NCBI GenBank assembly: GCA_014378705.1
Contig: JACMND010000053.1
Coordinates: 1 to 59,992 of the forward strand
From: Pedobacter sp.
GTDB taxonomy: Bacteria; Bacteroidota; Bacteroidia; Sphingobacteriales; Sphingobacteriaceae
Length of the DNA stretch: 59,992 nucleotides
Direction of reading: 5' to 3'
Under the pieces are notes generated by a model. The model worked only from the letters and a program-made list of their open reading frames with translations, ran no database searches and was not told the origin of the DNA. Both the position numbers and the translations under genes were made by a program. Positions 1-59,992 of this stretch are shown piece by piece (positions within the stretch are counted from its first letter, which is position 1; every line of letters starts with the position of its first letter).

Positions 1-380
1 CGAGCGGTACTTCAAAAAATGAAGCTTCCAGGAAAGAGAAGACAAGTCATACTATTGGAGTTTCGGAAAGTAAAATTGCGGGCGGTACTTCAGAAAATGA
101 AGCTTCCAGGAAAGAGAAGACAAGTTATACTGCGACAGACAGTCTTATCTATACAAGAGCTGACGTAACCCTGCACGGAAATGGGAGTAACGTTGAACTT
201 GCTAATTACAAAGGCCTGATTTTCCTTGACGAAATTGAAAAGATTGATAAAAATTTGTTGAAAAAAATAGATCCAAGCACTATCGAATCCATGAAGGTTC
301 TCAACAATGAATCTGCTGTAAAAAAATATGGCAAGAGGGGAAAAGACGGTGCTATCGAAATCACAACTAAGAAGAAGTAA
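1..380 (+). CDS. C-terminal part of a TonB-plug-like domain protein (possibly M56/BlaR1-type), truncated by window edge
   Basis: An open frame runs from the window edge (codons in phase with base 3) to a TAA at 378-380. The visible 125 residues begin with a Ser/Thr/Lys/Glu-rich repeat. They end in a segment resembling a TonB-dependent receptor plug: IDPSTIESMKVLNNESAVKKYG followed by GKDGAIEITTKKK (the first stretch lies at about 280-341). In Bacteroidetes this ending occurs on SusC-like receptors and at the C terminus of M56/BlaR1-type peptidases. A chain ending right after the plug strand fits the second group better, because a receptor would continue into a barrel. The catalytic part lies outside the window, so the family is inferred. 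Confidence 0.6.
   Translation, partial: SGTSKNEASRKEKTSHTIGVSESKIAGGTSENEASRKEKTSYTATDSLIYTRADVTLHGNGSNVELANYKGLIFLDEIEKIDKNLLKKIDPSTIESMKVLNNESAVKKYGKRGKDGAIEITTKKK
3..131 (+). repeat. In-frame tandem repeat, 78-bp period
   Basis: Bases 3-53 and 81-131 are nearly identical over 51 bp (three differences). Both encode GTS-x-NEASRKEKTS-x-T. They are separated by a 27-bp linker, giving a 26-codon period that keeps the frame. Any earlier copies lie outside the window. The near identity at the DNA level suggests a recent duplication in a low-complexity linker ahead of the plug-like domain. Confidence 0.85.
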
Positions 381-513
381 TAAGGCCAGGATATAAACTC
401 ATAACCTGTAAGTGCTGCTGTTCTTCTTTGCGGATTTTCGAGTCATAAGTCGGAATTCAGATGTTTTGCCTTATATTGATCTTAGTTATCCATCCGCCAC
501 TATATTCATGAGC

Positions 514-1005
514 ATGAAAAACCTAATTTATTTTATCTCCTTTCTTACATCAGGTATTCTTTTCAGTTGCAATCAGCCTCAATATAATGCTGATCAAACT
601 GCTGATAGTACTTTGAAAGCAGCAATTAAAGACCAGTGTTATCGTGCAATATCTGAAGCAGATACCGCCAACTTGACGATCAGGACTGCTGCAGATGGAA
701 AAGTGACAGGTGAGCTGGAGATGAGATATGGGCTGAAGCCAAATGCTGTGGAAAGGGTAATCAACAATGGAAAAGTCGACGGAAGTTTTCGGGGGGACAC
801 CTTGTTCCTTAACTATCTGTATACCTCTGGTGCGCTTAACAGAACGCTATATCAAAACCCTTTGGCTTTACTAAAAGACGGAGAAAAACTGGCTCTTGGC
901 GTTGGGGAAATTGAAACCTCTGTTGGCCGATCTTATTTTGTTAAGAATAAACCAATAGATTTTGGGAAGGGGAGGTTTAAATTCAATCCTACCGAATGCA
1001 AATAG
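514..1005 (+). CDS. Small putative lipoprotein, unknown function
   Basis: A 163-residue protein. The start at 514 is chosen because it gives a lipoprotein signal peptide (MKNLIYFISFL..., lipobox-like LFSC at residues 16-19); the open frame upstream shows no such feature. The mature part is polar, with a second Cys near residue 41 and one penultimate to the C terminus. It holds alternating strands (LTIRTAADGKVTGELEMRYG, VDGSFRGDTLFLNYLY) that suggest a small beta-rich fold, as in many Bacteroidetes periplasmic lipoproteins of about 150 residues. I do not recognise a family. It is followed by a bidirectional terminator and faces sdhB tail to tail. Confidence 0.7.
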   Translation: MKNLIYFISFLTSGILFSCNQPQYNADQTADSTLKAAIKDQCYRAISEADTANLTIRTAADGKVTGELEMRYGLKPNAVERVINNGKVDGSFRGDTLFLNYLYTSGALNRTLYQNPLALLKDGEKLALGVGEIETSVGRSYFVKNKPIDFGKGRFKFNPTECK

Positions 1006-1021
1006 CAGGAACTAACTTAAA

Positions 1022-1059
1022 AAAATAGCTCGTCCAATACGCATTGAACGAGCTATTTT
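1022..1059. terminator. Bidirectional intrinsic terminator between the lipoprotein gene and sdhB
   Basis: A 17-bp stem with one mismatch: arm AAAATAGCTCGTCCAAT at 1022-1038, four-base loop, complementary arm at 1043-1059. It is A-rich on the left and T-rich on the right, so it can act for the plus-strand lipoprotein gene and the minus-strand sdh operon. It sits between two convergent genes, where this is expected. Confidence 0.85.
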
Positions 1060-1078
1060 AATATATGGGAGGTGTAGA

Positions 1079-1843
1079 TTAAACCTCGTCTTTAATCAGC
1101 CTTGCTGTAAAATAATCCCGGTTCATGCGGGCGATATTGCTTATAGAAATTTCTTTTGGGCATTCAGCTTCGCAGGCACCTGTGTTAGTGCAGTGGCCAA
1201 AACCTTCTGCATCCATTTGTGCCACCATTGCCTGAACCCGGCGGTAACGTTCCGGTTGTCCCTGAGGCAACAACGCCAGCTGGGAAACTTTAGCCGAAAC
1301 AAACAGCATCGCGGAAGCATTTTTACAAGCTGCCACACAGGCACCACATTGGATACAGGTTGCAGAATTAAACGCTTCGTCGGCAATAACTTTCGGAATC
1401 GGAATTTCATTTGCATCCGGTACACCGCCTGTATTCACAGAAATAAAGCCTCCGGCCTGCTGAATCCGATCAAAAGCCTGGCGGTTTGTAGAAAGGTCTT
1501 TAATAACCGGGAAGGCAGCTGCACGCCATGGTTCAATCACAATCGTTTCGCCATCCTTAAAACTACGCATGTGTAACTGGCAAGACGTAGTGGCATGTTT
1601 TGGCCCATGCGGCCGCCCGTTAATATGAAGTGAACAGCTTCCGCAAATTCCTTCACGACAATCATGATCAAAATGGATCGGATCCTCGTACTTTTTAATC
1701 AGACCTTCATTCACCACATCCAGCATCTCGAGGAAAGACATATCCGGAGATATATTCTTAGCTGAGTAAGTTACCATCTGTCCTTTAGCTTCCGCATTTT
1801 TCTGACGCCAAACTTTTAACGTCAAATTCATATTTTCACTCAT
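1079..1843 (-). CDS. sdhB: Succinate dehydrogenase/fumarate reductase iron-sulfur subunit
   Basis: The 254-residue subunit carries electrons from the flavoprotein to the quinone site of complex II on the cytoplasmic face. Visible ligands: [2Fe-2S] cysteines in CREGICGSC (residues 62-70) plus Cys88; then [11 protein letters not shown] and [12 protein letters not shown] for the [4Fe-4S] and [3Fe-4S] clusters. Length and cluster order match the non-classical (epsilon/Bacteroidetes) SdhB group. It is last in the sdhC-sdhA-sdhB order on the minus strand, separated from sdhA by a 74-bp palindromic spacer and followed by a terminator. Confidence 0.96.
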
Positions 1844-1858
1844 GTATTTTGAGATTTA

Positions 1859-1915
1859 AGATCTAAGATTTGAGATGAAAGAATTTTACGTTCTTACATC
1901 TCATATCTCCTATCT
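1859..1915. repeat. Imperfect palindrome in the sdhA-sdhB spacer
   Basis: TGAGATG at 1871-1877 pairs with CATCTCA at 1897-1903, and AAGAA at 1879-1883 pairs with TTCTT at 1891-1895. The outer arms (AGATCTAAGAT... at 1859 and ...ATCTCCTATCT to 1915) extend it with about 15 of 19 positions matching. It is built from degenerate GAGAT/AAGAT words. It lies between two genes that should be co-transcribed, so it would form an mRNA hairpin. Confidence 0.7.
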
Positions 1916-1917
1916 AA

Positions 1918-3852
1918 TTACTTATAACTTCTCTGTGACAGTTTAACATTTTCATAAACCAGTTCCTCCTTGTGAAGTTCTTCAGGAGAATTATCTGCTT
2001 TGTACTCCCAGGCAGCAACGTAGGCATAATTTTCATCATCACGCAGGGCTTCACCCTCTTCAGTTTGGCTTTCTAAACGGAAGTGACCACCGCAGGATTC
2101 TCTTCTATCTAACGCATCATCAACCATCAATTCACCGAGCTCCAAAAAGTCTGCCACACGTCCGGCTTTTTCAAGCGATGTATTAACCTCTTCATTTGTT
2201 CCCGGAACGATAGCGTCTTTCCAGAAACTGGCACGAAGTTCCTGAATCAGTCCTTTTGCTTTAATCAGGCCTTCTTCGCTACGGGCCATACCACAATATT
2301 CCCACATGATCAAACCCAGATCCCGATGAAATTCATCTACCGTACGGGTTCCTTTTAACGAAAGTAATTTTTGGATACGTTCTTCTACGTGTTTTTTTGT
2401 TTCTGCAAAAGCGGGATGGCTTGTATCAACCGCTGCCGGACCGATGGTAGCAAGATAATCTCCAATTGTATAAGGAATCACGAAGTACCCATCTGCAAGT
2501 CCTTGCATTAGTGCGGAAGCACCAAGGCGATTAGCACCGTGATCAGAAAAGTTAGCTTCCCCTAAGCAATATAATCCCGGAACCGTCGTCTGTAAATTGT
2601 AATCAACCCAAAGGCCACCCATCGTGTAGTGAACGGCAGGATATATACGCATCGGCTGTTGATATGGATTTTCATCGGTGATCTGGTAATACATATCAAA
2701 CAGGTTACCATACTTGGCACGGACAGAATCTTCACCTAAGCGGCTGATTGACTCTGCGAAATCAAGATAAACGGCTATCCCCGATTTACCTACCCCGCGG
2801 CCTTCATCAACAATTTCTTTGGCGTTCCTGGATGCTACGTCACGTGGAACCAGATTGCCAAAAGCAGGGTATTTTCTTTCTAAAAAGTAATCACGGTCTT
2901 CTTCTTTCAGATCAGTGACTTTAATCTCTGATTTACGTAATTTCTCCGCTATCTCTTTAGTTTTGGGGGCCCAAACCCGTCCGTCATTTCTTAAAGATTC
3001 AGACATCAGCGTTAGTTTAGACTGATGTTCGCCGCTAACAGGAATACAGGTAGGATGAATCTGGGTGAAACAAGGATTACCGAAATAGGCGCCTCTTTTA
3101 TGAGCTTTCCAGGTTGCTGTTACGTTGCAGCCCATTGCATTGGTAGACAGATAAAATACATTTCCGTAGCCTCCGGTACATAATAAGACCGCATGTGCTG
3201 CATGTGATTCAATTTCTCCGGTAATCAGATCACGGGTTATAATTCCCTTGGCCTGCCCATCAACAGTAACCACGTCCATCATTTCGTGACGGCTGTACTG
3301 CTCAATCTTTCCTAGCTTGATCTGACGGCTTTGTGCGGAATAAGCACCCAATAACAATTGCTGTCCGGTTTGACCCCGGGCGTAAAATGTTCTGGAAACT
3401 TGTGCACCGCCAAAAGAACGGTTATCCAATAAACCGCCATACTCACGTGCAAACGGAACGCCTTGAGCCACACACTGATCAATAATATTTACAGAAACAT
3501 CAGCTAAGCGATATACGTTTGCTTCCCTGGCCCTGTAATCTCCACCTTTAACAGTATCATAAAATAACCTGAAGACGCTATCACCATCGTTCTGGTAATT
3601 TTTTGCGGCGTTGATGCCACCCTGAGCGGCAATAGAATGCGCCCGGCGTGGGCTATCCTGAAAACAAAAAGATTTTACATTGTAACCTAATTCTGCTAAA
3701 GACGCCGCTGCCGAAGAACCGGCCAATCCAGTTCCTACCACAATTACGGTATATTTCCGTTTGTTGGATGGGTTTACCAGTTTAAGATTGAACTTATGTT
3801 TCGACCATTTTTCAGCTAATGGACCGTCCGGAATTTTACTGTCTAACATCAT
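1918..3852 (-). CDS. sdhA: Succinate dehydrogenase/fumarate reductase flavoprotein subunit
   Basis: The 644-residue catalytic subunit of complex II oxidises succinate to fumarate. The N terminus holds the Rossmann FAD motif GTGLAG (residues 40-45). The FAD-attachment region HSIAAQGG begins at His72, the likely covalent flavin ligand by homology. Further signatures: HPTCIP, the [10 protein letters not shown] segment and [10 protein letters not shown], all typical of the fumarate reductase/SdhA family. It starts 33 bp after sdhC, implying one transcript. Met1 and Met2 are adjacent, so the exact start is open by one codon. The long N-terminal extension before the Rossmann fold is usual in Bacteroidetes SdhA. 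Confidence 0.96.
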
Positions 3853-3885
3853 TTTAGATTTCTTAACCCTTTCGGGGATTCACAT

Positions 3886-4671
3886 CTATTTAAAAAAGTA
3901 TATATATAAAGGCATGGCGGCAAAGCCCAAAGGAATCAATACGCCAAAAACCCATTCACCCAAAAATCTGATGGCTGGAACATACTTACTATTATTCCAT
4001 CCCAGCGTTTGAAATGCACTACGGAAACCATGAATCAGGTGAAAAGATAAAGCAGACATAGCTATCACGTAAAGTAATACATACCACCACTGTTTAAATG
4101 ATTCGTAAACAATCTTATATAGATCTTTGGCTATTAAAACTTGCACTCCCGCCGGTGCATCAACGTAATCAGCGTGTGCTATCTCCTGACCGTTAAAAGG
4201 AATTGGTGTTATTTTTACATCATTCGGATTGGTCAAACTAACTTCGTAACGAGCGGTTGGTAATTCGCCCCAATGGTAACGGGCCCAAAAATTACTCATG
4301 TGCACCACTAAAAATACTAAAATGATTGTACCTAAAATACCCATGTTACGGGATGACCATGGACTGTTTGCTTTTCCATCATAACTCGCATAACCCACAG
4401 GGCGAGCCTTGTTTTTGTTTCTGGTTAAGACCAGTGCGTAAACAGAATGAACAATAATGGAAGCATAAAGCAGATAGGAAATAACTTTAATAGGCGGAAA
4501 ATGGGTCATAAAATAGGAGTAAGCGTTAAACGCCTGTCCCTGATCATCTTTAAACAATTGTAAATTTCCTATCAAATGCACAATTAAAAACGTACACAGA
4601 AATAATCCCGTTAAACTCATTATCAATTTTTTCCCTAATGAGGAGGAAAAAGTCTGTGCGAACTTGCTCAT
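3886..4671 (-). CDS. sdhC: Succinate dehydrogenase cytochrome b membrane anchor (single-subunit type)
   Basis: The 261-residue membrane anchor of complex II, of the type with one fused polypeptide and two hemes (type B quinone reductase). About five hydrophobic segments are visible near residues 16-36, 58-80, 107-127, 190-213 and 232-258. Histidines within them (HLIGN, HSVYAL, HMSNFWARYHWG, HLIHGFRSA) are candidate heme ligands. First gene of the sdhC-A-B operon. A TACTTTTG match to the Bacteroidetes -7 element lies 30-40 bp upstream of its start. Confidence 0.92.
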   Translation of the reverse strand: MSKFAQTFSSSLGKKLIMSLTGLFLCTFLIVHLIGNLQLFKDDQGQAFNAYSYFMTHFPPIKVISYLLYASIIVHSVYALVLTRNKNKARPVGYASYDGKANSPWSSRNMGILGTIILVFLVVHMSNFWARYHWGELPTARYEVSLTNPNDVKITPIPFNGQEIAHADYVDAPAGVQVLIAKDLYKIVYESFKQWWYVLLYVIAMSALSFHLIHGFRSAFQTLGWNNSKYVPAIRFLGEWVFGVLIPLGFAAMPLYIYFFK

Positions 4672-4701
4672 TACCTTTTATTCGTTTTAATTTTTGTGTT
4701 G

Positions 4702-4709
4702 CAAAAGTA
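4702..4709 (-). promoter_or_regulatory. Putative -7 promoter element of the sdhCAB operon
   Basis: On the minus strand this reads TACTTTTG, an exact match to the Bacteroidetes -7 consensus TAnnTTTG, and would give a leader of about 25 nt before sdhC. No clear TTG is present at the usual 19-21 bp spacing, so the assignment rests on one element and its position. Confidence 0.5.
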
Positions 4710-4765
4710 TCTATTAAATGCTTAAAAATGTATAAGTGTTGGGTTTGAACAAAGTATTTAAACTA

Positions 4766-4782
4766 TTTAGAAACAGTCTAAA
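4766..4782. promoter_or_regulatory. Candidate operator upstream of sdhC
   Basis: A perfect inverted repeat, TTTAGA-N5-TCTAAA, about 60 bp upstream of the putative sdhC -7 element, in a 337-bp spacer between two minus-strand genes. The size and symmetry suit a dimeric regulator, but an AT-rich 6-bp arm can arise by chance. Confidence 0.3.
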
Positions 4783-4887
4783 CATTGTGATTGCGGAACA
4801 CTTATATGAAACGGATAATCTTAAAAAATGTAAATGATAAGGCCTCTCAGCTTCAATTTACGATGAAATGTAATCATATGGATTTTG

Positions 4888-5550
4888 CTACAAAGACACA
4901 ATTGAATCCTTTAAAACCCCAAAGACCAGATCGCTTTCATCACACTGCAAACAAACCTTACCTGTAAATTTCCCGAAAGCTGGTAATATCGCTTGTTTAT
5001 TCCCAAAGTGAAAACATGGCAGAGTTAGAGATTGCCTGCCTTTTCCGCGAAGCTGAATACCGGGATGTATGTGCCCGCTAATTATATATGGAGATTCTTC
5101 GTTTAATTTCTGTAACGGCAATGGTTTATGTATAAATCGAAACGGGCCTTTATCATACAAATGACAAAGCAGAAATTCTGATTGAAGATAAACGTTATCG
5201 GCTATGATATCATGATTTCCTTTAACAAGTATCATTTCTACTTTTTTAAATAAATCACGCCAAAGTATCAGCCAATCCCAGTCATTGTTAAGATCGCTGT
5301 GGAAAAGGTCTCCTAAAAAAATAATTTTTTCTGGTTTGTAAAAATGTATCAGATCGCTTAACATTCCTAGATCTTCCTGCTCCAGTACGCGTGGGATTGC
5401 AATTCCGGCTTTACGAAAATGACCAACCTTGCCTAAATGAACATCAGCTACGACAAGTATTTTTTCTTCCTGCCAGAATAAGGCCTTTTGGGGAAGTAAT
5501 AGTAAATCTTGATCAAGAAAATTGAAATGGAATGGGGTACCGGGCATCAT
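4888..5550 (-). CDS. pdeM: PdeM-like metallophosphoesterase (ligase-associated type)
   Basis: A 220-residue calcineurin-like phosphoesterase. Metal-binding motifs in order: DVHLGK, GDLFH, GNHD, GHIHP. The opening hydrophobic strand (FHFNFLDQDLLLLPQKA) and short length match the PdeM group linked to bacterial ATP-dependent ligase repair operons. No ligase, helicase or exonuclease partner is next to it here. The start at 5550 (first of two Met codons) is preferred over an in-frame ATG at 5610. The intervening codons consist of the hairpin that terminates the upstream htrA gene. Confidence 0.75.
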   Translation of the reverse strand: MMPGTPFHFNFLDQDLLLLPQKALFWQEEKILVVADVHLGKVGHFRKAGIAIPRVLEQEDLGMLSDLIHFYKPEKIIFLGDLFHSDLNNDWDWLILWRDLFKKVEMILVKGNHDIIADNVYLQSEFLLCHLYDKGPFRFIHKPLPLQKLNEESPYIISGHIHPGIQLRGKGRQSLTLPCFHFGNKQAILPAFGKFTGKVCLQCDESDLVFGVLKDSIVSL

Positions 5551-5562
5551 TGCCTCAAAAAT

Positions 5563-5596
5563 AACAAAGCCTTCCGGGATTAGGGAAGGCTTTGTT
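5563..5596 (-). terminator. Intrinsic terminator of htrA
   Basis: A perfect 13-bp stem: AACAAAGCCTTCC at 5563-5575 and its complement at 5584-5596, with an 8-base loop. Reading the minus strand, the stem is followed by a T-rich run. It starts 18 bp after the htrA stop codon. Confidence 0.85.
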
Positions 5597-5614
5597 GATA
5601 AATTGACCAAAGGA

Positions 5615-7129
5615 TTATCTTACCTGAAACTGATAGCGCATTTGGTAACCCTCAGGGGTAATTGCATTAATAGTTGCCATATTATTTTTGGCTGATGAAA
5701 TAGCCACATCAATATCGGTGGTCTTATTAATTGGTTGTCCGTTTACAGAAACAATGACCGTTCCTGCCGGAACTTCAAGCTGATCTAAAAATCCGCCTTC
5801 CTGAACACTGGTGACAACAACTCCAGAGTTAATTTTGTATTTTAACTTTTGCGCCTGGCTTAAAGGAGAAAAATTAGCACCCAGATTTTTTTTAACTGCT
5901 TCTGCAGATCCATTATTTTCATTGCTGGCAGTTCTTATACTTGATTCTGCTTTTAAGGTAACGTTAACATTTTTGGTTGATCCGTCTCTTAAGTAAGATA
6001 ACTGGACTCTATCGCCAGGGCGAAGACGTCCTACCCGTTCCTGAAGATCTGATGAGTAAGCAATACGATTGCCATCAACTTTGGTCAGAATATCACCCTT
6101 TTTAAGACCTGCCGCTTCAGCGCCTCCTCCGGGAACCACACCATTAACGTACAATCCGTTAATTTCATTTATACCCAGTTGTTTAGCTTGTTCCGCATCC
6201 AGATCGGTAAAGCTTACGCCTATAAAACCTCTTTTAACAGAGCCGAATTCTTTAAAATCATCCAGAACTTTTTTAGCCAGATTGATTGGGATTGCAAAGC
6301 CATATCCTTCATAATTTCCGGTTTGAGATGCGATAGCGGCGTTAATACCGATCAGCTCACCACGTGTATTTACTAGAGCGCCACCACTATTACCCCGGTT
6401 AATTGCCGCGTCAGTTTGTATAAATGATTCTATTGCGGTGGATGGCTGAAGTTCACCTCCCGGTGAAGGCCTTTCCGAATTATTTAAAATGCCTATTGAC
6501 CTACCTTTTGCACTAACAATACCGGCAGTAACTGTGGTGTTTAACGCAAAAGGATAACCTACAGCCAGTACCCATTCTCCAACGCGTACATCATCTGAAT
6601 TACCAAGTTTTACCACCGGAAAATTATTTCCCTCAATTTTTATAAGTGCCAGGTCAGTATTGGCGTCGCGGCCAATTACTTTAGCTTCAATAGATCTTTT
6701 ATCAGGAAGGATCACATTGATCTTGTCTGCATTTTCAACGACATGGTTGTTAGTTACGATATAACCGTCATTTGAAATTAAGACTCCGGAGCCGGAGCCC
6801 ATTGACGGACCGCGTTGCGGTCGCCCGCGGTTTCCGAAAAAATCTTCAAACATATCCTGAGCCGGATCTGAACTACCATTTTTTGCAGACGAAGTTCCAT
6901 AGGTAGTTTTTATATGCACTACTCCCGGCGTAACTGCAGCCGCTGCCTGGGTAAAATCTAATTCGCCGGTTGATGAAATAACCGTAGAAGGATTGTTTGT
7001 AAAATAAACCTTTTGCTTTTCATCAAAAGATAATTTATCACCTTGTTTAATTTCTACCAGCTTGTAAGCGCCGATAGCAACCGCTCCGCCGAGGCAGGCA
7101 GTTAAAAATGTAATCCCTATTTTTTTCAT
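5615..7129 (-). CDS. Do/HtrA-family periplasmic serine protease with PDZ domains
   Basis: A 504-residue envelope quality-control protease. The N-terminal hydrophobic stretch (residues 5-22) is a signal/anchor sequence. Trypsin-like triad: His129 in TNNHVV, Asp159 in ANTDLAL, Ser248 in RGNSGGAL. A PDZ domain follows near residues 300-390 (GFIGVSF...GLYVNGVVPGGGAEAAGLKKGD), and a second, weaker one covers the C-terminal 80 residues. Length and order match DegP/DegQ relatives. It is transcribed alone, with its own terminator downstream and a -7-like element upstream. Confidence 0.93.
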   Translation of the reverse strand: MKKIGITFLTACLGGAVAIGAYKLVEIKQGDKLSFDEKQKVYFTNNPSTVISSTGELDFTQAAAAVTPGVVHIKTTYGTSSAKNGSSDPAQDMFEDFFGNRGRPQRGPSMGSGSGVLISNDGYIVTNNHVVENADKINVILPDKRSIEAKVIGRDANTDLALIKIEGNNFPVVKLGNSDDVRVGEWVLAVGYPFALNTTVTAGIVSAKGRSIGILNNSERPSPGGELQPSTAIESFIQTDAAINRGNSGGALVNTRGELIGINAAIASQTGNYEGYGFAIPINLAKKVLDDFKEFGSVKRGFIGVSFTDLDAEQAKQLGINEINGLYVNGVVPGGGAEAAGLKKGDILTKVDGNRIAYSSDLQERVGRLRPGDRVQLSYLRDGSTKNVNVTLKAESSIRTASNENNGSAEAVKKNLGANFSPLSQAQKLKYKINSGVVVTSVQEGGFLDQLEVPAGTVIVSVNGQPINKTTDIDVAISSAKNNMATINAITPEGYQMRYQFQVR

Positions 7130-7182
7130 TTTTTAATATATTATTACTGAATGTTTTTAATACCTAGTCTTTGTAACTTTAC

Positions 7183-7190
7183 CAAAATTA
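7183..7190 (-). promoter_or_regulatory. Putative -7 promoter element of htrA
   Basis: Reads TAATTTTG on the minus strand (consensus TAnnTTTG), about 55 bp upstream of the htrA start. No clear -33 TTG is seen at the standard spacing. Confidence 0.4.
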
Positions 7191-7391
7191 TACCATTAAA
7201 CGTAAATTGTAAGTTTGAGATACCATAGCGCATGTTAAAATATGTTAAAGTATTTTTTTTAAATAATTACCGGGCAAAAGACTCTAACTCCTATAAAAAT
7301 TAAACTCTCTAAAAGTTTTATCTACAGCTTAAAGCGTTAAAATTTGACAAAAAAACTCAGGTAATTTCAATCAACTAGTTTCTTACGACTT

Positions 7392-7399
7392 TAAGTTTG
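7392..7399 (+). promoter_or_regulatory. Putative -7 promoter element of dapF
   Basis: TAAGTTTG matches TAnnTTTG exactly. Transcription would begin a few bases downstream, past the ATG at 7401. This supports starting dapF at 7422 instead. No good -33 element is visible. Confidence 0.5.
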
Positions 7400-7421
7400 A
7401 ATGATTTTAAAAATTATTTTT

Positions 7422-8255
7422 ATGAAAATGCAATTTTTTAAGTACCAGGGGGTCGGGAATGATTTTATTCTAATTGATAACCGGGATAGTCAAATAAACC
7501 ATCAGCAGCCGGAATTTATCCAGCAATTATGTAACCGCCGGTTCGGTATTGGAGCAGATGGCCTTTTAGTATTGCAAAAAAAGGAAGGGTATGATTTTGA
7601 GATGGTTTACTACAATGCAAACGGGCAGCCGGGCAGCATGTGCGGAAACGGTGGAAGATGTTTGGTTGCTTTTGCAAAACATTTAAAACTGATTGGAAAT
7701 GAAACCCACTTTTTGGCAGTTGACGGCCCGCACTATGCCACAATTTCCGATGCGGGTAATTGGGTTAGTCTTAAAATGATTGATGTGGACATTATAAAAA
7801 AAGATCACGACGCGTTTGTGTTGGATACCGGCTCGCCGCATTATGTAAAACTTGTTACAGATTTAGATCAAATAAATGTTTTTAATGACGGCAGAATCAT
7901 ACGTAATAACAGCAATTACAATGAAAACGGCATTAATGTAAATTTTGTTGAAGATTTTGAAGACCACTATTTTGTTAGAACATATGAACGCGGAGTTGAA
8001 GACGAAACATTTGCTTGCGGAACAGGCGTTACGGCCGTAGCCTTGGCAATGGCTAAAAAGAAAGGCCATTTTGGGCTGATCAACACGCCGATTCGTGTTC
8101 AGGGTGGAAAGCTAAATATCAGGTTTAACTACGATGGTTTACGGTTTAGCGATATATTTCTTGAAGGGCCGGCTACGTTTGTTTTTAAGGGAGAAATGGA
8201 AATAGAATCAGTTAAAGCGATTACTGGTGATACACCGGTTCCATTGGAAGCGTAA
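7422..8255 (+). CDS. dapF: Diaminopimelate epimerase
   Basis: Interconverts LL- and meso-diaminopimelate for lysine and peptidoglycan synthesis in the cytoplasm. The two catalytic cysteines are visible: Cys74 in MCGNGGRC and Cys199 in FACGTG (numbered from 7422). The typical opening KYQGVGNDF is present. The start at 7422 gives a 277-residue protein of normal length; an ATG at 7401 would add seven residues and lies on top of the putative promoter. The 3' end overlaps the histidine kinase gene on the other strand by 35 bp. Confidence 0.96.
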   Translation: MKMQFFKYQGVGNDFILIDNRDSQINHQQPEFIQQLCNRRFGIGADGLLVLQKKEGYDFEMVYYNANGQPGSMCGNGGRCLVAFAKHLKLIGNETHFLAVDGPHYATISDAGNWVSLKMIDVDIIKKDHDAFVLDTGSPHYVKLVTDLDQINVFNDGRIIRNNSNYNENGINVNFVEDFEDHYFVRTYERGVEDETFACGTGVTAVALAMAKKKGHFGLINTPIRVQGGKLNIRFNYDGLRFSDIFLEGPATFVFKGEMEIESVKAITGDTPVPLEA

Positions 8256-9633
8256 ACCAGAATGTGCTTCCCTCGTCCTGTATGCTTTCAACACCAATTT
8301 TTCCTGAATGATTTTTTATTATTCCGCTGCAAATATAAAGCCCTAAGCCTAAACCCTGAACCACAGTTCCTGTTTCTTCAATCCTGTAAAAACGCTCAAA
8401 GATGAGCGGGATTTTATTTTGAGGAATTCCGATACCGTAGTCTTTGACATAAAACTTCATGTTATCTTTTTCCTTTTCAATACCTAAAACTATATTGGTT
8501 GAACCGGGTGAAAATTTTGCTGCGTTTGTTAAAAGATTGACAATTACTTGTTGTATCCGCCTGGAATCAGCGTTTACAAAAATTTCAGGAAGAGATGCGA
8601 TGGTATAAATATGATGTGAAATATGTTGCATTTCATCAACTGTTTCTTTAACCAGTTCATGAAACGGAGTTACCGCTTTTTCTAAAGTAAGCCGTCCGCT
8701 TTGAATTCTTGTCACATCAAGAAGTTCATTAACCAGTGTGGTAAGCCGGTTTACTTGTTTATTGGCACTGCTTACAAATGGTCGCAGAGGCGAAAACTCT
8801 TCCATACTTTCAGTACGACGTTCTAAAATTTGAATAGAAGCTTTCATACTTGTTATCGGTGTTTTAAGTTCATGAGACGCAATGCTCATAAACTCATCCT
8901 TTGCCTGGTTTTGATGTCTGATTAATAGTTTAGAATTGACGAGTTGTCTAATCAAATCAGATGTAAACCAGCCCGAAACGCTTAGTATCATTAAAATTAA
9001 AACAACGTTAAAATAGAGCAGTAAACCGGTTATCGCACGGAAAGCTTCACTCAGAATACTGGAAAACGAATGCTGATGAATGGAAAGACTTTTATTTAAA
9101 CCCTCAATTTTATTTAAGTAAACCGCCCTTTTTATAGGGGTTAATGTTTGTAATACATTTTCTTTGCGGATGGATTTTCCGATTAGATGAAGTTGAGCGA
9201 TGTAACGATCCGCGGAAGTCCATTGCTCGATAATCTGTTTAAAATAAAAAATATCATTAAAATTGTCATACAGCCAGATCATATCATCAATATCAGATGA
9301 CTGATTACGGCCTTGTAAAAAGCCCTCGGTAATGTTTGATTTGCTGTCATTTTTCTGTAGTCCGATCCTGGCGATGCTATCACCGATAGGAACGGTAATT
9401 TCACGCTCAAAAAGTATAAAGTAAGCTTTGTTACCAGAATCCAGGTAAGAAATTAATGAACGGGTTGCTTCTTTTTGTCCTTTTGAATATTCTGATTCAA
9501 CATTTGCAAATGCCCGAATAGCTGAAATGATTCTTATGGATAAATAATTTAAGCCGATTAATGAAACAGATGTAAACAGGATGACAATTCCAATAATAAG
9601 TGCATATCGCCGGTTTTCCTGAAAAGCCTTCAT
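8221..9633 (-). CDS. Membrane-bound sensor histidine kinase
   Basis: A 470-residue two-component kinase. TM1 is near residues 11-33 and TM2 near 200-222, enclosing a helical periplasmic sensor of about 165 residues that resembles CHASE3-like bundles. The HisKA phosphoacceptor is His254 in ASHELKTPITSM. The HATPase domain shows the N box (VNLLTNAAKFS), G1 (DYGIGIP), F box (FERFYR) and G2 (GLGLGLYI). No HAMP, PAS or receiver domain is evident, and no response regulator gene lies nearby, so the partner is unknown. The stop codon falls inside dapF on the opposite strand. Confidence 0.92.
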   Translation of the reverse strand: MKAFQENRRYALIIGIVILFTSVSLIGLNYLSIRIISAIRAFANVESEYSKGQKEATRSLISYLDSGNKAYFILFEREITVPIGDSIARIGLQKNDSKSNITEGFLQGRNQSSDIDDMIWLYDNFNDIFYFKQIIEQWTSADRYIAQLHLIGKSIRKENVLQTLTPIKRAVYLNKIEGLNKSLSIHQHSFSSILSEAFRAITGLLLYFNVVLILMILSVSGWFTSDLIRQLVNSKLLIRHQNQAKDEFMSIASHELKTPITSMKASIQILERRTESMEEFSPLRPFVSSANKQVNRLTTLVNELLDVTRIQSGRLTLEKAVTPFHELVKETVDEMQHISHHIYTIASLPEIFVNADSRRIQQVIVNLLTNAAKFSPGSTNIVLGIEKEKDNMKFYVKDYGIGIPQNKIPLIFERFYRIEETGTVVQGLGLGLYICSGIIKNHSGKIGVESIQDEGSTFWFTLPMEPVYHQ

Positions 9634-9743
9634 CGAAAATCAATTATTCTGTATAATAATTAATTTTTACGGTTTAAAGGGTTCAAAGGTTCCCCTATAA
9701 TTCAAGTTAAATCTTTAGGAGGTATTTAATTTAAAATAGATTC

Positions 9744-9772
9744 TTGCAAGTATAAAATTCTAATTAGGTTTG
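9744..9772 (+). promoter_or_regulatory. Promoter of the SNF2 helicase gene
   Basis: TTG at 9744-9746, an 18-bp spacer and TAGGTTTG at 9765-9772 match the Bacteroidetes -33/-7 arrangement. The -7 element ends 44 bp before the ATG at 9817. Confidence 0.6.
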
Positions 9773-9816
9773 AGGTTTTTTAGCTGTTTAACTTGCTAAA
9801 ATTTATTTTATTTAGG

Positions 9817-12717
9817 ATGTTAAGGATTGACAGCAGTAAACCTTGTAAGGTTGTTTACGCTATTTGCAAGCATGAATATCTGGGATATTTAATTGAGCCA
9901 CACGTAGTTCAATTAAACGCCAATGGCGATTTTTCATTAACCTATCAAAGGCTTTTTAGTAATACTGCTGAAGAATTTTCTAGCATTTTAAATGACCTGG
10001 ATTTTAAACTTATTAAACTTCTTGAAGAAACCGAGCAGTCTCACCTTATCAAACGGTTTCATAAAAAACCTATTCGACCTTTAGAATACTTCAGTACCAT
10101 ATTTAATGAAACTTTATATGATATTTTTCGGGTTAAAATTGATAAGAGAATAGTTGAGGCTCTTTCCCTGTTACAGAATAAGGAGATATTTTTAATGGGG
10201 AAAGAAGGTTGGCCGGCAGAAAAGCGCTTAAATATTGCTAATGAACCGGCTTCTGTTTTATTTCATTTTAGAAGAAATGAAAATGAGACAAGGTACTTTC
10301 CAACCATTAAATATCAGGGCCTGCGTATTGAATTTATGTTTAAGGATGCAGTGTTAATTTGCAATCAGCCTGCATGGCTGCTTCTTGAAGAGACTTTATA
10401 TTCTTTTAAGGATGATCTGGAAGGTAAAAAGCTTCAGCCATTTCTTGCTAAACGATATATTTCTATACCAAAATCATCAGAGAAAACCTACTTTGAAAAA
10501 TTTGTAGCCCCACTTATAGAAAAGCATCCGGTGTACGCCGAAGGTTTTGAGATTAGAAATGAGCGCTTTGAAGCCATACCTGTGTTAAAGGTTCTTTATG
10601 TTGATGGTGGATTATCTCAACTACAGTTATATTACCGTTATGGAAGTTTCATTTTTCCTGCCGGCAGTGACCGTAAAGTGTCTGTAAGGACAGAAAAGCA
10701 AGGAGACAAATATATTTTTCATCGGGTTAATCGATCACTTATATGGGAAAAAGGCAAACAATTAATATTAAAAAATCTGGGATTAAACACAGACGGATCT
10801 TTACTTAACACTTTTAAACATAACAATTTACATCCTGAAGAACATCAACATGACGTTTTCAATATTATTGACTGGCTTAATGAGCACCATGACAAACTTG
10901 AGCAAGATGGATTTACTTTTGAACAGGCAGAAGGTGGAAAGCGGTTTGTATTAGGAACCAGTAGGATAGACCTGCAAATAAAAGAAGGCAATGATTGGTT
11001 TGATATTAATGCGATGGTGCATTTTGGCCCATACCAAATTCCCTTCATTCAGCTAAAAAATCATATTCTTAACAAGATCAGGGAGTTTAAGTTGCCTTCC
11101 GGCGAAATTGCTATCATACCGGAAAAATGGTTCGCTCAATTTAGCAACCTTTTACTGTTTACAGAAGGCAGCCACAACTTAAAGCTGAAGAAGTACCATT
11201 TCGGTTTGGTAAATGACTTTCAGGATAGTGAACTTACAACCATTACGATGGATCGTAAACTTCAAAAACTGGCTGGTTTTGAAGAAATAGATGAACTAGA
11301 CCCACCCCTAAATTTTAAAGGGACTTTAAGACCCTATCAAAAAGCAGGATACAATTGGTTTCATTTTTTACGGCAGTATAATTTTGGGGGTTGCCTTGCA
11401 GATGATATGGGCTTAGGTAAAACGGTTCAGACTTTGGCTTTGCTGCAAAAAATTAAAGAAGAAAGTTTGGTAACTGATGGCCGCTTTACTTCATTAATTG
11501 TAATGCCAACTTCATTGGTTTATAACTGGCAGAATGAAGCCCAAAAGTTTGCGCCTCAGTTAAGGATATTGGTTCATACAGGAAGTTCCAGAACTAAAGA
11601 AGCCGCGGCATTTGTTGATTTTGATATCGTTATAACAACGTATGGAGTTACACGGGTAGATGTTGAAGTTTTAAAAAGTATGTATTTCCATTATATAATC
11701 CTTGACGAAAGCCAAAACATAAAAAACCCCGCCTCTAAATCTTTCCGTGCCGTAAAAATGCTTAAATCAAAACACAAATTAATTTTAAGTGGCACACCTG
11801 TAGAAAACTCAGTAAACGATCTCTGGACACAGATGTCTTTTATCAACCCTGGCTTACTGGGAAGTCATTATTTTTTTCAGACAGAATTTGTGATACCGAT
11901 TGAAAAGAAAAAAGATGAGGAAAAAGCCCGTAAGCTGCAGGCTATGATCAAACCTTTTATTTTACGAAGAACTAAATCGCAGGTTGCTACAGAACTTCCA
12001 CCAAAAACGGAGAACCTTTTCTATTGCCAAATGAGCGAAGATCAGAATGAATACTATGAAAAAATAAAATCAGAATACCGGAATGAGCTTTTAATGAGCC
12101 TGGAGGACGGAACTTTTAGCAGATCACAGGTAAAAGTTTTACAGGGATTAACTAAATTAAGGCAAATTGCGAATCATCCGCTGATGATTGATGCTGGTTA
12201 CAAAGGTGATTCAGGAAAGTTTACGAATGTTATCCATACGCTGGAAAACGTGTTGTCACGCGGCCACAAAGTGCTGGTTTTTTCTCAGTTTGTAAAGCAA
12301 TTAGACATTTATCGTCAACATTTAAATAAGGAAAAAATTGCATTTTCATACCTGGATGGCACAACAAATAACCGTGGAGAAGTCGTTAAAGAGTTTCAGG
12401 ATAACGATGATATTAAATTGTTTTTAATCTCAATTAAAGCAGGTGGTGTCGGGTTAAATCTTACGCAGGCTGACTATGTTTTCATCCTTGATCCGTGGTG
12501 GAATCCGGCGGTAGAGCGGCAAGCAATTGACAGAACGCACCGCATCGGGCAAACTAAAAATGTTTTTATTTATAAATTTATTACAAAGAATACGGTTGAG
12601 GAAAAAATTCTTGCCTTACAGGCCCGTAAACAACAGGTTGCTGAAGCGTTAATTACTACAGAAGAAAGTTTTGTTAAATCTTTAACAGCAAGTGACATAA
12701 GTGAGATACTGAATTAA
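9817..12717 (+). CDS. SNF2-family DEAD/DEAH-box helicase
   Basis: A 966-residue DNA translocase. An uncharacterised N-terminal half of about 500 residues precedes a SNF2 ATPase core. Motifs: Walker A in DDMGLGKT (from residue 529), motif II DESQ (near 630), motif III SGTP, and motif VI IDRTHRIGQ (near 905). This two-part layout is common in Bacteroidetes SNF2/Rad54-like proteins. No nuclease, methylase or other defence partner is adjacent, so a role in chromosome maintenance or transcription recycling is more likely than defence, though not shown. The start at 9817 is the first ATG; a TTG 24 bp earlier keeps the frame but has less support. Confidence 0.9.
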   Translation: MLRIDSSKPCKVVYAICKHEYLGYLIEPHVVQLNANGDFSLTYQRLFSNTAEEFSSILNDLDFKLIKLLEETEQSHLIKRFHKKPIRPLEYFSTIFNETLYDIFRVKIDKRIVEALSLLQNKEIFLMGKEGWPAEKRLNIANEPASVLFHFRRNENETRYFPTIKYQGLRIEFMFKDAVLICNQPAWLLLEETLYSFKDDLEGKKLQPFLAKRYISIPKSSEKTYFEKFVAPLIEKHPVYAEGFEIRNERFEAIPVLKVLYVDGGLSQLQLYYRYGSFIFPAGSDRKVSVRTEKQGDKYIFHRVNRSLIWEKGKQLILKNLGLNTDGSLLNTFKHNNLHPEEHQHDVFNIIDWLNEHHDKLEQDGFTFEQAEGGKRFVLGTSRIDLQIKEGNDWFDINAMVHFGPYQIPFIQLKNHILNKIREFKLPSGEIAIIPEKWFAQFSNLLLFTEGSHNLKLKKYHFGLVNDFQDSELTTITMDRKLQKLAGFEEIDELDPPLNFKGTLRPYQKAGYNWFHFLRQYNFGGCLADDMGLGKTVQTLALLQKIKEESLVTDGRFTSLIVMPTSLVYNWQNEAQKFAPQLRILVHTGSSRTKEAAAFVDFDIVITTYGVTRVDVEVLKSMYFHYIILDESQNIKNPASKSFRAVKMLKSKHKLILSGTPVENSVNDLWTQMSFINPGLLGSHYFFQTEFVIPIEKKKDEEKARKLQAMIKPFILRRTKSQVATELPPKTENLFYCQMSEDQNEYYEKIKSEYRNELLMSLEDGTFSRSQVKVLQGLTKLRQIANHPLMIDAGYKGDSGKFTNVIHTLENVLSRGHKVLVFSQFVKQLDIYRQHLNKEKIAFSYLDGTTNNRGEVVKEFQDNDDIKLFLISIKAGGVGLNLTQADYVFILDPWWNPAVERQAIDRTHRIGQTKNVFIYKFITKNTVEEKILALQARKQQVAEALITTEESFVKSLTASDISEILN

Positions 12718-12733
12718 AACAAAGTGAAAAAAA

Positions 12734-13387
12734 TTAACCTGCCATGTTATCTATACTGTCCGAAAGGATTTTAATATATTCTGCTCTGGATATAAATTCT
12801 GCACCCATACTTTCCAGGTGGGCGTTGTGCATCTGACAATCAATCATACGGAGGTTTGTTCTTCGGCAAAGTGTAATTAATGCAAGTTTAGAAGCATTGC
12901 TAACTTTACTGAACATGCTTTCTCCACAAAAAACTCCATTTATTTTTACCCCGTACAAGCCACCTACCAGGCTTTTATTTTCCCATACTTCCAAAGAATG
13001 AGCGTAACCTTGTACGTGTAATTCAATGTAGGCATCTTTCATTTCATCTGTAATCCAGGTGCCGGGTTGCCCGGAACGGTTGATGGTTGCGCAGGCTATA
13101 ATCACTTGCTCAAAGCTCGTGTTCATGGTAACATGTAATCCTTTACTACGAATAAGCTGTTTCATGCTTTTTGATACTTTAATTTTTTCGGGAAACAAAA
13201 CATATCGCTCATGCGGTGAATACCATAAAATGGGTGTTTCATTTGAAAACCAGGGAAATATTCCGTTATTGTATGCCAGTAACAGACGCTCTACTGATAA
13301 GTCGCCACCAACAGCAAGCAGCCCGTCATTATCCGCCAAGGCCGGATCTGGAAACCAAATTTTTTCATTATCTAATTGGTAAATCAA
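12734..13387 (-). CDS. aat: Leucyl/phenylalanyl-tRNA--protein transferase
   Basis: Adds Leu or Phe to N-terminal Lys/Arg residues, marking proteins for ClpAP/ClpS degradation. Family signatures in the 217 residues: GIFPWF near the N terminus, ILWYSPHERYVLFP, LVGGLYGV and GESMFS. Length is normal. It faces the SNF2 gene tail to tail with 16 bp between them and no obvious shared terminator. Confidence 0.95.
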   Translation of the reverse strand: MIYQLDNEKIWFPDPALADNDGLLAVGGDLSVERLLLAYNNGIFPWFSNETPILWYSPHERYVLFPEKIKVSKSMKQLIRSKGLHVTMNTSFEQVIIACATINRSGQPGTWITDEMKDAYIELHVQGYAHSLEVWENKSLVGGLYGVKINGVFCGESMFSKVSNASKLALITLCRRTNLRMIDCQMHNAHLESMGAEFISRAEYIKILSDSIDNMAG

Positions 13388-13560
13388 TTTATAGATTTCT
13401 TATTTTATTTTTTTTAAAAGAAGAACTAAGAAAGGGTTTTTATCTAAATTCCGCAGCTTAAAAGTTAAATCACACAGGATAATATAACATGATTTTATAT
13501 TTATTTAATAATTTTTATGAGTTACCTGTAAAAACCACTTACGTATTTTAAACGCATTTT

Positions 13561-14046
13561 ATGTTAAATCCCACCATCGTATCCTTTACAGAAAGAAAAG
13601 TTATTGGAATGAAAATGACTATGTCTTTGCAAGTCAACAAAACCGAAAATTTATGGAAGAGTTTTATGGTGAGAAGAAATGAGATTGACAATAAGATTGG
13701 AAACGATCTGTATTCCGTTCAATATTATGATTCTTTTTATTTTAAAAGTTTTAAACCAAGTAATGATTTTGAAAAATGGGCTTGTATTGAGGTTACAGAT
13801 TTTAGTTTAATTCCTTCCGGGATGCATAGTTTGGTTTTATGCGCCGGACTGTATGCAGTTTTCTTATATAAAGGAAGTTCAGATTCCGGATCAGAAATGT
13901 TTAATTATATTTTCAATAAATGGCTTCCTGATTCAATTTATGAATTGGACAACCTCGCTCATTTTGAAATATTAGGAGAAAAATACATGAAGAACGATCC
14001 GAATTCTGAAGAAGATATATACATCCCGATTAAAGTGAAAGTTTAA
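13561..14046 (+). CDS. GyrI-like/AraC effector-binding domain protein
   Basis: A 161-residue single-domain protein resembling the GyrI-like small-molecule-binding fold. It opens with the strand pattern NPTIVSFTERKVIGM, then LWKSFMVRRNEI, a YSVQYYD strand, FEKWACIEVTDF, the IPSGMHSLVLCAGLYAVFLYKG region and a closing FEILGEKYM...IYIPIKVK. Such stand-alone domains bind hydrophobic ligands or drugs. No DNA-binding domain is attached. It ends 10 bp before a convergent gene. Confidence 0.8.
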   Translation: MLNPTIVSFTERKVIGMKMTMSLQVNKTENLWKSFMVRRNEIDNKIGNDLYSVQYYDSFYFKSFKPSNDFEKWACIEVTDFSLIPSGMHSLVLCAGLYAVFLYKGSSDSGSEMFNYIFNKWLPDSIYELDNLAHFEILGEKYMKNDPNSEEDIYIPIKVKV

Positions 14047-14056
14047 ATTAATTCTT

Positions 14057-14476
14057 TTAGTAATTCACCGAGCTGGGGAACTGCAATCCACGGAAATACC
14101 TTCTGTGAAAATACACCGAAAAGTATAAACGGAAAAATTCCAGTATAACTGCTAAACGGAATAGCCAATCAAAAACCAGTTGGTTACTAAAGTATTCGCT
14201 GATAAAGGTTAAAAATCCAAAGCTAAAAACCCAAACAACAAGTCTTAAGGGAAACTGAAAGTAGTATACGATTAAACCCCATCTTTTTAAATTGAATAAT
14301 CCAAATGATGAAGCTATCAGCATGGGAAAGATAATCAGAAGCAATATGGTATGGATTTTTGATGAACTAAACAAAGTAATATTTTTTATTCCCGCTAAAA
14401 TATAGAATACTTGTTCGCACAATAAAATAAAGCTTACCATATCTAAAAAAGAAAAAAACCGTAAAGTTGGTTTCAT
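14057..14476 (-). CDS. Small integral membrane protein, unknown function
   Basis: A 139-residue protein with about four hydrophobic segments (FFSFLDMVSFILLC, IHTILLLIIFPMLIASSFGL, LRLVVWVFSFGFLTF, LFRLAVILEFFRLYFSVYF) and a basic C-terminal end. The ATG at 14476 is chosen; a TTG at 14521 would extend it into the stop region of the upstream gene with a 10-bp overlap. No family recognised. Third gene of a minus-strand group after an M23 peptidase and a TonB-C protein, which suggests an envelope role by context only. Confidence 0.65.
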   Translation of the reverse strand: MKPTLRFFSFLDMVSFILLCEQVFYILAGIKNITLFSSSKIHTILLLIIFPMLIASSFGLFNLKRWGLIVYYFQFPLRLVVWVFSFGFLTFISEYFSNQLVFDWLFRLAVILEFFRLYFSVYFHRRYFRGLQFPSSVNY

Positions 14477-14511
14477 TTTGTCAATCAGGTTTAAATTATC
14501 CAAAAAAGGGG

Positions 14512-15174
14512 TTACTCGCAACTTTTAGCAATGCTCTCATCAGCGATTTTATTTCCTAAACGCTTGATGTTTTTCAAATCTTCACAAGCACTTTCTTTGT
14601 CGCCCTGTTTAAGTTTTCTGAGAGCCAGTCTGTATAACTGCTCAATGTATTTCTGGGTATAACCTAACTGAGATTTAAGGGCGATAATTTCAGTTTCATT
14701 TTGAGTAGTAATTGCTCCCGCAGCTTTTTTCTCATAAAAATTAAAAATTGCTTTCGTCAGGTCAAGTCGTGAATGATAGGCCGAAACAGCTTTCTGAATA
14801 TCCTCTTTACTTCTTAATTCGCAACCATAATTTTTGAGATTAAAATTAATAGGTAGAATTACTGCACTGGTCGTATCATAACCGGCTGGAATTATCCACC
14901 TTCCTGAAGAAAGCCTGACAATTCGCAAGGCTTCATTATCCAGGTCTGTACCATACCCTTTCTGTATTTCCGAATTAAATATCCTGCCCTTATTAGTCAA
15001 TTTAAAACTAACATTGACAGTTCCCTGAAGGCAATTTTGTTTAGAGTATTCAGGATAGATCATATTGGTATTGATGAAACTGAACAAGTATTTTTGCCCG
15101 CCTTTAAAATGTGGCTGATCCTGAAAAAGAAAACCCAGGCTATAGGTAAACCATATCAATTGTAGTAGGAGCAT
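14512..15174 (-). CDS. TonB C-terminal-domain protein
   Basis: A 220-residue protein. A short hydrophobic N terminus (residues 1-17) looks like a signal peptide. The segment near residues 24-110 matches a TonB C-terminal fold: a GG start, MIYPEYSKQNCLQGTVNVSF, then NKGRIFNSEIQKGYG and the ALRIVRLSSGRWIIP strand. The C-terminal third is helical and TPR-like (KLKQGDKESACEDLKNIKRLGN). There is no Pro-rich linker, so it is probably not a canonical energy transducer. It lies 18 bp downstream of the M23 peptidase gene. Confidence 0.75.
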   Translation of the reverse strand: MLLLQLIWFTYSLGFLFQDQPHFKGGQKYLFSFINTNMIYPEYSKQNCLQGTVNVSFKLTNKGRIFNSEIQKGYGTDLDNEALRIVRLSSGRWIIPAGYDTTSAVILPINFNLKNYGCELRSKEDIQKAVSAYHSRLDLTKAIFNFYEKKAAGAITTQNETEIIALKSQLGYTQKYIEQLYRLALRKLKQGDKESACEDLKNIKRLGNKIADESIAKSCE

Positions 15175-15192
15175 AATTAAGTTACCGGAAAT

Positions 15193-15903
15193 TTAAACAA
15201 ATTTTGAGAAAGTTTGGGCCAGAATATCTTTCGGATCGGGACAATTATCTAAAAATTTTTCACGTTCAGAGAAAGCGCAAACACCCGGGTAATCTCCTCG
15301 CATCCCTTCCATATCAAACATCAATTGATAATGCAAATGGGGCGGCCAATGTCCGTTTTCGGCAGGTATGCCAAACTCTGTAAAATGTTCGCCTTTCGGG
15401 ACGTATTTTCCCTCCGTCAGGTTATTTAAACTTGCCAGACTTAAGTGGCCGAATAGACTATAAAATTTAATTTCTGCAAGTTTGTGTTCTAAAATAATGG
15501 TCGCACCATAGTCTCCAAAATGATCGTTAAAATTAAAACTATGTACTCGTCCGCCAACAGGATTATAAACCGGAGTTAATGCCGGCCCCCAAATATCTAC
15601 GCCCAAATGTAAGCGCCTTAATTGTGTATCTGCATTAAACAAAACGCTTCTGGCATATATTGTACGATGCTCATTATAACCTCCAATGCCGTAGCGGGAG
15701 TTAGTGTTTTTTAATTGATCGCTGACCCAATCCGTAAAAAGGTTTGTTTTAGCAATGGTTTCTGATGATAAAGTTTTGTTTCTTTCAGTAAAATCAAACG
15801 TTAAATAGGTATCTGTTTCTTTATCAAAATCAACAATTTTTCCAATCTCTGCCGGATGATTATTAAAATATTGCTTTAAATCAGATGCGTTAAACTGTCT
15901 CAT
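15193..15903 (-). CDS. M23-family (LytM) metallopeptidase
   Basis: A 236-residue protein whose second half is an M23 domain. Zinc ligands are visible as HLGVD (H-x3-D) and HLH in the WPPHLHYQ motif, with the FGHLSLASL strand between them. M23 enzymes cut peptidoglycan cross-links. No N-terminal signal peptide is visible from the ATG at 15903 (MRQFNASDLKQYF is polar). Either export uses another route, the start is wrong, or the protein acts inside the cell. Upstream of the TonB-C gene on the same strand. Confidence 0.85.
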   Translation of the reverse strand: MRQFNASDLKQYFNNHPAEIGKIVDFDKETDTYLTFDFTERNKTLSSETIAKTNLFTDWVSDQLKNTNSRYGIGGYNEHRTIYARSVLFNADTQLRRLHLGVDIWGPALTPVYNPVGGRVHSFNFNDHFGDYGATIILEHKLAEIKFYSLFGHLSLASLNNLTEGKYVPKGEHFTEFGIPAENGHWPPHLHYQLMFDMEGMRGDYPGVCAFSEREKFLDNCPDPKDILAQTFSKFV

Positions 15904-15981
15904 GAAAATACTTAAGGATTTTTTATCAATAAACTGTTTTAATTCATCATACTTAAAGAGTTGTTAAAAACCATGAACCGA

Positions 15982-16359
15982 TTATTCCTCAGGTACATCC
16001 GGCTGGCGGGGCTCTTTGCTTATCTTATCAAATATTTTATCCATTCGCTCTACATATTCACTGGTATCGTCAATAAAAAAATCAAGTTGAGGAATGATAC
16101 GGGCCTGGTCTTTTATGCGGGTGCCCAGTTTATACCGGATTTCGCCCGAATGTGATTTGATGGTGTTAATAGCTAATTCTTTATCGCTGACGTTGAAAAA
16201 ACTAAGATACACACGTGCCAATGCCAGATCAGGTGATATCCTAACTTTTGTTATGGTAACCATCGCCCCGGGAAGGTAATTCATACCTTCACGCTGAAAT
16301 ATTATAGCAAGGTCTTTCTGTATCACACCTGCAAACTTTTGTTGTCTTTTACTTTCCAT
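15982..16359 (-). CDS. rbfA: Ribosome-binding factor A
   Basis: A 125-residue 30S maturation factor. Typical features: SKRQQKFAGVIQKDLA near the N terminus, a VTITKVRISPDLALARVYLS strand-helix unit, then RYKLGTRIKDQARIIPQLDF with an FIDD strand, followed by a short acidic/Pro tail. It follows hflX on the minus strand, separated by 66 bp with a weak hairpin. Confidence 0.93.
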   Translation of the reverse strand: MESKRQQKFAGVIQKDLAIIFQREGMNYLPGAMVTITKVRISPDLALARVYLSFFNVSDKELAINTIKSHSGEIRYKLGTRIKDQARIIPQLDFFIDDTSEYVERMDKIFDKISKEPRQPDVPEE

Positions 16360-16407
16360 TATAGGTATTTCTTTTACAAAATGTAATTTACCCGCATTAA
16401 AAATGAG

Positions 16408-16424
16408 CCCAATTTTTTGTTGGG
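16408..16424 (-). terminator. Weak hairpin after hflX
   Basis: CCCAA at 16408-16412 pairs with TTGGG at 16420-16424. On the minus strand it follows the hflX stop directly and precedes a T-rich run. The five-base stem makes it a weak or partial terminator. Confidence 0.35.
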
Positions 16425-16425
16425 G

Positions 16426-17613
16426 TTAATATAACAGTTTTTCATAGGGGTAGCGCTGCACGTGCATTACTTTTACTTTCTCATACAACAATTGGCGGAA
16501 CTCATCCAGGTTTTCGCGGTTTAAAGCAGATATAAATATTGCCGGACTATTATTTTTGCTCATCCAACTGTTTTGATAGTCTGCAAGCGTGGGCGGTGGC
16601 ATATCGCTTTGCGGATCAAAATCGGCAGGTTTGTAAGCGTCTATTTTATTAAAAACAGTGATGATAGGTTTATCAATGGCTCCCATTTCTTTAAGGGTTT
16701 CGTTTACGATAAAAATCTGATCTTCAAAGTTGGGATGCGATATATCAACCACATGAATTAGAATATCTGCTTCGCGAACTTCATCTAATGTAGATTTAAA
16801 ACACTCTATTAAATGATGAGGCAATTTGCGGATAAACCCTACCGTATCTGAAAGTAGAAAAGGAAGGTTTTCAATTACCACTTTGCGGACCGTTGTATCT
16901 AACGTGGCGAATAGCTTGTTTTCAGCAAAAACTTCCGACTTGGAAATCATATTCATGATGGTTGATTTACCAACGTTAGTGTAACCTACCAGAGCTACGC
17001 GTATTAACTGCGTGCGGTTTTTGCGTTGCGTTTCGTTCTGTTTATCTATTTCTTTAAGCCGCTCTTTTAACAACGAGATCTTATTTAAAATTAGCCTTCT
17101 GTCAGTTTCTATCTGGCTCTCGCCTGGTCCACGCATTCCAATACCACCTTTTTGACGTTCCAGGTGAGTCCATAAACGAGTTAATCGCGGAAGCAAATAT
17201 TGAAGCTGAGCAAGTTCTACCTGAGTTTTAGCTTGTGATGTTTGGGCACGGCGGGCGAAAATATCCAGGATCAGATTGCTGCGGTCTAGGATTTTTACCT
17301 GAAGTTCGTTTTCTATGTTTCTTAATTGCGACGGCGATAATTCATCATCAAAAACGACGATATCAATCTCTTCAGATTTAACAAAGGCGTTTATTTCTTC
17401 CAGCTTTCCGGTGCCAACGAAAGTTGCCCTGTCGGGCCGCTGCATTCTTTGTGTAAAAGAGCGGACAGTATCCCCGCCAGCCGTTTCTACTAAAAACTCC
17501 AATTCGTCCAGGTATTCTTTTGTTTGCTCTTCAGATTCTCCCGGCGTAATAATGCCTACCAAAATGGCTTTTTCGGGTTTTTCTGCGGTATCATAAAATT
17601 TTTGTTTTGCCAT
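16426..17613 (-). CDS. hflX: GTPase HflX
   Basis: A 395-residue ribosome-associated GTPase that splits stalled ribosomes. The N-terminal HflX domain includes TFVGTGKLEEI and FDDELSPSQLRNIE. A coiled linker with GGIGMRGPGESQIETDRR follows. The G domain has G1 GYTNVGKS, G3 DTVGFI and G4 NKID. The start at 17613 is chosen because MAKQKFYDTAEKPEKAILVG is the family's usual opening and a -7 element lies just upstream. An in-frame ATG at 17688 would place that promoter inside the gene. Confidence 0.95.
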   Translation of the reverse strand: MAKQKFYDTAEKPEKAILVGIITPGESEEQTKEYLDELEFLVETAGGDTVRSFTQRMQRPDRATFVGTGKLEEINAFVKSEEIDIVVFDDELSPSQLRNIENELQVKILDRSNLILDIFARRAQTSQAKTQVELAQLQYLLPRLTRLWTHLERQKGGIGMRGPGESQIETDRRLILNKISLLKERLKEIDKQNETQRKNRTQLIRVALVGYTNVGKSTIMNMISKSEVFAENKLFATLDTTVRKVVIENLPFLLSDTVGFIRKLPHHLIECFKSTLDEVREADILIHVVDISHPNFEDQIFIVNETLKEMGAIDKPIITVFNKIDAYKPADFDPQSDMPPPTLADYQNSWMSKNNSPAIFISALNRENLDEFRQLLYEKVKVMHVQRYPYEKLLY

Positions 17614-17631
17614 AAAGAAATTAACAAGCAG

Positions 17632-17639
17632 CAAAGATA
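17632..17639 (-). promoter_or_regulatory. Putative -7 promoter element of hflX
   Basis: Reads TATCTTTG on the minus strand, an exact TAnnTTTG match 19 bp before the ATG at 17613, implying a leader of about a dozen bases. No TTG at the expected -33 position. Confidence 0.5.
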
Positions 17640-17765
17640 AAGTTTTGGTAGCTATCAGGGTTTTTTGGGAAAAAATTGAAATTTTCAATAGATTTCATGC
17701 CATCATTCACGGCCTGGCTGCATGGATATTCTATGGTAATAACCGTATTGTTGATCTTTTAGAAA

Positions 17766-17853
17766 ATCAGGTTTCAGTGCAACCATTTGAAGGTAACCCC
17801 GCGATGCACTGTAATCCCCGCGGAGAGCGGGAACTGCCGCTTTTATCAGGTTT
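17766..17853. other. GC-rich foldable island flanked by 9-bp direct repeats
   Basis: ATCAGGTTT occurs at 17766-17774 and again at 17845-17853, bracketing 70 bp much richer in G+C than its surroundings. Inside, CAGTGCA (17775-17781) pairs with TGCACTG (17805-17811), and CCCGC (17817-17821) pairs with GCGGG (17827-17831). The island occupies most of the 294-bp gap between hflX and the CHY zinc-finger gene. It could be a small structured RNA, a short non-autonomous element with a target duplication, or a remnant of coding sequence. A plus-strand frame of 83 codons (17645-17896) crosses it but resembles nothing I know. Confidence 0.4.
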
Positions 17854-17907
17854 ATTTTACTTGGGGCATTTGCATTTTACGACCACCGGAACATAATCTT
17901 TACCTGT

Positions 17908-18246
17908 TTAATTTTCAATTTCAAAGTATAAATAATTATGGTTTTGGCAGCCCGGATTAAAAGATGCGCTACAAAAGGGGCAGGTGTAATTGCATTTAAA
18001 GTATTGCTGAATGGTTAGTTCAGCTTTACAAGCACCGCATAAAATAGCTTTGGTTTTTAATTCTTCTTTTTTCCATTGCTGAGGAAAATGATCAGCATCT
18101 TCTGCGTGGCATTTAAAACAAGGGTAATAGGTTTGGCAACATTTAAATTTTATAGCGACAATATCCAGGTCCGTATGATAATGCACACATCTGGTTTCAT
18201 TATCTAAACAATTTCCTTTTACCCGTATCGGTACTGCGGCCTTCAC
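17908..18246 (-). CDS. CHY zinc-finger protein
   Basis: A 112-residue protein dense in Cys and His: CVHYH near the N terminus, KCCQTYYPCFKCHAEDADHF, CGACKAEL and CPFC followed by C and H. This spacing matches the CHY zinc-finger family, which in eukaryotes includes Hot13 and E3-ligase modules. The bacterial stand-alone forms have no firm function; zinc binding is the safe inference. It starts 26 bp after metK on the same strand, so it may share that transcript and its SAM-dependent control. Confidence 0.85.
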   Translation of the reverse strand: MKAAVPIRVKGNCLDNETRCVHYHTDLDIVAIKFKCCQTYYPCFKCHAEDADHFPQQWKKEELKTKAILCGACKAELTIQQYFKCNYTCPFCSASFNPGCQNHNYLYFEIEN

Positions 18247-18272
18247 TTGTTAAATCAACAGTCAATAAAAAT

Positions 18273-19526
18273 TTACAATCCAAAAACCTCTTTTAATTTT
18301 TCAACATAATCCAGCTTCTCCCACGTAAATAATTCTACTTCAACTTTCTTTTTCTCGCCTGTTGCGCTCGTAAATTCTTTCGTTACAATTTCATTTTTAC
18401 GGCCCATGTGGCCGTAGGCTGCTGTTTCAGAGTAAATTGGGTTGCGAAGCAATAACCTGGTTTCGATTCCATACGGGGTCATATCAAAAATGCTTTCAAC
18501 TTTTTGGGCAATCTCCCCGTCAGAAAGCCCAACTTTTGCTGAGTGATTGGTATTGATATAAATTCCCATCGGATTTTTTACCCCAATGGCATAAGATACC
18601 TGCACCAAAACTTCATCGCAAACGCCGGAAGCAACTAAATTTTTAGCAATATGCCGGGTTGCGTACGCTGCGGAACGGTCTACTTTAGACGGATCTTTAC
18701 CTGAAAAAGCGCCACCTCCATGGGCTCCCTTTCCACCATAGGTATCCACAATTATTTTCCGGCCGGTTAAACCACTATCTCCGTGCGGTCCACCGATCAC
18801 AAACTTACCTGTTGGATTGATGTGATATTTGATATGATCCGTAAACAAGGCTTGTAATTCTGGTTTAAGCTGCGATTTGATACGGGGAATTAAAATAGAA
18901 ATTATGTCTTCCCTAATCCTCTTTTGCATATTTTCTTCAGTATCAAAATCATCATGCTGAGTTGAAATTACGATTGAATCAATACGAGCGGGCTTGTGAT
19001 CATCTGAGTATTCGATGGTTACCTGCGATTTAGCATCCGGGCGGAGGTATGGGATATCTTTGTTCTGCCGCCGAAGGGCGGCAAGTTCAATTAATAACTT
19101 ATGAGCCAAATCCAATGCAAGGGGCATATAATTTTCGGTTTCGCTTGTTGCATAACCAAACATCATTCCCTGGTCACCGGCGCCTTGTTCCTGCTTTTCC
19201 TCCTTGTCAACGCCTTGGTTTATATCTGCCGATTGCTCATGAATGGTTGAAATGATGCCGCAAGAATCGGCTTCAAACATATATTCAGATTTGGTATAAC
19301 CAATTTTGCGGACCACTTCGCGGGTAATTCTTTGAACATCCAGGTAAATTTTTGATTTAACCTCACCTGCCAAAACTACCAATCCGGTAGTGACCAGAGT
19401 TTCACATGCTACTTTAGAATTGGCATCCCAAGCCAAAAAGTTATCAATAAGCGCATCTGAAATTTGATCAGCTATCTTGTCCGGGTGTCCTTCAGAAACG
19501 GATTCTGAAGTAAATAAATAAGGCAT
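18273..19526 (-). CDS. metK: S-adenosylmethionine synthetase
   Basis: Makes S-adenosylmethionine from methionine and ATP in the cytoplasm. Of 417 residues, the start [15 protein letters not shown] is diagnostic. The methionine/phosphate loops [10 protein letters not shown] and [16 protein letters not shown] are intact. The ATG at 19526 gives the canonical [13 protein letters not shown]; an ATG 27 bp upstream only adds residues atypical of the family. The 5' leader carries a putative SAM-II-like riboswitch. The CHY zinc-finger gene follows. Confidence 0.97.
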
Positions 19527-19587
19527 AATATCGGATTTAATTAATACTAGCAAATGACCGCAATGGAATTGAGGAAGTAAAAATCAG

Positions 19588-19666
19588 CATGTATTTAGCA
19601 CTTTTTTTTACGTGGTTGCAATCCTGTCAAGGTTATTTGACAACGCAAATCGATCCACTTTTTTGC
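19588..19666 (-). promoter_or_regulatory. Putative SAM-II-class riboswitch in the metK leader
   Basis: On the minus strand the leader shows, in order: GTGG (19658-19655), GATTTG, a small hairpin (ATTTG/CAAAT), AACC, ATTGCAA, CCAC (19615-19612, pairing with GTGG), an A-rich stretch and GTGCTAAA. The SAM-II core has the same blocks in the same order: stem, GAUUU, AACC, AUUGCA, closing stem, A-rich linker, GCUAAA. The extra hairpin between GAUUU and AACC is an insertion relative to the minimal form. Placement ahead of metK, and starting just after the putative transcription start, strongly supports SAM sensing. The class is inferred by eye. Confidence 0.72.
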
Positions 19667-19670
19667 AGGT

Positions 19671-19678
19671 CAAAAGTA
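19671..19678 (-). promoter_or_regulatory. Putative -7 promoter element of metK
   Basis: TACTTTTG on the minus strand matches TAnnTTTG. Transcription starting about seven bases downstream would begin right at the 5' end of the putative riboswitch, leaving a leader of about 140 nt. Confidence 0.55.
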
Positions 19679-19709
19679 TGATAATTTTAATATCCCTGAA
19701 ATTAAAAAC

Positions 19710-19717
19710 TATTTTTG
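19710..19717 (+). promoter_or_regulatory. Putative -7 promoter element of the lipid kinase gene
   Basis: TATTTTTG matches TAnnTTTG, 24 bp before the TTG start at 19742. It is divergent from the metK promoter with about 30 bp between the two -7 elements. No clear -33 element. Confidence 0.45.
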
Positions 19718-19741
19718 CCTTCTTTTAATTAAGCTTGTTTA

Positions 19742-20608
19742 TTGAAAAAGAGCATTCTTTTTGTAATTAATCCAATCTCAGGTGGCAAAAGCAAAATTAA
19801 CTTTCCCGCACTGGTAAACCAACATCTGGATAACCGAAAATTTATTCCGTCCTATATATATACTAAAAATGTCGGACATGCCTCTACAATAGCTACAGAA
19901 AATACAATGATGGACATTATTGTAGCCGTTGGCGGCGATGGCACAATCAATGAAGTTGCCTCTGTTTTAGAAAGTTCTCATCAATGCATGGGCATTATTC
20001 CATACGGTTCCGGAAACGGGTTAGCCCGGTCTATTGGCTTGCCTCTAAGCATCGCAAAAGCCATTAGCAGGTTAAATCATCTTAGAGTTTTTCAAATGGA
20101 TACGGGTGTATTGAATAATCGGAAGTTTTTTAACATAGCTGGTACTGGGTTTGATGCGCACATAAGCCAGAAATTTGCGCAACATCCTGGCCGTGGTTTA
20201 AATGGTTACATCCAATCTGCTTTTCGTGAAATTAGCACGTATCACCCTCAGAACTATACCTTGTATATTGATGGTATAAAATATCAAAGAAATGCATTCA
20301 TGATCAGCATTGCAAACTCATCTCAATATGGAAATAACGCACATATTTCTCCTTTTGCTTCCCTAGAAGATGGGTTGTTGGATATCTGTATAATCAGGCC
20401 TTTCCCTTTATATATGTTGCCATTTATTGGCTTACGGATGTTTAACAGAACAGCGCATTGTTCAAAATTTGTAGAAATAATAAAAGGTAGAAACATTATT
20501 ATTAATAGAGAAAAGGCAGATTTAGTTCATGTTGACGGTGAACCCTTACTCATGAATGCTGAACTTGAAATTTTTATAAAGCCCTTGTCTTTAAAAGTGC
20601 TATCATAA
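19742..20608 (+). CDS. Diacylglycerol kinase-family lipid kinase (YegS/BmrU type)
   Basis: A 288-residue lipid kinase. Motifs: NPISGGKSK at the N terminus, the nucleotide-binding GGDGTINEV, and PYGSGNGLARSIGLP. Further along, GTGFDAHISQKF and the HVDGEP segment are typical of the DAGK catalytic domain family. It probably phosphorylates diacylglycerol or a related lipid at the membrane. The start is a TTG: it gives the usual MKKSILFVINPISGG opening, and no in-frame ATG lies upstream close by. Confidence 0.9.
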   Translation: MKKSILFVINPISGGKSKINFPALVNQHLDNRKFIPSYIYTKNVGHASTIATENTMMDIIVAVGGDGTINEVASVLESSHQCMGIIPYGSGNGLARSIGLPLSIAKAISRLNHLRVFQMDTGVLNNRKFFNIAGTGFDAHISQKFAQHPGRGLNGYIQSAFREISTYHPQNYTLYIDGIKYQRNAFMISIANSSQYGNNAHISPFASLEDGLLDICIIRPFPLYMLPFIGLRMFNRTAHCSKFVEIIKGRNIIINREKADLVHVDGEPLLMNAELEIFIKPLSLKVLS

Positions 20609-20631
20609 ACTTTCATTATAACTTTAGTCCC

Positions 20632-20976
20632 ATGTCAAAAAAGAATAAGGGTGTTGCCGGAGTAGTCTATTCTACAGATCCCAACTTCGAATATCAGCAA
20701 AATTTAAAAGAAGAAGAAGAAACACCCATACCGGCAAAGCAAGATTTGCGGGTACAACTTGACAAAAAGCAGCGGGGAGGCAAAGCTGTTACGTTAATAT
20801 CGGGGTATAAAGGAAAGGTTGGTGATTTGGAAAAATTAGGAAAACTCTTAAAGCAAAAATGCGGAGTTGGAGGAGCAGTAAAAGATGGTGAAATTTTAAT
20901 ACAAGGAGATTTCAGAGAAAAAGTAATGTCAATATTAAATAGTGAAGGGTATAAAGTAAAAAAAATTGGCGGTTGA
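20632..20976 (+). CDS. SUI1/eIF1-like translation factor (YciH type)
   Basis: A 114-residue protein. A charged N-terminal tail is followed by a SUI1 domain: LDKKQRGGKAVTLISGY, LEKLGKLLKQKCGVGGAVKDG, EILIQGD and the REKVMSILNSEGYKVKKIGG end. This is the complete bacterial YciH form, linked to start-codon fidelity. It lies 23 bp after the lipid kinase gene and is probably co-transcribed. Confidence 0.92.
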   Translation: MSKKNKGVAGVVYSTDPNFEYQQNLKEEEETPIPAKQDLRVQLDKKQRGGKAVTLISGYKGKVGDLEKLGKLLKQKCGVGGAVKDGEILIQGDFREKVMSILNSEGYKVKKIGG

Positions 20977-21130
20977 AGTGCCGTTTATTTTGTCCGCATA
21001 AACTTGAATTTGAATCCATTATGGCTTAGTGTATTCACTACAATTAGTTGATAATAAGCACTTTTAAATTTTTAAACCATTTTTAAACTTCTTACTTTTA
21101 TTTAAATATTGAAAAAGCGAATAGTTAATT

Positions 21131-22735
21131 ATGAGCCAAAATTTAAATAAAGATTTAGATTTAACCTACTTAAAACTTAATCAGGCTAAGCATATTTATT
21201 ACCAGTTAGAGCCTGCTGAACTGATTGAATTAGCGATTTTAAACAGGGAGGGCACATTAGCCGATAATGGCGGACTGGTTGTTGATACGGGTGAATTTAC
21301 AGGCAGATCTCCACAAGACAGGTTTATAGTTGAAGATGCGGTGACCAGCAATTCTGTTTGGTGGGGTGATATTAATATAAAATTTAGTCAGCAAAATTTT
21401 GAAGCTTTATACAATAAGGTAGTTAAACACCTTGCTGAAAAAGTAATTTATGTGAGAGATGTATATGCTTGTGCTGATCCCATTTACAAATTAAATATCA
21501 GGGTTATAACAGAATCGGCTTTCCAAAATCTTTTTGCCCACAATTTATTTTTACAGCCTGAAATTGTAGACTCCGCTATTCCACCGGAATGGACCATTAT
21601 CGCCGCACCCGGATTTAAAGCTAAGCCGGTAGAAGATCATACCCGGAAAGAAAATTTTGTGATACTGAATTTTAGTAAGAGAATAATTTTAATTGGTGGT
21701 ACCGCGTATACTGGTGAAATTAAAAAAGGCATATTTTCTGTTCTTAATTTTTTACTTCCACATTTTAAAAACGTGCTTTCTATGCACTGTTCTGCCAATG
21801 TAGGCTCAAAAGGTGACACTGCTATATTTTTTGGTTTATCCGGAACCGGAAAAACAACTTTGTCAGCCGATCCGCAAAGAGGTTTAGTTGGTGATGATGA
21901 GCACGGTTGGGGTAATCAATCAGTGTTTAATTTTGAAGGGGGTTGCTATGCGAAATGTGTGAACCTTACAAGGGAAAACGAACCTCAAATTTTTGAAGCA
22001 ATACGTTTCGGATCACTGATAGAAAATGTAAATTATTTTACAGGAACCCGGACTATTGATTATTCGAATGTCAAAAAAACAGAAAACACCCGTGTTGCAT
22101 ACCCGATCAATTTCATCAATAACGCAATCAAACCATCTGTAGCAAGCATCCCAAAGAACATCTTTTTTTTAACCGCTGATGCTTTTGGAGTATTGCCTCC
22201 AATAAGTAAGTTAACTACCGGACAGGCGATGTATCATTTTATCTCTGGCTATACTGCTAAAGTAGCAGGTACAGAAAATGGAATTGTTGAGCCACAAATT
22301 ACTTTCTCTGCTTGCTTTGGCAAAGCTTTTTTGCCTTTACATCCTGCGCAATATGCGAAATTACTTGGCCAGAAAATGAAAGATCATCACGTTAACGTCT
22401 GGTTAATTAATACAGGGTGGACTGGAGGTCCGTATGGCAAAGGCAAAAGAGTAAAACTGGCTTACACCCGTGCAATGATATCGTCTGCATTAAATGGCCA
22501 ACTAGACAACGTAAATTATCAGGAGGATTCGGTTTTTGGATTGAGGATGCCTTTATCATGCCCCAATGTGCCATCCCAGGTTTTAAACCCCAGAAATACC
22601 TGGCAGAATAAACAAAAATACGATCAAAAATGCGCTGAACTTGCCCTCGAATTTATTGAGAATTTTAATCAGTTTTCAGATTTCGCAACCGAGGAAATAC
22701 TTCATTCGGCACCTAAAATAGCCATTCCGGCCTAG
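21131..22735 (+). CDS. pckA: Phosphoenolpyruvate carboxykinase (ATP)
   Basis: Converts oxaloacetate and ATP to phosphoenolpyruvate, the gluconeogenic entry step. A 534-residue protein with the P-loop FGLSGTGKTTLSADP, substrate-binding FTGRSPQDRFIVED near the N terminus, and metal/ATP loops including GDDEHGW and NTGWTGGPYG. Length and motifs match the ATP-dependent class. A near-consensus TACTTTTA box lies about 30 bp upstream of the ATG. The 283-bp AT-rich gap downstream holds only weak A/T hairpins (for example AAAAAG-ATTG-CTTTTT near 22785-22800). Confidence 0.96.
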   Translation: MSQNLNKDLDLTYLKLNQAKHIYYQLEPAELIELAILNREGTLADNGGLVVDTGEFTGRSPQDRFIVEDAVTSNSVWWGDINIKFSQQNFEALYNKVVKHLAEKVIYVRDVYACADPIYKLNIRVITESAFQNLFAHNLFLQPEIVDSAIPPEWTIIAAPGFKAKPVEDHTRKENFVILNFSKRIILIGGTAYTGEIKKGIFSVLNFLLPHFKNVLSMHCSANVGSKGDTAIFFGLSGTGKTTLSADPQRGLVGDDEHGWGNQSVFNFEGGCYAKCVNLTRENEPQIFEAIRFGSLIENVNYFTGTRTIDYSNVKKTENTRVAYPINFINNAIKPSVASIPKNIFFLTADAFGVLPPISKLTTGQAMYHFISGYTAKVAGTENGIVEPQITFSACFGKAFLPLHPAQYAKLLGQKMKDHHVNVWLINTGWTGGPYGKGKRVKLAYTRAMISSALNGQLDNVNYQEDSVFGLRMPLSCPNVPSQVLNPRNTWQNKQKYDQKCAELALEFIENFNQFSDFATEEILHSAPKIAIPA

Positions 22736-23018
22736 TTTTAATTTTTACATATTATTTGCATTTGCCATAAAAAATAGTTTTTATTGTAAAAAGATTGCTT
22801 TTTCTATGGTTTATGGTAGAATAAATCCTGATTGTTTTTTTTAGCGATTTTCCGGATGAGTAAAAAATTAATTTTTATATTTAGCTCCCTTTAAAGCCAG
22901 TAACACAATTATTAAAAACAGAATCAAATAGATTATGTACCATTATGACATAACATTTACACACGCAAACAATCAACTAAATTATTAACAATCAACTTAA
23001 AACTAAAATTAAAAAAAA

Positions 23019-23843
23019 ATGGCAAACGCACTAAAACCAATAACAGCGAAGAAAGAGAGTTCTGGTTCAAGCATTTTTGCAAGTCTAACGATTGTCATCT
23101 GCATACTGGTCGGTATCGTTTTATGGAAATTTGTAATGGGGGACTCCTCAAATTTTGAAGGCGGCGATAATACTGGTCATCCGCTTCCGAATAATTATTT
23201 TGGAATGGTTTACAAAGGCGGATATATTGTTCCGGTTTTAATGGGATTATTTCTGATGGTTATTGTCTTTTCTTTTGAGCGCTTCTTTGTAATTAATAAA
23301 GCTACGGGTAAAGGTAACATTGACTCTTTTGTAAAAAGAATACAGGTTCAGTTAGGATCTGGTAATATCGATGCTGCGATGGCCGAGTGCGATAAACAAG
23401 AGGGTTCTGTTGCCAACGTGATCAAATCTGGTTTGAAAAAATACAAGGAAATGGAAGTTGAGGCAAATATGGATACCGAGCAAAAATGTTTAGCGATACA
23501 GAAAGACATTGAAGAAGCAACTGCTTTGGAAATGCCTATGCTTGAACAAAACCTGACCATTATAGCAACTTTGGTTTCTATAGGTACATTAATGGGTTTA
23601 TTAGGAACTGTAACAGGTATGATTAAAGCTTTCGCAGGTTTAGCTACCGCAGGTTCTCCCGATCAGGCTGCATTGGCTAACGGTATTTCAGAAGCATTGA
23701 TCAACACGGCTACTGGTATTGCTACATCTGCTTTAGCAATTATAATGTACAATCTATTTACTTCAAAAATTGACAAATTAACTTACTCTATAGACGAAGC
23801 TGGTTTCTCTATCGTACAAACTTATGCTAGTACGCATAAATAA
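23019..23843 (+). CDS. exbB: ExbB/TolQ/MotA-type proton channel
   Basis: A 274-residue inner-membrane protein with hydrophobic segments near residues 21-42, 72-92, 180-205 and 225-245. The LIGTLMGLLGTVTGMIKAF-like segment (about 188-208) and ALINTATGIATSALAI match the ExbB proton-channel helices. Head of the TonB energisation operon. It extends further at the N terminus than E. coli ExbB, as usual in Bacteroidetes. A leader of up to 280 bp, very AT-rich and without a clear consensus promoter, precedes it. A strong hairpin follows. Confidence 0.93.
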   Translation: MANALKPITAKKESSGSSIFASLTIVICILVGIVLWKFVMGDSSNFEGGDNTGHPLPNNYFGMVYKGGYIVPVLMGLFLMVIVFSFERFFVINKATGKGNIDSFVKRIQVQLGSGNIDAAMAECDKQEGSVANVIKSGLKKYKEMEVEANMDTEQKCLAIQKDIEEATALEMPMLEQNLTIIATLVSIGTLMGLLGTVTGMIKAFAGLATAGSPDQAALANGISEALINTATGIATSALAIIMYNLFTSKIDKLTYSIDEAGFSIVQTYASTHK

Positions 23844-23851
23844 ATTTTTAT

Positions 23852-23888
23852 AAAAAGTTCCGGGTTTATGGAAATTCCGGAACTTTTT
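23852..23888 (+). terminator. Strong intrinsic terminator/attenuator between exbB and exbD
   Basis: A perfect 12-bp stem: AAAAAGTTCCGG at 23852-23863 and its complement ending in TTTTT at 23877-23888, with a 13-base loop. It lies 8 bp after the exbB stop and 40 bp before the first exbD. Placed inside a functional operon, it should reduce read-through and raise exbB relative to the downstream genes. Confidence 0.85.
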
Positions 23889-23928
23889 CATCCTTCTTTA
23901 AACCAGATATTAATTTAAAATTTAAGTA

Positions 23929-24552
23929 ATGCCTAGAATTAAAATTGGAAGAAAAAGTACGGCTATAGATATGACGGCTATGTGCGATGTAGCTTTTCTA
24001 TTGCTTACATTCTTTATTCTTACTGCAACGGCTCGTCAGCCAGAACCGCTTCCTGTTGATACTCCTGCATCAACCGTAAAAATTAAATTGCCGGACACAG
24101 ATATCGCAACATTAACCATTGGTCAGGGCAAAGTATTTTTTGGTATCCCCGGTCAGGATATCCGTCGTTCTCTTTTAGAAAAGATGAGTCAGGTTTATGG
24201 TGTTCAATTTTCTGACGAAGAAAAAAAGAGATTCATGGTAATGGAATCTTTTGGGGTACCATTTGGCAACTTAAAGCAGATTATTGCCATGAAAGGGGAA
24301 GAGCGTAATAAAGAGAACCTGCAGCCAGGCATCCCTACAGATTCAGTCGGCGTCAGACCATCTGAACTTCATCAATGGATTTACCAGGCCAGACTGGCTA
24401 CAAAAGAGTTACACAATGCGGATATGCGTGTTAGTATTAAAGGTGATTCTAAAGAACAATATCCTGAAATTAAAAAGGTAATCAATATTCTACAAGATCA
24501 GAATGTTAATAAATTTAGTTTAATAACTTCTCTACGAGGGGAAGATCAGTAA
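23929..24552 (+). CDS. exbD: ExbD/TolR biopolymer transport protein (first copy)
   Basis: A 207-residue protein anchored by one N-terminal helix. The segment DMTAMCDVAFLLLTFFIL carries Asp20, the proton-relay aspartate conserved in ExbD/TolR. The periplasmic part is longer than in E. coli ExbD and includes the closing VNIL...VNKFSLITS helix-strand unit. Paired with a second, divergent exbD immediately downstream, the arrangement typical of Bacteroidetes TonB operons. Confidence 0.92.
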   Translation: MPRIKIGRKSTAIDMTAMCDVAFLLLTFFILTATARQPEPLPVDTPASTVKIKLPDTDIATLTIGQGKVFFGIPGQDIRRSLLEKMSQVYGVQFSDEEKKRFMVMESFGVPFGNLKQIIAMKGEERNKENLQPGIPTDSVGVRPSELHQWIYQARLATKELHNADMRVSIKGDSKEQYPEIKKVINILQDQNVNKFSLITSLRGEDQ

Positions 24553-24570
24553 CTTAAATAACTAAAAAAA

Positions 24571-25119
24571 ATGGCAGAATTAGATACCTCCGGCGGGGGC
24601 AAAAAGGGTGGCAAAGTAAGAACCAAGAAGATGTCAACCAGGGTTGACTTAACAGCCATGGTTGATTTAGCCTTCTTGCTAATTACCTTTTTTATGCTTA
24701 CAACTACATTAGCTAAGCCCCAGGCTATGGATATAGCCATGCCGGATAAAGACAAAGAGGAACAGCAGGAACTTACTATTGCTGACACAAGGACTATTAA
24801 TGTTTTGCTGGGATCCGGTAACAAACTTGAGTGGTATATGGGTTCTGTTGATAAACAATTAACCCCACCAGAAATTCAGGGGTATGGGAAAAATGGCATT
24901 CGTAAAGCTTTATTAGAGAAATCTAAACAAGTAATTGCCAGTACCGGCGATCCTAAAAAAGGTTTAATCGTGTTGATTAAGCCAAGTGAAAAATCAAATT
25001 ATAGAAACCTGGTTGATATTTTGGACGAAATGAAGATCACAAATATACAGCAATATGGTATTTCAGAAATTTCACTACCAGAAATTGAGTTGCTAAAACG
25101 CGACGGACTTTTTAAATAG
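24571..25119 (+). CDS. exbD: ExbD/TolR biopolymer transport protein (second copy)
   Basis: A 182-residue paralogue of the preceding gene. A Gly/Lys-rich cytoplasmic start (GGGKKGGKVRTKKM) leads into the anchor helix DLTAMVDLAFLLITFFML with the conserved Asp32. The periplasmic domain ends in NLVDILDEMKITNIQQYG, matching the ExbD fold. The gap to the first exbD is 18 bp, with no terminator between. The two copies are quite different in sequence, so they may form hetero-oligomers rather than being redundant. Confidence 0.92.
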   Translation: MAELDTSGGGKKGGKVRTKKMSTRVDLTAMVDLAFLLITFFMLTTTLAKPQAMDIAMPDKDKEEQQELTIADTRTINVLLGSGNKLEWYMGSVDKQLTPPEIQGYGKNGIRKALLEKSKQVIASTGDPKKGLIVLIKPSEKSNYRNLVDILDEMKITNIQQYGISEISLPEIELLKRDGLFK

Positions 25120-25147
25120 TTTTAAATAATACTTAAAATAATAAAAC

Positions 25148-25966
25148 ATGTTAGGCTCTAAAATAGATCTATTTAAAACGCAGTGGCTTGATGTAGTGTT
25201 TGCCGGCCGTAATAAAGCGTATGGTGCCTATGAACTTAGAAAGGGAAATAATAAAACAACCAATAAGGCGTTAATATTTGGTGCAGTTTTGTTTATTCTT
25301 GCAGTTTCAGCTCCATTAGTTGTCCGTTATATCCAGGGCATTATGCCTGAGGACGAAAAATTTATCACCACGGAAGTTGTTTTGGCAGCTCCGCCACCGA
25401 TAAACAAAGAAGAACTTCCACCTCCGCCTGAACCACCTAAACCAAAGATTGATCAGGTTAAATTTCCACCTATGGTTGTGGTTCCGGAAGAGCAGGTACG
25501 TGATGAAGAACCTCCCACTGTAGAGGAGTTAAAAGTTGCCGATCCAGGACAGAAAACAATTGAAGGAGACCCCAATGCAGATATCGTTATAGATGAGCCT
25601 GTTGGTGAGGCACCAAAAGAAGCGGAGGTTACTGAGGATGTCAACACTATTTTTACCAGCGTTGAAGTTCCGCCAACTCCAAATGGAGGTATGAAACAGT
25701 TTTATTCCTTTTTGCAGAAAAATTATCGCTATCCTGCTATGGCTCGGGAGCAGGGAGTATCCGGAAAAGTGATCATGCAGTTTGTTGTAGAACGTGATGG
25801 TAGTTTAACAGATATTAAAGTACTCCGCGACCTTGGTTTAGGTACCGGTGAAGAAGCAGTTCGGTTACTTAAGAGTATGCCAAAATGGGCGCCGGGTATT
25901 CAAAATGGTCGTCCGGTTCGGGTGGCTTACACTTTACCTTTTGCTTTAAATTTAGCAGGGCAATAA
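25148..25966 (+). CDS. tonB: Energy transducer TonB
   Basis: A 272-residue protein. The cytoplasmic N terminus has the Bacteroidetes KTQWLDVVFAGRNKAYGAYE motif, followed by a membrane helix near residues 38-60. A Pro/Glu-rich periplasmic spacer (EELPPPPEPPKPK) comes next, then a TonB C-terminal domain from about residue 180 (NYRYPAMAREQGVSGKVIMQ, then VLRDLGLGTGEEAVRLL). It links the ExbB/ExbD motor to outer-membrane receptors. Its stop codon abuts the next start (TAAATG). Confidence 0.95.
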   Translation: MLGSKIDLFKTQWLDVVFAGRNKAYGAYELRKGNNKTTNKALIFGAVLFILAVSAPLVVRYIQGIMPEDEKFITTEVVLAAPPPINKEELPPPPEPPKPKIDQVKFPPMVVVPEEQVRDEEPPTVEELKVADPGQKTIEGDPNADIVIDEPVGEAPKEAEVTEDVNTIFTSVEVPPTPNGGMKQFYSFLQKNYRYPAMAREQGVSGKVIMQFVVERDGSLTDIKVLRDLGLGTGEEAVRLLKSMPKWAPGIQNGRPVRVAYTLPFALNLAGQ

Positions 25967-26179
25967 ATGTCTTTCATAAAAGAAGAACAGAAATCGCCCG
26001 CAAAGCGATTTCTGTTCGTTTTAGGCCTTGGGATGTTTATTTTGTACTTTGCTTTGGGATTAACCATCATATTTTGGAAAGACTTTCCCATACAATTGTC
26101 AATTGGTTATCGTATAGCATTCGGGGTTTTGTTAATAGCCTATTCTTTCATCCGGTTTGTGCGTTTATTAAGAAATTGA
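25967..26179 (+). CDS. Small two-helix membrane protein in the TonB operon
   Basis: A 70-residue protein starting on the base after the tonB stop. A charged N terminus (KEEQKSPAKR) precedes two hydrophobic helices at about residues 15-37 and 45-64, with basic residues at the end (RFVRLLRN). No family name recognised. The exact junctions on both sides (0 bp and 1 bp) indicate translational coupling with tonB and the PstS-like gene, so it is very likely a real component of this operon. Confidence 0.75.
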   Translation: MSFIKEEQKSPAKRFLFVLGLGMFILYFALGLTIIFWKDFPIQLSIGYRIAFGVLLIAYSFIRFVRLLRN

Positions 26180-26180
26180 A

Positions 26181-27080
26181 ATGAAGCTTAAAATTTGCGC
26201 TTGTATATTAATTTTAGGTTTTCTTTTCTCCTGCGATAATTCAAAGGCTCCAAGTACCTACACCAGCGGAAGTGTAAATATACTTGTGGACGAAACTTTT
26301 GCTCCGATTATTGAAGACCAGGCATATGTTTTTGAAAGCACATACACAGAAGGTAAGCTTAATATTATTTATAAACCTGAAAATGAAATTCTAAAATTGT
26401 TTCTTAACGATAGCTCCAGAGTTGCGATTCTTTCAAGGCAATTAACAGCTTCGGAAGCTAAATTTTACAAAAACAGAAATATTATTTTACGAATAAATCG
26501 TTTTGCGGTGGATGGACTTGCCCTAATAACGAAGCGTGGTAGCGTTGATTCTTTAATTACGGTAAATGAAATTATTTCAGTTATGCAGGGGAAACCCAAC
26601 CGCATCAAAAACCTTGTTTTTGACAATCCAAATTCAAGTACGGTTAGATATCTAAAACAACTTGCAGGCGTAACAGAAATACCGAAAAATGGAGTTTATG
26701 CTTTAAAATCAAATCCGGATGTAATAAACTACGTGATTAACAATCCAGGATCAATTGGGGTAGTTGGAATAAATTGGATTGTACAGCCAGACAAAAAAAT
26801 GGAGGAACAGGTAAAAAAAATAAAAATATTAGGGGTAAAAAATGTGACAGGAAAACCCGGGTCTGATGGGTATTATAAACCGAATCAAAATGATCTGGCT
26901 ATGGAAGTTTATCCGTTAACAAGAAATCTTTACATCATTAACGGAGAAGGTCGTGCCGGATTAGGCACAGGATTTGCAACTTTTATTGCGGGAGAACGCG
27001 GACAACGGATTGTACTAAAGTCTGGACTGCTACCTGATAGTTTACCTTCACGTCAGATTATTATTAATAATAACAATTAA
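26181..27080 (+). CDS. PstS-like substrate-binding lipoprotein
   Basis: A 299-residue protein. Signal peptide with lipobox LFSC (Cys18) indicates a lipoprotein. The rest resembles a phosphate-type periplasmic binding protein: SGSVNILVDETFAPIIED, a SRQLTASEAKFY segment like the PstS S-R-x-L motif, and a GERGQRIVLKSGLLP end. No ABC permease or ATPase gene is nearby, so classic phosphate import is not supported. Its place between the tonB genes and a TPR protein suggests a role coupled to TonB transport. The ligand is unknown. Confidence 0.82.
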   Translation: MKLKICACILILGFLFSCDNSKAPSTYTSGSVNILVDETFAPIIEDQAYVFESTYTEGKLNIIYKPENEILKLFLNDSSRVAILSRQLTASEAKFYKNRNIILRINRFAVDGLALITKRGSVDSLITVNEIISVMQGKPNRIKNLVFDNPNSSTVRYLKQLAGVTEIPKNGVYALKSNPDVINYVINNPGSIGVVGINWIVQPDKKMEEQVKKIKILGVKNVTGKPGSDGYYKPNQNDLAMEVYPLTRNLYIINGEGRAGLGTGFATFIAGERGQRIVLKSGLLPDSLPSRQIIINNNN

Positions 27081-27097
27081 CGTTTAATTTTTGAACC

Positions 27098-28777
27098 ATG
27101 GAAATGATTAATAAAATAGTAAATACAACTTTTGGGTTAGTTTTGTTAGGTTCATCAGTTTTTGCTCAAAGTTTAGCCGATGCAAAAAAAGCAATTGATG
27201 CAGAACAGTTTCAAAAGGGCAAAACTATTTTGAAGGGATTGATTCAATCCCAACCAACAAACGCAGAAAATTTCTTTTATTTAGGAAATATATATCTTGA
27301 AACAGACTATGCTGATTCGGCAAAATTAACCTTTAATAAAGGTGTTTCTGCCAATCCTTCGTCCCCATTAAACCATGTAGGTTTAGGTTCGGTAGATTTG
27401 GCAATGAACATGCCTAACGCGAAAGCGCATTTTGATAAGGCTCTTTCATTAACTCCTAAAAAAGATAATAAAACCCTTCTTTATATTGGAAAAGCTTACA
27501 ATGAAGCCCCTAAACCTAATGGAGCTGCCGCTGTTGCTGCACTTGACAAAGCAAAAGCAATTAACGCAAAAGACGCTGAAGTATATTTAGCTTTAGGAGA
27601 CGCATATAGAGCCCAGCAAAAGAATAGTGAGGCTTTTAGCAGTTATCGCACCGCGTTTGAAATGAATAAAAATCTATTACGTGCTAAAATTGAATTGGGT
27701 GTTTTAAATAAACTATCAAAAGCTTACCCTGAGTCTGTTGCTGAATTTAATAGCGTAGTTTCTTTAGATCCGAATTATGGCCCTGCTTATCGTGAGTTGG
27801 CAGAAACATATTATTATTGGGGAAATGCCGAATCAAGCAAATATGATGAGCGTATAAATCAAGCTCTAAAGTATTATGAAAAGTATATGGACCTTACAGA
27901 TCGTTCGTTAGATTCCCGGGAACGCCACGCGACTTTCTTAATATTAGCAAAAAAATACGAAGAGCTTGAAAAAGAAGCTCAGGCAATGGCCCAGATGGAT
28001 AAAACCAACCCACGTATTTTTAGATATTTAGGCTACTCTGCTTACGAGAACCAAAATTATCCGGCAAGTGTACAGGCTTTGAAAGATTTTATGGCAAAGG
28101 TTCAACCAGCCAGAATTATTCCACAGGATTATCTTTATTTAGGTCGGGCACAGATCAAAATACCCGGTTCAGAAGCTGAAGGTATTATAAACTTAAAGAA
28201 GGCCATAGAATTGGATTCCACTAACGTAGAAGTTATGGGAGACATTGGTAAGGCTTTGTTTTCAGCAAAAAAATATGAAGATGCAGCAGAGACATTTAAT
28301 ATTGCTGTGAATAATCCGGCATCGAAAACGAAAGCTTACGACAGTTTCTATTTGGGTATGTCTCATTATTTTACTTATGCCGGGCAGGTAACAGCAAAGC
28401 AAACTCCCGACCCAACTTTACTAGTTAAAGCTGATACTGCTTTCAGTTATGTAATACAGATAGCTCCAAATAACCCGGGTGCTTATCTATACAGGGCACG
28501 GGTTAAAAAGCTGGTTGACAACCAGGAAAATATGAAAGGTTTAATGGTACCAGATTATGAAAAATATCTTGAAGTAGTTTTGGCAAAACCGGATGCTACA
28601 TCAGAACCTCGTACCAAAAGTGCCGTTATAGAAGCTTATAAAAACTTAGGTGCGTTTTATCAGACTTCAGATGTTTCTAAGGCAAAGGATTACTTCAATA
28701 AAGTCATTCAGTTAGAGCCATCAGACGCTTACGCTCAAAGTGCTTTAAAAGCGTTAGCTGGAAGTAAAAATAAATAA
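27098..28777 (+). CDS. Periplasmic tetratricopeptide-repeat protein
   Basis: A 559-residue protein with a signal peptide ending SSVFAQ. It is followed by many helical TPR-like repeats, for example AENFFYLGNIYLE, AEVYLALGDAYRA, GPAYRELAETYYYWG and PRIFRYLGYSAYENQNY, to the end (EPSDAYAQSALKAL). It probably scaffolds protein contacts in the periplasm. Last gene of the exbB-to-TPR operon, 17 bp after the PstS-like gene, and closed by a strong terminator. Confidence 0.88.
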   Translation: MEMINKIVNTTFGLVLLGSSVFAQSLADAKKAIDAEQFQKGKTILKGLIQSQPTNAENFFYLGNIYLETDYADSAKLTFNKGVSANPSSPLNHVGLGSVDLAMNMPNAKAHFDKALSLTPKKDNKTLLYIGKAYNEAPKPNGAAAVAALDKAKAINAKDAEVYLALGDAYRAQQKNSEAFSSYRTAFEMNKNLLRAKIELGVLNKLSKAYPESVAEFNSVVSLDPNYGPAYRELAETYYYWGNAESSKYDERINQALKYYEKYMDLTDRSLDSRERHATFLILAKKYEELEKEAQAMAQMDKTNPRIFRYLGYSAYENQNYPASVQALKDFMAKVQPARIIPQDYLYLGRAQIKIPGSEAEGIINLKKAIELDSTNVEVMGDIGKALFSAKKYEDAAETFNIAVNNPASKTKAYDSFYLGMSHYFTYAGQVTAKQTPDPTLLVKADTAFSYVIQIAPNNPGAYLYRARVKKLVDNQENMKGLMVPDYEKYLEVVLAKPDATSEPRTKSAVIEAYKNLGAFYQTSDVSKAKDYFNKVIQLEPSDAYAQSALKALAGSKNK

Positions 28778-28799
28778 CGAACAGCAAATATCTTAATTT

Positions 28800-28831
28800 A
28801 AGAGCCCCGAAATGTTTGTTTCGGGGCTCTT
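28800..28831 (+). terminator. Intrinsic terminator ending the TonB operon
   Basis: A perfect 13-bp stem: AAGAGCCCCGAAA at 28800-28812, six-base loop TGTTTG at 28813-28818, complement at 28819-28831, then T-rich sequence. It lies 23 bp after the TPR gene stop. Its loop contains the -33 element of the next promoter. Confidence 0.92.
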
Positions 28832-28845
28832 TCTATTTATCTTTG
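28815..28845 (+). promoter_or_regulatory. nuo operon promoter overlapping the upstream terminator
   Basis: TTTG at 28815-28818, a 19-bp spacer and TATCTTTG at 28838-28845 form an exact Bacteroidetes -33/-7 pair, the best in the window. Start of transcription would be near 28852, giving a leader of about 11 nt before nuoA at 28863. The -33 box is entirely within the loop of the terminator hairpin. Confidence 0.75.
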
Positions 28846-28862
28846 ACCCGTTAAACAAAGCA

Positions 28863-29234
28863 ATGGAAGCACAAAATACGGCGGCAAATTATCTCCCAAT
28901 TATATTTCAGATTATAGTGGCACTTGGGTTCGTAATTTTCACTATGACCCTGACACATTTAATTGGTCCGAAAAGAAAAACAGCAGATAAGCTAGTTCCG
29001 TTTGAATCAGGTATAAAGTCAATCGGTAACGCCCGGCAGCCGTTTTCAATTAAATATTTTCTGGTTGCCATACTATTTGTTCTGTTTGATGTTGAAGTTA
29101 TATTTATGTACCCATGGGCTGTCAACTTTCGTGAGTTTGGAGTTAATGGGCTTATTGAGATGTTTATTTTTATGGGAACCCTTCTTTTGGGTTTTGTATA
29201 CATCATAAAAAAAGGTGCGCTTGATTGGGATTAG
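28863..29234 (+). CDS. nuoA: NADH-quinone oxidoreductase subunit A
   Basis: A 123-residue three-helix membrane subunit of complex I. Family signature segments: KLVPFESGIKSIGNARQPFSIK and LVAILFVLFDVEVIFMYPWA, with the conserved acidic residues in the second helix. The start at 28863 is preferred: an in-frame ATG at 28812 lies inside the terminator hairpin and upstream of the promoter. First gene of a complete 14-subunit nuo operon. Confidence 0.95.
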   Translation: MEAQNTAANYLPIIFQIIVALGFVIFTMTLTHLIGPKRKTADKLVPFESGIKSIGNARQPFSIKYFLVAILFVLFDVEVIFMYPWAVNFREFGVNGLIEMFIFMGTLLLGFVYIIKKGALDWD

Positions 29235-29334
29235 ATTGATTCTAAATTAATCTTCAAAAAATCACGAAAATATAATTTAAGTAAATTTGAAGTTTATTTA
29301 CGCCCTTGAAAAACTTCTTTTAATTAGGATAAAA

Positions 29335-29877
29335 ATGAGTGATGTTAAATTAGTAGAAGCCCCCCCGGGCGTAGAAGGATCTGGTTTTTTCGCTACGTCC
29401 ATGGAGAAGGTTGTTGGGCTGGCCCGATCACATTCTTTATGGCCTTTGCCTTTTGCCACATCGTGTTGCGGTATAGAATTTATGGCAACCATGGGGTCTC
29501 ACTACGACTTTGCACGCTTTGGCTCAGAGCGTCCAAGTTTTTCTCCGAGGCAAGCTGATCTGCTTATGGTTATGGGTACCATCGCAAAGAAAATGAGCCC
29601 GGTTTTAAAACAGGTTTACATTCAAATGGCTGAACCAAGGTGGGTATTGGCTGTTGGGGCTTGTGCATCAAGTGGCGGGATATTTGACACCTATTCAGTT
29701 TTACAAGGCATTGATGAAATCATTCCTGTTGATGTTTACGTGCCCGGATGCCCTCCCAGACCTGAAGCAATTATTGATGGTTTTAACAGGATACAAGACC
29801 TTGTCAGAAACGAATCTCTTCGCAGGAGAGAGTCTCCTGAATATAAGGAACTGTTAAACAGGTACGGAATTTTATGA
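29335..29877 (+). CDS. nuoB: NADH-quinone oxidoreductase subunit B
   Basis: A 180-residue subunit that carries cluster N2, the last iron-sulfur centre before quinone. Ligands are visible in ATSCCGIEFMA (tandem cysteines), VGACASSGG and VPGCPPRPEA. The ATG at 29335 gives the normal start MSDVKLVEAPPG. The 100-bp leader before it has a TAAATTTG box at 29282-29289 that could be an internal promoter, and a GTAAAT/ATTTAC hairpin (29281-29301). Overlaps nuoC by 4 bp (ATGA). Confidence 0.96.
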   Translation: MSDVKLVEAPPGVEGSGFFATSMEKVVGLARSHSLWPLPFATSCCGIEFMATMGSHYDFARFGSERPSFSPRQADLLMVMGTIAKKMSPVLKQVYIQMAEPRWVLAVGACASSGGIFDTYSVLQGIDEIIPVDVYVPGCPPRPEAIIDGFNRIQDLVRNESLRRRESPEYKELLNRYGIL

Positions 29878-30380
29878 AAGATAAATTAGGAAGTCAGGCC
29901 ATCTTTCAAAAAATTTCTACGCGGTTTAATGAAAAAATAACCATACCTACCCACCCGTATGGGTTATTAACATTTGAAACTAATAATGAGAATATCAAAG
30001 AAATACTTAAATTCTTAAAAGAAGATAATGAACTTAAATTTAATTATTTAACAGATATTACCGGAATTCACTACCCTGAACAGGATTTACCTATTGGGGT
30101 AATCTACCATTTACACAGCTTAGTAAATAACGTTAGGGTGCGAATTAAGGTCTTTCTTAACGGGGATAATCCTGTCATCCCGACAGCAACTGACTTATGG
30201 CAAGGGGCAAACTGGATGGAACGTGAAACGTATGATTTTTTTGGGATCATATTTGAAGGTCATCCCAACCTTACAAGGATACTAAATGTTGACGAAATGA
30301 CAGTTTTCCCAATGCGAAGAGAATATCCTCTTGAAGACCCAAATCGAGTTGATAAAAAAGACTATTTCTTCGGAAGATAA
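29874..30380 (+). CDS. nuoC: NADH-quinone oxidoreductase subunit C
   Basis: A 168-residue peripheral-arm subunit, here separate from nuoD (in E. coli they are fused). Signature ERETYDFFGIIFEGHPNLTRI followed by MRREYPLEDP. The upstream half (KFNYLTDITGIHYPE) matches the complex I 30 kDa family. Start overlaps the nuoB stop by 4 bp and its stop abuts the nuoD start, indicating tight translational coupling. Confidence 0.95.
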   Translation: MKDKLGSQAIFQKISTRFNEKITIPTHPYGLLTFETNNENIKEILKFLKEDNELKFNYLTDITGIHYPEQDLPIGVIYHLHSLVNNVRVRIKVFLNGDNPVIPTATDLWQGANWMERETYDFFGIIFEGHPNLTRILNVDEMTVFPMRREYPLEDPNRVDKKDYFFGR

Positions 30381-31592
30381 ATGAATAACTATCCAGTTTA
30401 TACAGATAACGATCCTCAAAAGGAAACTATAACGCTTAATTTGGGTCCCACACATCCGGCCACACACGGAGTTTTCCAGAATGTTCTGGAAATGGATGGT
30501 GAACGAATTATAAGCGGTGTTTCTACAATTGGATATATACATCGTGCTTTTGAAAAGATAGCTGAACATAGGCCGTTTTATCAGATTACGCCATTAACCG
30601 ACCGGATGAATTACTGTTCATCCCCCATTAATAATATGGGATGGCACATGACGGTTGAGAAATTATTAAACATTGAAACACCCAAAAGAGTTGATTATCT
30701 CAGGGTGATTATTATGGAATTGGCCCGCATTTCTGACCATTTAATTTGCAACGGTATATTGGGGGTGGACACAGGCGCTTTTACCGGATTTTTATGGTTA
30801 ATGGAAGAACGCGAACATATTTATGAGATATATGAGGAAGTTTGTGGGGCACGCCTGACAACCAATATCGGACGCATTGGTGGATTTGAAAGAGATTTTA
30901 ATGAGATCGCTTTCGCAAAAATTAAAAAGTTCCTTATTAAGTTTCCTCCTATATTAAAAGAATTTGAAAAACTTTTTAACCGTAACCGCATATTTATCGA
31001 ACGCACTTCCGGTGTTGGTGCAGTAGATCCGGAAACAGCTTTGAACTATAGTTGGAGCGGGCCCATCCTCCGGGCAACAGGCGTAGATTACGATGTTCGG
31101 GCAAACGAACCTTATTCTTCTTACGAGGATTTTGATTTTGATATCCCGGTAGGAAACTCAGGCGATGTTTATGACCGCTATATAATTCGTAACGAAGAAA
31201 TGTGGCAAAGTCTGCGGATTATTGAGCAAGCACTGCAAAAAATTGAGAAAGAGCCGCAAGGGGTTTTTCATGCTGACGTACCTGAATTTTATCTCCCGCC
31301 AAAGGAAGAAGTTTACAACAATATGGAAGCCTTGATCTATCATTTTAAAATTGTAATGGGCGAGATTGACACGCCTAAAACAGAAGTTTATCATGCCGTT
31401 GAAGGTGGCAATGGCGAACTGGGATTTTATCTCGTTAATGACGGCGGAAGGTCTCCTTATCGTTTACATTTCCGCAGACCAAGTTTTATTAACTATCAGA
31501 TGTATGCGCCGATGAGTGCCGGAATGCTTCTGTCGGATGCCATTCTTAACATGAGTAGTTTAAACGTTATAGCGGGAGAGTTAGATGCTTAA
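30381..31592 (+). CDS. nuoD: NADH-quinone oxidoreductase subunit D
   Basis: A 403-residue 49 kDa-type subunit that forms the quinone pocket with NuoB. Visible: LNLGPTHPATHGVF near the N terminus with the quinone-site histidine, GYIHRAFEKIAEHR, the DRMNYCSSPINN loop and a C-terminal RLHFRRPSFINYQ...LSDAILNMSSLNVIAGELDA region. Length is normal for an unfused NuoD. Overlaps nuoE by 8 bp. Confidence 0.96.
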   Translation: MNNYPVYTDNDPQKETITLNLGPTHPATHGVFQNVLEMDGERIISGVSTIGYIHRAFEKIAEHRPFYQITPLTDRMNYCSSPINNMGWHMTVEKLLNIETPKRVDYLRVIIMELARISDHLICNGILGVDTGAFTGFLWLMEEREHIYEIYEEVCGARLTTNIGRIGGFERDFNEIAFAKIKKFLIKFPPILKEFEKLFNRNRIFIERTSGVGAVDPETALNYSWSGPILRATGVDYDVRANEPYSSYEDFDFDIPVGNSGDVYDRYIIRNEEMWQSLRIIEQALQKIEKEPQGVFHADVPEFYLPPKEEVYNNMEALIYHFKIVMGEIDTPKTEVYHAVEGGNGELGFYLVNDGGRSPYRLHFRRPSFINYQMYAPMSAGMLLSDAILNMSSLNVIAGELDA

Positions 31593-32130
31593 AGTCACAG
31601 AAATAGAAAATATTGATTTTAGGGTAGAGCTTTTAGAAGAGTTTTCTGAGATTATTAAAAGATATCCCGAAGGAAAGCATAAAGCAGCGTTGCTTCCGAT
31701 TTTACATTTGGTTCAGGCCGAATATGGTTGGCTAAGCACTGAGTCTATGGAAAGGGTTGCCAATTTTTTAGATCTGCAGCCTATAGAGGTATTTGAGGTA
31801 GCCACGTTTTATACGATGTTTTTTTTGAAACCTCAAGGTCAATTTGTTTTAGAGGTATGTCGTACCGGGCCTTGCTGCCTTGTTGGCGCAGAAAAAATTA
31901 TAAAATATATTGAAACGAAGTTAGGGGTAAAAGAAGGAGAAGTAACATCAGATGGACGCTTTAGCTGGCGGGGGGTTGAATGTTTGGCAGCCTGCGGAAT
32001 GGCTCCGGTTTTACAAATCGGACCTGATTATACTTTTTATGAAAACCTGACAGAAGAAAAAGTAGATCAGCTGATTCAGGATTTGAAACAAAATAATGAA
32101 GCAATAAAATCTGATAGTCAAATTGTGTAA
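31585..32130 (+). CDS. nuoE: NADH-quinone oxidoreductase subunit E
   Basis: A 181-residue 24 kDa-type subunit with one [2Fe-2S] cluster. Ligand motifs: CRTGPC (C-x4-C) and CLAAC (C-x3-C), preceded by VFEVATFYTMF. Its presence with nuoF and nuoG means this complex I can accept NADH directly, unlike the 11-subunit forms found in some Bacteroidetes. Confidence 0.95.
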   Translation: MLKVTEIENIDFRVELLEEFSEIIKRYPEGKHKAALLPILHLVQAEYGWLSTESMERVANFLDLQPIEVFEVATFYTMFFLKPQGQFVLEVCRTGPCCLVGAEKIIKYIETKLGVKEGEVTSDGRFSWRGVECLAACGMAPVLQIGPDYTFYENLTEEKVDQLIQDLKQNNEAIKSDSQIV

Positions 32131-32145
32131 TTAGCAAATTCAGGT

Positions 32146-33510
32146 ATGGCCCGTAAATTATTATTAGAAAACGTTAACGTTCCAGGCATACAAACCTTTG
32201 AGGTTTATCGTCAGAAAGGTGGATACCGTTCCGTTGAAAAAGCGTTGAGTTCCATGTCTCCGGAAGATGTGGTTGATGAAGTTAAGAAGTCGGGGTTGCG
32301 TGGTCGTGGCGGAGCTGGTTTTCCTACTGGTATGAAATGGAGTTTTTTAGCAAAGCCAGAAGGTAAGCCGCGGTATTTGATTTGCAATGCCGATGAGTCT
32401 GAACCGGGAACATTTAAAGACCGTTACCTGATGACTCATATTCCCCACCTTTTAATTGAGGGTATGATTGTTTCCAGTTTTGCTCTCGGTGCAAAAACAT
32501 CCTACATCTATGTACGAGGAGAGATGATGCCTCAAATTAGAATACTGGAACGGGCAATCGCAGAAGCAAAGAATGCGGGTTTTCTGGGTAAAAATATTTT
32601 AGGATCAGGATATGATCTGGAACTTTACGTTCAGCCTGGCGGTGGCGCATACATTTGCGGTGAAGAAACTGCACTGATCGAATCATTAGAAGGCAAAAGA
32701 GGTAACCCGAGGATTAAACCTCCGTTCCCGGCGATATCTGGTGTTTGGGGCTGTCCAACAGTAGTTAATAATGTTGAATCTATTGCCGCAATAGTTCCCA
32801 TTATTTTAGATGGCGGTGATGAATACGCTAAAATTGGCATTGGCCGTAGTACTGGAACCAAGCTAATATCTGCATCGGGTAACGTAAATAAACCCGGTAT
32901 CTACGAAATTGAATTAGGCTTACCGGTAGAAGAATTTATTTATTCAGATGAATTTTGCGGGGGTATTGCAAATGGAAAAAGGTTAAAGGCGGTAGTAGCC
33001 GGTGGCTCATCAGTTCCAATTCTCCCTGCAAACCTTATTTTAAAAACGGTTGAAGGGAATGCTCGTTTAATGAGTTATGAATCATTGGCTGAAGGAGGTT
33101 TTCAAACGGGCTCCATGATGGGATCCGGAGGTTTTATAGCATTTGATGAAGATCAATGTATTGTTAGAAACACGTGGAATTTTAGCCGTTTTTATCATCA
33201 TGAAAGTTGCGGGCAATGTTCGCCATGCCGTGAAGGTACAGGATGGATGGAAAAAGTTTTACATCGCCTTGAATATGGACACGGCAAAATGAGCGATATG
33301 GATTTGCTGATTGATGTTGCCAAAAAAATTGAAGGGAATACTATCTGCCCCTTAGGAGACGCCGCCGCATGGCCGGTAGCAAGTGCGATCCGTCATTTTA
33401 GAGATGAATTTGAATGGCATGTTAACCACCCTAAAGATGCAGTGGAACGGAACTTTGGGCTCGGAAATTATGCTGATTCGTTGGATAAGCTGGTAGAAGC
33501 AGAAAATTAA
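32146..33510 (+). CDS. nuoF: NADH-quinone oxidoreductase subunit F
   Basis: A 454-residue NADH-binding subunit with FMN and one [4Fe-4S] cluster. The nucleotide loop GLRGRGGAGFPTGMKW, the FMN region PGGGAYICGEETALIESLEG and the cluster motif CGQCSPCREGT with a later Cys in NTICPLGD are all intact. Length matches the 51 kDa family. It starts 15 bp after nuoE. Confidence 0.97.
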   Translation: MARKLLLENVNVPGIQTFEVYRQKGGYRSVEKALSSMSPEDVVDEVKKSGLRGRGGAGFPTGMKWSFLAKPEGKPRYLICNADESEPGTFKDRYLMTHIPHLLIEGMIVSSFALGAKTSYIYVRGEMMPQIRILERAIAEAKNAGFLGKNILGSGYDLELYVQPGGGAYICGEETALIESLEGKRGNPRIKPPFPAISGVWGCPTVVNNVESIAAIVPIILDGGDEYAKIGIGRSTGTKLISASGNVNKPGIYEIELGLPVEEFIYSDEFCGGIANGKRLKAVVAGGSSVPILPANLILKTVEGNARLMSYESLAEGGFQTGSMMGSGGFIAFDEDQCIVRNTWNFSRFYHHESCGQCSPCREGTGWMEKVLHRLEYGHGKMSDMDLLIDVAKKIEGNTICPLGDAAAWPVASAIRHFRDEFEWHVNHPKDAVERNFGLGNYADSLDKLVEAEN

Positions 33511-33542
33511 TTGATACAAATAAATAAAAAGATTTCTTTAAC

Positions 33543-34547
33543 ATGAGTGATAAAGTTAAAGTTACTATAGACGGAATAACAATTGAGGTTGAACCTGGAA
33601 TCAGTATTTTAAACGCTGCACGCCAGATTGGAGGGGATGTTGTACCGCCTGCCATGTGCTATTATTCTAAGCTTGAGGGCAGCGGTGGAAAATGTCGTAC
33701 TTGTTTAGTGAAGGTAAGCAAGGGTTCAGAAAAAGATCCCAGGCCAATGCCAAAACTAGTCGCATCCTGCCGAACCGGAGTAATGGACGGCATGGAAGTT
33801 CAGAACATAACATCTACGGAAGTAACTGAAGCACGTAAAGGCATTGTTGAAATGCTGCTTATTAATCATCCATTAGATTGTCCTATTTGCGATCAGGCAG
33901 GTGAATGTAGTTTACAGGATTTAAGTTATGAACACGGCTTGTCAAAAACCCGTTATGAATTTGAACGCCGTACCTTTGATAAAATTGATATAGGCGATAA
34001 AATTCAACTGCATATGACGCGTTGTATCTTATGTTACCGCTGTGTCTACGTAGCAGATCAGATTACCAACAACCGCGTTCATGGAATTTTAGGACGCGGA
34101 GATGCATCAGAAATATCAACTTATATTGAAAAAGCGGTTGATAACAACTTTTCTGGAAATGTAATAGATGTATGCCCGGTTGGAGCTTTAACTGACCGGA
34201 CGTTCAGGTTTAAAAACCGTGTATGGTTTACCAAACCTGTAGATGCGCACCGGGATTGCCCGGCTTGCAAAGGAAAAGTAACACTTTGGTATAAGGGTGA
34301 AGAAGTATTGAGGGTAACAGGTCGTAAAGATCAGTTTGGTGAAGTAGAGGATTTTATTTGCAATACATGCCGGTTTGAAACAAAAAAAACAAGCAATTGG
34401 GTAATTGAAGGTCCAAGAAATATTGTTAATACTTCTGTGATCGCATCCAATCATTACGAAACACTAAAGCCATTACCGGTAATTGAAACCAGCCAGGTAT
34501 TAATAGATGCCAATAAGGTAGAATTTGACAGAGCAACAAAAATTTAA
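33543..34547 (+). CDS. nuoG: NADH-quinone oxidoreductase subunit G, short form
   Basis: A 334-residue iron-sulfur subunit, far shorter than the ~900 residues of E. coli NuoG. It keeps the ferredoxin-like [2Fe-2S] domain (CYYSKLEGSGGKCRTC), the His-Cys site HPLDCPICDQAGEC and a [4Fe-4S] set (CILCYRC with later VCPVG). A CPAC...CNTC pair near residues 240-278 resembles the start of the Fe4S4 molybdopterin domain, but the large molybdopterin-like domain is missing. The frame is intact and the stop overlaps nuoH by 1 bp, so this is a native short form rather than a broken gene. Confidence 0.9.
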   Translation: MSDKVKVTIDGITIEVEPGISILNAARQIGGDVVPPAMCYYSKLEGSGGKCRTCLVKVSKGSEKDPRPMPKLVASCRTGVMDGMEVQNITSTEVTEARKGIVEMLLINHPLDCPICDQAGECSLQDLSYEHGLSKTRYEFERRTFDKIDIGDKIQLHMTRCILCYRCVYVADQITNNRVHGILGRGDASEISTYIEKAVDNNFSGNVIDVCPVGALTDRTFRFKNRVWFTKPVDAHRDCPACKGKVTLWYKGEEVLRVTGRKDQFGEVEDFICNTCRFETKKTSNWVIEGPRNIVNTSVIASNHYETLKPLPVIETSQVLIDANKVEFDRATKI

Positions 34548-35587
34548 TGGAACTAGCATTCGTTTTAGAAAAATTTATACTAATTACCGTTATTTTTCTA
34601 GTCAGTTTAGGAGTGGCGGCTTACTCTACGCTTGCCGAACGTAAGATAGCAGGATACCTTCAGGATAGGGTGGGGCCAAATCGTGCTGGGCCGGGCGGCA
34701 TGTTTCAACCACTTGCTGATGGTTTAAAGATGTTTATGAAGGAAGAGATTATTCCAACCGATTCCAATAAATTTCTGTTTATAGCCGGCCCTTCGTTGGC
34801 TTTATTAACTGCATGCATAGGTAGTGCGGTAATACCCTGGGGACCGAATATAATTTTAGGCGGCAAAACAATTGCACTACAAGTGGCTGATATAAACGTT
34901 GGAGTTTTATACATATTCGGCGTAGTTTCATTAGGTGTTTATGGTTTAATGATTGGCGGATGGGCGTCTAACAATAAATTTTCATTGATGGGGGCTGTGA
35001 GGGCAGCATCTCAAAGCATCAGTTATGAAATTCCAATGGGCTTATCTTTGATCGCCCTTTTGCTTGTAACCAATACTTTAAGTTTAAAAGAAATCGTAGA
35101 GCAGCAGCATGGAGGAAACTGGAATATCATCTATCAGCCTTTGGGATTTATTATCTTTCTGGTTTGCTCATTTGCGGAAACAAACCGAACACCATTTGAT
35201 CTTCCTGAGTGTGAAACAGAACTCGTTGGAGGCTATCATACAGAATATTCCGGTTTCAAAATGGGGGCGTTCATGTTTGCTGAATATTTAAACATGTTTG
35301 TTGCCTCAGCGGTAATGTCTACTTTATATTTTGGAGGATATAATTATCCTGGTATTGATTGGGTAAGTAATCTTGTCGGACCCATTATTGGGCCTTTAAT
35401 AGCCATGGCCGTTTTATTTGCCAAGATATTTGCATTTATTTTCTTTTTTATGTGGGTACGATGGACAGTTCCACGTTTTCGTTATGACCAGTTAATGAAC
35501 CTGGGATGGAAAGTTTTAATACCACTGGCGATTGCTAATATTGTAATTTCAGGAATTGTAATTACGGTTTATGATAAATTTTTTTAG
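34547..35587 (+). CDS. nuoH: NADH-quinone oxidoreductase subunit H
   Basis: A 346-residue membrane subunit linking the peripheral and membrane arms, with about eight helices. Diagnostic sequences: YSTLAERKIAGYLQDRVGPN near the N terminus, AASQSISYEIPMGL and ETNRTPFDLPECETELVGGY, which line the quinone channel. Start overlaps the nuoG stop (TAATG). Confidence 0.96.
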   Translation: MELAFVLEKFILITVIFLVSLGVAAYSTLAERKIAGYLQDRVGPNRAGPGGMFQPLADGLKMFMKEEIIPTDSNKFLFIAGPSLALLTACIGSAVIPWGPNIILGGKTIALQVADINVGVLYIFGVVSLGVYGLMIGGWASNNKFSLMGAVRAASQSISYEIPMGLSLIALLLVTNTLSLKEIVEQQHGGNWNIIYQPLGFIIFLVCSFAETNRTPFDLPECETELVGGYHTEYSGFKMGAFMFAEYLNMFVASAVMSTLYFGGYNYPGIDWVSNLVGPIIGPLIAMAVLFAKIFAFIFFFMWVRWTVPRFRYDQLMNLGWKVLIPLAIANIVISGIVITVYDKFF

Positions 35588-35608
35588 TGTGATTTTACAA
35601 GAACAAAA

Positions 35609-35689
35609 ATGACTACACCGATGGATTACGAGGTTGAAAATCTAAGTGCAGTGCACCCAACCTTCAATATTCACACCTTAGCACTATAA
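35609..35689 (+). CDS. Possible 26-residue leader ORF between nuoH and nuoI
   Basis: An ATG at 35609 opens a 26-codon frame (MTTPMDYEVENLSAVH...) ending with TAA at 35687-35689, two bases before the nuoI ATG. It fills most of the 103-bp gap between nuoH and nuoI, in an operon where most junctions overlap. It may couple translation to nuoI. Alternatively the gap is a degenerate palindromic spacer (GTGCAGTGCAC at its centre) and the frame is accidental. No homologue recognised. Confidence 0.3.
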   Translation: MTTPMDYEVENLSAVHPTFNIHTLAL

Positions 35690-35690
35690 C

Positions 35691-36206
35691 ATGGAGCCAT
35701 TAAGTAATAGAAAAAAAGTAATGGATCAGAAACCCATGAATTTCTGGGAGCGAATGTACTTCCCGGCAATCTTTCAGGGAATGGCCATTACTTTTAAACA
35801 CATGTTCAAGAAGAAGGAAACTATTTTTTATCCTGAAGTGGAACGTGAGTTTTCTGAAAACTGGCGTGGGTTGCATTCATTAAAACGTGATGAACTTGGT
35901 CGTGAACGCTGTACTGCTTGCGGATTATGTGCACTGTCTTGTCCTGCAGAAGCAATTACCATGATTGCTTCTGAGCGTCAGAAAGGTGAAGAGCATTTGT
36001 ACAGGGAAGAAAAGTACGCGGCTGTTTATGAGATTAATATGCTGCGTTGTATTTTTTGCGGGTTATGTGAAGAAGCTTGTCCTAAAGAAGCAATTTATCT
36101 CGACGGACCAATAGTGCCAGCTGATTATTTAAGAAAAGATTTTATTTACGGCAAAGATAAATTGTTGGAAGATCCGATTGCTTCAGATCTTACCTTAAAT
36201 ATTTAG
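35691..36206 (+). CDS. nuoI: NADH-quinone oxidoreductase subunit I
   Basis: A 171-residue subunit with two [4Fe-4S] clusters: CTACGLCALSCP and CIFCGLCEEACP, the classic pair for N6a/N6b. The GLHSLKRDELGRERC lead-in is typical. Start at 35691 (MEPLSN); Met codons at residues 11 and 16 are alternatives. A 76-bp gap to nuoJ includes a possible internal promoter. Confidence 0.95.
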   Translation: MEPLSNRKKVMDQKPMNFWERMYFPAIFQGMAITFKHMFKKKETIFYPEVEREFSENWRGLHSLKRDELGRERCTACGLCALSCPAEAITMIASERQKGEEHLYREEKYAAVYEINMLRCIFCGLCEEACPKEAIYLDGPIVPADYLRKDFIYGKDKLLEDPIASDLTLNI

Positions 36207-36240
36207 CATTAATGACTTCAATCGAATTTCAAATAAATTA

Positions 36241-36248
36241 TAACTTTG
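36241..36248 (+). promoter_or_regulatory. Possible internal -7 promoter element before nuoJ
   Basis: TAACTTTG matches TAnnTTTG, 34 bp before the nuoJ ATG at 36283, in one of the few gaps of the nuo operon. No TTG at -33 spacing, so this is tentative. Confidence 0.35.
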
Positions 36249-36282
36249 CATCCGCATAAATGCTAAGTTTAACAGAATTTTG

Positions 36283-36786
36283 ATGAGTGTATCTTTATTT
36301 TATCTTGTTGCCTTCCTATCAATTTTCTTCTCTTTAATGGTGATTTTAACGAAAAATCCAATTCATAGTGTTTTGTATCTTATTGTTACTTTTTTCACTT
36401 TTACCATACACTATATTTTACTTAACGCTCAATTTCTGGCTATCGTAAATTTTATTGTTTACATGGGCGCCATTATGGTTCTTTTTCTTTTTGTGCTGAT
36501 GCTGTTAAACCTTGATAAGGATTCAGAACCTATGAAGTCTAACTTTGTAAAAATAGCCGGCCTGATAGCGGGTTTGTGCCTGTTAATTACTTTGATAGGT
36601 TCCATGAAATCACTAAACATATCTGATCCCGTTATTTTGAAAGACCCGGACATCGGTTTAGTAAAAAATCTGGGAAAAGTTTTATTCAGCGAATTTTTGT
36701 TACCGTTTGAAATTTCGTCAATTCTATTGCTTACCGCAATGGTTGGAGCCGTATTAATAGCTAAAAGAGAACCTAAAACAACATAA
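36283..36786 (+). CDS. nuoJ: NADH-quinone oxidoreductase subunit J
   Basis: A 167-residue membrane subunit with five hydrophobic segments. The [14 protein letters not shown] start and the [21 protein letters not shown] segment, including the third-helix Tyr-Met-Gly-Ala motif, are diagnostic. The ATG at 36283 is the natural start. Overlaps nuoK by 1 bp (TAATG). Confidence 0.94.
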
Positions 36787-37115
36787 TGGATACTGTAACT
36801 CAAGCAATTCAAGGCGTTCCGTTAAATCATTATATTTTGCTGAGTGCTGTTATTTTCACAATAGGTGTTATTGGAGTTTTGATTCGCAGAAATGCAATTA
36901 TCATTTTCATGTCTATTGAACTGATGCTAAATGCTGTGAATTTACTTTTAACAGCCTTTTCTGTTTATCACAATGATGCTTCAGGACAGGTCTTTGTATT
37001 TTTTATTATGGCCCTTGCTGCTGCGGAAGTCGCAGTTGGTTTGGCTATCATTGTAATGATTTTTAGAAATACTAGTTCCACAGACATTAATATTTTAAAT
37101 AAATTAAAGTGGTAA
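36786..37115 (+). CDS. nuoK: NADH-quinone oxidoreductase subunit K
   Basis: A 109-residue three-helix proton-pump subunit. The conserved glutamates lie in [16 protein letters not shown] and [15 protein letters not shown]. Length and motifs are normal. Separated from nuoL by a 94-bp palindromic spacer. Confidence 0.95.
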
Positions 37116-37125
37116 AATAGGTGGG

Positions 37126-37193
37126 AGTTGTCAGGTGTGAGGTATCAGGTATTTGAAAATACCTTAGGCCTTATGCCTCTTAGCACTTGCCTC
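37126..37193. repeat. Imperfect palindrome in the nuoK-nuoL spacer
   Basis: The core GTATTT-GA-AAATAC, extended by partly complementary GAGGTATCAG on the left (about 37139-37148) and CCTTATGCCTC on the right, forms a long imperfect hairpin. It is built from degenerate GAGG/CAGG words, like the GAGAT words in the sdhA-sdhB spacer. It fills most of the gap between two genes of one operon. Confidence 0.55.
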
Positions 37194-37209
37194 AAACCAA
37201 AAATATGCA

Positions 37210-39117
37210 ATGATAAATTTAGTTTGGCTAATTCCACTGTTTCCACTAATTGGTTTCCTTATTACCGGGTTGTATCGTAACGTTCTTCCTAAATCTTTTG
37301 TTGGGTACCTAGGCAGTTCAACCATACTAGCTTCCTTTATAGTAAGTGTTGGTATATTTTTAGAGTTGAACGCATCTGATATTAAATCCTTTACTATCCC
37401 ATTGTTTAATTGGATCAGTGTCGGAGAACTCACAATCGCTTTTTCTTTTCTTATAGACCCGCTTAGCTCGCTCATGTTATTGATTGTAACTGGTATCGGG
37501 TTTCTTATTCATGTTTATTCTATCGGCTATATGCAGCATGATGCAGGGTTTAATAAATATTTTTCCTTTCTCAATTTGTTTATTTTTTTCATGTTAATCC
37601 TGGTGCTTGGTTCCAACTATGTCATCATGTTTATTGGCTGGGAAGGAGTAGGACTTTGCTCTTACTTACTAATCGGTTTTTGGTTTACCAACGTATCTTA
37701 CGCAAGTGCCGCGAAAAAAGCTTTTATTATGAACAGAATTGGTGATTTAGGTTTTCTAATCGCCATCTTTTTAATTTACAGCACATTTGGAAGTGTCGAG
37801 TTTGGTCGTATTTTTCCAGAAGCTGCTAAAATGGCTTCAGGAAATAATGTGCTTATTTTAATCACCGCTTTACTATTTATTGGTGCGATAGGTAAATCGG
37901 CCCAGATTCCCTTATTTACGTGGTTGCCTGATGCGATGGCTGGACCAACACCTGTGTCCGCATTAATACATGCTGCAACCATGGTTACAGCTGGTATTTA
38001 TATGATTGCCCGTTCTAACATTTTGTTTACACTTGCACCGCAAACTCTAAATGTGGTTTCAATTATTGGTATTTCTACCAGTATTTTGGCTGCAACAATT
38101 GCCTTAACTCAAACTGACATAAAGAAAGTACTGGCTTATTCAACAGTTTCTCAATTGGGATATATGTTTTTAGGCTTAGGAGTAGGTGCATATACCGGTG
38201 CATTTTTCCATGTTATAACGCATGCATTTTTCAAAGCTTTGTTATTTTTGGGAGCCGGTTCGGTTATCCATGGTATGAGCAATGAGCAGGATATGCGTCA
38301 TATGGGTGGACTCAAAAGTAAGCTGCCTGTTACTTTTTTTACCATGATGATTGGAACCATGGCCATAGCGGGTTTACCCCCTTTCTCTGGTTTCTTTTCT
38401 AAAGACGAAATTCTTGCTCATGCCTATCAGCACAATACACTATTGTGGGTAATTGGCGTTATCGGTGCGGTACTGACGGCTTTCTACATGTTTCGGATGA
38501 TGTTTCTTACCTTTTTTGGAAAATTTAGAGGAACCAGTGATCAAAATCATCATCTTCACGAATCCCCTAAATCCATGACCGTTCCGTTAATTATTCTTGC
38601 GATATTATCCGCAATCGGCGGATTTATGGGTATCCCTGAGGTTTTGGGCGGCAGTCACTGGCTAGCCAATTTTCTGGCACCTGTATTTTCTGACTCCGCC
38701 TCTAAAATGGATAAATTTAGTTTAGATCATAACACCGAATATATTTTAATGGCGGTTTCTGTTGCAGGATCCACAATGGCCGCGATATATGCTTATTTTA
38801 AATACGTTAGAAATGCACATGTTCCGGTATCGGATAACGTTAACCGTCCCGCATTAGCTAATTTATCCTTTCATAAATTTTATTTTGATGAAATTTATAG
38901 GGCTGTGTTTATCCGTCCGCTGGATGCATTGTCAAATTTCTTTTTCAAAGTGGTTGATAAATCAGGAATTGATGGCATTGTGAATGGATTTGGTTCAAGT
39001 GCTTCAGAAGCGAGCAGAGGTTTTCGTTTATTGCAATCCGGCAACACCGGGTTTTATATTTTTATGATGGTGGTGGGTATCGTAGCTCTTTTTGTTTATG
39101 GATTCTATACTATTTAA
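37210..39117 (+). CDS. nuoL: NADH-quinone oxidoreductase subunit L
   Basis: A 635-residue antiporter-like proton-pump subunit with about 16 helices. The conserved core FIGWEGVGLCSYLLIGFW, the lysine-bearing IGAIGKSAQIPLFTWLPDAM segment and GPTPVSALIHAATMVTAG are intact. A C-terminal extension with the lateral helix follows from about residue 480. Starts after the palindromic spacer. Confidence 0.96.
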   Translation: MINLVWLIPLFPLIGFLITGLYRNVLPKSFVGYLGSSTILASFIVSVGIFLELNASDIKSFTIPLFNWISVGELTIAFSFLIDPLSSLMLLIVTGIGFLIHVYSIGYMQHDAGFNKYFSFLNLFIFFMLILVLGSNYVIMFIGWEGVGLCSYLLIGFWFTNVSYASAAKKAFIMNRIGDLGFLIAIFLIYSTFGSVEFGRIFPEAAKMASGNNVLILITALLFIGAIGKSAQIPLFTWLPDAMAGPTPVSALIHAATMVTAGIYMIARSNILFTLAPQTLNVVSIIGISTSILAATIALTQTDIKKVLAYSTVSQLGYMFLGLGVGAYTGAFFHVITHAFFKALLFLGAGSVIHGMSNEQDMRHMGGLKSKLPVTFFTMMIGTMAIAGLPPFSGFFSKDEILAHAYQHNTLLWVIGVIGAVLTAFYMFRMMFLTFFGKFRGTSDQNHHLHESPKSMTVPLIILAILSAIGGFMGIPEVLGGSHWLANFLAPVFSDSASKMDKFSLDHNTEYILMAVSVAGSTMAAIYAYFKYVRNAHVPVSDNVNRPALANLSFHKFYFDEIYRAVFIRPLDALSNFFFKVVDKSGIDGIVNGFGSSASEASRGFRLLQSGNTGFYIFMMVVGIVALFVYGFYTI

Positions 39118-39135
39118 GGGGGCATCAAGCGTACT

Positions 39136-40599
39136 ATGAATTTATTAATTCTCATCCTGATTTTACCTGTAGTTTTTTCTTTAGTTGCTCTTATTAAAAA
39201 AGAGACACAGGTTTTAAAATGGGCTTTTTTGGTATCTATAATTCCTTTTGCATTAACTATTGCCGCAGTTTTCTCTTTTCTTCCGGATGCGTCCACTCAA
39301 TTTTTAATTGATCTTCCCTGGATTCCATCTTTAGGAATTCACTTTAAGTTGGGTATTGATGGAATTAGCATGATGATGGTTTTATTAACCAATTTGTTAA
39401 TTCCGATTATCATCCTGGCCAGTTTAAAACATCAATATAAAAATCCCCGTGCTTTTTACAGTTTGATCTTTTTTATGCAAGCTGGTTTATTGGTTGTTTT
39501 TACTGCGATGGATGCTTTTTTATTTTATGTTGGATGGGAAGCGGCTCTGATACCGATCTATTTTATCTGTGCCATTTGGGGAGGGGAAAACCGGATTAGG
39601 GTCAACTTAAAGTTCTTCATTTATACTATAGGCGGTAGTTTAATCATGCTGATAGCCATTATTTACCTCCATTTGCAAACGCCCGACAATTCTTATGATA
39701 TTGCCTCGTTTTATAATTTAACCCTCCCCGCAAATAGTCAAGGTTGGATTTTTGGTGCCTTTTTTCTGGCTTTCGCGATAAAAATTCCTGTATTCCCATT
39801 CCATACCTGGCAGCCTGATACTTACACCGAGGCGCCCACTGCCGGAACCATGTTGCTGGCAGGGATTATGCTTAAGATGGGAATTTACGGAGCCATTCGC
39901 TGGTTAATTCCCATCGCACCGCTTGGATTCGCTAATTGGGGAGAAACTGCGCTTATCCTTTCAATAATCGGGATTGTTTACGCTTCAATAATTGCGTTTA
40001 CGCAGAAAGACATGAAGCGTTTAATCGCTTACTCTTCAATTGCACACGTTGGTTTAATTGCTGCCGGAATTTTTTCATGGAACGTTCAGGGCTTACAGGG
40101 AGCTATGATCCAAATGTTAAATCATGGAATTAACGTTATCGGAATGTTTTTCGTGGTTGATATTCTTACCCGTCGTTTAAAAACCAGGGAGATTGAGTTA
40201 ATGGGTGGAATAGCTAAAGTCGCACCATTTCTGGCTGCATGCTTTTTAATCATTGTTTTAGGAACGGTAGCTCTTCCTCTCACCAATGGTTTTATTGGCG
40301 AGTTTTTATTACTGACTGGTATTTTTAATAATAATAACTGGTATTCATTATTCGCCGGTTTAACTATTATTCTTGGAGCAGTTTACATGTTTAGAATGTT
40401 TCAAAAAGTAATGTTAGGTCCGGTTAATGAGCGTACAGAATTATTTACAAAAATTGATCTGACAGAGAAAACGGTGCTGGTGATAATTTGTGGTTTAATT
40501 GTTATTATCGGAATTTACCCGCAGCCTTTGCTCCACATTTCCGAAGCAGCAATTACAAATTTAATTGATCAGGTTAATCAAAAAACTTTAGTAAGATAA
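39136..40599 (+). CDS. nuoM: NADH-quinone oxidoreductase subunit M
   Basis: A 487-residue antiporter-like proton-pump subunit. Landmarks: FKLGIDGISMMMVLLTN, FYVGWEAALIPIYFICAIWG, and FPFHTWQPDTYTEAPTAGTM with the preceding conserved lysine, then HVGLIAAGIF. It follows nuoL by 18 bp and precedes nuoN by 2 bp. Confidence 0.96.
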   Translation: MNLLILILILPVVFSLVALIKKETQVLKWAFLVSIIPFALTIAAVFSFLPDASTQFLIDLPWIPSLGIHFKLGIDGISMMMVLLTNLLIPIIILASLKHQYKNPRAFYSLIFFMQAGLLVVFTAMDAFLFYVGWEAALIPIYFICAIWGGENRIRVNLKFFIYTIGGSLIMLIAIIYLHLQTPDNSYDIASFYNLTLPANSQGWIFGAFFLAFAIKIPVFPFHTWQPDTYTEAPTAGTMLLAGIMLKMGIYGAIRWLIPIAPLGFANWGETALILSIIGIVYASIIAFTQKDMKRLIAYSSIAHVGLIAAGIFSWNVQGLQGAMIQMLNHGINVIGMFFVVDILTRRLKTREIELMGGIAKVAPFLAACFLIIVLGTVALPLTNGFIGEFLLLTGIFNNNNWYSLFAGLTIILGAVYMFRMFQKVMLGPVNERTELFTKIDLTEKTVLVIICGLIVIIGIYPQPLLHISEAAITNLIDQVNQKTLVR

Positions 40600-40601
40600 C
40601 C

Positions 40602-41981
40602 ATGAGCGCCTTAATAACTTTATCTATAATAGCGATTGTTGTTTTATACATGGGCCTGTATAAAACAAAGAATGCGTTGCTTCCGGTTACCATGCTTGGG
40701 ATGACCATAGCCTTGGTTTTATCTCTGTTGGAATGGAACAGCAATGCAAAACCAATTTATAGCGGTATGATGCAGTTTGATAATTTCGCCATCGCATTTA
40801 CAGTTATTTGTATTTTCTCTACGATGCTTATCCTGCTTATTTCTAAAGATTATTTCGAACGAATAAGTGAGCATGTCGCAGAATATTATGCCATCATTTT
40901 GTTTGCTTTAGTTGGGATTGTTGTGATGGTATCGTACAACAATCTGTCAATGCTTTTTATCGGGATAGAAATCATGTCTGTTAGTTTGTACATTCTTGCC
41001 GGAATCCGAAAAAAGAGCTATTCATCTAATGAAGCGGCTTTAAAGTACTTTTTAATGGGTGCTTTTTCCACGGGATTTCTTCTTTTTGGGATCACCTTAT
41101 TATACGGCTCAACCGGAACTTTTGATCTAATCCTTATTAAAAATTATGTGTTAAATAATCCAACCAATATTTCCCCCTTATTTTACAGCGGTATTTTGCT
41201 TCTTATAATTGGTTTAGGTTTTAAAGTAGGAGTAGCACCTTTTCATTTTTGGGCTCCGGATGTGTATGAAGGATCTCCAACCTTAATAACCGCATTTATG
41301 AGTACAGTTGTAAAAACAGCTGGTTTTGCGGCTTTTTTAAGGATTTTTTTATTGTGCTTTGCACCATTACATGATTTTTGGATGATGCCCTTATTGGTAA
41401 TTACCGTTCTTACATTATTTATAGGCAATATCACCGCTTTGTATCAAAATAGTTTTAAGAGAATGCTGGGTTTTTCCAGCGTGTCGCACGCCGGTTATAT
41501 GATGTTTGCCATTGTAGCTCTTGGTACTGATTCTATAAACGCGGTTATTTTATATGCTACTGCTTACTCTTTGGCAAGCATCATCGCATTTGCAGCTCTT
41601 ATTTTAGTTAAACGCCAAATGGGTTCCGATAAATTTGAGAGCTTTAATGGTTTAGGTAGTAAAAATCCTTTTATGGCTTTAAATATAACTGTGGCCATGC
41701 TTTCACTTGCCGGTATACCCTTAACTGCGGGTTTTATAGGTAAGTTTCTTATGTTTTCTACTGCACTTTCAGACTATCACGTATGGCTTGTAATTATGGC
41801 AGTTATCAATGCCATAATCGGAATCTTTTATTATTTAAGAGTAGTTGTGGCTATGTACTTTAAAGAATCTGATCAAACTGTGATACGTTCCACACCACTT
41901 TTTAGTATGGTTTTGGCTTTTTCAACAATCATTACCATCTTACTTGGAATATATCCTGGCTTTATTTCAAATCTCTTCTAG
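40602..41981 (+). CDS. nuoN: NADH-quinone oxidoreductase subunit N
   Basis: A 459-residue antiporter-like subunit closing the operon. The signature GFKVGVAPFHFWAPDVYEGS and the KRMLGFSSVSHAGYMM segment are intact, as is the AALKYFLMGAFSTGFLLFG helix. No strong hairpin was seen in the 46 bp to the dedA gene, so some read-through is possible. Confidence 0.96.
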   Translation: MSALITLSIIAIVVLYMGLYKTKNALLPVTMLGMTIALVLSLLEWNSNAKPIYSGMMQFDNFAIAFTVICIFSTMLILLISKDYFERISEHVAEYYAIILFALVGIVVMVSYNNLSMLFIGIEIMSVSLYILAGIRKKSYSSNEAALKYFLMGAFSTGFLLFGITLLYGSTGTFDLILIKNYVLNNPTNISPLFYSGILLLIIGLGFKVGVAPFHFWAPDVYEGSPTLITAFMSTVVKTAGFAAFLRIFLLCFAPLHDFWMMPLLVITVLTLFIGNITALYQNSFKRMLGFSSVSHAGYMMFAIVALGTDSINAVILYATAYSLASIIAFAALILVKRQMGSDKFESFNGLGSKNPFMALNITVAMLSLAGIPLTAGFIGKFLMFSTALSDYHVWLVIMAVINAIIGIFYYLRVVVAMYFKESDQTVIRSTPLFSMVLAFSTIITILLGIYPGFISNLF

Positions 41982-42027
41982 GCACAATTTTTATTAACTT
42001 AATGTTGTAGCTTTATCATCATCAACT

Positions 42028-42690
42028 ATGCACGAGATATGGGATTCCCTCCAACATCTTATTGATCCGGAAAAATTACTGAGAGAAGGTGGATTTTATC
42101 TGCTTCTCTTCGTTGTATTTGCAGAGACGGGTTTATTTTTTGGATTTTTCCTTCCGGGTGATTATCTTTTGTTTTTAGCGGGAATGTTTGTTGCAACAGA
42201 AAAGTTAGATATTACCATATATACTCTGATTATTGGTTTAATCATGGCTGCAGTTACCGGCAATTTTGTTGGTTATTGGTTTGGACTGAAAACCGGACCC
42301 ATGCTTTACCATCGCCCCGACTCTTTCTTTTTTAAAAAGAAATATCTTAAAGCTGCAGAAATGTATTATGTAAAACAAGGAGCCTTTGCATTAATAATGG
42401 GTCGTTTTATACCAATTGTTCGTACTTTTGCTCCTATTTTTGCGGGTGTTGTTCGTCTAAATTTTAAAAAATTTGCCTTTTATAATACGACAGGTGCGGT
42501 GTTGTGGATCACATCTTTAACCCTGTTAGGTTATTTTTTAGGACGTAAATTTGAAAAAGAAATAGACGATTATGTTCTTTACATTATTGTAGGTTTTATT
42601 GTATTAACTACCATACCACTTATTTGGGCATACGCTAAGCGTAAATTGGGTTCAAATAAAAATACTGAAGAAGAGTTAAATGAAAGTTAA
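42028..42690 (+). CDS. DedA-family membrane protein
   Basis: A 220-residue protein with about five hydrophobic segments. Family features: [14 protein letters not shown] and the [20 protein letters not shown] motif (G-R-F-x-P-x-x-R-T), both characteristic of DedA proteins. DedA proteins act in undecaprenyl-phosphate or lipid translocation and membrane homeostasis. A near-consensus TAGCTTTA box lies about 20 bp upstream. The pyrophosphatase gene follows directly. Confidence 0.92.
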
Positions 42691-42691
42691 T

Positions 42692-43240
42692 ATGACTAGT
42701 AAAGAGCACCCCTGGCACAGCATTTCTCCAGGCGCAAATATCCCAACTTTTGTAAATGCCATTATTGAAATCCCAAAAGGATCAAAAGCTAAATATGAAA
42801 TTGATAAAGATTCAGGTTTAATTAAACTTGACCGGGTTTTATTTTCATCGGTCATGTATCCTGCTAATTATGGTTTTATCCCGCAAACTTATTGCGATGA
42901 CCATGATCCGTTGGACATCCTGGTTTTGTGTTCTGTGGACGTATACCCAATGACTATTGTAGAAGCCAAAGTAATTGGAGTAATGCATATGGTAGATAAT
43001 GGCGAGCAGGATGATAAGATTATTGCTGTAGCCAAAAATGATATGTCTGTAAATTACATCAATGATCTGGATCAGTTACCTCCACATACCATGACCGAAA
43101 TTGTCAGGTTTTTTCAGGATTATAAAGCACTTGAACACAAAAACGTAAGTATAGAAAATCTATTGGGCGTAAATGACGCTTACCGGGTTATACAGGAAAG
43201 CCTTGAATTATACCAGGCCACTTTTGTAACTGTTTCATAA
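42692..43240 (+). CDS. ppa: Inorganic pyrophosphatase (family I)
   Basis: Hydrolyses pyrophosphate released by biosynthesis. A 182-residue protein with the signature [26 protein letters not shown] and the [12 protein letters not shown] region. The start at 42692 gives the usual [10 protein letters not shown]; an ATG at 42680 would overlap dedA by 11 bp and add four residues. Confidence 0.95.
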
Positions 43241-43243
43241 ATT

Positions 43244-44569
43244 ATGAGTTTCCAAATATTCCTCACATTTTTTCTGGTTTTTTTAAACGGGTTCTTCGTT
43301 GCGGCGGAGTTTGCCATCGTGAAAGTAAGGGCTTCTCAGATAGAAATAAAAGTAAAAACCGGTAGTAAAGTTGCTAAAATTGCCAAGCACATGACGCAGC
43401 ACCTTGACGGTTATCTGGCTGCTACGCAATTAGGTATCACGCTTGCTTCATTAGGTTTGGGCTGGGTTGGGGAGGAAGTAATGGAAGCACTGATCCGAAA
43501 CATAATGGTATTTTTTGGAGCCGGCGAACAGGTAATTGCAAGTTTTACCTCAACTTTTTCGCCATTTATAGCCTTCGCTATTATTACCGTTTTACACATT
43601 GTGTTTGGTGAACTGGCTCCAAAATCAATCGCCATACAGCGTCCCATAAATACAACGATGGGAATTGCCTTACCACTTCATTTCTTTTATCTGTTATTCC
43701 GTCCGTTTATCTGGCTTTTAAATGGTTTTGCCAACTTTATTCTCAAATTGATCGGCATCAGCACAATTGGATCTCATGAATCTCATCACAGTTCAGAAGA
43801 ACTTCAGTATTTGCTGGATCAGGGTAAAGAAAGTGGAGCGTTAGAAAATAATGAGCATGAGCTAATTCGGAATGTTTTTGACTTTAATGAGCGGGTTGTA
43901 AAAAATATAATGGTCCCCAGAACCAAAATTAGCGGAATTGAGCTGACTACACTGCATGATGAAATTTTACAAAAAGTTATTGGCGAGGGATATTCCCGTA
44001 TACCGGTATATGACGATAGTATTGATAAAATTATAGGCATTGTTCATGCAAAAGATATTTTGCCTCTACTTGCCAATAACAAACAGATTGTACTTAATGA
44101 CATTATCAGGAAGCCTTATTTTATCCACGAATCAAAGAAAATAAATGATTTGATGGCAGAATTTCAGCAAAAGCGAATTCAGATAGCAATCGTACTTGAT
44201 GAATTTGGAGGGACGGCTGGAATGGTTACACTTGAAGATATAGTTGAAGAACTGGTTGGTGAAATTCAGGATGAATATGATGAGGAGAAGCCGATTGTTG
44301 ATAAAGTTTCTGAAACAGAGTTTATCGTTAACGCTACGGCATCCATATATGATATTAATGAATACTTGCCTCATGATTTACCTGAAGATGGCGACTACGA
44401 TACAGTCGGAGGTTTACTAAGTACACTTTTAGGGAAGATTCCGGATGTTGGAGAAACGCATGAGTTTCATGGATATACTTTTACCATTCTTAAAAAAGCA
44501 GAGCAAAACGTTGAATCGGTAAAATTAGAAATGGTTATTAATACGGACGACGCTGTAAATCTTCACTAA
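43244..44569 (+). CDS. CNNM/CorC-type CBS-domain membrane protein (hemolysin family)
   Basis: A 441-residue protein. An N-terminal DUF21/CNNM membrane domain (about residues 1-190, with FLNGFFVAAEFAIVKVR and AATQLGITLASLGLGW) is followed by two CBS motifs (VPRTKISGIEL and HAKDILPLL; IVLDEFGGTAGMVTLEDIVEELVGE). A C-terminal CorC/HlyC domain ends the protein. Such proteins take part in magnesium or cobalt efflux. The old hemolysin label is not a function. Three bases after ppa. Confidence 0.92.
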   Translation: MSFQIFLTFFLVFLNGFFVAAEFAIVKVRASQIEIKVKTGSKVAKIAKHMTQHLDGYLAATQLGITLASLGLGWVGEEVMEALIRNIMVFFGAGEQVIASFTSTFSPFIAFAIITVLHIVFGELAPKSIAIQRPINTTMGIALPLHFFYLLFRPFIWLLNGFANFILKLIGISTIGSHESHHSSEELQYLLDQGKESGALENNEHELIRNVFDFNERVVKNIMVPRTKISGIELTTLHDEILQKVIGEGYSRIPVYDDSIDKIIGIVHAKDILPLLANNKQIVLNDIIRKPYFIHESKKINDLMAEFQQKRIQIAIVLDEFGGTAGMVTLEDIVEELVGEIQDEYDEEKPIVDKVSETEFIVNATASIYDINEYLPHDLPEDGDYDTVGGLLSTLLGKIPDVGETHEFHGYTFTILKKAEQNVESVKLEMVINTDDAVNLH

Positions 44570-44582
44570 ATTCCCCGGATTT

Positions 44583-45284
44583 ATGCATGTGTTTTATACC
44601 CCCGATATAAACTCCGGTCAATATGTTTTAAATGAAGAAGAAAGCAATCATTGCATTAAAGTTTTGCGTCTGCAAAAATCGGCTGAAATTTTTTTAATAG
44701 ATGGTTTGGGTGGACTTTATAAAGCAAGTATTATAGAAGCTAATCCCAAAAAAACTCTTTTATCAGTAAATGAAAGGCATCCTGAATTCGGTAAACGAAA
44801 CCATTATCTTCACATTGCTGTTGCTCCTACAAAAAACATTGAACGTACCGAGTGGTTTCTTGAAAAAGCTACTGAGATAGGTATAGATGAGATTTCTTTT
44901 ATAATAACAGATCGTTCTGAACGAAAGGATGTTAAGATTGATAGATTAAATAAAGTGATAACATCTGCTATTAAACAATCTCTTAAAGCGTATCATCCTA
45001 AGTTAAATGCACCGCTTAGCCTAAAAAGGTTTTTGGATGCCAATGGTAATGGGCAAAAGTTCATAGCGCATTGTATGAATGATGGAAAGATTACTTTAAA
45101 AGATGGAATTTTGTTAAATTCTAAATATTTAATTCTCATCGGACCAGAGGGCGATTTTACAGAGGATGAACTTATCAGGGCAAAAAGTGCGGGTTATAAA
45201 GGGATATCCCTTGGAGAAAGCAGATTAAGAACTGAAACTGCTGCACTACAGGCATGTTTTGAAGTAAACTTTTTAAACCGATGA
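44583..45284 (+). CDS. rsmE: 16S rRNA m3U1498 methyltransferase
   Basis: A 233-residue SPOUT-fold methyltransferase that methylates uridine 1498 of 16S rRNA. Features: HCIKVLRLQKS near the N terminus, APTKNIERTEWFLEKATEIG, and the knot motifs LIGPEGDFTEDEL and LGESRLRTETAAL. Length is normal. Overlaps the next gene by 4 bp (ATGA). Confidence 0.95.
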   Translation: MHVFYTPDINSGQYVLNEEESNHCIKVLRLQKSAEIFLIDGLGGLYKASIIEANPKKTLLSVNERHPEFGKRNHYLHIAVAPTKNIERTEWFLEKATEIGIDEISFIITDRSERKDVKIDRLNKVITSAIKQSLKAYHPKLNAPLSLKRFLDANGNGQKFIAHCMNDGKITLKDGILLNSKYLILIGPEGDFTEDELIRAKSAGYKGISLGESRLRTETAALQACFEVNFLNR

Positions 45285-45940
45285 AGACTTTTTTGTTTTC
45301 CTTTTTAATTGCGGCTATTCTTAGCTTTTCCGCTTTCCAGAATCCCACCTATAAAATTGGACGGCTGAAGTATAATGGGGGTGGCGATTGGTATTCTAAT
45401 CGTACCGCCCTTCCAAACCTTATTGAGTTTTGCAATAAAAATCTGGCTACAAACTTCGAATCAGAAGAAGTAATTGTAGAAGCAGGGAGTGCGGAAATTT
45501 TCAAATATCCTTTTGTCTATCTAACAGGCCATGGTAATGTTACTTTTTCAAGTTTGGAAGCAACTAATTTGAGAGAATATTTAACGGCTGGTGGATTTTT
45601 GCACATAGATGATAATTATGGTTTGGATAAGTTTATTAGAAAAGAAATGAAAAAAGTATTTCCGGAATCAGACTTTATAGAACTCCCCTCAAACCACCAG
45701 ATTTATAATCAAAAATTTAACTTTCCCGCCGGTCTTCCTAAAATACACGAGCATGATGGTAAACCCGCTCAAGGTTTTGCCTTGATATATCAAGGCCGAA
45801 TAGTATGTTTTTACACCTACGAATGCGACCTGGGAAACGGCTGGGAAGACGCCGGAACTTATCCGGGGGATAATCCTGATGCCAGGCAAAAAGCATTGCG
45901 CATGGGAGCCAATTTAATTCAATATGCTTTAACTCAGTAG
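45281..45940 (+). CDS. DUF4159-type exported protein
   Basis: A 219-residue protein with a signal peptide (MKTFLFSFLIAAILSFSAF). The mature part contains IGRLKYNGGGDWYSNRTAL and LREYLTAGGFLHIDDNYG, then LPKIHEHDGKPAQGFALIY, matching the DUF4159 family. The fold is thought to be related to class I glutamine amidotransferase-like domains, but no enzyme activity is established. Translationally coupled to rsmE. Confidence 0.8.
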   Translation: MKTFLFSFLIAAILSFSAFQNPTYKIGRLKYNGGGDWYSNRTALPNLIEFCNKNLATNFESEEVIVEAGSAEIFKYPFVYLTGHGNVTFSSLEATNLREYLTAGGFLHIDDNYGLDKFIRKEMKKVFPESDFIELPSNHQIYNQKFNFPAGLPKIHEHDGKPAQGFALIYQGRIVCFYTYECDLGNGWEDAGTYPGDNPDARQKALRMGANLIQYALTQ

Positions 45941-45942
45941 CC

Positions 45943-46440
45943 ATGTATGAGATTTTGATAAATAAAAAATTTAAGTTTCTTCTTGATCATCATCAAAATC
46001 AAACCATTGTTAATCATATTTTGATTGGAATGGATACGTCCCAGATTACTACTGACCATTTTCATATTATACATAACCATAAATCTTATCGTGCAGAAAT
46101 TGTCCGGATGCTTAACGCTGATAAGGTGTGTGTTATTAAAATAAACAATCATATCTACAATGTGGAGTTAAAAGATCAGTATGATAATTTGCTGCAACAA
46201 ATGGGTATGGACAATTTAAACAAAGTTAAAATACTTGATCTTAAAGCTCCAATGCCAGGGCTGGTTTTAAAAATATTGGTTGTCGTAGGTCAGGAAGTCA
46301 AAAAGGGGGATAATCTTATTGTACTGGAAGCGATGAAAATGGAAAATATCATTAAATCCCCTTCAGATTTAAAGATTAAATTGGTAAAAGTAAATACTTC
46401 AGATAAAGTAGAAAAAGGTCAAACTTTAATAATGTTTTAG
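45943..46440 (+). CDS. Biotin/lipoyl carrier-domain protein
   Basis: A 165-residue protein. The C-terminal 75 residues form a biotinyl domain: LKAPMPGLVLKILVVVGQEV and the biotinylation motif EAMKMEN (Lys about residue 132), then VEKGQTLIMF. The N-terminal half is an uncharacterised lead domain, as in carrier subunits of Bacteroidetes acyl-CoA carboxylases. No carboxylase or carboxyltransferase gene is adjacent, so the partner enzyme is unknown. Confidence 0.88.
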   Translation: MYEILINKKFKFLLDHHQNQTIVNHILIGMDTSQITTDHFHIIHNHKSYRAEIVRMLNADKVCVIKINNHIYNVELKDQYDNLLQQMGMDNLNKVKILDLKAPMPGLVLKILVVVGQEVKKGDNLIVLEAMKMENIIKSPSDLKIKLVKVNTSDKVEKGQTLIMF

Positions 46441-46552
46441 ATCTTAAGAGAGCTGCAGATTGGTACTTTTTTACAAAAAATATTAGATAAATAAGATTTT
46501 TTGTAGCTTTATCTTCAATTATTATTAACGGTCGTTTAGAAAAGAATAATTT

Positions 46553-49500
46553 ATGAAAAAAGTCTTACTATTATTATTTCTAATAAGTACAGTCTCATTT
46601 AGTATCAGTTTTGCTCAAAACAAGACTGTAGCAGGGAAGGTTACCTCTATTAGTGACGGTTTACCACTACCAGGTGTTAGTGTTTCCGTTAAAGGATTTC
46701 CTTCAATTGGTTCTCAAACCGACGCACAAGGATTGTTTAGGCTTGATGTTCCGGCTAGTTCAAACAGCTTGATATTTAAGTATATCGGATTTAAACAAAA
46801 GGAAGCCGCTATTACTTCGGGCGTAATGAATATTCAGTTAGAGGATGATCAAACTCAATTATCAGAAGTTGTAGTAGTTGGTTACGGTACGCAAATCAAG
46901 CAGGATCTAACTGGTTCGGTTGCACAGGTAAATGCAAAAGATCTGGAGAATATCCCGGTTACAAGTTTTGAATCAGCTCTGCAAGGAAAAGCAACAGGTG
47001 TTTTTGTAGAATCTCAAAATGGAAAAGTTGGTCAGGGAATAAAAATTCGTGTTCGGGGTTCTGCTTCAGTTTCTGCGGGTAATGACCCTCTTTATGTGGT
47101 TGATGGAATTGTAATAACTACTGCAAATTTATCAAGTACTGAAGCCTCTACAAATCCACTTGCCGATATTAACACAAATGACATTGAATCTATTGAGGTT
47201 TTAAAGGACGCATCAGCCGCCGCTATATATGGTGCCCGGGCTTCTAATGGAGTTGTATTAATAACTACCAAGACTGGCAAGGCTGGGAAATCATCCATTA
47301 ATTTCAGTGCTTTTGGTGGCGTAAGTTCTCCTACAGGACACAGGGAGTTTATGAATTCTGAACAATATGTTCAGATTACCAGAAGGGCCGGTAAAGGAGC
47401 AGCAAAGCAGGATTTTGATGCCGGCTTTTATTCAACCTTAGCCGAAGCTGAAACAGACTACGAAGGATTTGTAGAAAGTAGGTTAAACAGGTATTCTGCT
47501 GGCAATGATGATTACAATACATTTAAAGTAAATACAGACTGGGAATCATTAGCCTATCAGAATAACCCTGTAATACAACAGTATGATTTAAACTTTAACG
47601 GAGGTAATGATAAAACAACATTTTACATTGCAGGCCAGTATTTGAACCAGGATGGAATTATAGTTGCAAATGGATATAAAAAATACTCTGGCAGGGTTAA
47701 TTTAAACCACAAAGTTACAGACTTTATTGATATGGGTTTAAATCTGAATGTTACCAATAGTGTAAACGACAGGGTATCCAACGATAATGCATTTTCTACC
47801 CCGATTCAAATAGTTGCTCTTTCTCCAATTACTCCCTTAATCGATCCCAGATCCGGATTATTAAGTGGAAGTCTTCCGGGTGTAGCAAGTAATTATCCTG
47901 TTTATTTCAACCCGCTTTTAAGTGTAGATAATGCGTTTTACAAAACCAATGTTTACAGAAACATCGGCAAAATATTTGCCAATGTTAAACTAGCGCCGGC
48001 CTTAAAGTTTACTACTGATTTTTCGGTTGATAATTTGAATCAGAATGAAGAAAATTATTATGGTACGTTAACCTTTCGGAACACAGGTACAAATAACGGT
48101 AGTGGTTACAACTCATCAGATTTTGTAGTAAACATTAATACCAATAACTTTTTGTCTTATACAAAATCATTTGGTGCAAAACATAATTTTGATGCGGTTC
48201 TAGGAACCAGTTATCAAAAGCAAACGATCAGATCTAATTCTGTAAGTGGTGAGCAATTTCCAAGTGATGCATATAAAAAAATACAAAGCGCTGCTACAAA
48301 AACTGACGGATCTAGTACAGAAACTGCGTTCAGTTTCTTGTCCTATTTTTTTCGTGGAAACTATAAGTTCAACGATAAATACCTTGCCACATTTAGCGCC
48401 CGGTATGACGGGTCGTCAAGGTTTGGAGCATCAAACAGATACGGATTTTTTCCGGCAGGTTCATTAGGCTGGATCATCAGTGAAGAAAACTTTTTGAAAA
48501 ACAATGATTTAGTAAGCTTTTTAAAAGCAAGGGTGAGTTATGGTTTAACAGGAAACTCTGAAATTGGTAATTTTGCTTCAAGAGGATTATATAGTGGCAA
48601 TGGTGCTTACGGAGGATTGGCAGGTCAGTTACCTTCCCAAATTAAAAATCCAGAACTAAGTTGGGAAGAGACTCAACAATTAGATATTGGTTTAGATTAC
48701 GGTATAGTTAATAATAGAATTTCAGGTTCTTTTGACTATTATGAAAAGAAAACGAATGGATTATTGTTAAATGTGCCTGTTCCTGCAACTACCGGTTTTA
48801 CAACCTTTACTAAAAACGTAGGAAAGTTGGATAATAAAGGGTTTGAGGCAGCCGTAAATACACAGAATTTTGTAGGCAAGTTTCAGTGGTCCAGCAGCAT
48901 TACATTTTCAAACAATAAGAATAAAATTACTGATTTAGGTGGACAGACTCTGGGTAGCAACGATATAAATTACGGCATAGAAGGTCAGCCGATCGGTGTA
49001 TTTTATTTACCTGAATATGCAGGAGTAGATCCGGCAAACGGAGATGCCATTTATTACTTAAATACCAAAGCTGCCGACGGTACTATTGACAGGACGACTA
49101 CGAATGATATAAACTCCGCTGAAAGGGTTTTCGCCGGAAATCCGAATCCAAAGTATATTTATGGTTTCAATAATAACTTTTCTTTTAAAGGTTTGGATCT
49201 GACGGTGTTTTTTCAGGGTGTTTATGGGAATGATATTTTTAATGCAGGTGGCCAATATATGAGTGCGAGTGCCAGTAATGGATTCGATAATCAAACGCTT
49301 GATGAGTTGGATTATTGGGATAAGCCGGGAGATATTACCAATACCCCTGAACCAAGATTATTTTTTGGTAATGGCGTTAACAATTCCAGCAGGTATTTAA
49401 GTGATGGATCTTACATAAGATTTAAAACTTTAACATTGGGATATACACTTCCATTAAGCGTTATAAACCGCTTAAAATTAAGCAGAGTTAGAATTTACGC

Positions 49501-49654
49501 AACCGGTCAAAACTTAGCTACGTTCACCAAATATAAAGGGTGGGACCCGGAAGTAAACGCGGATTATCAAGTTTCAAATATTAATCAGGGTGTTGATTTT
49601 TACTCAGCTCCACAAGCTAGGGTATTCTCTTTCGGAGTAAACATTGGATTATAA
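46553..49654 (+). CDS. SusC/RagA-type TonB-dependent outer-membrane receptor
   Basis: A 1033-residue outer-membrane importer. A signal peptide ending SISFAQ is followed by a carboxypeptidase-regulatory-like domain (TVAGKVTSISDGLPLPGVSV), a TonB-box-like QLSEVVVVGYG, a plug with DPLYVVDGI and YGARASNGVVLITTK, and a long barrel ending in FSFGVNIGL. Length is typical of SusC. It pairs with the SusD gene 21 bp downstream. No sigma/anti-sigma, hybrid sensor or glycan-degrading enzyme gene is nearby, so the substrate cannot be read from context. A near-consensus TAGCTTTA box lies 41 bp upstream. Confidence 0.96.
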   Translation: MKKVLLLLFLISTVSFSISFAQNKTVAGKVTSISDGLPLPGVSVSVKGFPSIGSQTDAQGLFRLDVPASSNSLIFKYIGFKQKEAAITSGVMNIQLEDDQTQLSEVVVVGYGTQIKQDLTGSVAQVNAKDLENIPVTSFESALQGKATGVFVESQNGKVGQGIKIRVRGSASVSAGNDPLYVVDGIVITTANLSSTEASTNPLADINTNDIESIEVLKDASAAAIYGARASNGVVLITTKTGKAGKSSINFSAFGGVSSPTGHREFMNSEQYVQITRRAGKGAAKQDFDAGFYSTLAEAETDYEGFVESRLNRYSAGNDDYNTFKVNTDWESLAYQNNPVIQQYDLNFNGGNDKTTFYIAGQYLNQDGIIVANGYKKYSGRVNLNHKVTDFIDMGLNLNVTNSVNDRVSNDNAFSTPIQIVALSPITPLIDPRSGLLSGSLPGVASNYPVYFNPLLSVDNAFYKTNVYRNIGKIFANVKLAPALKFTTDFSVDNLNQNEENYYGTLTFRNTGTNNGSGYNSSDFVVNINTNNFLSYTKSFGAKHNFDAVLGTSYQKQTIRSNSVSGEQFPSDAYKKIQSAATKTDGSSTETAFSFLSYFFRGNYKFNDKYLATFSARYDGSSRFGASNRYGFFPAGSLGWIISEENFLKNNDLVSFLKARVSYGLTGNSEIGNFASRGLYSGNGAYGGLAGQLPSQIKNPELSWEETQQLDIGLDYGIVNNRISGSFDYYEKKTNGLLLNVPVPATTGFTTFTKNVGKLDNKGFEAAVNTQNFVGKFQWSSSITFSNNKNKITDLGGQTLGSNDINYGIEGQPIGVFYLPEYAGVDPANGDAIYYLNTKAADGTIDRTTTNDINSAERVFAGNPNPKYIYGFNNNFSFKGLDLTVFFQGVYGNDIFNAGGQYMSASASNGFDNQTLDELDYWDKPGDITNTPEPRLFFGNGVNNSSRYLSDGSYIRFKTLTLGYTLPLSVINRLKLSRVRIYATGQNLATFTKYKGWDPEVNADYQVSNINQGVDFYSAPQARVFSFGVNIGL

Positions 49655-49675
49655 TTACATTTAGAAATTAAGAAA

Positions 49676-51040
49676 ATGAAAATCAAATATTTATACAGTA
49701 TTTTAATTACCACTTTTCTTGTAGCTGGATTATCTTCTTGTGAAAAACAATTAGACATACAACCCACGCAAAGTATTGACCAGGACAAAGCATTATTAAC
49801 GTCAAAAGATGTAGAGGTTGCTCTGGTAGGAGCCTATGCAGAATTGGGGTCAGTAAATTTTTATGGTGGCCGTGTGTACCTTACTGCTGACTTTTTAGCG
49901 AACGTAAACGCTATTGAGTGGTCAGGAACATTTCAAGGATTAACTCAAATCATAAATAAAACAGTACCTAAGGATAATTTATTTGTCAATAATATTTGGA
50001 CGGCCGGGTATGATGTGATTAACGATGTTAATAACGTTTTAGCCGCTCTGGATAAAGTAGAGGCAACTAAAAAAGATCGATTTGAAGGGGAAGCTAAGTT
50101 TATTAGAGGGGCTGTATACTTTGAATTGGTTAGACTTTTTGGTAAAGCGTACAATGATGGGGATCCGGCATCCAATTTAGGAGTTCCCCTTGTGCTAGTT
50201 CCAACGGTAGCAGTTGATGGATCAAACTTGGTTAGCAGGGCTACGGTTAATGAAGTTTATAACCAGGCTATAGCAGACCTAATTGAGGCAGAGGCAAAAC
50301 TACCGGATAATAATGGCTTCTTTGCAAGCAAGTCTGCAGCTGCAGGAATGTTGTCAAGAATTTATCTTCAAAAAGGCGACTTTGCTAATTCAGCACAGGC
50401 AGCTGATAGGGTAATAACTACTTCCGGAAAAACATTAACACCTAAATATATCGATGCTTTTCCACCGCAAGGAAGCACCGCTGGCTCAAATACAACTGAA
50501 GATGTTTTTGCCATTCAGGTTACGGCACAATCCGGGGCAAATGGGTACAATGAGTTTTATTCCTCTTCTGATTTTGGTGGAAGGGGTGACGCTGCAATAA
50601 CTGAAGACTGGATTCAAAATTATGAAGCTAATGATGAAAGATTAGAAATATTCTATGAATCTGGTGGATCTGTGTACAACTCAAAGTCTAGCAACCAATA
50701 TGGAAATGTAACAATCATCCGAATTGCTGAAATGTATTTAAATAGGGCAGAATCAAATCTGCGGTTATTCCCAGCAGCTCCGATAGGTGGAGTTACACCA
50801 ACGCAGGATTTAAACATGATCAGAAGCAGGGTTGGGCTTCCTTCAAAAGTGGCAACCTTAGACAACGTTCTTAAAGAACGTAGCCTGGAATTTGCATTTG
50901 AAGGCTTTTCTTTACACGATGCCAAGAGAACACAACAAAACATCGCTTCTATACCCTGGAATGATAATAAGTTGGTTTTTCCAATACCTCAAAGAGAAAT
51001 TGATGCTAATCCCAATCTTATACAGAATCCGGGATATTAG
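49676..51040 (+). CDS. SusD/RagB-type surface lipoprotein
   Basis: A 454-residue lipoprotein partner of the SusC receptor. A signal peptide with lipobox LSSC (Cys near residue 22) precedes the LDIQPTQSID start usual for SusD. TPR-like helices follow (RGAVYFELVRLFGKAYND, AAAGMLSRIYLQKGDFANSA). A C-terminal SusD domain ends LKERSLEFAFEGFSLHDAKR...IPQREIDANPNL. It binds ligand and acts as a lid on SusC. Closed by a terminator. Confidence 0.95.
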   Translation: MKIKYLYSILITTFLVAGLSSCEKQLDIQPTQSIDQDKALLTSKDVEVALVGAYAELGSVNFYGGRVYLTADFLANVNAIEWSGTFQGLTQIINKTVPKDNLFVNNIWTAGYDVINDVNNVLAALDKVEATKKDRFEGEAKFIRGAVYFELVRLFGKAYNDGDPASNLGVPLVLVPTVAVDGSNLVSRATVNEVYNQAIADLIEAEAKLPDNNGFFASKSAAAGMLSRIYLQKGDFANSAQAADRVITTSGKTLTPKYIDAFPPQGSTAGSNTTEDVFAIQVTAQSGANGYNEFYSSSDFGGRGDAAITEDWIQNYEANDERLEIFYESGGSVYNSKSSNQYGNVTIIRIAEMYLNRAESNLRLFPAAPIGGVTPTQDLNMIRSRVGLPSKVATLDNVLKERSLEFAFEGFSLHDAKRTQQNIASIPWNDNKLVFPIPQREIDANPNLIQNPGY

Positions 51041-51063
51041 TGTAGATTTTAATTATACCTTTT

Positions 51064-51097
51064 AATCCTCCCAACTGCATTGGGGGGATTTTTTTTT
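51064..51097 (+). terminator. Intrinsic terminator of the SusC/SusD pair
   Basis: Arm AATCCTCCCAA at 51064-51074, five-base loop, complementary arm with one G-T wobble at 51080-51090, then a run of nine T at 51089-51097. It lies 24 bp after the SusD stop. Confidence 0.92.
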
Positions 51098-51463
51098 GGC
51101 AAATGTTATTAATATATTCCCGACCAACACGTTAGTTACATTAACCACAGCTAGTAAACATTTTATTTTACTCTAGTATACCTCATATGATATGTAATTT
51201 GATGTTCAAATGATTTGGGTTTCATTTTCTTATTGCCATAATTTATCTGGGTAAAAAATAACCATCAATATTCACAATCAGCACTGTCCCTGTCAGGGAA
51301 TGATTAAGAGATGATCGCTTTTCATTCCGTTTTCATGTTATGATTATTTTAGTATCTGAAAAATATGTGTTTATTCAATGAAGCAGGGCAGATAATCGTT
51401 ACCAACTTTACGCAACCAAACCATAACTGATAGCCGCCGCCGGAAGATCAAATCATAAAAAAA
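51098..51463. other. 366-bp gene-free region between two convergent terminators
   Basis: No reading frame with a credible start or family was found on either strand. The only structure seen is a short perfect hairpin, TCCCT-GTC-AGGGA, at 51287-51299. No consensus promoter was found. It separates the SusC/SusD pair from gldJ. Confidence 0.5.
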
Positions 51464-51485
51464 GATCCTCAACTAAATGAGGATC
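51464..51485 (-). terminator. Intrinsic terminator of gldJ
   Basis: GATCCTCA at 51464-51471 pairs with TGAGGATC at 51478-51485, with a six-base loop. Reading the minus strand, the stem is followed by TTTTTTT. It lies 29 bp after the gldJ stop, indicating that gldJ is the last gene of its transcript. Confidence 0.88.
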
Positions 51486-51514
51486 CGTTTCCAAAAACCT
51501 TTATAATACAAATC

Positions 51515-53140
51515 TTACTTTATTTTCTTGCTATTTTTAGATTGTGATTTAGGCTGATTAAAATGTGGTTTACCACTTGTGTAAATTTCTGGCTGACCAA
51601 CCAAAGTCATGGCACATCTAAATCCCAATTCCGCTCCAGCTTCATCCTGTTGCATAAACCTGCGTGTTCCTGGATTTAACCAATAAGCCCTATCATTCCA
51701 TGAACCACCCTTAAAAACTCTCGACCGATCATCAACTAATGTAGTAACACCATAAAGATTCTGATTAACACTGTCTAAATGTCCTCTAAAATCTGGATTG
51801 TAAGGTTTTCCTGCAATTGCGGACGAGTCAATTTTACCCTGATCATTTTGAAGCTCAGTCCACGTTTGTTTTTTTGCCGTTTTTGCCGGATCTTTAATTG
51901 GTCTTCCGTATTTATCTTTGGCATAAAGTCCTTTATCTCTGTCGGCAAGACGTTTGTTCACGTATTCGTTCCCGCGGAAAGGATTAAAATCATTAAAATC
52001 TTCAAAAGAAAGCTTGCGATAAACATCAGCGGTCCACTCATTAACATTACCGGCCATATTGTAAAGGCCGAAATCGTTTGGCAAATAAGCCACAACTGGC
52101 GCTGTAATGTCAGCTTTATCATTTAGATAACCACCTGTACCCATGTTGTCACCTTCGCCACGTTTAAAATTTGATAATATCATACCCCTGGTTTTCTTTT
52201 TTGGAGATCTAACTCCAAGTCCATTCCATGGATAAATTTTACCATCAGAAATATTTTCGTATTGTGTGTTTCCAGCTAATGCTAAAGCCGCGTATTCCCA
52301 TTCTGCTTCAGTTGGCAAACGATAAGGCTGTTTTAAAACACCATCTTCAAGTCTTACCGGACGAGTAGGGCCTTTATTTCCCTTTGCTGGTGCCGCACCT
52401 GAAGGAGTTGTTCCAGCGTTGGGATTAAGATCTCTTGGCATCTTCTTTCCATCCTGTTCACGGGTAAACTGGCCATTTAAATAAATATCTGTGTTAAATG
52501 GTTCTGATCCTGTTGTGGCTGCTGTGGTAGTGGTACCGGCAGATTTGCCTTTGCCGCCACCGGCCAAAGTTTTATAATCTAATAAAACTCCGCGTTCTCT
52601 TAAAATTTCTTCATTAACACGGTCAGTACGCCATTCGCAATAAGCGTTGGCCTGCTCCCATGTAATTCCTACAACCGGATAATCCTGAAAAGCAGGATGC
52701 CGCAAATAATTATTTACATAAGGTTCATTATAGGATAAAGGCTGTCGCCACACTAATGTATCAGGAAGCGCACTATAATAATATTCACCATCATCTGGAA
52801 AATTTCTTTTAATCCAGTATAAGTATTCTAACCAATCCACATTAGCTACTTCAGTTTCATCCATGTAAAAAGAGGCTACTGTTACACGCCGACGGACATT
52901 ATCAAATTCATAACCAAGATCTTGATTGAGTGATCCTCCCATCACAAATGTTCCACCTTCAACAGCAACTAACCCAGGTCCGGGTCCGGGCTGCACTTTT
53001 TTGTGTACCTCATAACCGCCATTATAACGGTCGTTGTAAGCCATTCCTGTTTTTGAAGATGCCTGGCGTTGTTTGCAACCTGTGCTTACTACTATTATTG
53101 CTAAAATCGCAGAAGCAAAAAGTATTGATTTTTTAACCAT
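51515..53140 (-). CDS. gldJ: Gliding-motility/type IX secretion lipoprotein GldJ
   Basis: A 541-residue lipoprotein. Signal peptide with lipobox STGC, then a formylglycine-generating-enzyme (SUMF1) type domain: VEGGTFVMGG, FYMDETEVANVDWLEYL, NNYLRHPAFQDYPVVGITW, LPTEAEWEYAA, MAGNVNEWTADVYR and FKGGSWNDRAYWL. GldJ and GldK are paralogues. The ETEVANVDWLEYLYWIKR and DTLVWRQPLSYNEPYVNNYL stretches, and the porV neighbour, favour GldJ, needed for gliding and GldK stability in Flavobacterium. The start at 53140 gives a proper signal peptide; an upstream ATG would add six residues. Confidence 0.87.
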   Translation of the reverse strand: MVKKSILFASAILAIIVVSTGCKQRQASSKTGMAYNDRYNGGYEVHKKVQPGPGPGLVAVEGGTFVMGGSLNQDLGYEFDNVRRRVTVASFYMDETEVANVDWLEYLYWIKRNFPDDGEYYYSALPDTLVWRQPLSYNEPYVNNYLRHPAFQDYPVVGITWEQANAYCEWRTDRVNEEILRERGVLLDYKTLAGGGKGKSAGTTTTAATTGSEPFNTDIYLNGQFTREQDGKKMPRDLNPNAGTTPSGAAPAKGNKGPTRPVRLEDGVLKQPYRLPTEAEWEYAALALAGNTQYENISDGKIYPWNGLGVRSPKKKTRGMILSNFKRGEGDNMGTGGYLNDKADITAPVVAYLPNDFGLYNMAGNVNEWTADVYRKLSFEDFNDFNPFRGNEYVNKRLADRDKGLYAKDKYGRPIKDPAKTAKKQTWTELQNDQGKIDSSAIAGKPYNPDFRGHLDSVNQNLYGVTTLVDDRSRVFKGGSWNDRAYWLNPGTRRFMQQDEAGAELGFRCAMTLVGQPEIYTSGKPHFNQPKSQSKNSKKIK

Positions 53141-53479
53141 TGGGTATATTCTGAGCAATTAATCCTATAAAAATACTAATTCCGTTTAATCTTAAAACTT
53201 AAGTTTTTGTAAACTTTATTTTACACCTTAACTCATTCAAACGAAAATCATTCAAAAGAGTTACAACAGGTTGTATTTTAATGCCTTTCTGTTTTTGTAC
53301 TCTAAATTATATCCAACTATTCTTTAAACGTTTTGGCGATTAATAACGTATTAACTAAAAATTTAATATGAACCATTGCCCATTTTCTGCGGTTAAGACG
53401 CTAATCAAAGCCTAAAGTTTTTGTTTACATTGTATTATGCTAATTAACTCTAATTTTGGGTAAAATATTTATCTCATTC
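53141..53479. other. Divergent gldJ-porV regulatory region
   Basis: A 339-bp AT-rich spacer between divergent genes. It holds the porV promoter (TTG at 53430, TAATTTTG at 53451), a perfect 14-bp palindrome AAAACTTAAGTTTT at 53194-53207, and near-consensus TATTTTTA on the gldJ side. No reading frame of note was seen. Confidence 0.55.
53430..53458 (+). promoter_or_regulatory. Promoter of porV
   Basis: TTG at 53430-53432, an 18-bp spacer and TAATTTTG at 53451-53458 match the Bacteroidetes -33/-7 pattern. The implied transcript begins about 15 nt before the ATG at 53480. Confidence 0.6.
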
Positions 53480-54637
53480 ATGATAAACAAAATTTCAATT
53501 TTAACCGTATTTGTTCTGCTTTCCTATACTGGTAAAATTAAAGCTCAAGGTTTCCCTCAAAGTGACGGAAAATTTAACAACACAATTCAAACAGCTGCAC
53601 CTTTTTTGTTGATTGCACCTGATGCACGCTCTGGAGCAATGGGAGATGTTGGTGCTGCTACCTCACCAGATGCGAACGCGATGCATTGGAATCCGGCCAA
53701 GCTGGCTTTTATGGAAGATCCAACCGGATTTGCAGTTTCCTACACGCCATGGCTTAGAAATTTAGTGCCTGATATAGATCTTGGCTATCTTTCAGTCTAT
53801 CATAGGCTGGATGAACGAAATACCATAGGCGCTTCATTGCGGTATTTTTCTTACGGGGAAATTCAGCTTACCGGCCCTGAGGGAAGTGAAATAGGTATTT
53901 ATAGCCCTAATGAGTTTGCTGTAGATGGAACATTTGCACGAAAATTTGGTGAAACATTTTCTCTAGGCACGGCAATCCGTTATGTAAGATCCAGTTTAAG
54001 TAACGGGCAGTTTAATGGCCAGGAGATCAGGCCGGCTTCAGCGCTCGCCGCAGATGTTTCTGCTTATTACAGAAATGGAACCGTTTTATTAGGCAGGGAT
54101 GCTGAAGTGGCTTTTGGAGTAAATATTTCTAATATCGGAACAAAAGTAAGTTACTCAGAAGCCGCAGAAAAATCTTTCTTGCCTACCAATCTAAAACTTG
54201 GAGGTGCTACTACATTTAATTTGGATGATCTGAATACTTTTGCAATAGCATTAGATATCAATAAGCTTCTTGTTCCTACTAGTCCTGTAAGAGATGATAA
54301 TGGTGTTATAACCAGTGGGAAAGATCCAAACAGATCTGTACCTGCCGGTATTTTCGGATCTTTTACAGATGCGCCGGGTGGTTTTTCAGAAGAAATTCAA
54401 GAAATAAGCTATTCACTAGGAACCGAATATTGGTATAACCGTCAATTTGCTTTACGAGCCGGTTATTTTTATGAAAGCCCAACCAAAGGCGACAGACAAT
54501 ATTTAACATTAGGAGCAGGATTAAAATACAATGTTTTTAATCTTGATTTTGCTTATCTGGTGGCAAATCAGCAAAAAAGCCCTTTGGCCCAAACATTGCG
54601 CTTTTCCCTTATTTTTAATTTTGAGAATAAGAAATAA
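53480..54637 (+). CDS. porV: Type IX secretion outer-membrane protein PorV
   Basis: A 385-residue barrel protein of the FadL-like group that shuttles type IX secretion cargo to the surface attachment complex. Signal peptide (MINKISILTVFVLLSYT, cleaved near KIKAQ), then QTAAPFLLIAPDARSGAMGD and GAATSPDANAMHWNPAKLAF, highly typical of PorV/LptO. Alternating amphipathic strands run to the C terminus. The start at 53480 is chosen over a TTG at 53456 that falls in the promoter. PorU, its usual neighbour in Flavobacterium, is not in this window. Confidence 0.93.
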   Translation: MINKISILTVFVLLSYTGKIKAQGFPQSDGKFNNTIQTAAPFLLIAPDARSGAMGDVGAATSPDANAMHWNPAKLAFMEDPTGFAVSYTPWLRNLVPDIDLGYLSVYHRLDERNTIGASLRYFSYGEIQLTGPEGSEIGIYSPNEFAVDGTFARKFGETFSLGTAIRYVRSSLSNGQFNGQEIRPASALAADVSAYYRNGTVLLGRDAEVAFGVNISNIGTKVSYSEAAEKSFLPTNLKLGGATTFNLDDLNTFAIALDINKLLVPTSPVRDDNGVITSGKDPNRSVPAGIFGSFTDAPGGFSEEIQEISYSLGTEYWYNRQFALRAGYFYESPTKGDRQYLTLGAGLKYNVFNLDFAYLVANQQKSPLAQTLRFSLIFNFENKK

Positions 54638-54718
54638 TCTGTACGATAAAGGCATAGTAAAAATTAATTATTTTACTTTAAACTCTATCTCATAATCAAT
54701 TAACCATTTAATCACATT

Positions 54719-55198
54719 ATGAAAATTAAAGTTGGGTTTGGTTTTGACGTACATCAGCTTGTAGAAAATCACCCTTTTTATCTTGGAGGCGTTAGGTTAG
54801 AGCATTCTTCAGGAGCGTTTGGACATTCTGATGCAGATGTTTTAGTTCACGCTATTTGCGACGCATTGTTAGGTGCGGTTAACTTACGTGATATTGGTTT
54901 TCATTTTTCTAACACAGACGATCGATGGAAAGGTATCAGTAGCCTGATATTATTAGAAAAAACGGCTCAGCTACTCAATGATAAAGGCTGGACAATCGGA
55001 AACATTGACGCAATGCTTTGTTTGGAAGCGCCTAAAATTAATCCATATATACCTGAGATGAAAATAAATATAGCAAGGGCCGCTGGTATAACCGATGACG
55101 ATATTTCAATTAAGGCTACTACAAATGAAATGATGGGTTTTGTTGGCCGTAAAGAAGGAATTGTTGCTTATGCTGTTTGCCTGGTAGAAAAATCATAA
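54719..55198 (+). CDS. ispF: 2-C-methyl-D-erythritol 2,4-cyclodiphosphate synthase
   Basis: A 159-residue trimeric zinc enzyme of the non-mevalonate isoprenoid pathway. Zinc and substrate motifs: GFDVHQL at the N terminus and GHSDADVLVHAICDALLGA, then TTNEMMGFVGRKEGI near the end. Length is exact for the family. Faces a small minus-strand gene tail to tail, 6 bp apart. Confidence 0.96.
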   Translation: MKIKVGFGFDVHQLVENHPFYLGGVRLEHSSGAFGHSDADVLVHAICDALLGAVNLRDIGFHFSNTDDRWKGISSLILLEKTAQLLNDKGWTIGNIDAMLCLEAPKINPYIPEMKINIARAAGITDDDISIKATTNEMMGFVGRKEGIVAYAVCLVEKS

Positions 55199-55204
55199 TT
55201 GTCG

Positions 55205-55357
55205 CTATTGAATTTTTACATCTTTAAAATTGACGCCGCATTTACCACAATTGCTCGCACAACCTTTATTGGATTGCAGGCTTCGGTAAACTACTCTGCC
55301 AATGTAAAATAGAGCAAAGGCAAAAACCACAGCTAAAATAAATTCCTGGATTCCCAT
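55205..55357 (-). CDS. FeoB-associated-type Cys-rich membrane peptide
   Basis: A 50-residue reading frame on the minus strand (ATG at 55357, TAG at 55205-55207), easily missed because of its size. An N-terminal membrane helix (FILAVVFAFALFYIG, residues 6-20) is followed by a basic stretch and a Cys cluster GCASNCGKCG (Cys33, Cys37, Cys40). This layout matches the FeoB-associated small membrane proteins. No feoA or feoB is within the window, so it is an orphan copy. A TACCTTTA box lies just upstream. Confidence 0.75.
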   Translation of the reverse strand: MGIQEFILAVVFAFALFYIGRVVYRSLQSNKGCASNCGKCGVNFKDVKIQ

Positions 55358-55403
55358 TAGTATAAAGGTAAACGTTAAATTAAAACATTAACAACTTACT
55401 TTC

Positions 55404-55471
55404 AAAAACTACCTTATAACAACATTTCGAATTTAAAAACTACCTTTGCGGAAATTTTCAAAGTAGTTTTT
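55404..55471 (+). promoter_or_regulatory. typA promoter with direct and inverted repeats
   Basis: TACCTTTG at 55441-55448 matches the -7 consensus. AAAAACTACCTT occurs twice, at 55404-55415 and 55435-55446. The second copy also pairs with CAAA-GTAGTTTTT at 55459-55471, giving a 13-bp stem with one bulged C that ends one base before the typA ATG. It could be an operator over the promoter or an mRNA hairpin masking the start. The two readings are not distinguishable by eye. Confidence 0.55.
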
Positions 55472-55472
55472 C

Positions 55473-57281
55473 ATGCAAAACATTCGGAATATAGCAATCA
55501 TAGCACACGTAGACCACGGCAAAACCACACTGGTTGACAAGATCTTACATCAAACAAATCTTTTCAGGGATAATCAGCCCACCGGCGATTTGATACTTGA
55601 CAGCAATGATTTAGAACGGGAACGGGGAATAACCATTGTATCAAAAAATGTTTCGGTACAATATAAAAACGTTAAAATAAATATAATTGATACTCCGGGA
55701 CACGCGGACTTTGGCGGAGAAGTGGAGCGGGTATTAAAAATGGCCGATGGCGTTATTTTGTTAGTTGATGCGTTTGAAGGCGCTATGCCACAAACCAGGT
55801 TTGTAACTCAAAAAGCTTTATCATTAGGCTTAAAGCCGATTGTTGTTGTAAATAAGGTAGATAAAGAAAACTGCCGTCCCGAAGAAGTGTATGAATCTAT
55901 TTTCGAGTTGTTTTACAATCTTGAAGCTACAGAGGACCAATTAGATTTTCCTGTTCTTTACGGATCTTCCAAACATGGGTGGATGAGTACAGACTGGAGA
56001 AATCAAACCGAAGATATAACCCCTTTGCTGGATGCGGTTCTTGAATTTATTCCTCCTGCACCCATCTCAGAAGGTACGTTGCAAATGCAAATTACCTCCT
56101 TAGATTACTCATCATTTGTTGGCCGGATTGCTATTGGTCGGGTTGCACGCGGTATAATTAAGGAAAATCAACCGGTATCGTTGGTTAAGCGTGATGGTAA
56201 AATTCAGAAAAGCCGCATTAAAGAACTGTATGTTTTTGAAGGTTTGGGCAAAGTGAAAGTTACGGAAGTGAAATCCGGAGATTTGTGTGCCGTTGTAGGT
56301 ATAGAGGGATTTGATATTGGCGACACAATCGCTGACTTTGAAAAACCTGAGCAACTGGACGTTATCCATATTGATGAGCCAACCATGAATATGTTGTTTA
56401 CAATTAATAACTCTCCATTTTTTGGTAAAGAAGGAAAATTTGTAACCTCTCAACGTTTAAAGGAACGCTTATACAAGGAAATGGAAAAAAACCTTGCCCT
56501 TAAGGTGATTGAAACTGAATCTCCGGATTCCTATTTAGTTTACGGCAGGGGTATTTTGCATTTATCCGTTTTAATTGAAACTATGCGTCGTGAAGGCTAT
56601 GAATTACAGGTGGGACAGCCGCAGGTTATTATAAAAGAAATAGATGGAGTAAAATGCGAGCCCATAGAGACACTGATTGTAGATGTACCCGCTGAGGTTT
56701 CAGGTAAAGTAATTGAACTTGTAACACAACGCAAAGGCGAATTATTAGTTATGGAGCCGAAAGGCGACCTTCAACATCTTGAATTTGAAATTCCGGCCCG
56801 CGGCATTATCGGTTTGCGCAACAATGTTTTAACCGCTACGGGCGGAGAAGCAATTATGGCGCACCGTTTTAAGTCATACGAGCCATGGAAAGGAACTATT
56901 CCGGGTCGTTTGAGCGGTGTTTTGGTATCTATGGAAAAAGGGCAAACAACAGCTTATTCTATCGATAAATTACAGGATCGCGGTCGATTCTTTGTTGATC
57001 CGGGTGTAGATGTTTATGAAGGACAAATAATGGGTGAGCACATTCGTGACAACGATCTGGTGGTTAACCTCGTTAAAGGTAAAGCGTTAACTAACATGCG
57101 TGCTTCCGGAACGGATGATAATGCCCGTATTGCCCCGGCAATTAAATTTTCTTTAGAAGAAGCCATGGAATATATACAGGGTGATGAATACATTGAAATA
57201 ACGCCTAAAAGTATGCGTTTACGAAAGATTTATTTAGGAGAAAACGAACGTAAGATTAACGCGAAGAAATTTCAGAGTTAA
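55473..57281 (+). CDS. typA: Translational GTPase TypA/BipA
   Basis: A 602-residue ribosome-binding GTPase used in stress and low-temperature ribosome assembly. G1 AHVDHGKTT (residues 10-18), switch ERERGITI, G3 DTPGHADFGGEVER and G4 NKVDK are intact. EF-G-like domains follow, then the BipA-specific C terminus (RLRKIYLGENERK). Normal length. Closed by a terminator. Confidence 0.96.
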   Translation: MQNIRNIAIIAHVDHGKTTLVDKILHQTNLFRDNQPTGDLILDSNDLERERGITIVSKNVSVQYKNVKINIIDTPGHADFGGEVERVLKMADGVILLVDAFEGAMPQTRFVTQKALSLGLKPIVVVNKVDKENCRPEEVYESIFELFYNLEATEDQLDFPVLYGSSKHGWMSTDWRNQTEDITPLLDAVLEFIPPAPISEGTLQMQITSLDYSSFVGRIAIGRVARGIIKENQPVSLVKRDGKIQKSRIKELYVFEGLGKVKVTEVKSGDLCAVVGIEGFDIGDTIADFEKPEQLDVIHIDEPTMNMLFTINNSPFFGKEGKFVTSQRLKERLYKEMEKNLALKVIETESPDSYLVYGRGILHLSVLIETMRREGYELQVGQPQVIIKEIDGVKCEPIETLIVDVPAEVSGKVIELVTQRKGELLVMEPKGDLQHLEFEIPARGIIGLRNNVLTATGGEAIMAHRFKSYEPWKGTIPGRLSGVLVSMEKGQTTAYSIDKLQDRGRFFVDPGVDVYEGQIMGEHIRDNDLVVNLVKGKALTNMRASGTDDNARIAPAIKFSLEEAMEYIQGDEYIEITPKSMRLRKIYLGENERKINAKKFQS

Positions 57282-57303
57282 GTATTTTGATCATATTTTT
57301 ATA

Positions 57304-57329
57304 AAACCTGGTTTACGCCGGGTTTTTTT
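57304..57329 (+). terminator. Intrinsic terminator of typA
   Basis: AAACCTGG at 57304-57311 pairs with CCGGGTTT at 57318-57325 (one wobble), six-base loop, followed by a run of T to 57329. It lies 22 bp after the typA stop. Confidence 0.85.
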
Positions 57330-57400
57330 GTTTTGGCTAAGAGGCATTGCTTATTCCTTAAACCATCCCACAATAAAAATCTATTACATTTACCTGTTAA

Positions 57401-58723
57401 ATGAAGATACCCGCCATTTCCGGTTTTGATCCGCATGCTTTTGAAAAGTATTTTAAAAATACAGCATGGCTAATGTTCGGACGGGTTTTAAGTATGGTAG
57501 TGGGTTTTATAATTGCCCGCTACCTTGGCCCTTCTTCATTCGGAGACCTTAGTTTTGCCATAGCGTTTACCGGCATTTTCGCGGCAATTGCTGCGTTAGG
57601 GTTGGATAGTTTTGTTGTCAGGGAAATCCTTAACGATCCGCAAAGTAAAAATGAAATTCTTGGAACCGCTTTTTGGATGCGGCTTGCGGTTAATCTGTTT
57701 CTAATTCCCGCTGCTATTCTTATTTATGTTTGGTTTCGCGGCATGTCTGCAAACCAGGGGAATTCTTTAACCGTTATCATTTCTTTTTGTGCTTTGCCTG
57801 CGCTTTTTAAATCCTTTAATGTAATCGATTCCTATTTTCAGTCGCAGGTTCAATCAAAGTATGTAGTGCTTGTGCAAAATACGTGTTTGTTAATTTCAGC
57901 CGGTGTTAAGGTATTTTTAATTGTTTTAGATCTGCCTGTTGTTTTCTTTGCATTGGCTTTGAGTTTAGATGGTGTCCTTCTTGCTGTAGGTCTTATAATT
58001 ATATATCAGAATAAAGCTGTTCAGCATGTTTTAGATTGGAAATTTAATTTTGAGAGAGCAAAATCCCTGCTCAAGCAATCCTGGCCACTTATACTAAGTG
58101 CAATCATGGTTTCCTTATACATGCAAATTGATATAATAATGCTTAAAACTAAAGGAAGCGAGGCTGTTGGAATTTACAGTGCCGCCGCCCGGATAAGTGA
58201 AGCATGGTTCTTTATTCCTGTTGCGGTTGTAACTTCTGTATTTCCAGCTATTATTAATGCACGTAAAACAGATCTTTTCCGATATAATAAGCGGCTCCAA
58301 AATTTATATGACCTTCTGGTTGGCCTTAGCTTACCCGTAGCATTTGTAGTCAGTATATTCGCAAATACCATTATTACGTTTCTTTACGGATCGCAATACG
58401 AGGGGGCCGGGTTAATGCTGGCTATACATATCTGGTCAGGGATTTTTGTATTTCTTGGGAGCGCCAGCAGTCAATACTTGCTGGCAGAAGGTTTTACTAT
58501 TATATCTTTTAAACGAACCGCAATTGGTGCTGTAATAAATATATTAATTAATATATGGCTCATTCCGCTATACAACGGCGTTGGGGCATCAGTAGCAACG
58601 TTAATTGCCTACTTTTTTGCAACTTTTTCTATTTTGTTTTTTCCTCAAACCCGGCATCAGGGTATAATGATGCTCAAATCTTTATTTTTAATATCAATTT
58701 TTCAAAAGCTGATTAAACGTTGA
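57401..58723 (+). CDS. Oligosaccharide flippase (Wzx/MOP type)
   Basis: A 440-residue membrane protein with about twelve hydrophobic segments. The N terminus NTAWLMFGRVLSMVVGFIIARYLGP and the LLKQSWPLILSAIMVSLYMQIDIIMLK region match polysaccharide flippases, which move lipid-linked oligosaccharides across the inner membrane. Followed by a methyltransferase and a glycosyltransferase gene, it marks the start of a surface polysaccharide cluster. Its stop overlaps the next start. Confidence 0.9.
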   Translation: MKIPAISGFDPHAFEKYFKNTAWLMFGRVLSMVVGFIIARYLGPSSFGDLSFAIAFTGIFAAIAALGLDSFVVREILNDPQSKNEILGTAFWMRLAVNLFLIPAAILIYVWFRGMSANQGNSLTVIISFCALPALFKSFNVIDSYFQSQVQSKYVVLVQNTCLLISAGVKVFLIVLDLPVVFFALALSLDGVLLAVGLIIIYQNKAVQHVLDWKFNFERAKSLLKQSWPLILSAIMVSLYMQIDIIMLKTKGSEAVGIYSAAARISEAWFFIPVAVVTSVFPAIINARKTDLFRYNKRLQNLYDLLVGLSLPVAFVVSIFANTIITFLYGSQYEGAGLMLAIHIWSGIFVFLGSASSQYLLAEGFTIISFKRTAIGAVINILINIWLIPLYNGVGASVATLIAYFFATFSILFFPQTRHQGIMMLKSLFLISIFQKLIKR

Positions 58724-59364
58724 AACGCATTTTACCTTATCGTAGTTTATTAAACCTTAATAGATTACGTTCCATTTTATCTTTTGGGGTAAAAGGATAT
58801 CTGGCGGAGATTGGATGGTTTAAAACCATTCAAAGTAAATCTCCGGTTAACGAAACAGATGATCCGATACCATGGGTTACTTATTCGTTTATTGATTTTA
58901 TTAAAGAAAGGATTAATAAACAGCACGCGGTTTTTGAATTCGGATCAGGCAATTCAACTTTTTTTTATTCAAATCTGGCTGGGAAAGTAGTATCTGTGGA
59001 GCATGATCAGGCATGGTTTAACAAAATCTCAGCTTCAAAACCTAAAAATTCAGTTATGATTTACTGCGAGTTGCAGAAAGATGGAGACTACTGTCGGGCA
59101 CCGCTTTCAAGTAAAGATAAATTTAACGTAATTATTGTTGATGGACGGGACCGGGTGAATTGTTGCAAGCAAGCCATACATGCTTTATCAACAGATGGTG
59201 TCATTGTTCTGGATGATTCAGAACGTGAATTTTATGATCCTGCCATTCAATTTTTGACTAACGAAGGTTTTAAGAATATCGCTTTTAGCGGAATCTCGCC
59301 AGGGTTATTTTATAAAAAATCAACTTCTGTATTTTATAAAGATCGTAACTGCCTGGGCATTTAA
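58720..59364 (+). CDS. SAM-dependent methyltransferase in the polysaccharide cluster
   Basis: A 214-residue class I methyltransferase. Motif I is VFEFGSGNSTFFYSN, with VSVEHDQAWF as the second SAM-contacting strand and FNVIIVDGRDRVNC as the motif IV region. The start is a TTG that overlaps the flippase stop as TTGA, a coupling arrangement like ATGA. No in-frame ATG fits better without losing the N terminus. The acceptor is unknown, probably a sugar by context. Confidence 0.78.
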   Translation: MKRILPYRSLLNLNRLRSILSFGVKGYLAEIGWFKTIQSKSPVNETDDPIPWVTYSFIDFIKERINKQHAVFEFGSGNSTFFYSNLAGKVVSVEHDQAWFNKISASKPKNSVMIYCELQKDGDYCRAPLSSKDKFNVIIVDGRDRVNCCKQAIHALSTDGVIVLDDSEREFYDPAIQFLTNEGFKNIAFSGISPGLFYKKSTSVFYKDRNCLGI

Positions 59365-59448
59365 TAAATACCACAAGCATCAAACCATGGGATTTAAAAT
59401 CTGTTCAATTTTCGGGTACGTCCACGCCCGGTTTTCGCAAAAGCAAAC

Positions 59449-59992
59449 ATGCAAAATTTAGCGCCCATTGCCTTATTTGTTTATAACAGGCCCGACCATA
59501 CACGTCGCACCTTAAAATTTTTGCAGCAAAATTGGCTTGCGGATGAATCCAGGTTATTTATTTTTTCGGATGCTGCCGCCCGGCCTGTCGATAATCAAAA
59601 AGTAGCAGAGGTTAGGGAATTATTAAATGCTGTTAGCGGCTTTAAAAAAGTTGAAGTTATCAATCGTAAAATAAATTTTGGCCTGGCCAACTCAATTATT
59701 GACGGAGTTAACCGTATGGTAAAGGAATACGGGAAAGTAATTGTATTTGAAGACGACCTGATCAGCTCCCCGCACACACTGCAATATTTTAATTCGGCGC
59801 TTTCGCGATACCAGAATGAAAATAAGGTAATGCATATCGGTGCTTACATGTATCCCATACAAAACAGCCCGAAGAATAACAATGATAAGTGCCTGCCCGA
59901 AACCTTTTTTTACAGAGCAGCTACCAGTTGGGGCTGGGCCACCTGGCAGCGTGCATGGAATGATTTTGAACCGGATATAAACATACTCATCG
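59449..59992 (+). CDS. Glycosyltransferase, 3' end beyond the window
   Basis: A frame from the ATG at 59449 stays open to the window edge (181 codons). The N terminus NLAPIALFVYNRPDHTRRTL, the NFGLANSIIDGVNRMV segment, a VIVFEDDL acidic motif that suits a metal/nucleotide-sugar site, and SWGWATWQRAW match Bacteroidetes GT-A type glycosyltransferases of surface polysaccharide loci. It follows the flippase and methyltransferase genes. The C terminus is not visible. Confidence 0.85.
   Translation, partial: MQNLAPIALFVYNRPDHTRRTLKFLQQNWLADESRLFIFSDAAARPVDNQKVAEVRELLNAVSGFKKVEVINRKINFGLANSIIDGVNRMVKEYGKVIVFEDDLISSPHTLQYFNSALSRYQNENKVMHIGAYMYPIQNSPKNNNDKCLPETFFYRAATSWGWATWQRAWNDFEPDINILI

Follow-up and report, generated by a model that had tools for sequence, protein, structure and literature searches.

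The metK leader in the 59,992-nucleotide stretch of Pedobacter sp. DNA analysed here (the window) is very probably a genuine SAM-II riboswitch belonging to the long loop family RF01726, most likely lowering metK when SAM is plentiful. Comparison of this leader with those of its relatives additionally yields a specific model, open to experiment, for the way in which SAM-II might regulate metK in Bacteroidota at large. A cmscan search matched RF01726 (SAM-II, "SAM-II long loop") on the minus strand at 19664-19585 with 46.8 bits, 2.8 bits over the gathering score of 44; it was the sole above-cut-off family match in the 60 kb, and its E-value of 8.2e-06 for the whole window places the motif far beyond chance. 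The alignment spans positions 1-60 of the 60-position model, with the P1 stem and the core blocks in order, and flags one non-standard pair at the outer end of P1. Immediately downstream lies metK (18273-19526, minus strand), an S-adenosylmethionine synthetase gene by Pfam PF00438, PF02772 and PF02773, so that a SAM/methionine gene context is present. The first-pass annotation of this DNA, made by eye from the sequence, had proposed a SAM-II-like riboswitch before metK; the covariance match above cut-off, in a family that the relatives share, bears it out. SAM binding and OFF control at the window locus itself we infer. The element is an ordinary, widespread riboswitch of a known family, carrying a loop insert of the family's known kind.

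All of the sequence blocks by which the motif had originally been recognized could be located, in the same order, around a GTGG/CCAC stem. Reading along the minus strand, the P1 5' strand GTGG (19658-19655 in the Rfam alignment) is followed by L1 GATTTG (19651-19646, identical to the RF01726 consensus there), AACC (19634-19631), ATTGCAA (19622-19616), the P1 3' strand CCAC (19615-19612, likewise from the Rfam alignment) and, last of the ordered blocks, GTGCTAAA (19601-19594). A 24-base stretch separates GATTTG from TTGCAACCAC (19621-19612). Two segments matching the RF01726 consensus, TTGCA (19621-19617) and TGCTAAA (19600-19594), we take to be the two strands of P2b, the latter also contributing to the binding site, with roles assigned from the SAM-II structure. 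Between P1 and TGCTAAA runs an A-rich linker, GTAAAAAAAAGT (19611-19600), whose GTAAAAA is paired, when the leader is folded at minimum energy, with a TTTTTAC farther downstream, and 67 bases separate TGCTAAA from the metK ATG at 19526. The ligand in the solved SAM-II structure is enclosed by P1 and the P2 pseudoknot; with SAM bound, GTGG/CCAC and the pseudoknot (TTGC with GC-U-AA) would close around it in the same way here, P2 perhaps being extended by CAG/CTG. Neither the plain aptamer fold (z of -0.74, from a folding program that cannot draw the pseudoknot) nor the whole window leader (z of -0.24) was stabler than shuffles, and no second RF01726 copy was found elsewhere in the genome (209 contigs searched).

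The extension of P2, here called P2a, lends itself to comparison, since TTGC and GCTAA were fixed by the locus patterns and P2b pairing thus carries no test value. The longest pairing between bases before TTGC and bases after GCTAAA averaged 2.62 in cognate combinations vs 2.36 in swapped ones (z of 3.5 over 104 distinct loci, uncorrected for kinship; 13 of 175 loci that did not fit a looser pattern were left out). P2a types among the loci include GG/CC, GAC/GTC, AATG/CATT and CAGG/CCTG. GA/TC is the most frequent (21 loci), but possibly not P2a, because the base immediately adjoining TTGC was admitted to the test. At the window locus the candidate 5' strand is CAGG (19626-19623), of which only CAG finds a partner (CTG, 19587-19585), and the nearby genome G012 has the full CAGG/CCTG.

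The family is well represented among the relatives of the window. Counting the window's own genome and accepting matches at E<=0.001, RF01726 was found in 25 of 41 nearby genomes, in 379 of 399 genomes of the same family (283 of them above cut-off) and in 15 of 118 genomes sampled across the phylum; within the genus, 19 of 20 genomes carry a match. A metK start could be located downstream in 157 of 161 related loci, the median distance from GCTAAA being 80 nt. At three of them (L044, L079, L088) this distance shrinks to 3-5 nt, so short that the metK start codon itself might be covered by the aptamer. These 161 loci include some redundancy (L081 is apparently the same genome as L025), and 119 of them were collected with a pattern that fixes GTGG/CCAC, the second locus pattern fixing most of P1.

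A promoter placed right at the motif, which the first-pass annotation had read from a -7 box, is also supported. The box, TACTTTTG (19678-19671, minus strand), lies 12 nt before P1 and is of the TAnnTTTG type, which we take to be the Bacteroidota form of the -7 motif. TAnnTTTG occurs no more than 30 nt from P1 in 149 of the 161 related loci, vs a mean of 2.5 in mononucleotide-shuffled flanks, and a promoter just before the motif is therefore conserved. Transcription would probably start a few bases before P1, a position reported as possible for SAM-II as early as 2005 (PMC1273637).

An extra hairpin in the loop had been proposed as well, and here our analysis corrects the pairing. The ATTTG/CAAAT helix originally suggested has a pairing probability of 0, costs 7.9 kcal/mol when forced (-5.5 vs -13.4 kcal/mol), and finds no CAAAT in the G012 insert; moreover, ATTTG belongs to the L1 strand of SAM-II, and its pairing would therefore disturb the known core. 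The partition function instead supports TGTCAA-ATAACC-TTGACA (19642-19625, with arms at 19642-19637 and 19630-19625) with pairing probabilities of 0.83-1.0. The TTGACAGG stretch that had been noted as a separate insert is indeed present, and holds the 3' arm of this likelier hairpin. The segment 19648-19625 is more stable than shuffles (z of -2.33), as to a lesser degree is the whole window insert (z of -1.8); the insert of G012, at the same position, folds no better than shuffles (z of -0.1). We infer that the hairpin projects from the junction of L1 and the P2 strand, which would leave the core unchanged. Among 19 same-genus loci, 17 have the compact loop CGTTGATTGC, the window and G012 carrying inserts at the same place. 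Loop inserts of at least 15 nt are found in 121 of the 161 loci, a share inflated because 119 of these came from a pattern demanding a long insert; that pattern returned at least 119 stretches, including Sphingobacterium, Pedobacter, Mucilaginibacter and Bacteroidales. Across 67 non-redundant members of the 121, the mean fold z is -1.59, and 46 fall below -1. The extra hairpin is thus real and not unusual, hairpin inserts recurring in other Bacteroidota.

How SAM binding might be read out is addressed by a plausible if tentative model, in which SAM-II leaders of metK in Bacteroidota alternate between two states. A conserved anti-aptamer element upstream of metK (in the window, 24-41 nt before the start) may capture two parts of the SAM-free aptamer: the P2 strand, and the transcript's 5' end joined with the P1 5' strand. 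In Bacteroidales this element would double as the 5' arm of an intrinsic terminator; the Sphingobacteriaceae, including the window, would lack such a terminator and use another readout, be it translational, through Rho, or by way of a U-tract adjoining the pseudoknot. Sequence comparison suggests this alternative pairing for the relatives taken as a whole, and does so weakly for the window's genus and locus. We scored complementarity between parts of the aptamer and the leader from GCTAAA to the ATG in 95 non-redundant leaders drawn from the 161 loci, divided into the window's genus (15), a mixed group labelled "other" (43), Sphingobacterium (22) and Bacteroidales (15); assignment to groups followed a genus list or how the loop insert ends, rather than a tree, and shuffles and swaps correct only partly for relatedness.

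Compared with shuffled leaders, complementarity to the P2b 5' strand gave z values of -4.0 in the window's genus, -6.4 in the mixed group, -4.3 in Sphingobacterium and -2.6 in Bacteroidales. For the 5' end plus the P1 5' strand, the corresponding values, in the same group order, were -4.7, -6.4, -2.8 and -8.1 with a 14-nt flank, which at the window locus overlaps the -7 box, so that some of its bases are not transcribed; -2.9, -7.5, -3.4 and -9.5 with a 9-nt flank; -0.3, -6.4, -3.2 and -8.2 with a 6-nt flank; and -0.5, -7.3, -3.9 and -3.4 with a 4-nt flank. The signal in the window's genus is lost with the 4- or 6-nt flanks, and therefore rests on bases 7-9 before P1, which are possibly untranscribed. 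An upstream control was flat in all four groups, and an L1 control was flat except in Sphingobacterium (z of -3.9, swap p of 0.017).

Swapping leaders among loci within a group gave a more differentiated picture. For the 5' flank plus P1, cognate leaders exceeded swapped ones in the mixed group whichever flank was used (the cognate value was reached by 0 of 2000 swaps) and in Bacteroidales at 9 nt (p of 0.001; 0.22 at 6 nt and 0.98 at 4 nt). No cognate preference appeared for this segment in Sphingobacterium (p of 0.20-0.59) or in the window's genus (p of 0.20-0.56), where the flanks are nearly identical. With the 9-nt flank taken without P1, the swap p was 0.70 in the mixed group, 0.24 in Sphingobacterium, 0.046 in the window's genus and 0.0015 in Bacteroidales. 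The P2b strand, which hardly varies, showed cognate preference in Sphingobacterium only (p of 0.0065). Individual loci carry matching changes on both sides, TGCAAAAAAGTGGA with TTCCATTTTTCTGCA at L017 and TGCGAGAAAGTGGAT with TTCCATCTTTTTTCGCA at L023; in Bacteroidales, the matching pair GGACAATG with CATTGTCC is changed at L130 to AAAACAATG with CATTGTTTT.

The comparison was extended to a further set of loci. Out of 54, 20 were too similar to earlier ones and 20 misfit the pattern or length, leaving 14 for use, one of which (L164) also served in the P2a test. Their 5' flank plus P1 gave z values of -2.8, -3.5 and -2.5 at 4, 6 and 9 nt, with swap p of 0.096, 0.056 and 0.017, respectively; their P2b strand gave a z of -6.8, with 8 of the 14 individually at p<=0.05 and an L1 control at -1.9. 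Seven loci (L003, L013, L014, L030, L031, L036 and L080) contain in the leader 8 consecutive bases fully complementary to the region of the P2b strand, e.g., TTGCAATC and CAATCAGC.

At the window locus, the candidate anti-aptamer element (19567-19550, minus strand) comprises TCCATT, TTGCGGTC and TTTGC, and the case for its predicted duplexes is weak at this locus. TCCATT...TTTGC (19567-19550) with the 9-nt flank plus P1 reaches -8.7 kcal/mol (p of 0.16), 5'-end pairing with the 14-nt flank has a p of 0.02 against 60 shuffles, and TTGCGGTC (19563-19556) with the P2b 5' strand reaches -9.2 kcal/mol (p of 0.04-0.09). Such complementarity in a single leader proves nothing alone; it is consistent with the pattern in the relatives.

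The output side of the proposed switch is clearest in Bacteroidales, where a terminator of -6 kcal/mol or better precedes the ATG in 14 of 15 leaders (mean over the 15 of -12.5 vs -1.2 in shuffles) and its 5' arm overlaps, by 4-11 nt, the leader segment complementary to the 5' end plus the P1 5' strand, again in 14 of 15. On paper, this arrangement is a complete attenuator. Six Bacteroidales metK terminators (L046, L052, L123, L130, L139 and L161) have a 5' arm that could base-pair with the P1 5' strand and the nucleotides preceding it. Intrinsic terminators of at least this stability were found in 0 of the 80 leaders of the three non-Bacteroidales groups, and a scan of 19480-19760 found none in the window leader. 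Sequestration of the start codon by the freed leader, judged from leader-only folds, had no effect in three groups (z of -0.1, -0.3 and 0.6), and in none of 40 shuffles was the start region more open than in the window itself. A hairpin between linker and tail (GTAAAAA/TTTTTAC) was considered and rejected, the linker giving z values of -1.9, -2.1, -2.1 and -0.1 in the four groups and -1.0 in the further set. At the window locus, a stop to expression may act via translation, Rho, or termination near the U-tract.

The last of these outlets could also operate without the alternative pairing: the aptamer alone would act, with transcription ended by the SAM-bound pseudoknot and the U-tract behind it (CTG-A-TTTTT, 19587-19579), and the downstream complementarity would be incidental. 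We regard this as unlikely, albeit with some features in its favor. The tract (TTTTTAC, 19583-19577) has a placement common to the genus: T5 within nt 5-28 after GCTAAA occurs in 14 of the 15 non-redundant loci from the genus, vs 3.5 in shuffles, and in 19 of 22 Sphingobacterium loci, vs 2.8, is not above chance in Bacteroidales (4 of 15 vs 3.5), which have a separate terminator, and at the window locus follows one base after the end of the candidate P2a. Against it, the mixed group lies little above chance (18 of 43 vs 13.1, sd 2.8), the Sphingobacterium tract begins 13-19 nt past GCTAAA, leaving a gap after P2a, the window's tract has only 5 T, and TTTTTAC can pair with the GTAAAAA of the linker instead.

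A different concern is that the window's element might be a decayed or ligand-shifted relative of SAM-II in which SAM sensing has been lost, as its score near the cut-off and its loop insert could be taken to indicate. The lower score fits the insert itself, however, as compact same-genus copies score 56.6-65.7 bits and the insert-bearing G012 copy 45.2; furthermore, the core blocks match the consensus, such inserts are common in the family and metK is still downstream, leaving decay a very improbable reading. Scarcely credible is assignment to another SAM riboswitch class (SAM-V, SAM/SAH or SAM-I), even with a pseudoknot core that SAM-V is described as having in common with SAM-II (PMC6061858). 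The covariance models proposed at the outset as a check, run permissively over the 401 bases of 19400-19800, returned SAM-II above cut-off, with SAM-I, SAM-V and SAM/SAH absent from the 7 hits with E-values of 10 or below. Only two of these hits were of SAM type, RF01726 and RF00521 (SAM_alpha), the latter at 25.4 bits, under its gathering score of 36; for the Rfam 15 models, another class is thus refuted.

The RF01726 family was described in 2010 as "SAM-II long loops", from Bacteroidetes and marine samples (Weinberg et al., PMC2864571), in an article whose text refers to Additional File 1 for SAM-II details. The window's element shares with it a full-length covariance match, the Bacteroidetes listing (PMC2864571), and core blocks and an A-rich linker as in the consensus, and differs in the spacing of GATTTG and GATTGC, 22 nt including the hairpin as against 3 in the model. 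It resembles the alpha-proteobacterial SAM_alpha (RF00521) in P1, pseudoknot, GCTAAA and the possibility that transcription starts just upstream of P1 (Corbino et al. 2005, PMC1273637), but falls short of that model's cut-off; a few occurrences in the Bacteroides group were already reported there (PMC1273637). Terminators after SAM-II have likewise been noted in general terms (PMC1273637, PMC2258182). SAM-II leaders also precede metA and metZ in S. meliloti, where metA is controlled at translation 74 nt downstream and metZ has a predicted terminator (PMC9373788). However, the S. meliloti SAM-II is alpha-proteobacterial and is described as acting through the Shine-Dalgarno sequence (PMC9373788), whereas the window's metK start, 67 nt past GCTAAA, lies in a region without sequestration in the leader-only fold. 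No experimental test of a model of SAM-II metK control across Bacteroidota was found in the literature searched, a scope outside which most subscription journals fall.

The first-pass annotation had also suggested that the riboswitch controls a CHY zinc-finger gene 26 bp after metK, as an unexpected member of a SAM regulon. The gene (17908-18246, minus strand) encodes a genuine CHY protein (PF05495, 48.9 bits; one match in the genome), and it begins 26 bp past the metK stop provided that translation starts at the GTG at 18246, a start that the N-terminus of the G012 homologue favors. Homologues at E<=0.001 occur in 4 of 41 genomes and lie behind metK only in the window's genome and in G012, where the distance is 107 bp; in G015 the homologue is on another contig than the riboswitch, and the genome of the fourth (G038) has no RF01726 match. 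A neighborhood seen in two genomes therefore makes no case for a SAM regulon, and the gene is left without support as a conserved partner beyond its position; it would be co-regulated only if co-transcribed with metK. The motif blocks, -7 box, metK and CHY gene of the original description accordingly stand, as do SAM-II before metK and a promoter at the motif, with the hairpin real under a different pairing and the ATTTG/CAAAT helix and regulon membership set aside. On the other side of the riboswitch lies a divergent gene (19742-20608, plus strand) for a diacylglycerol kinase-like protein of the YegS type.
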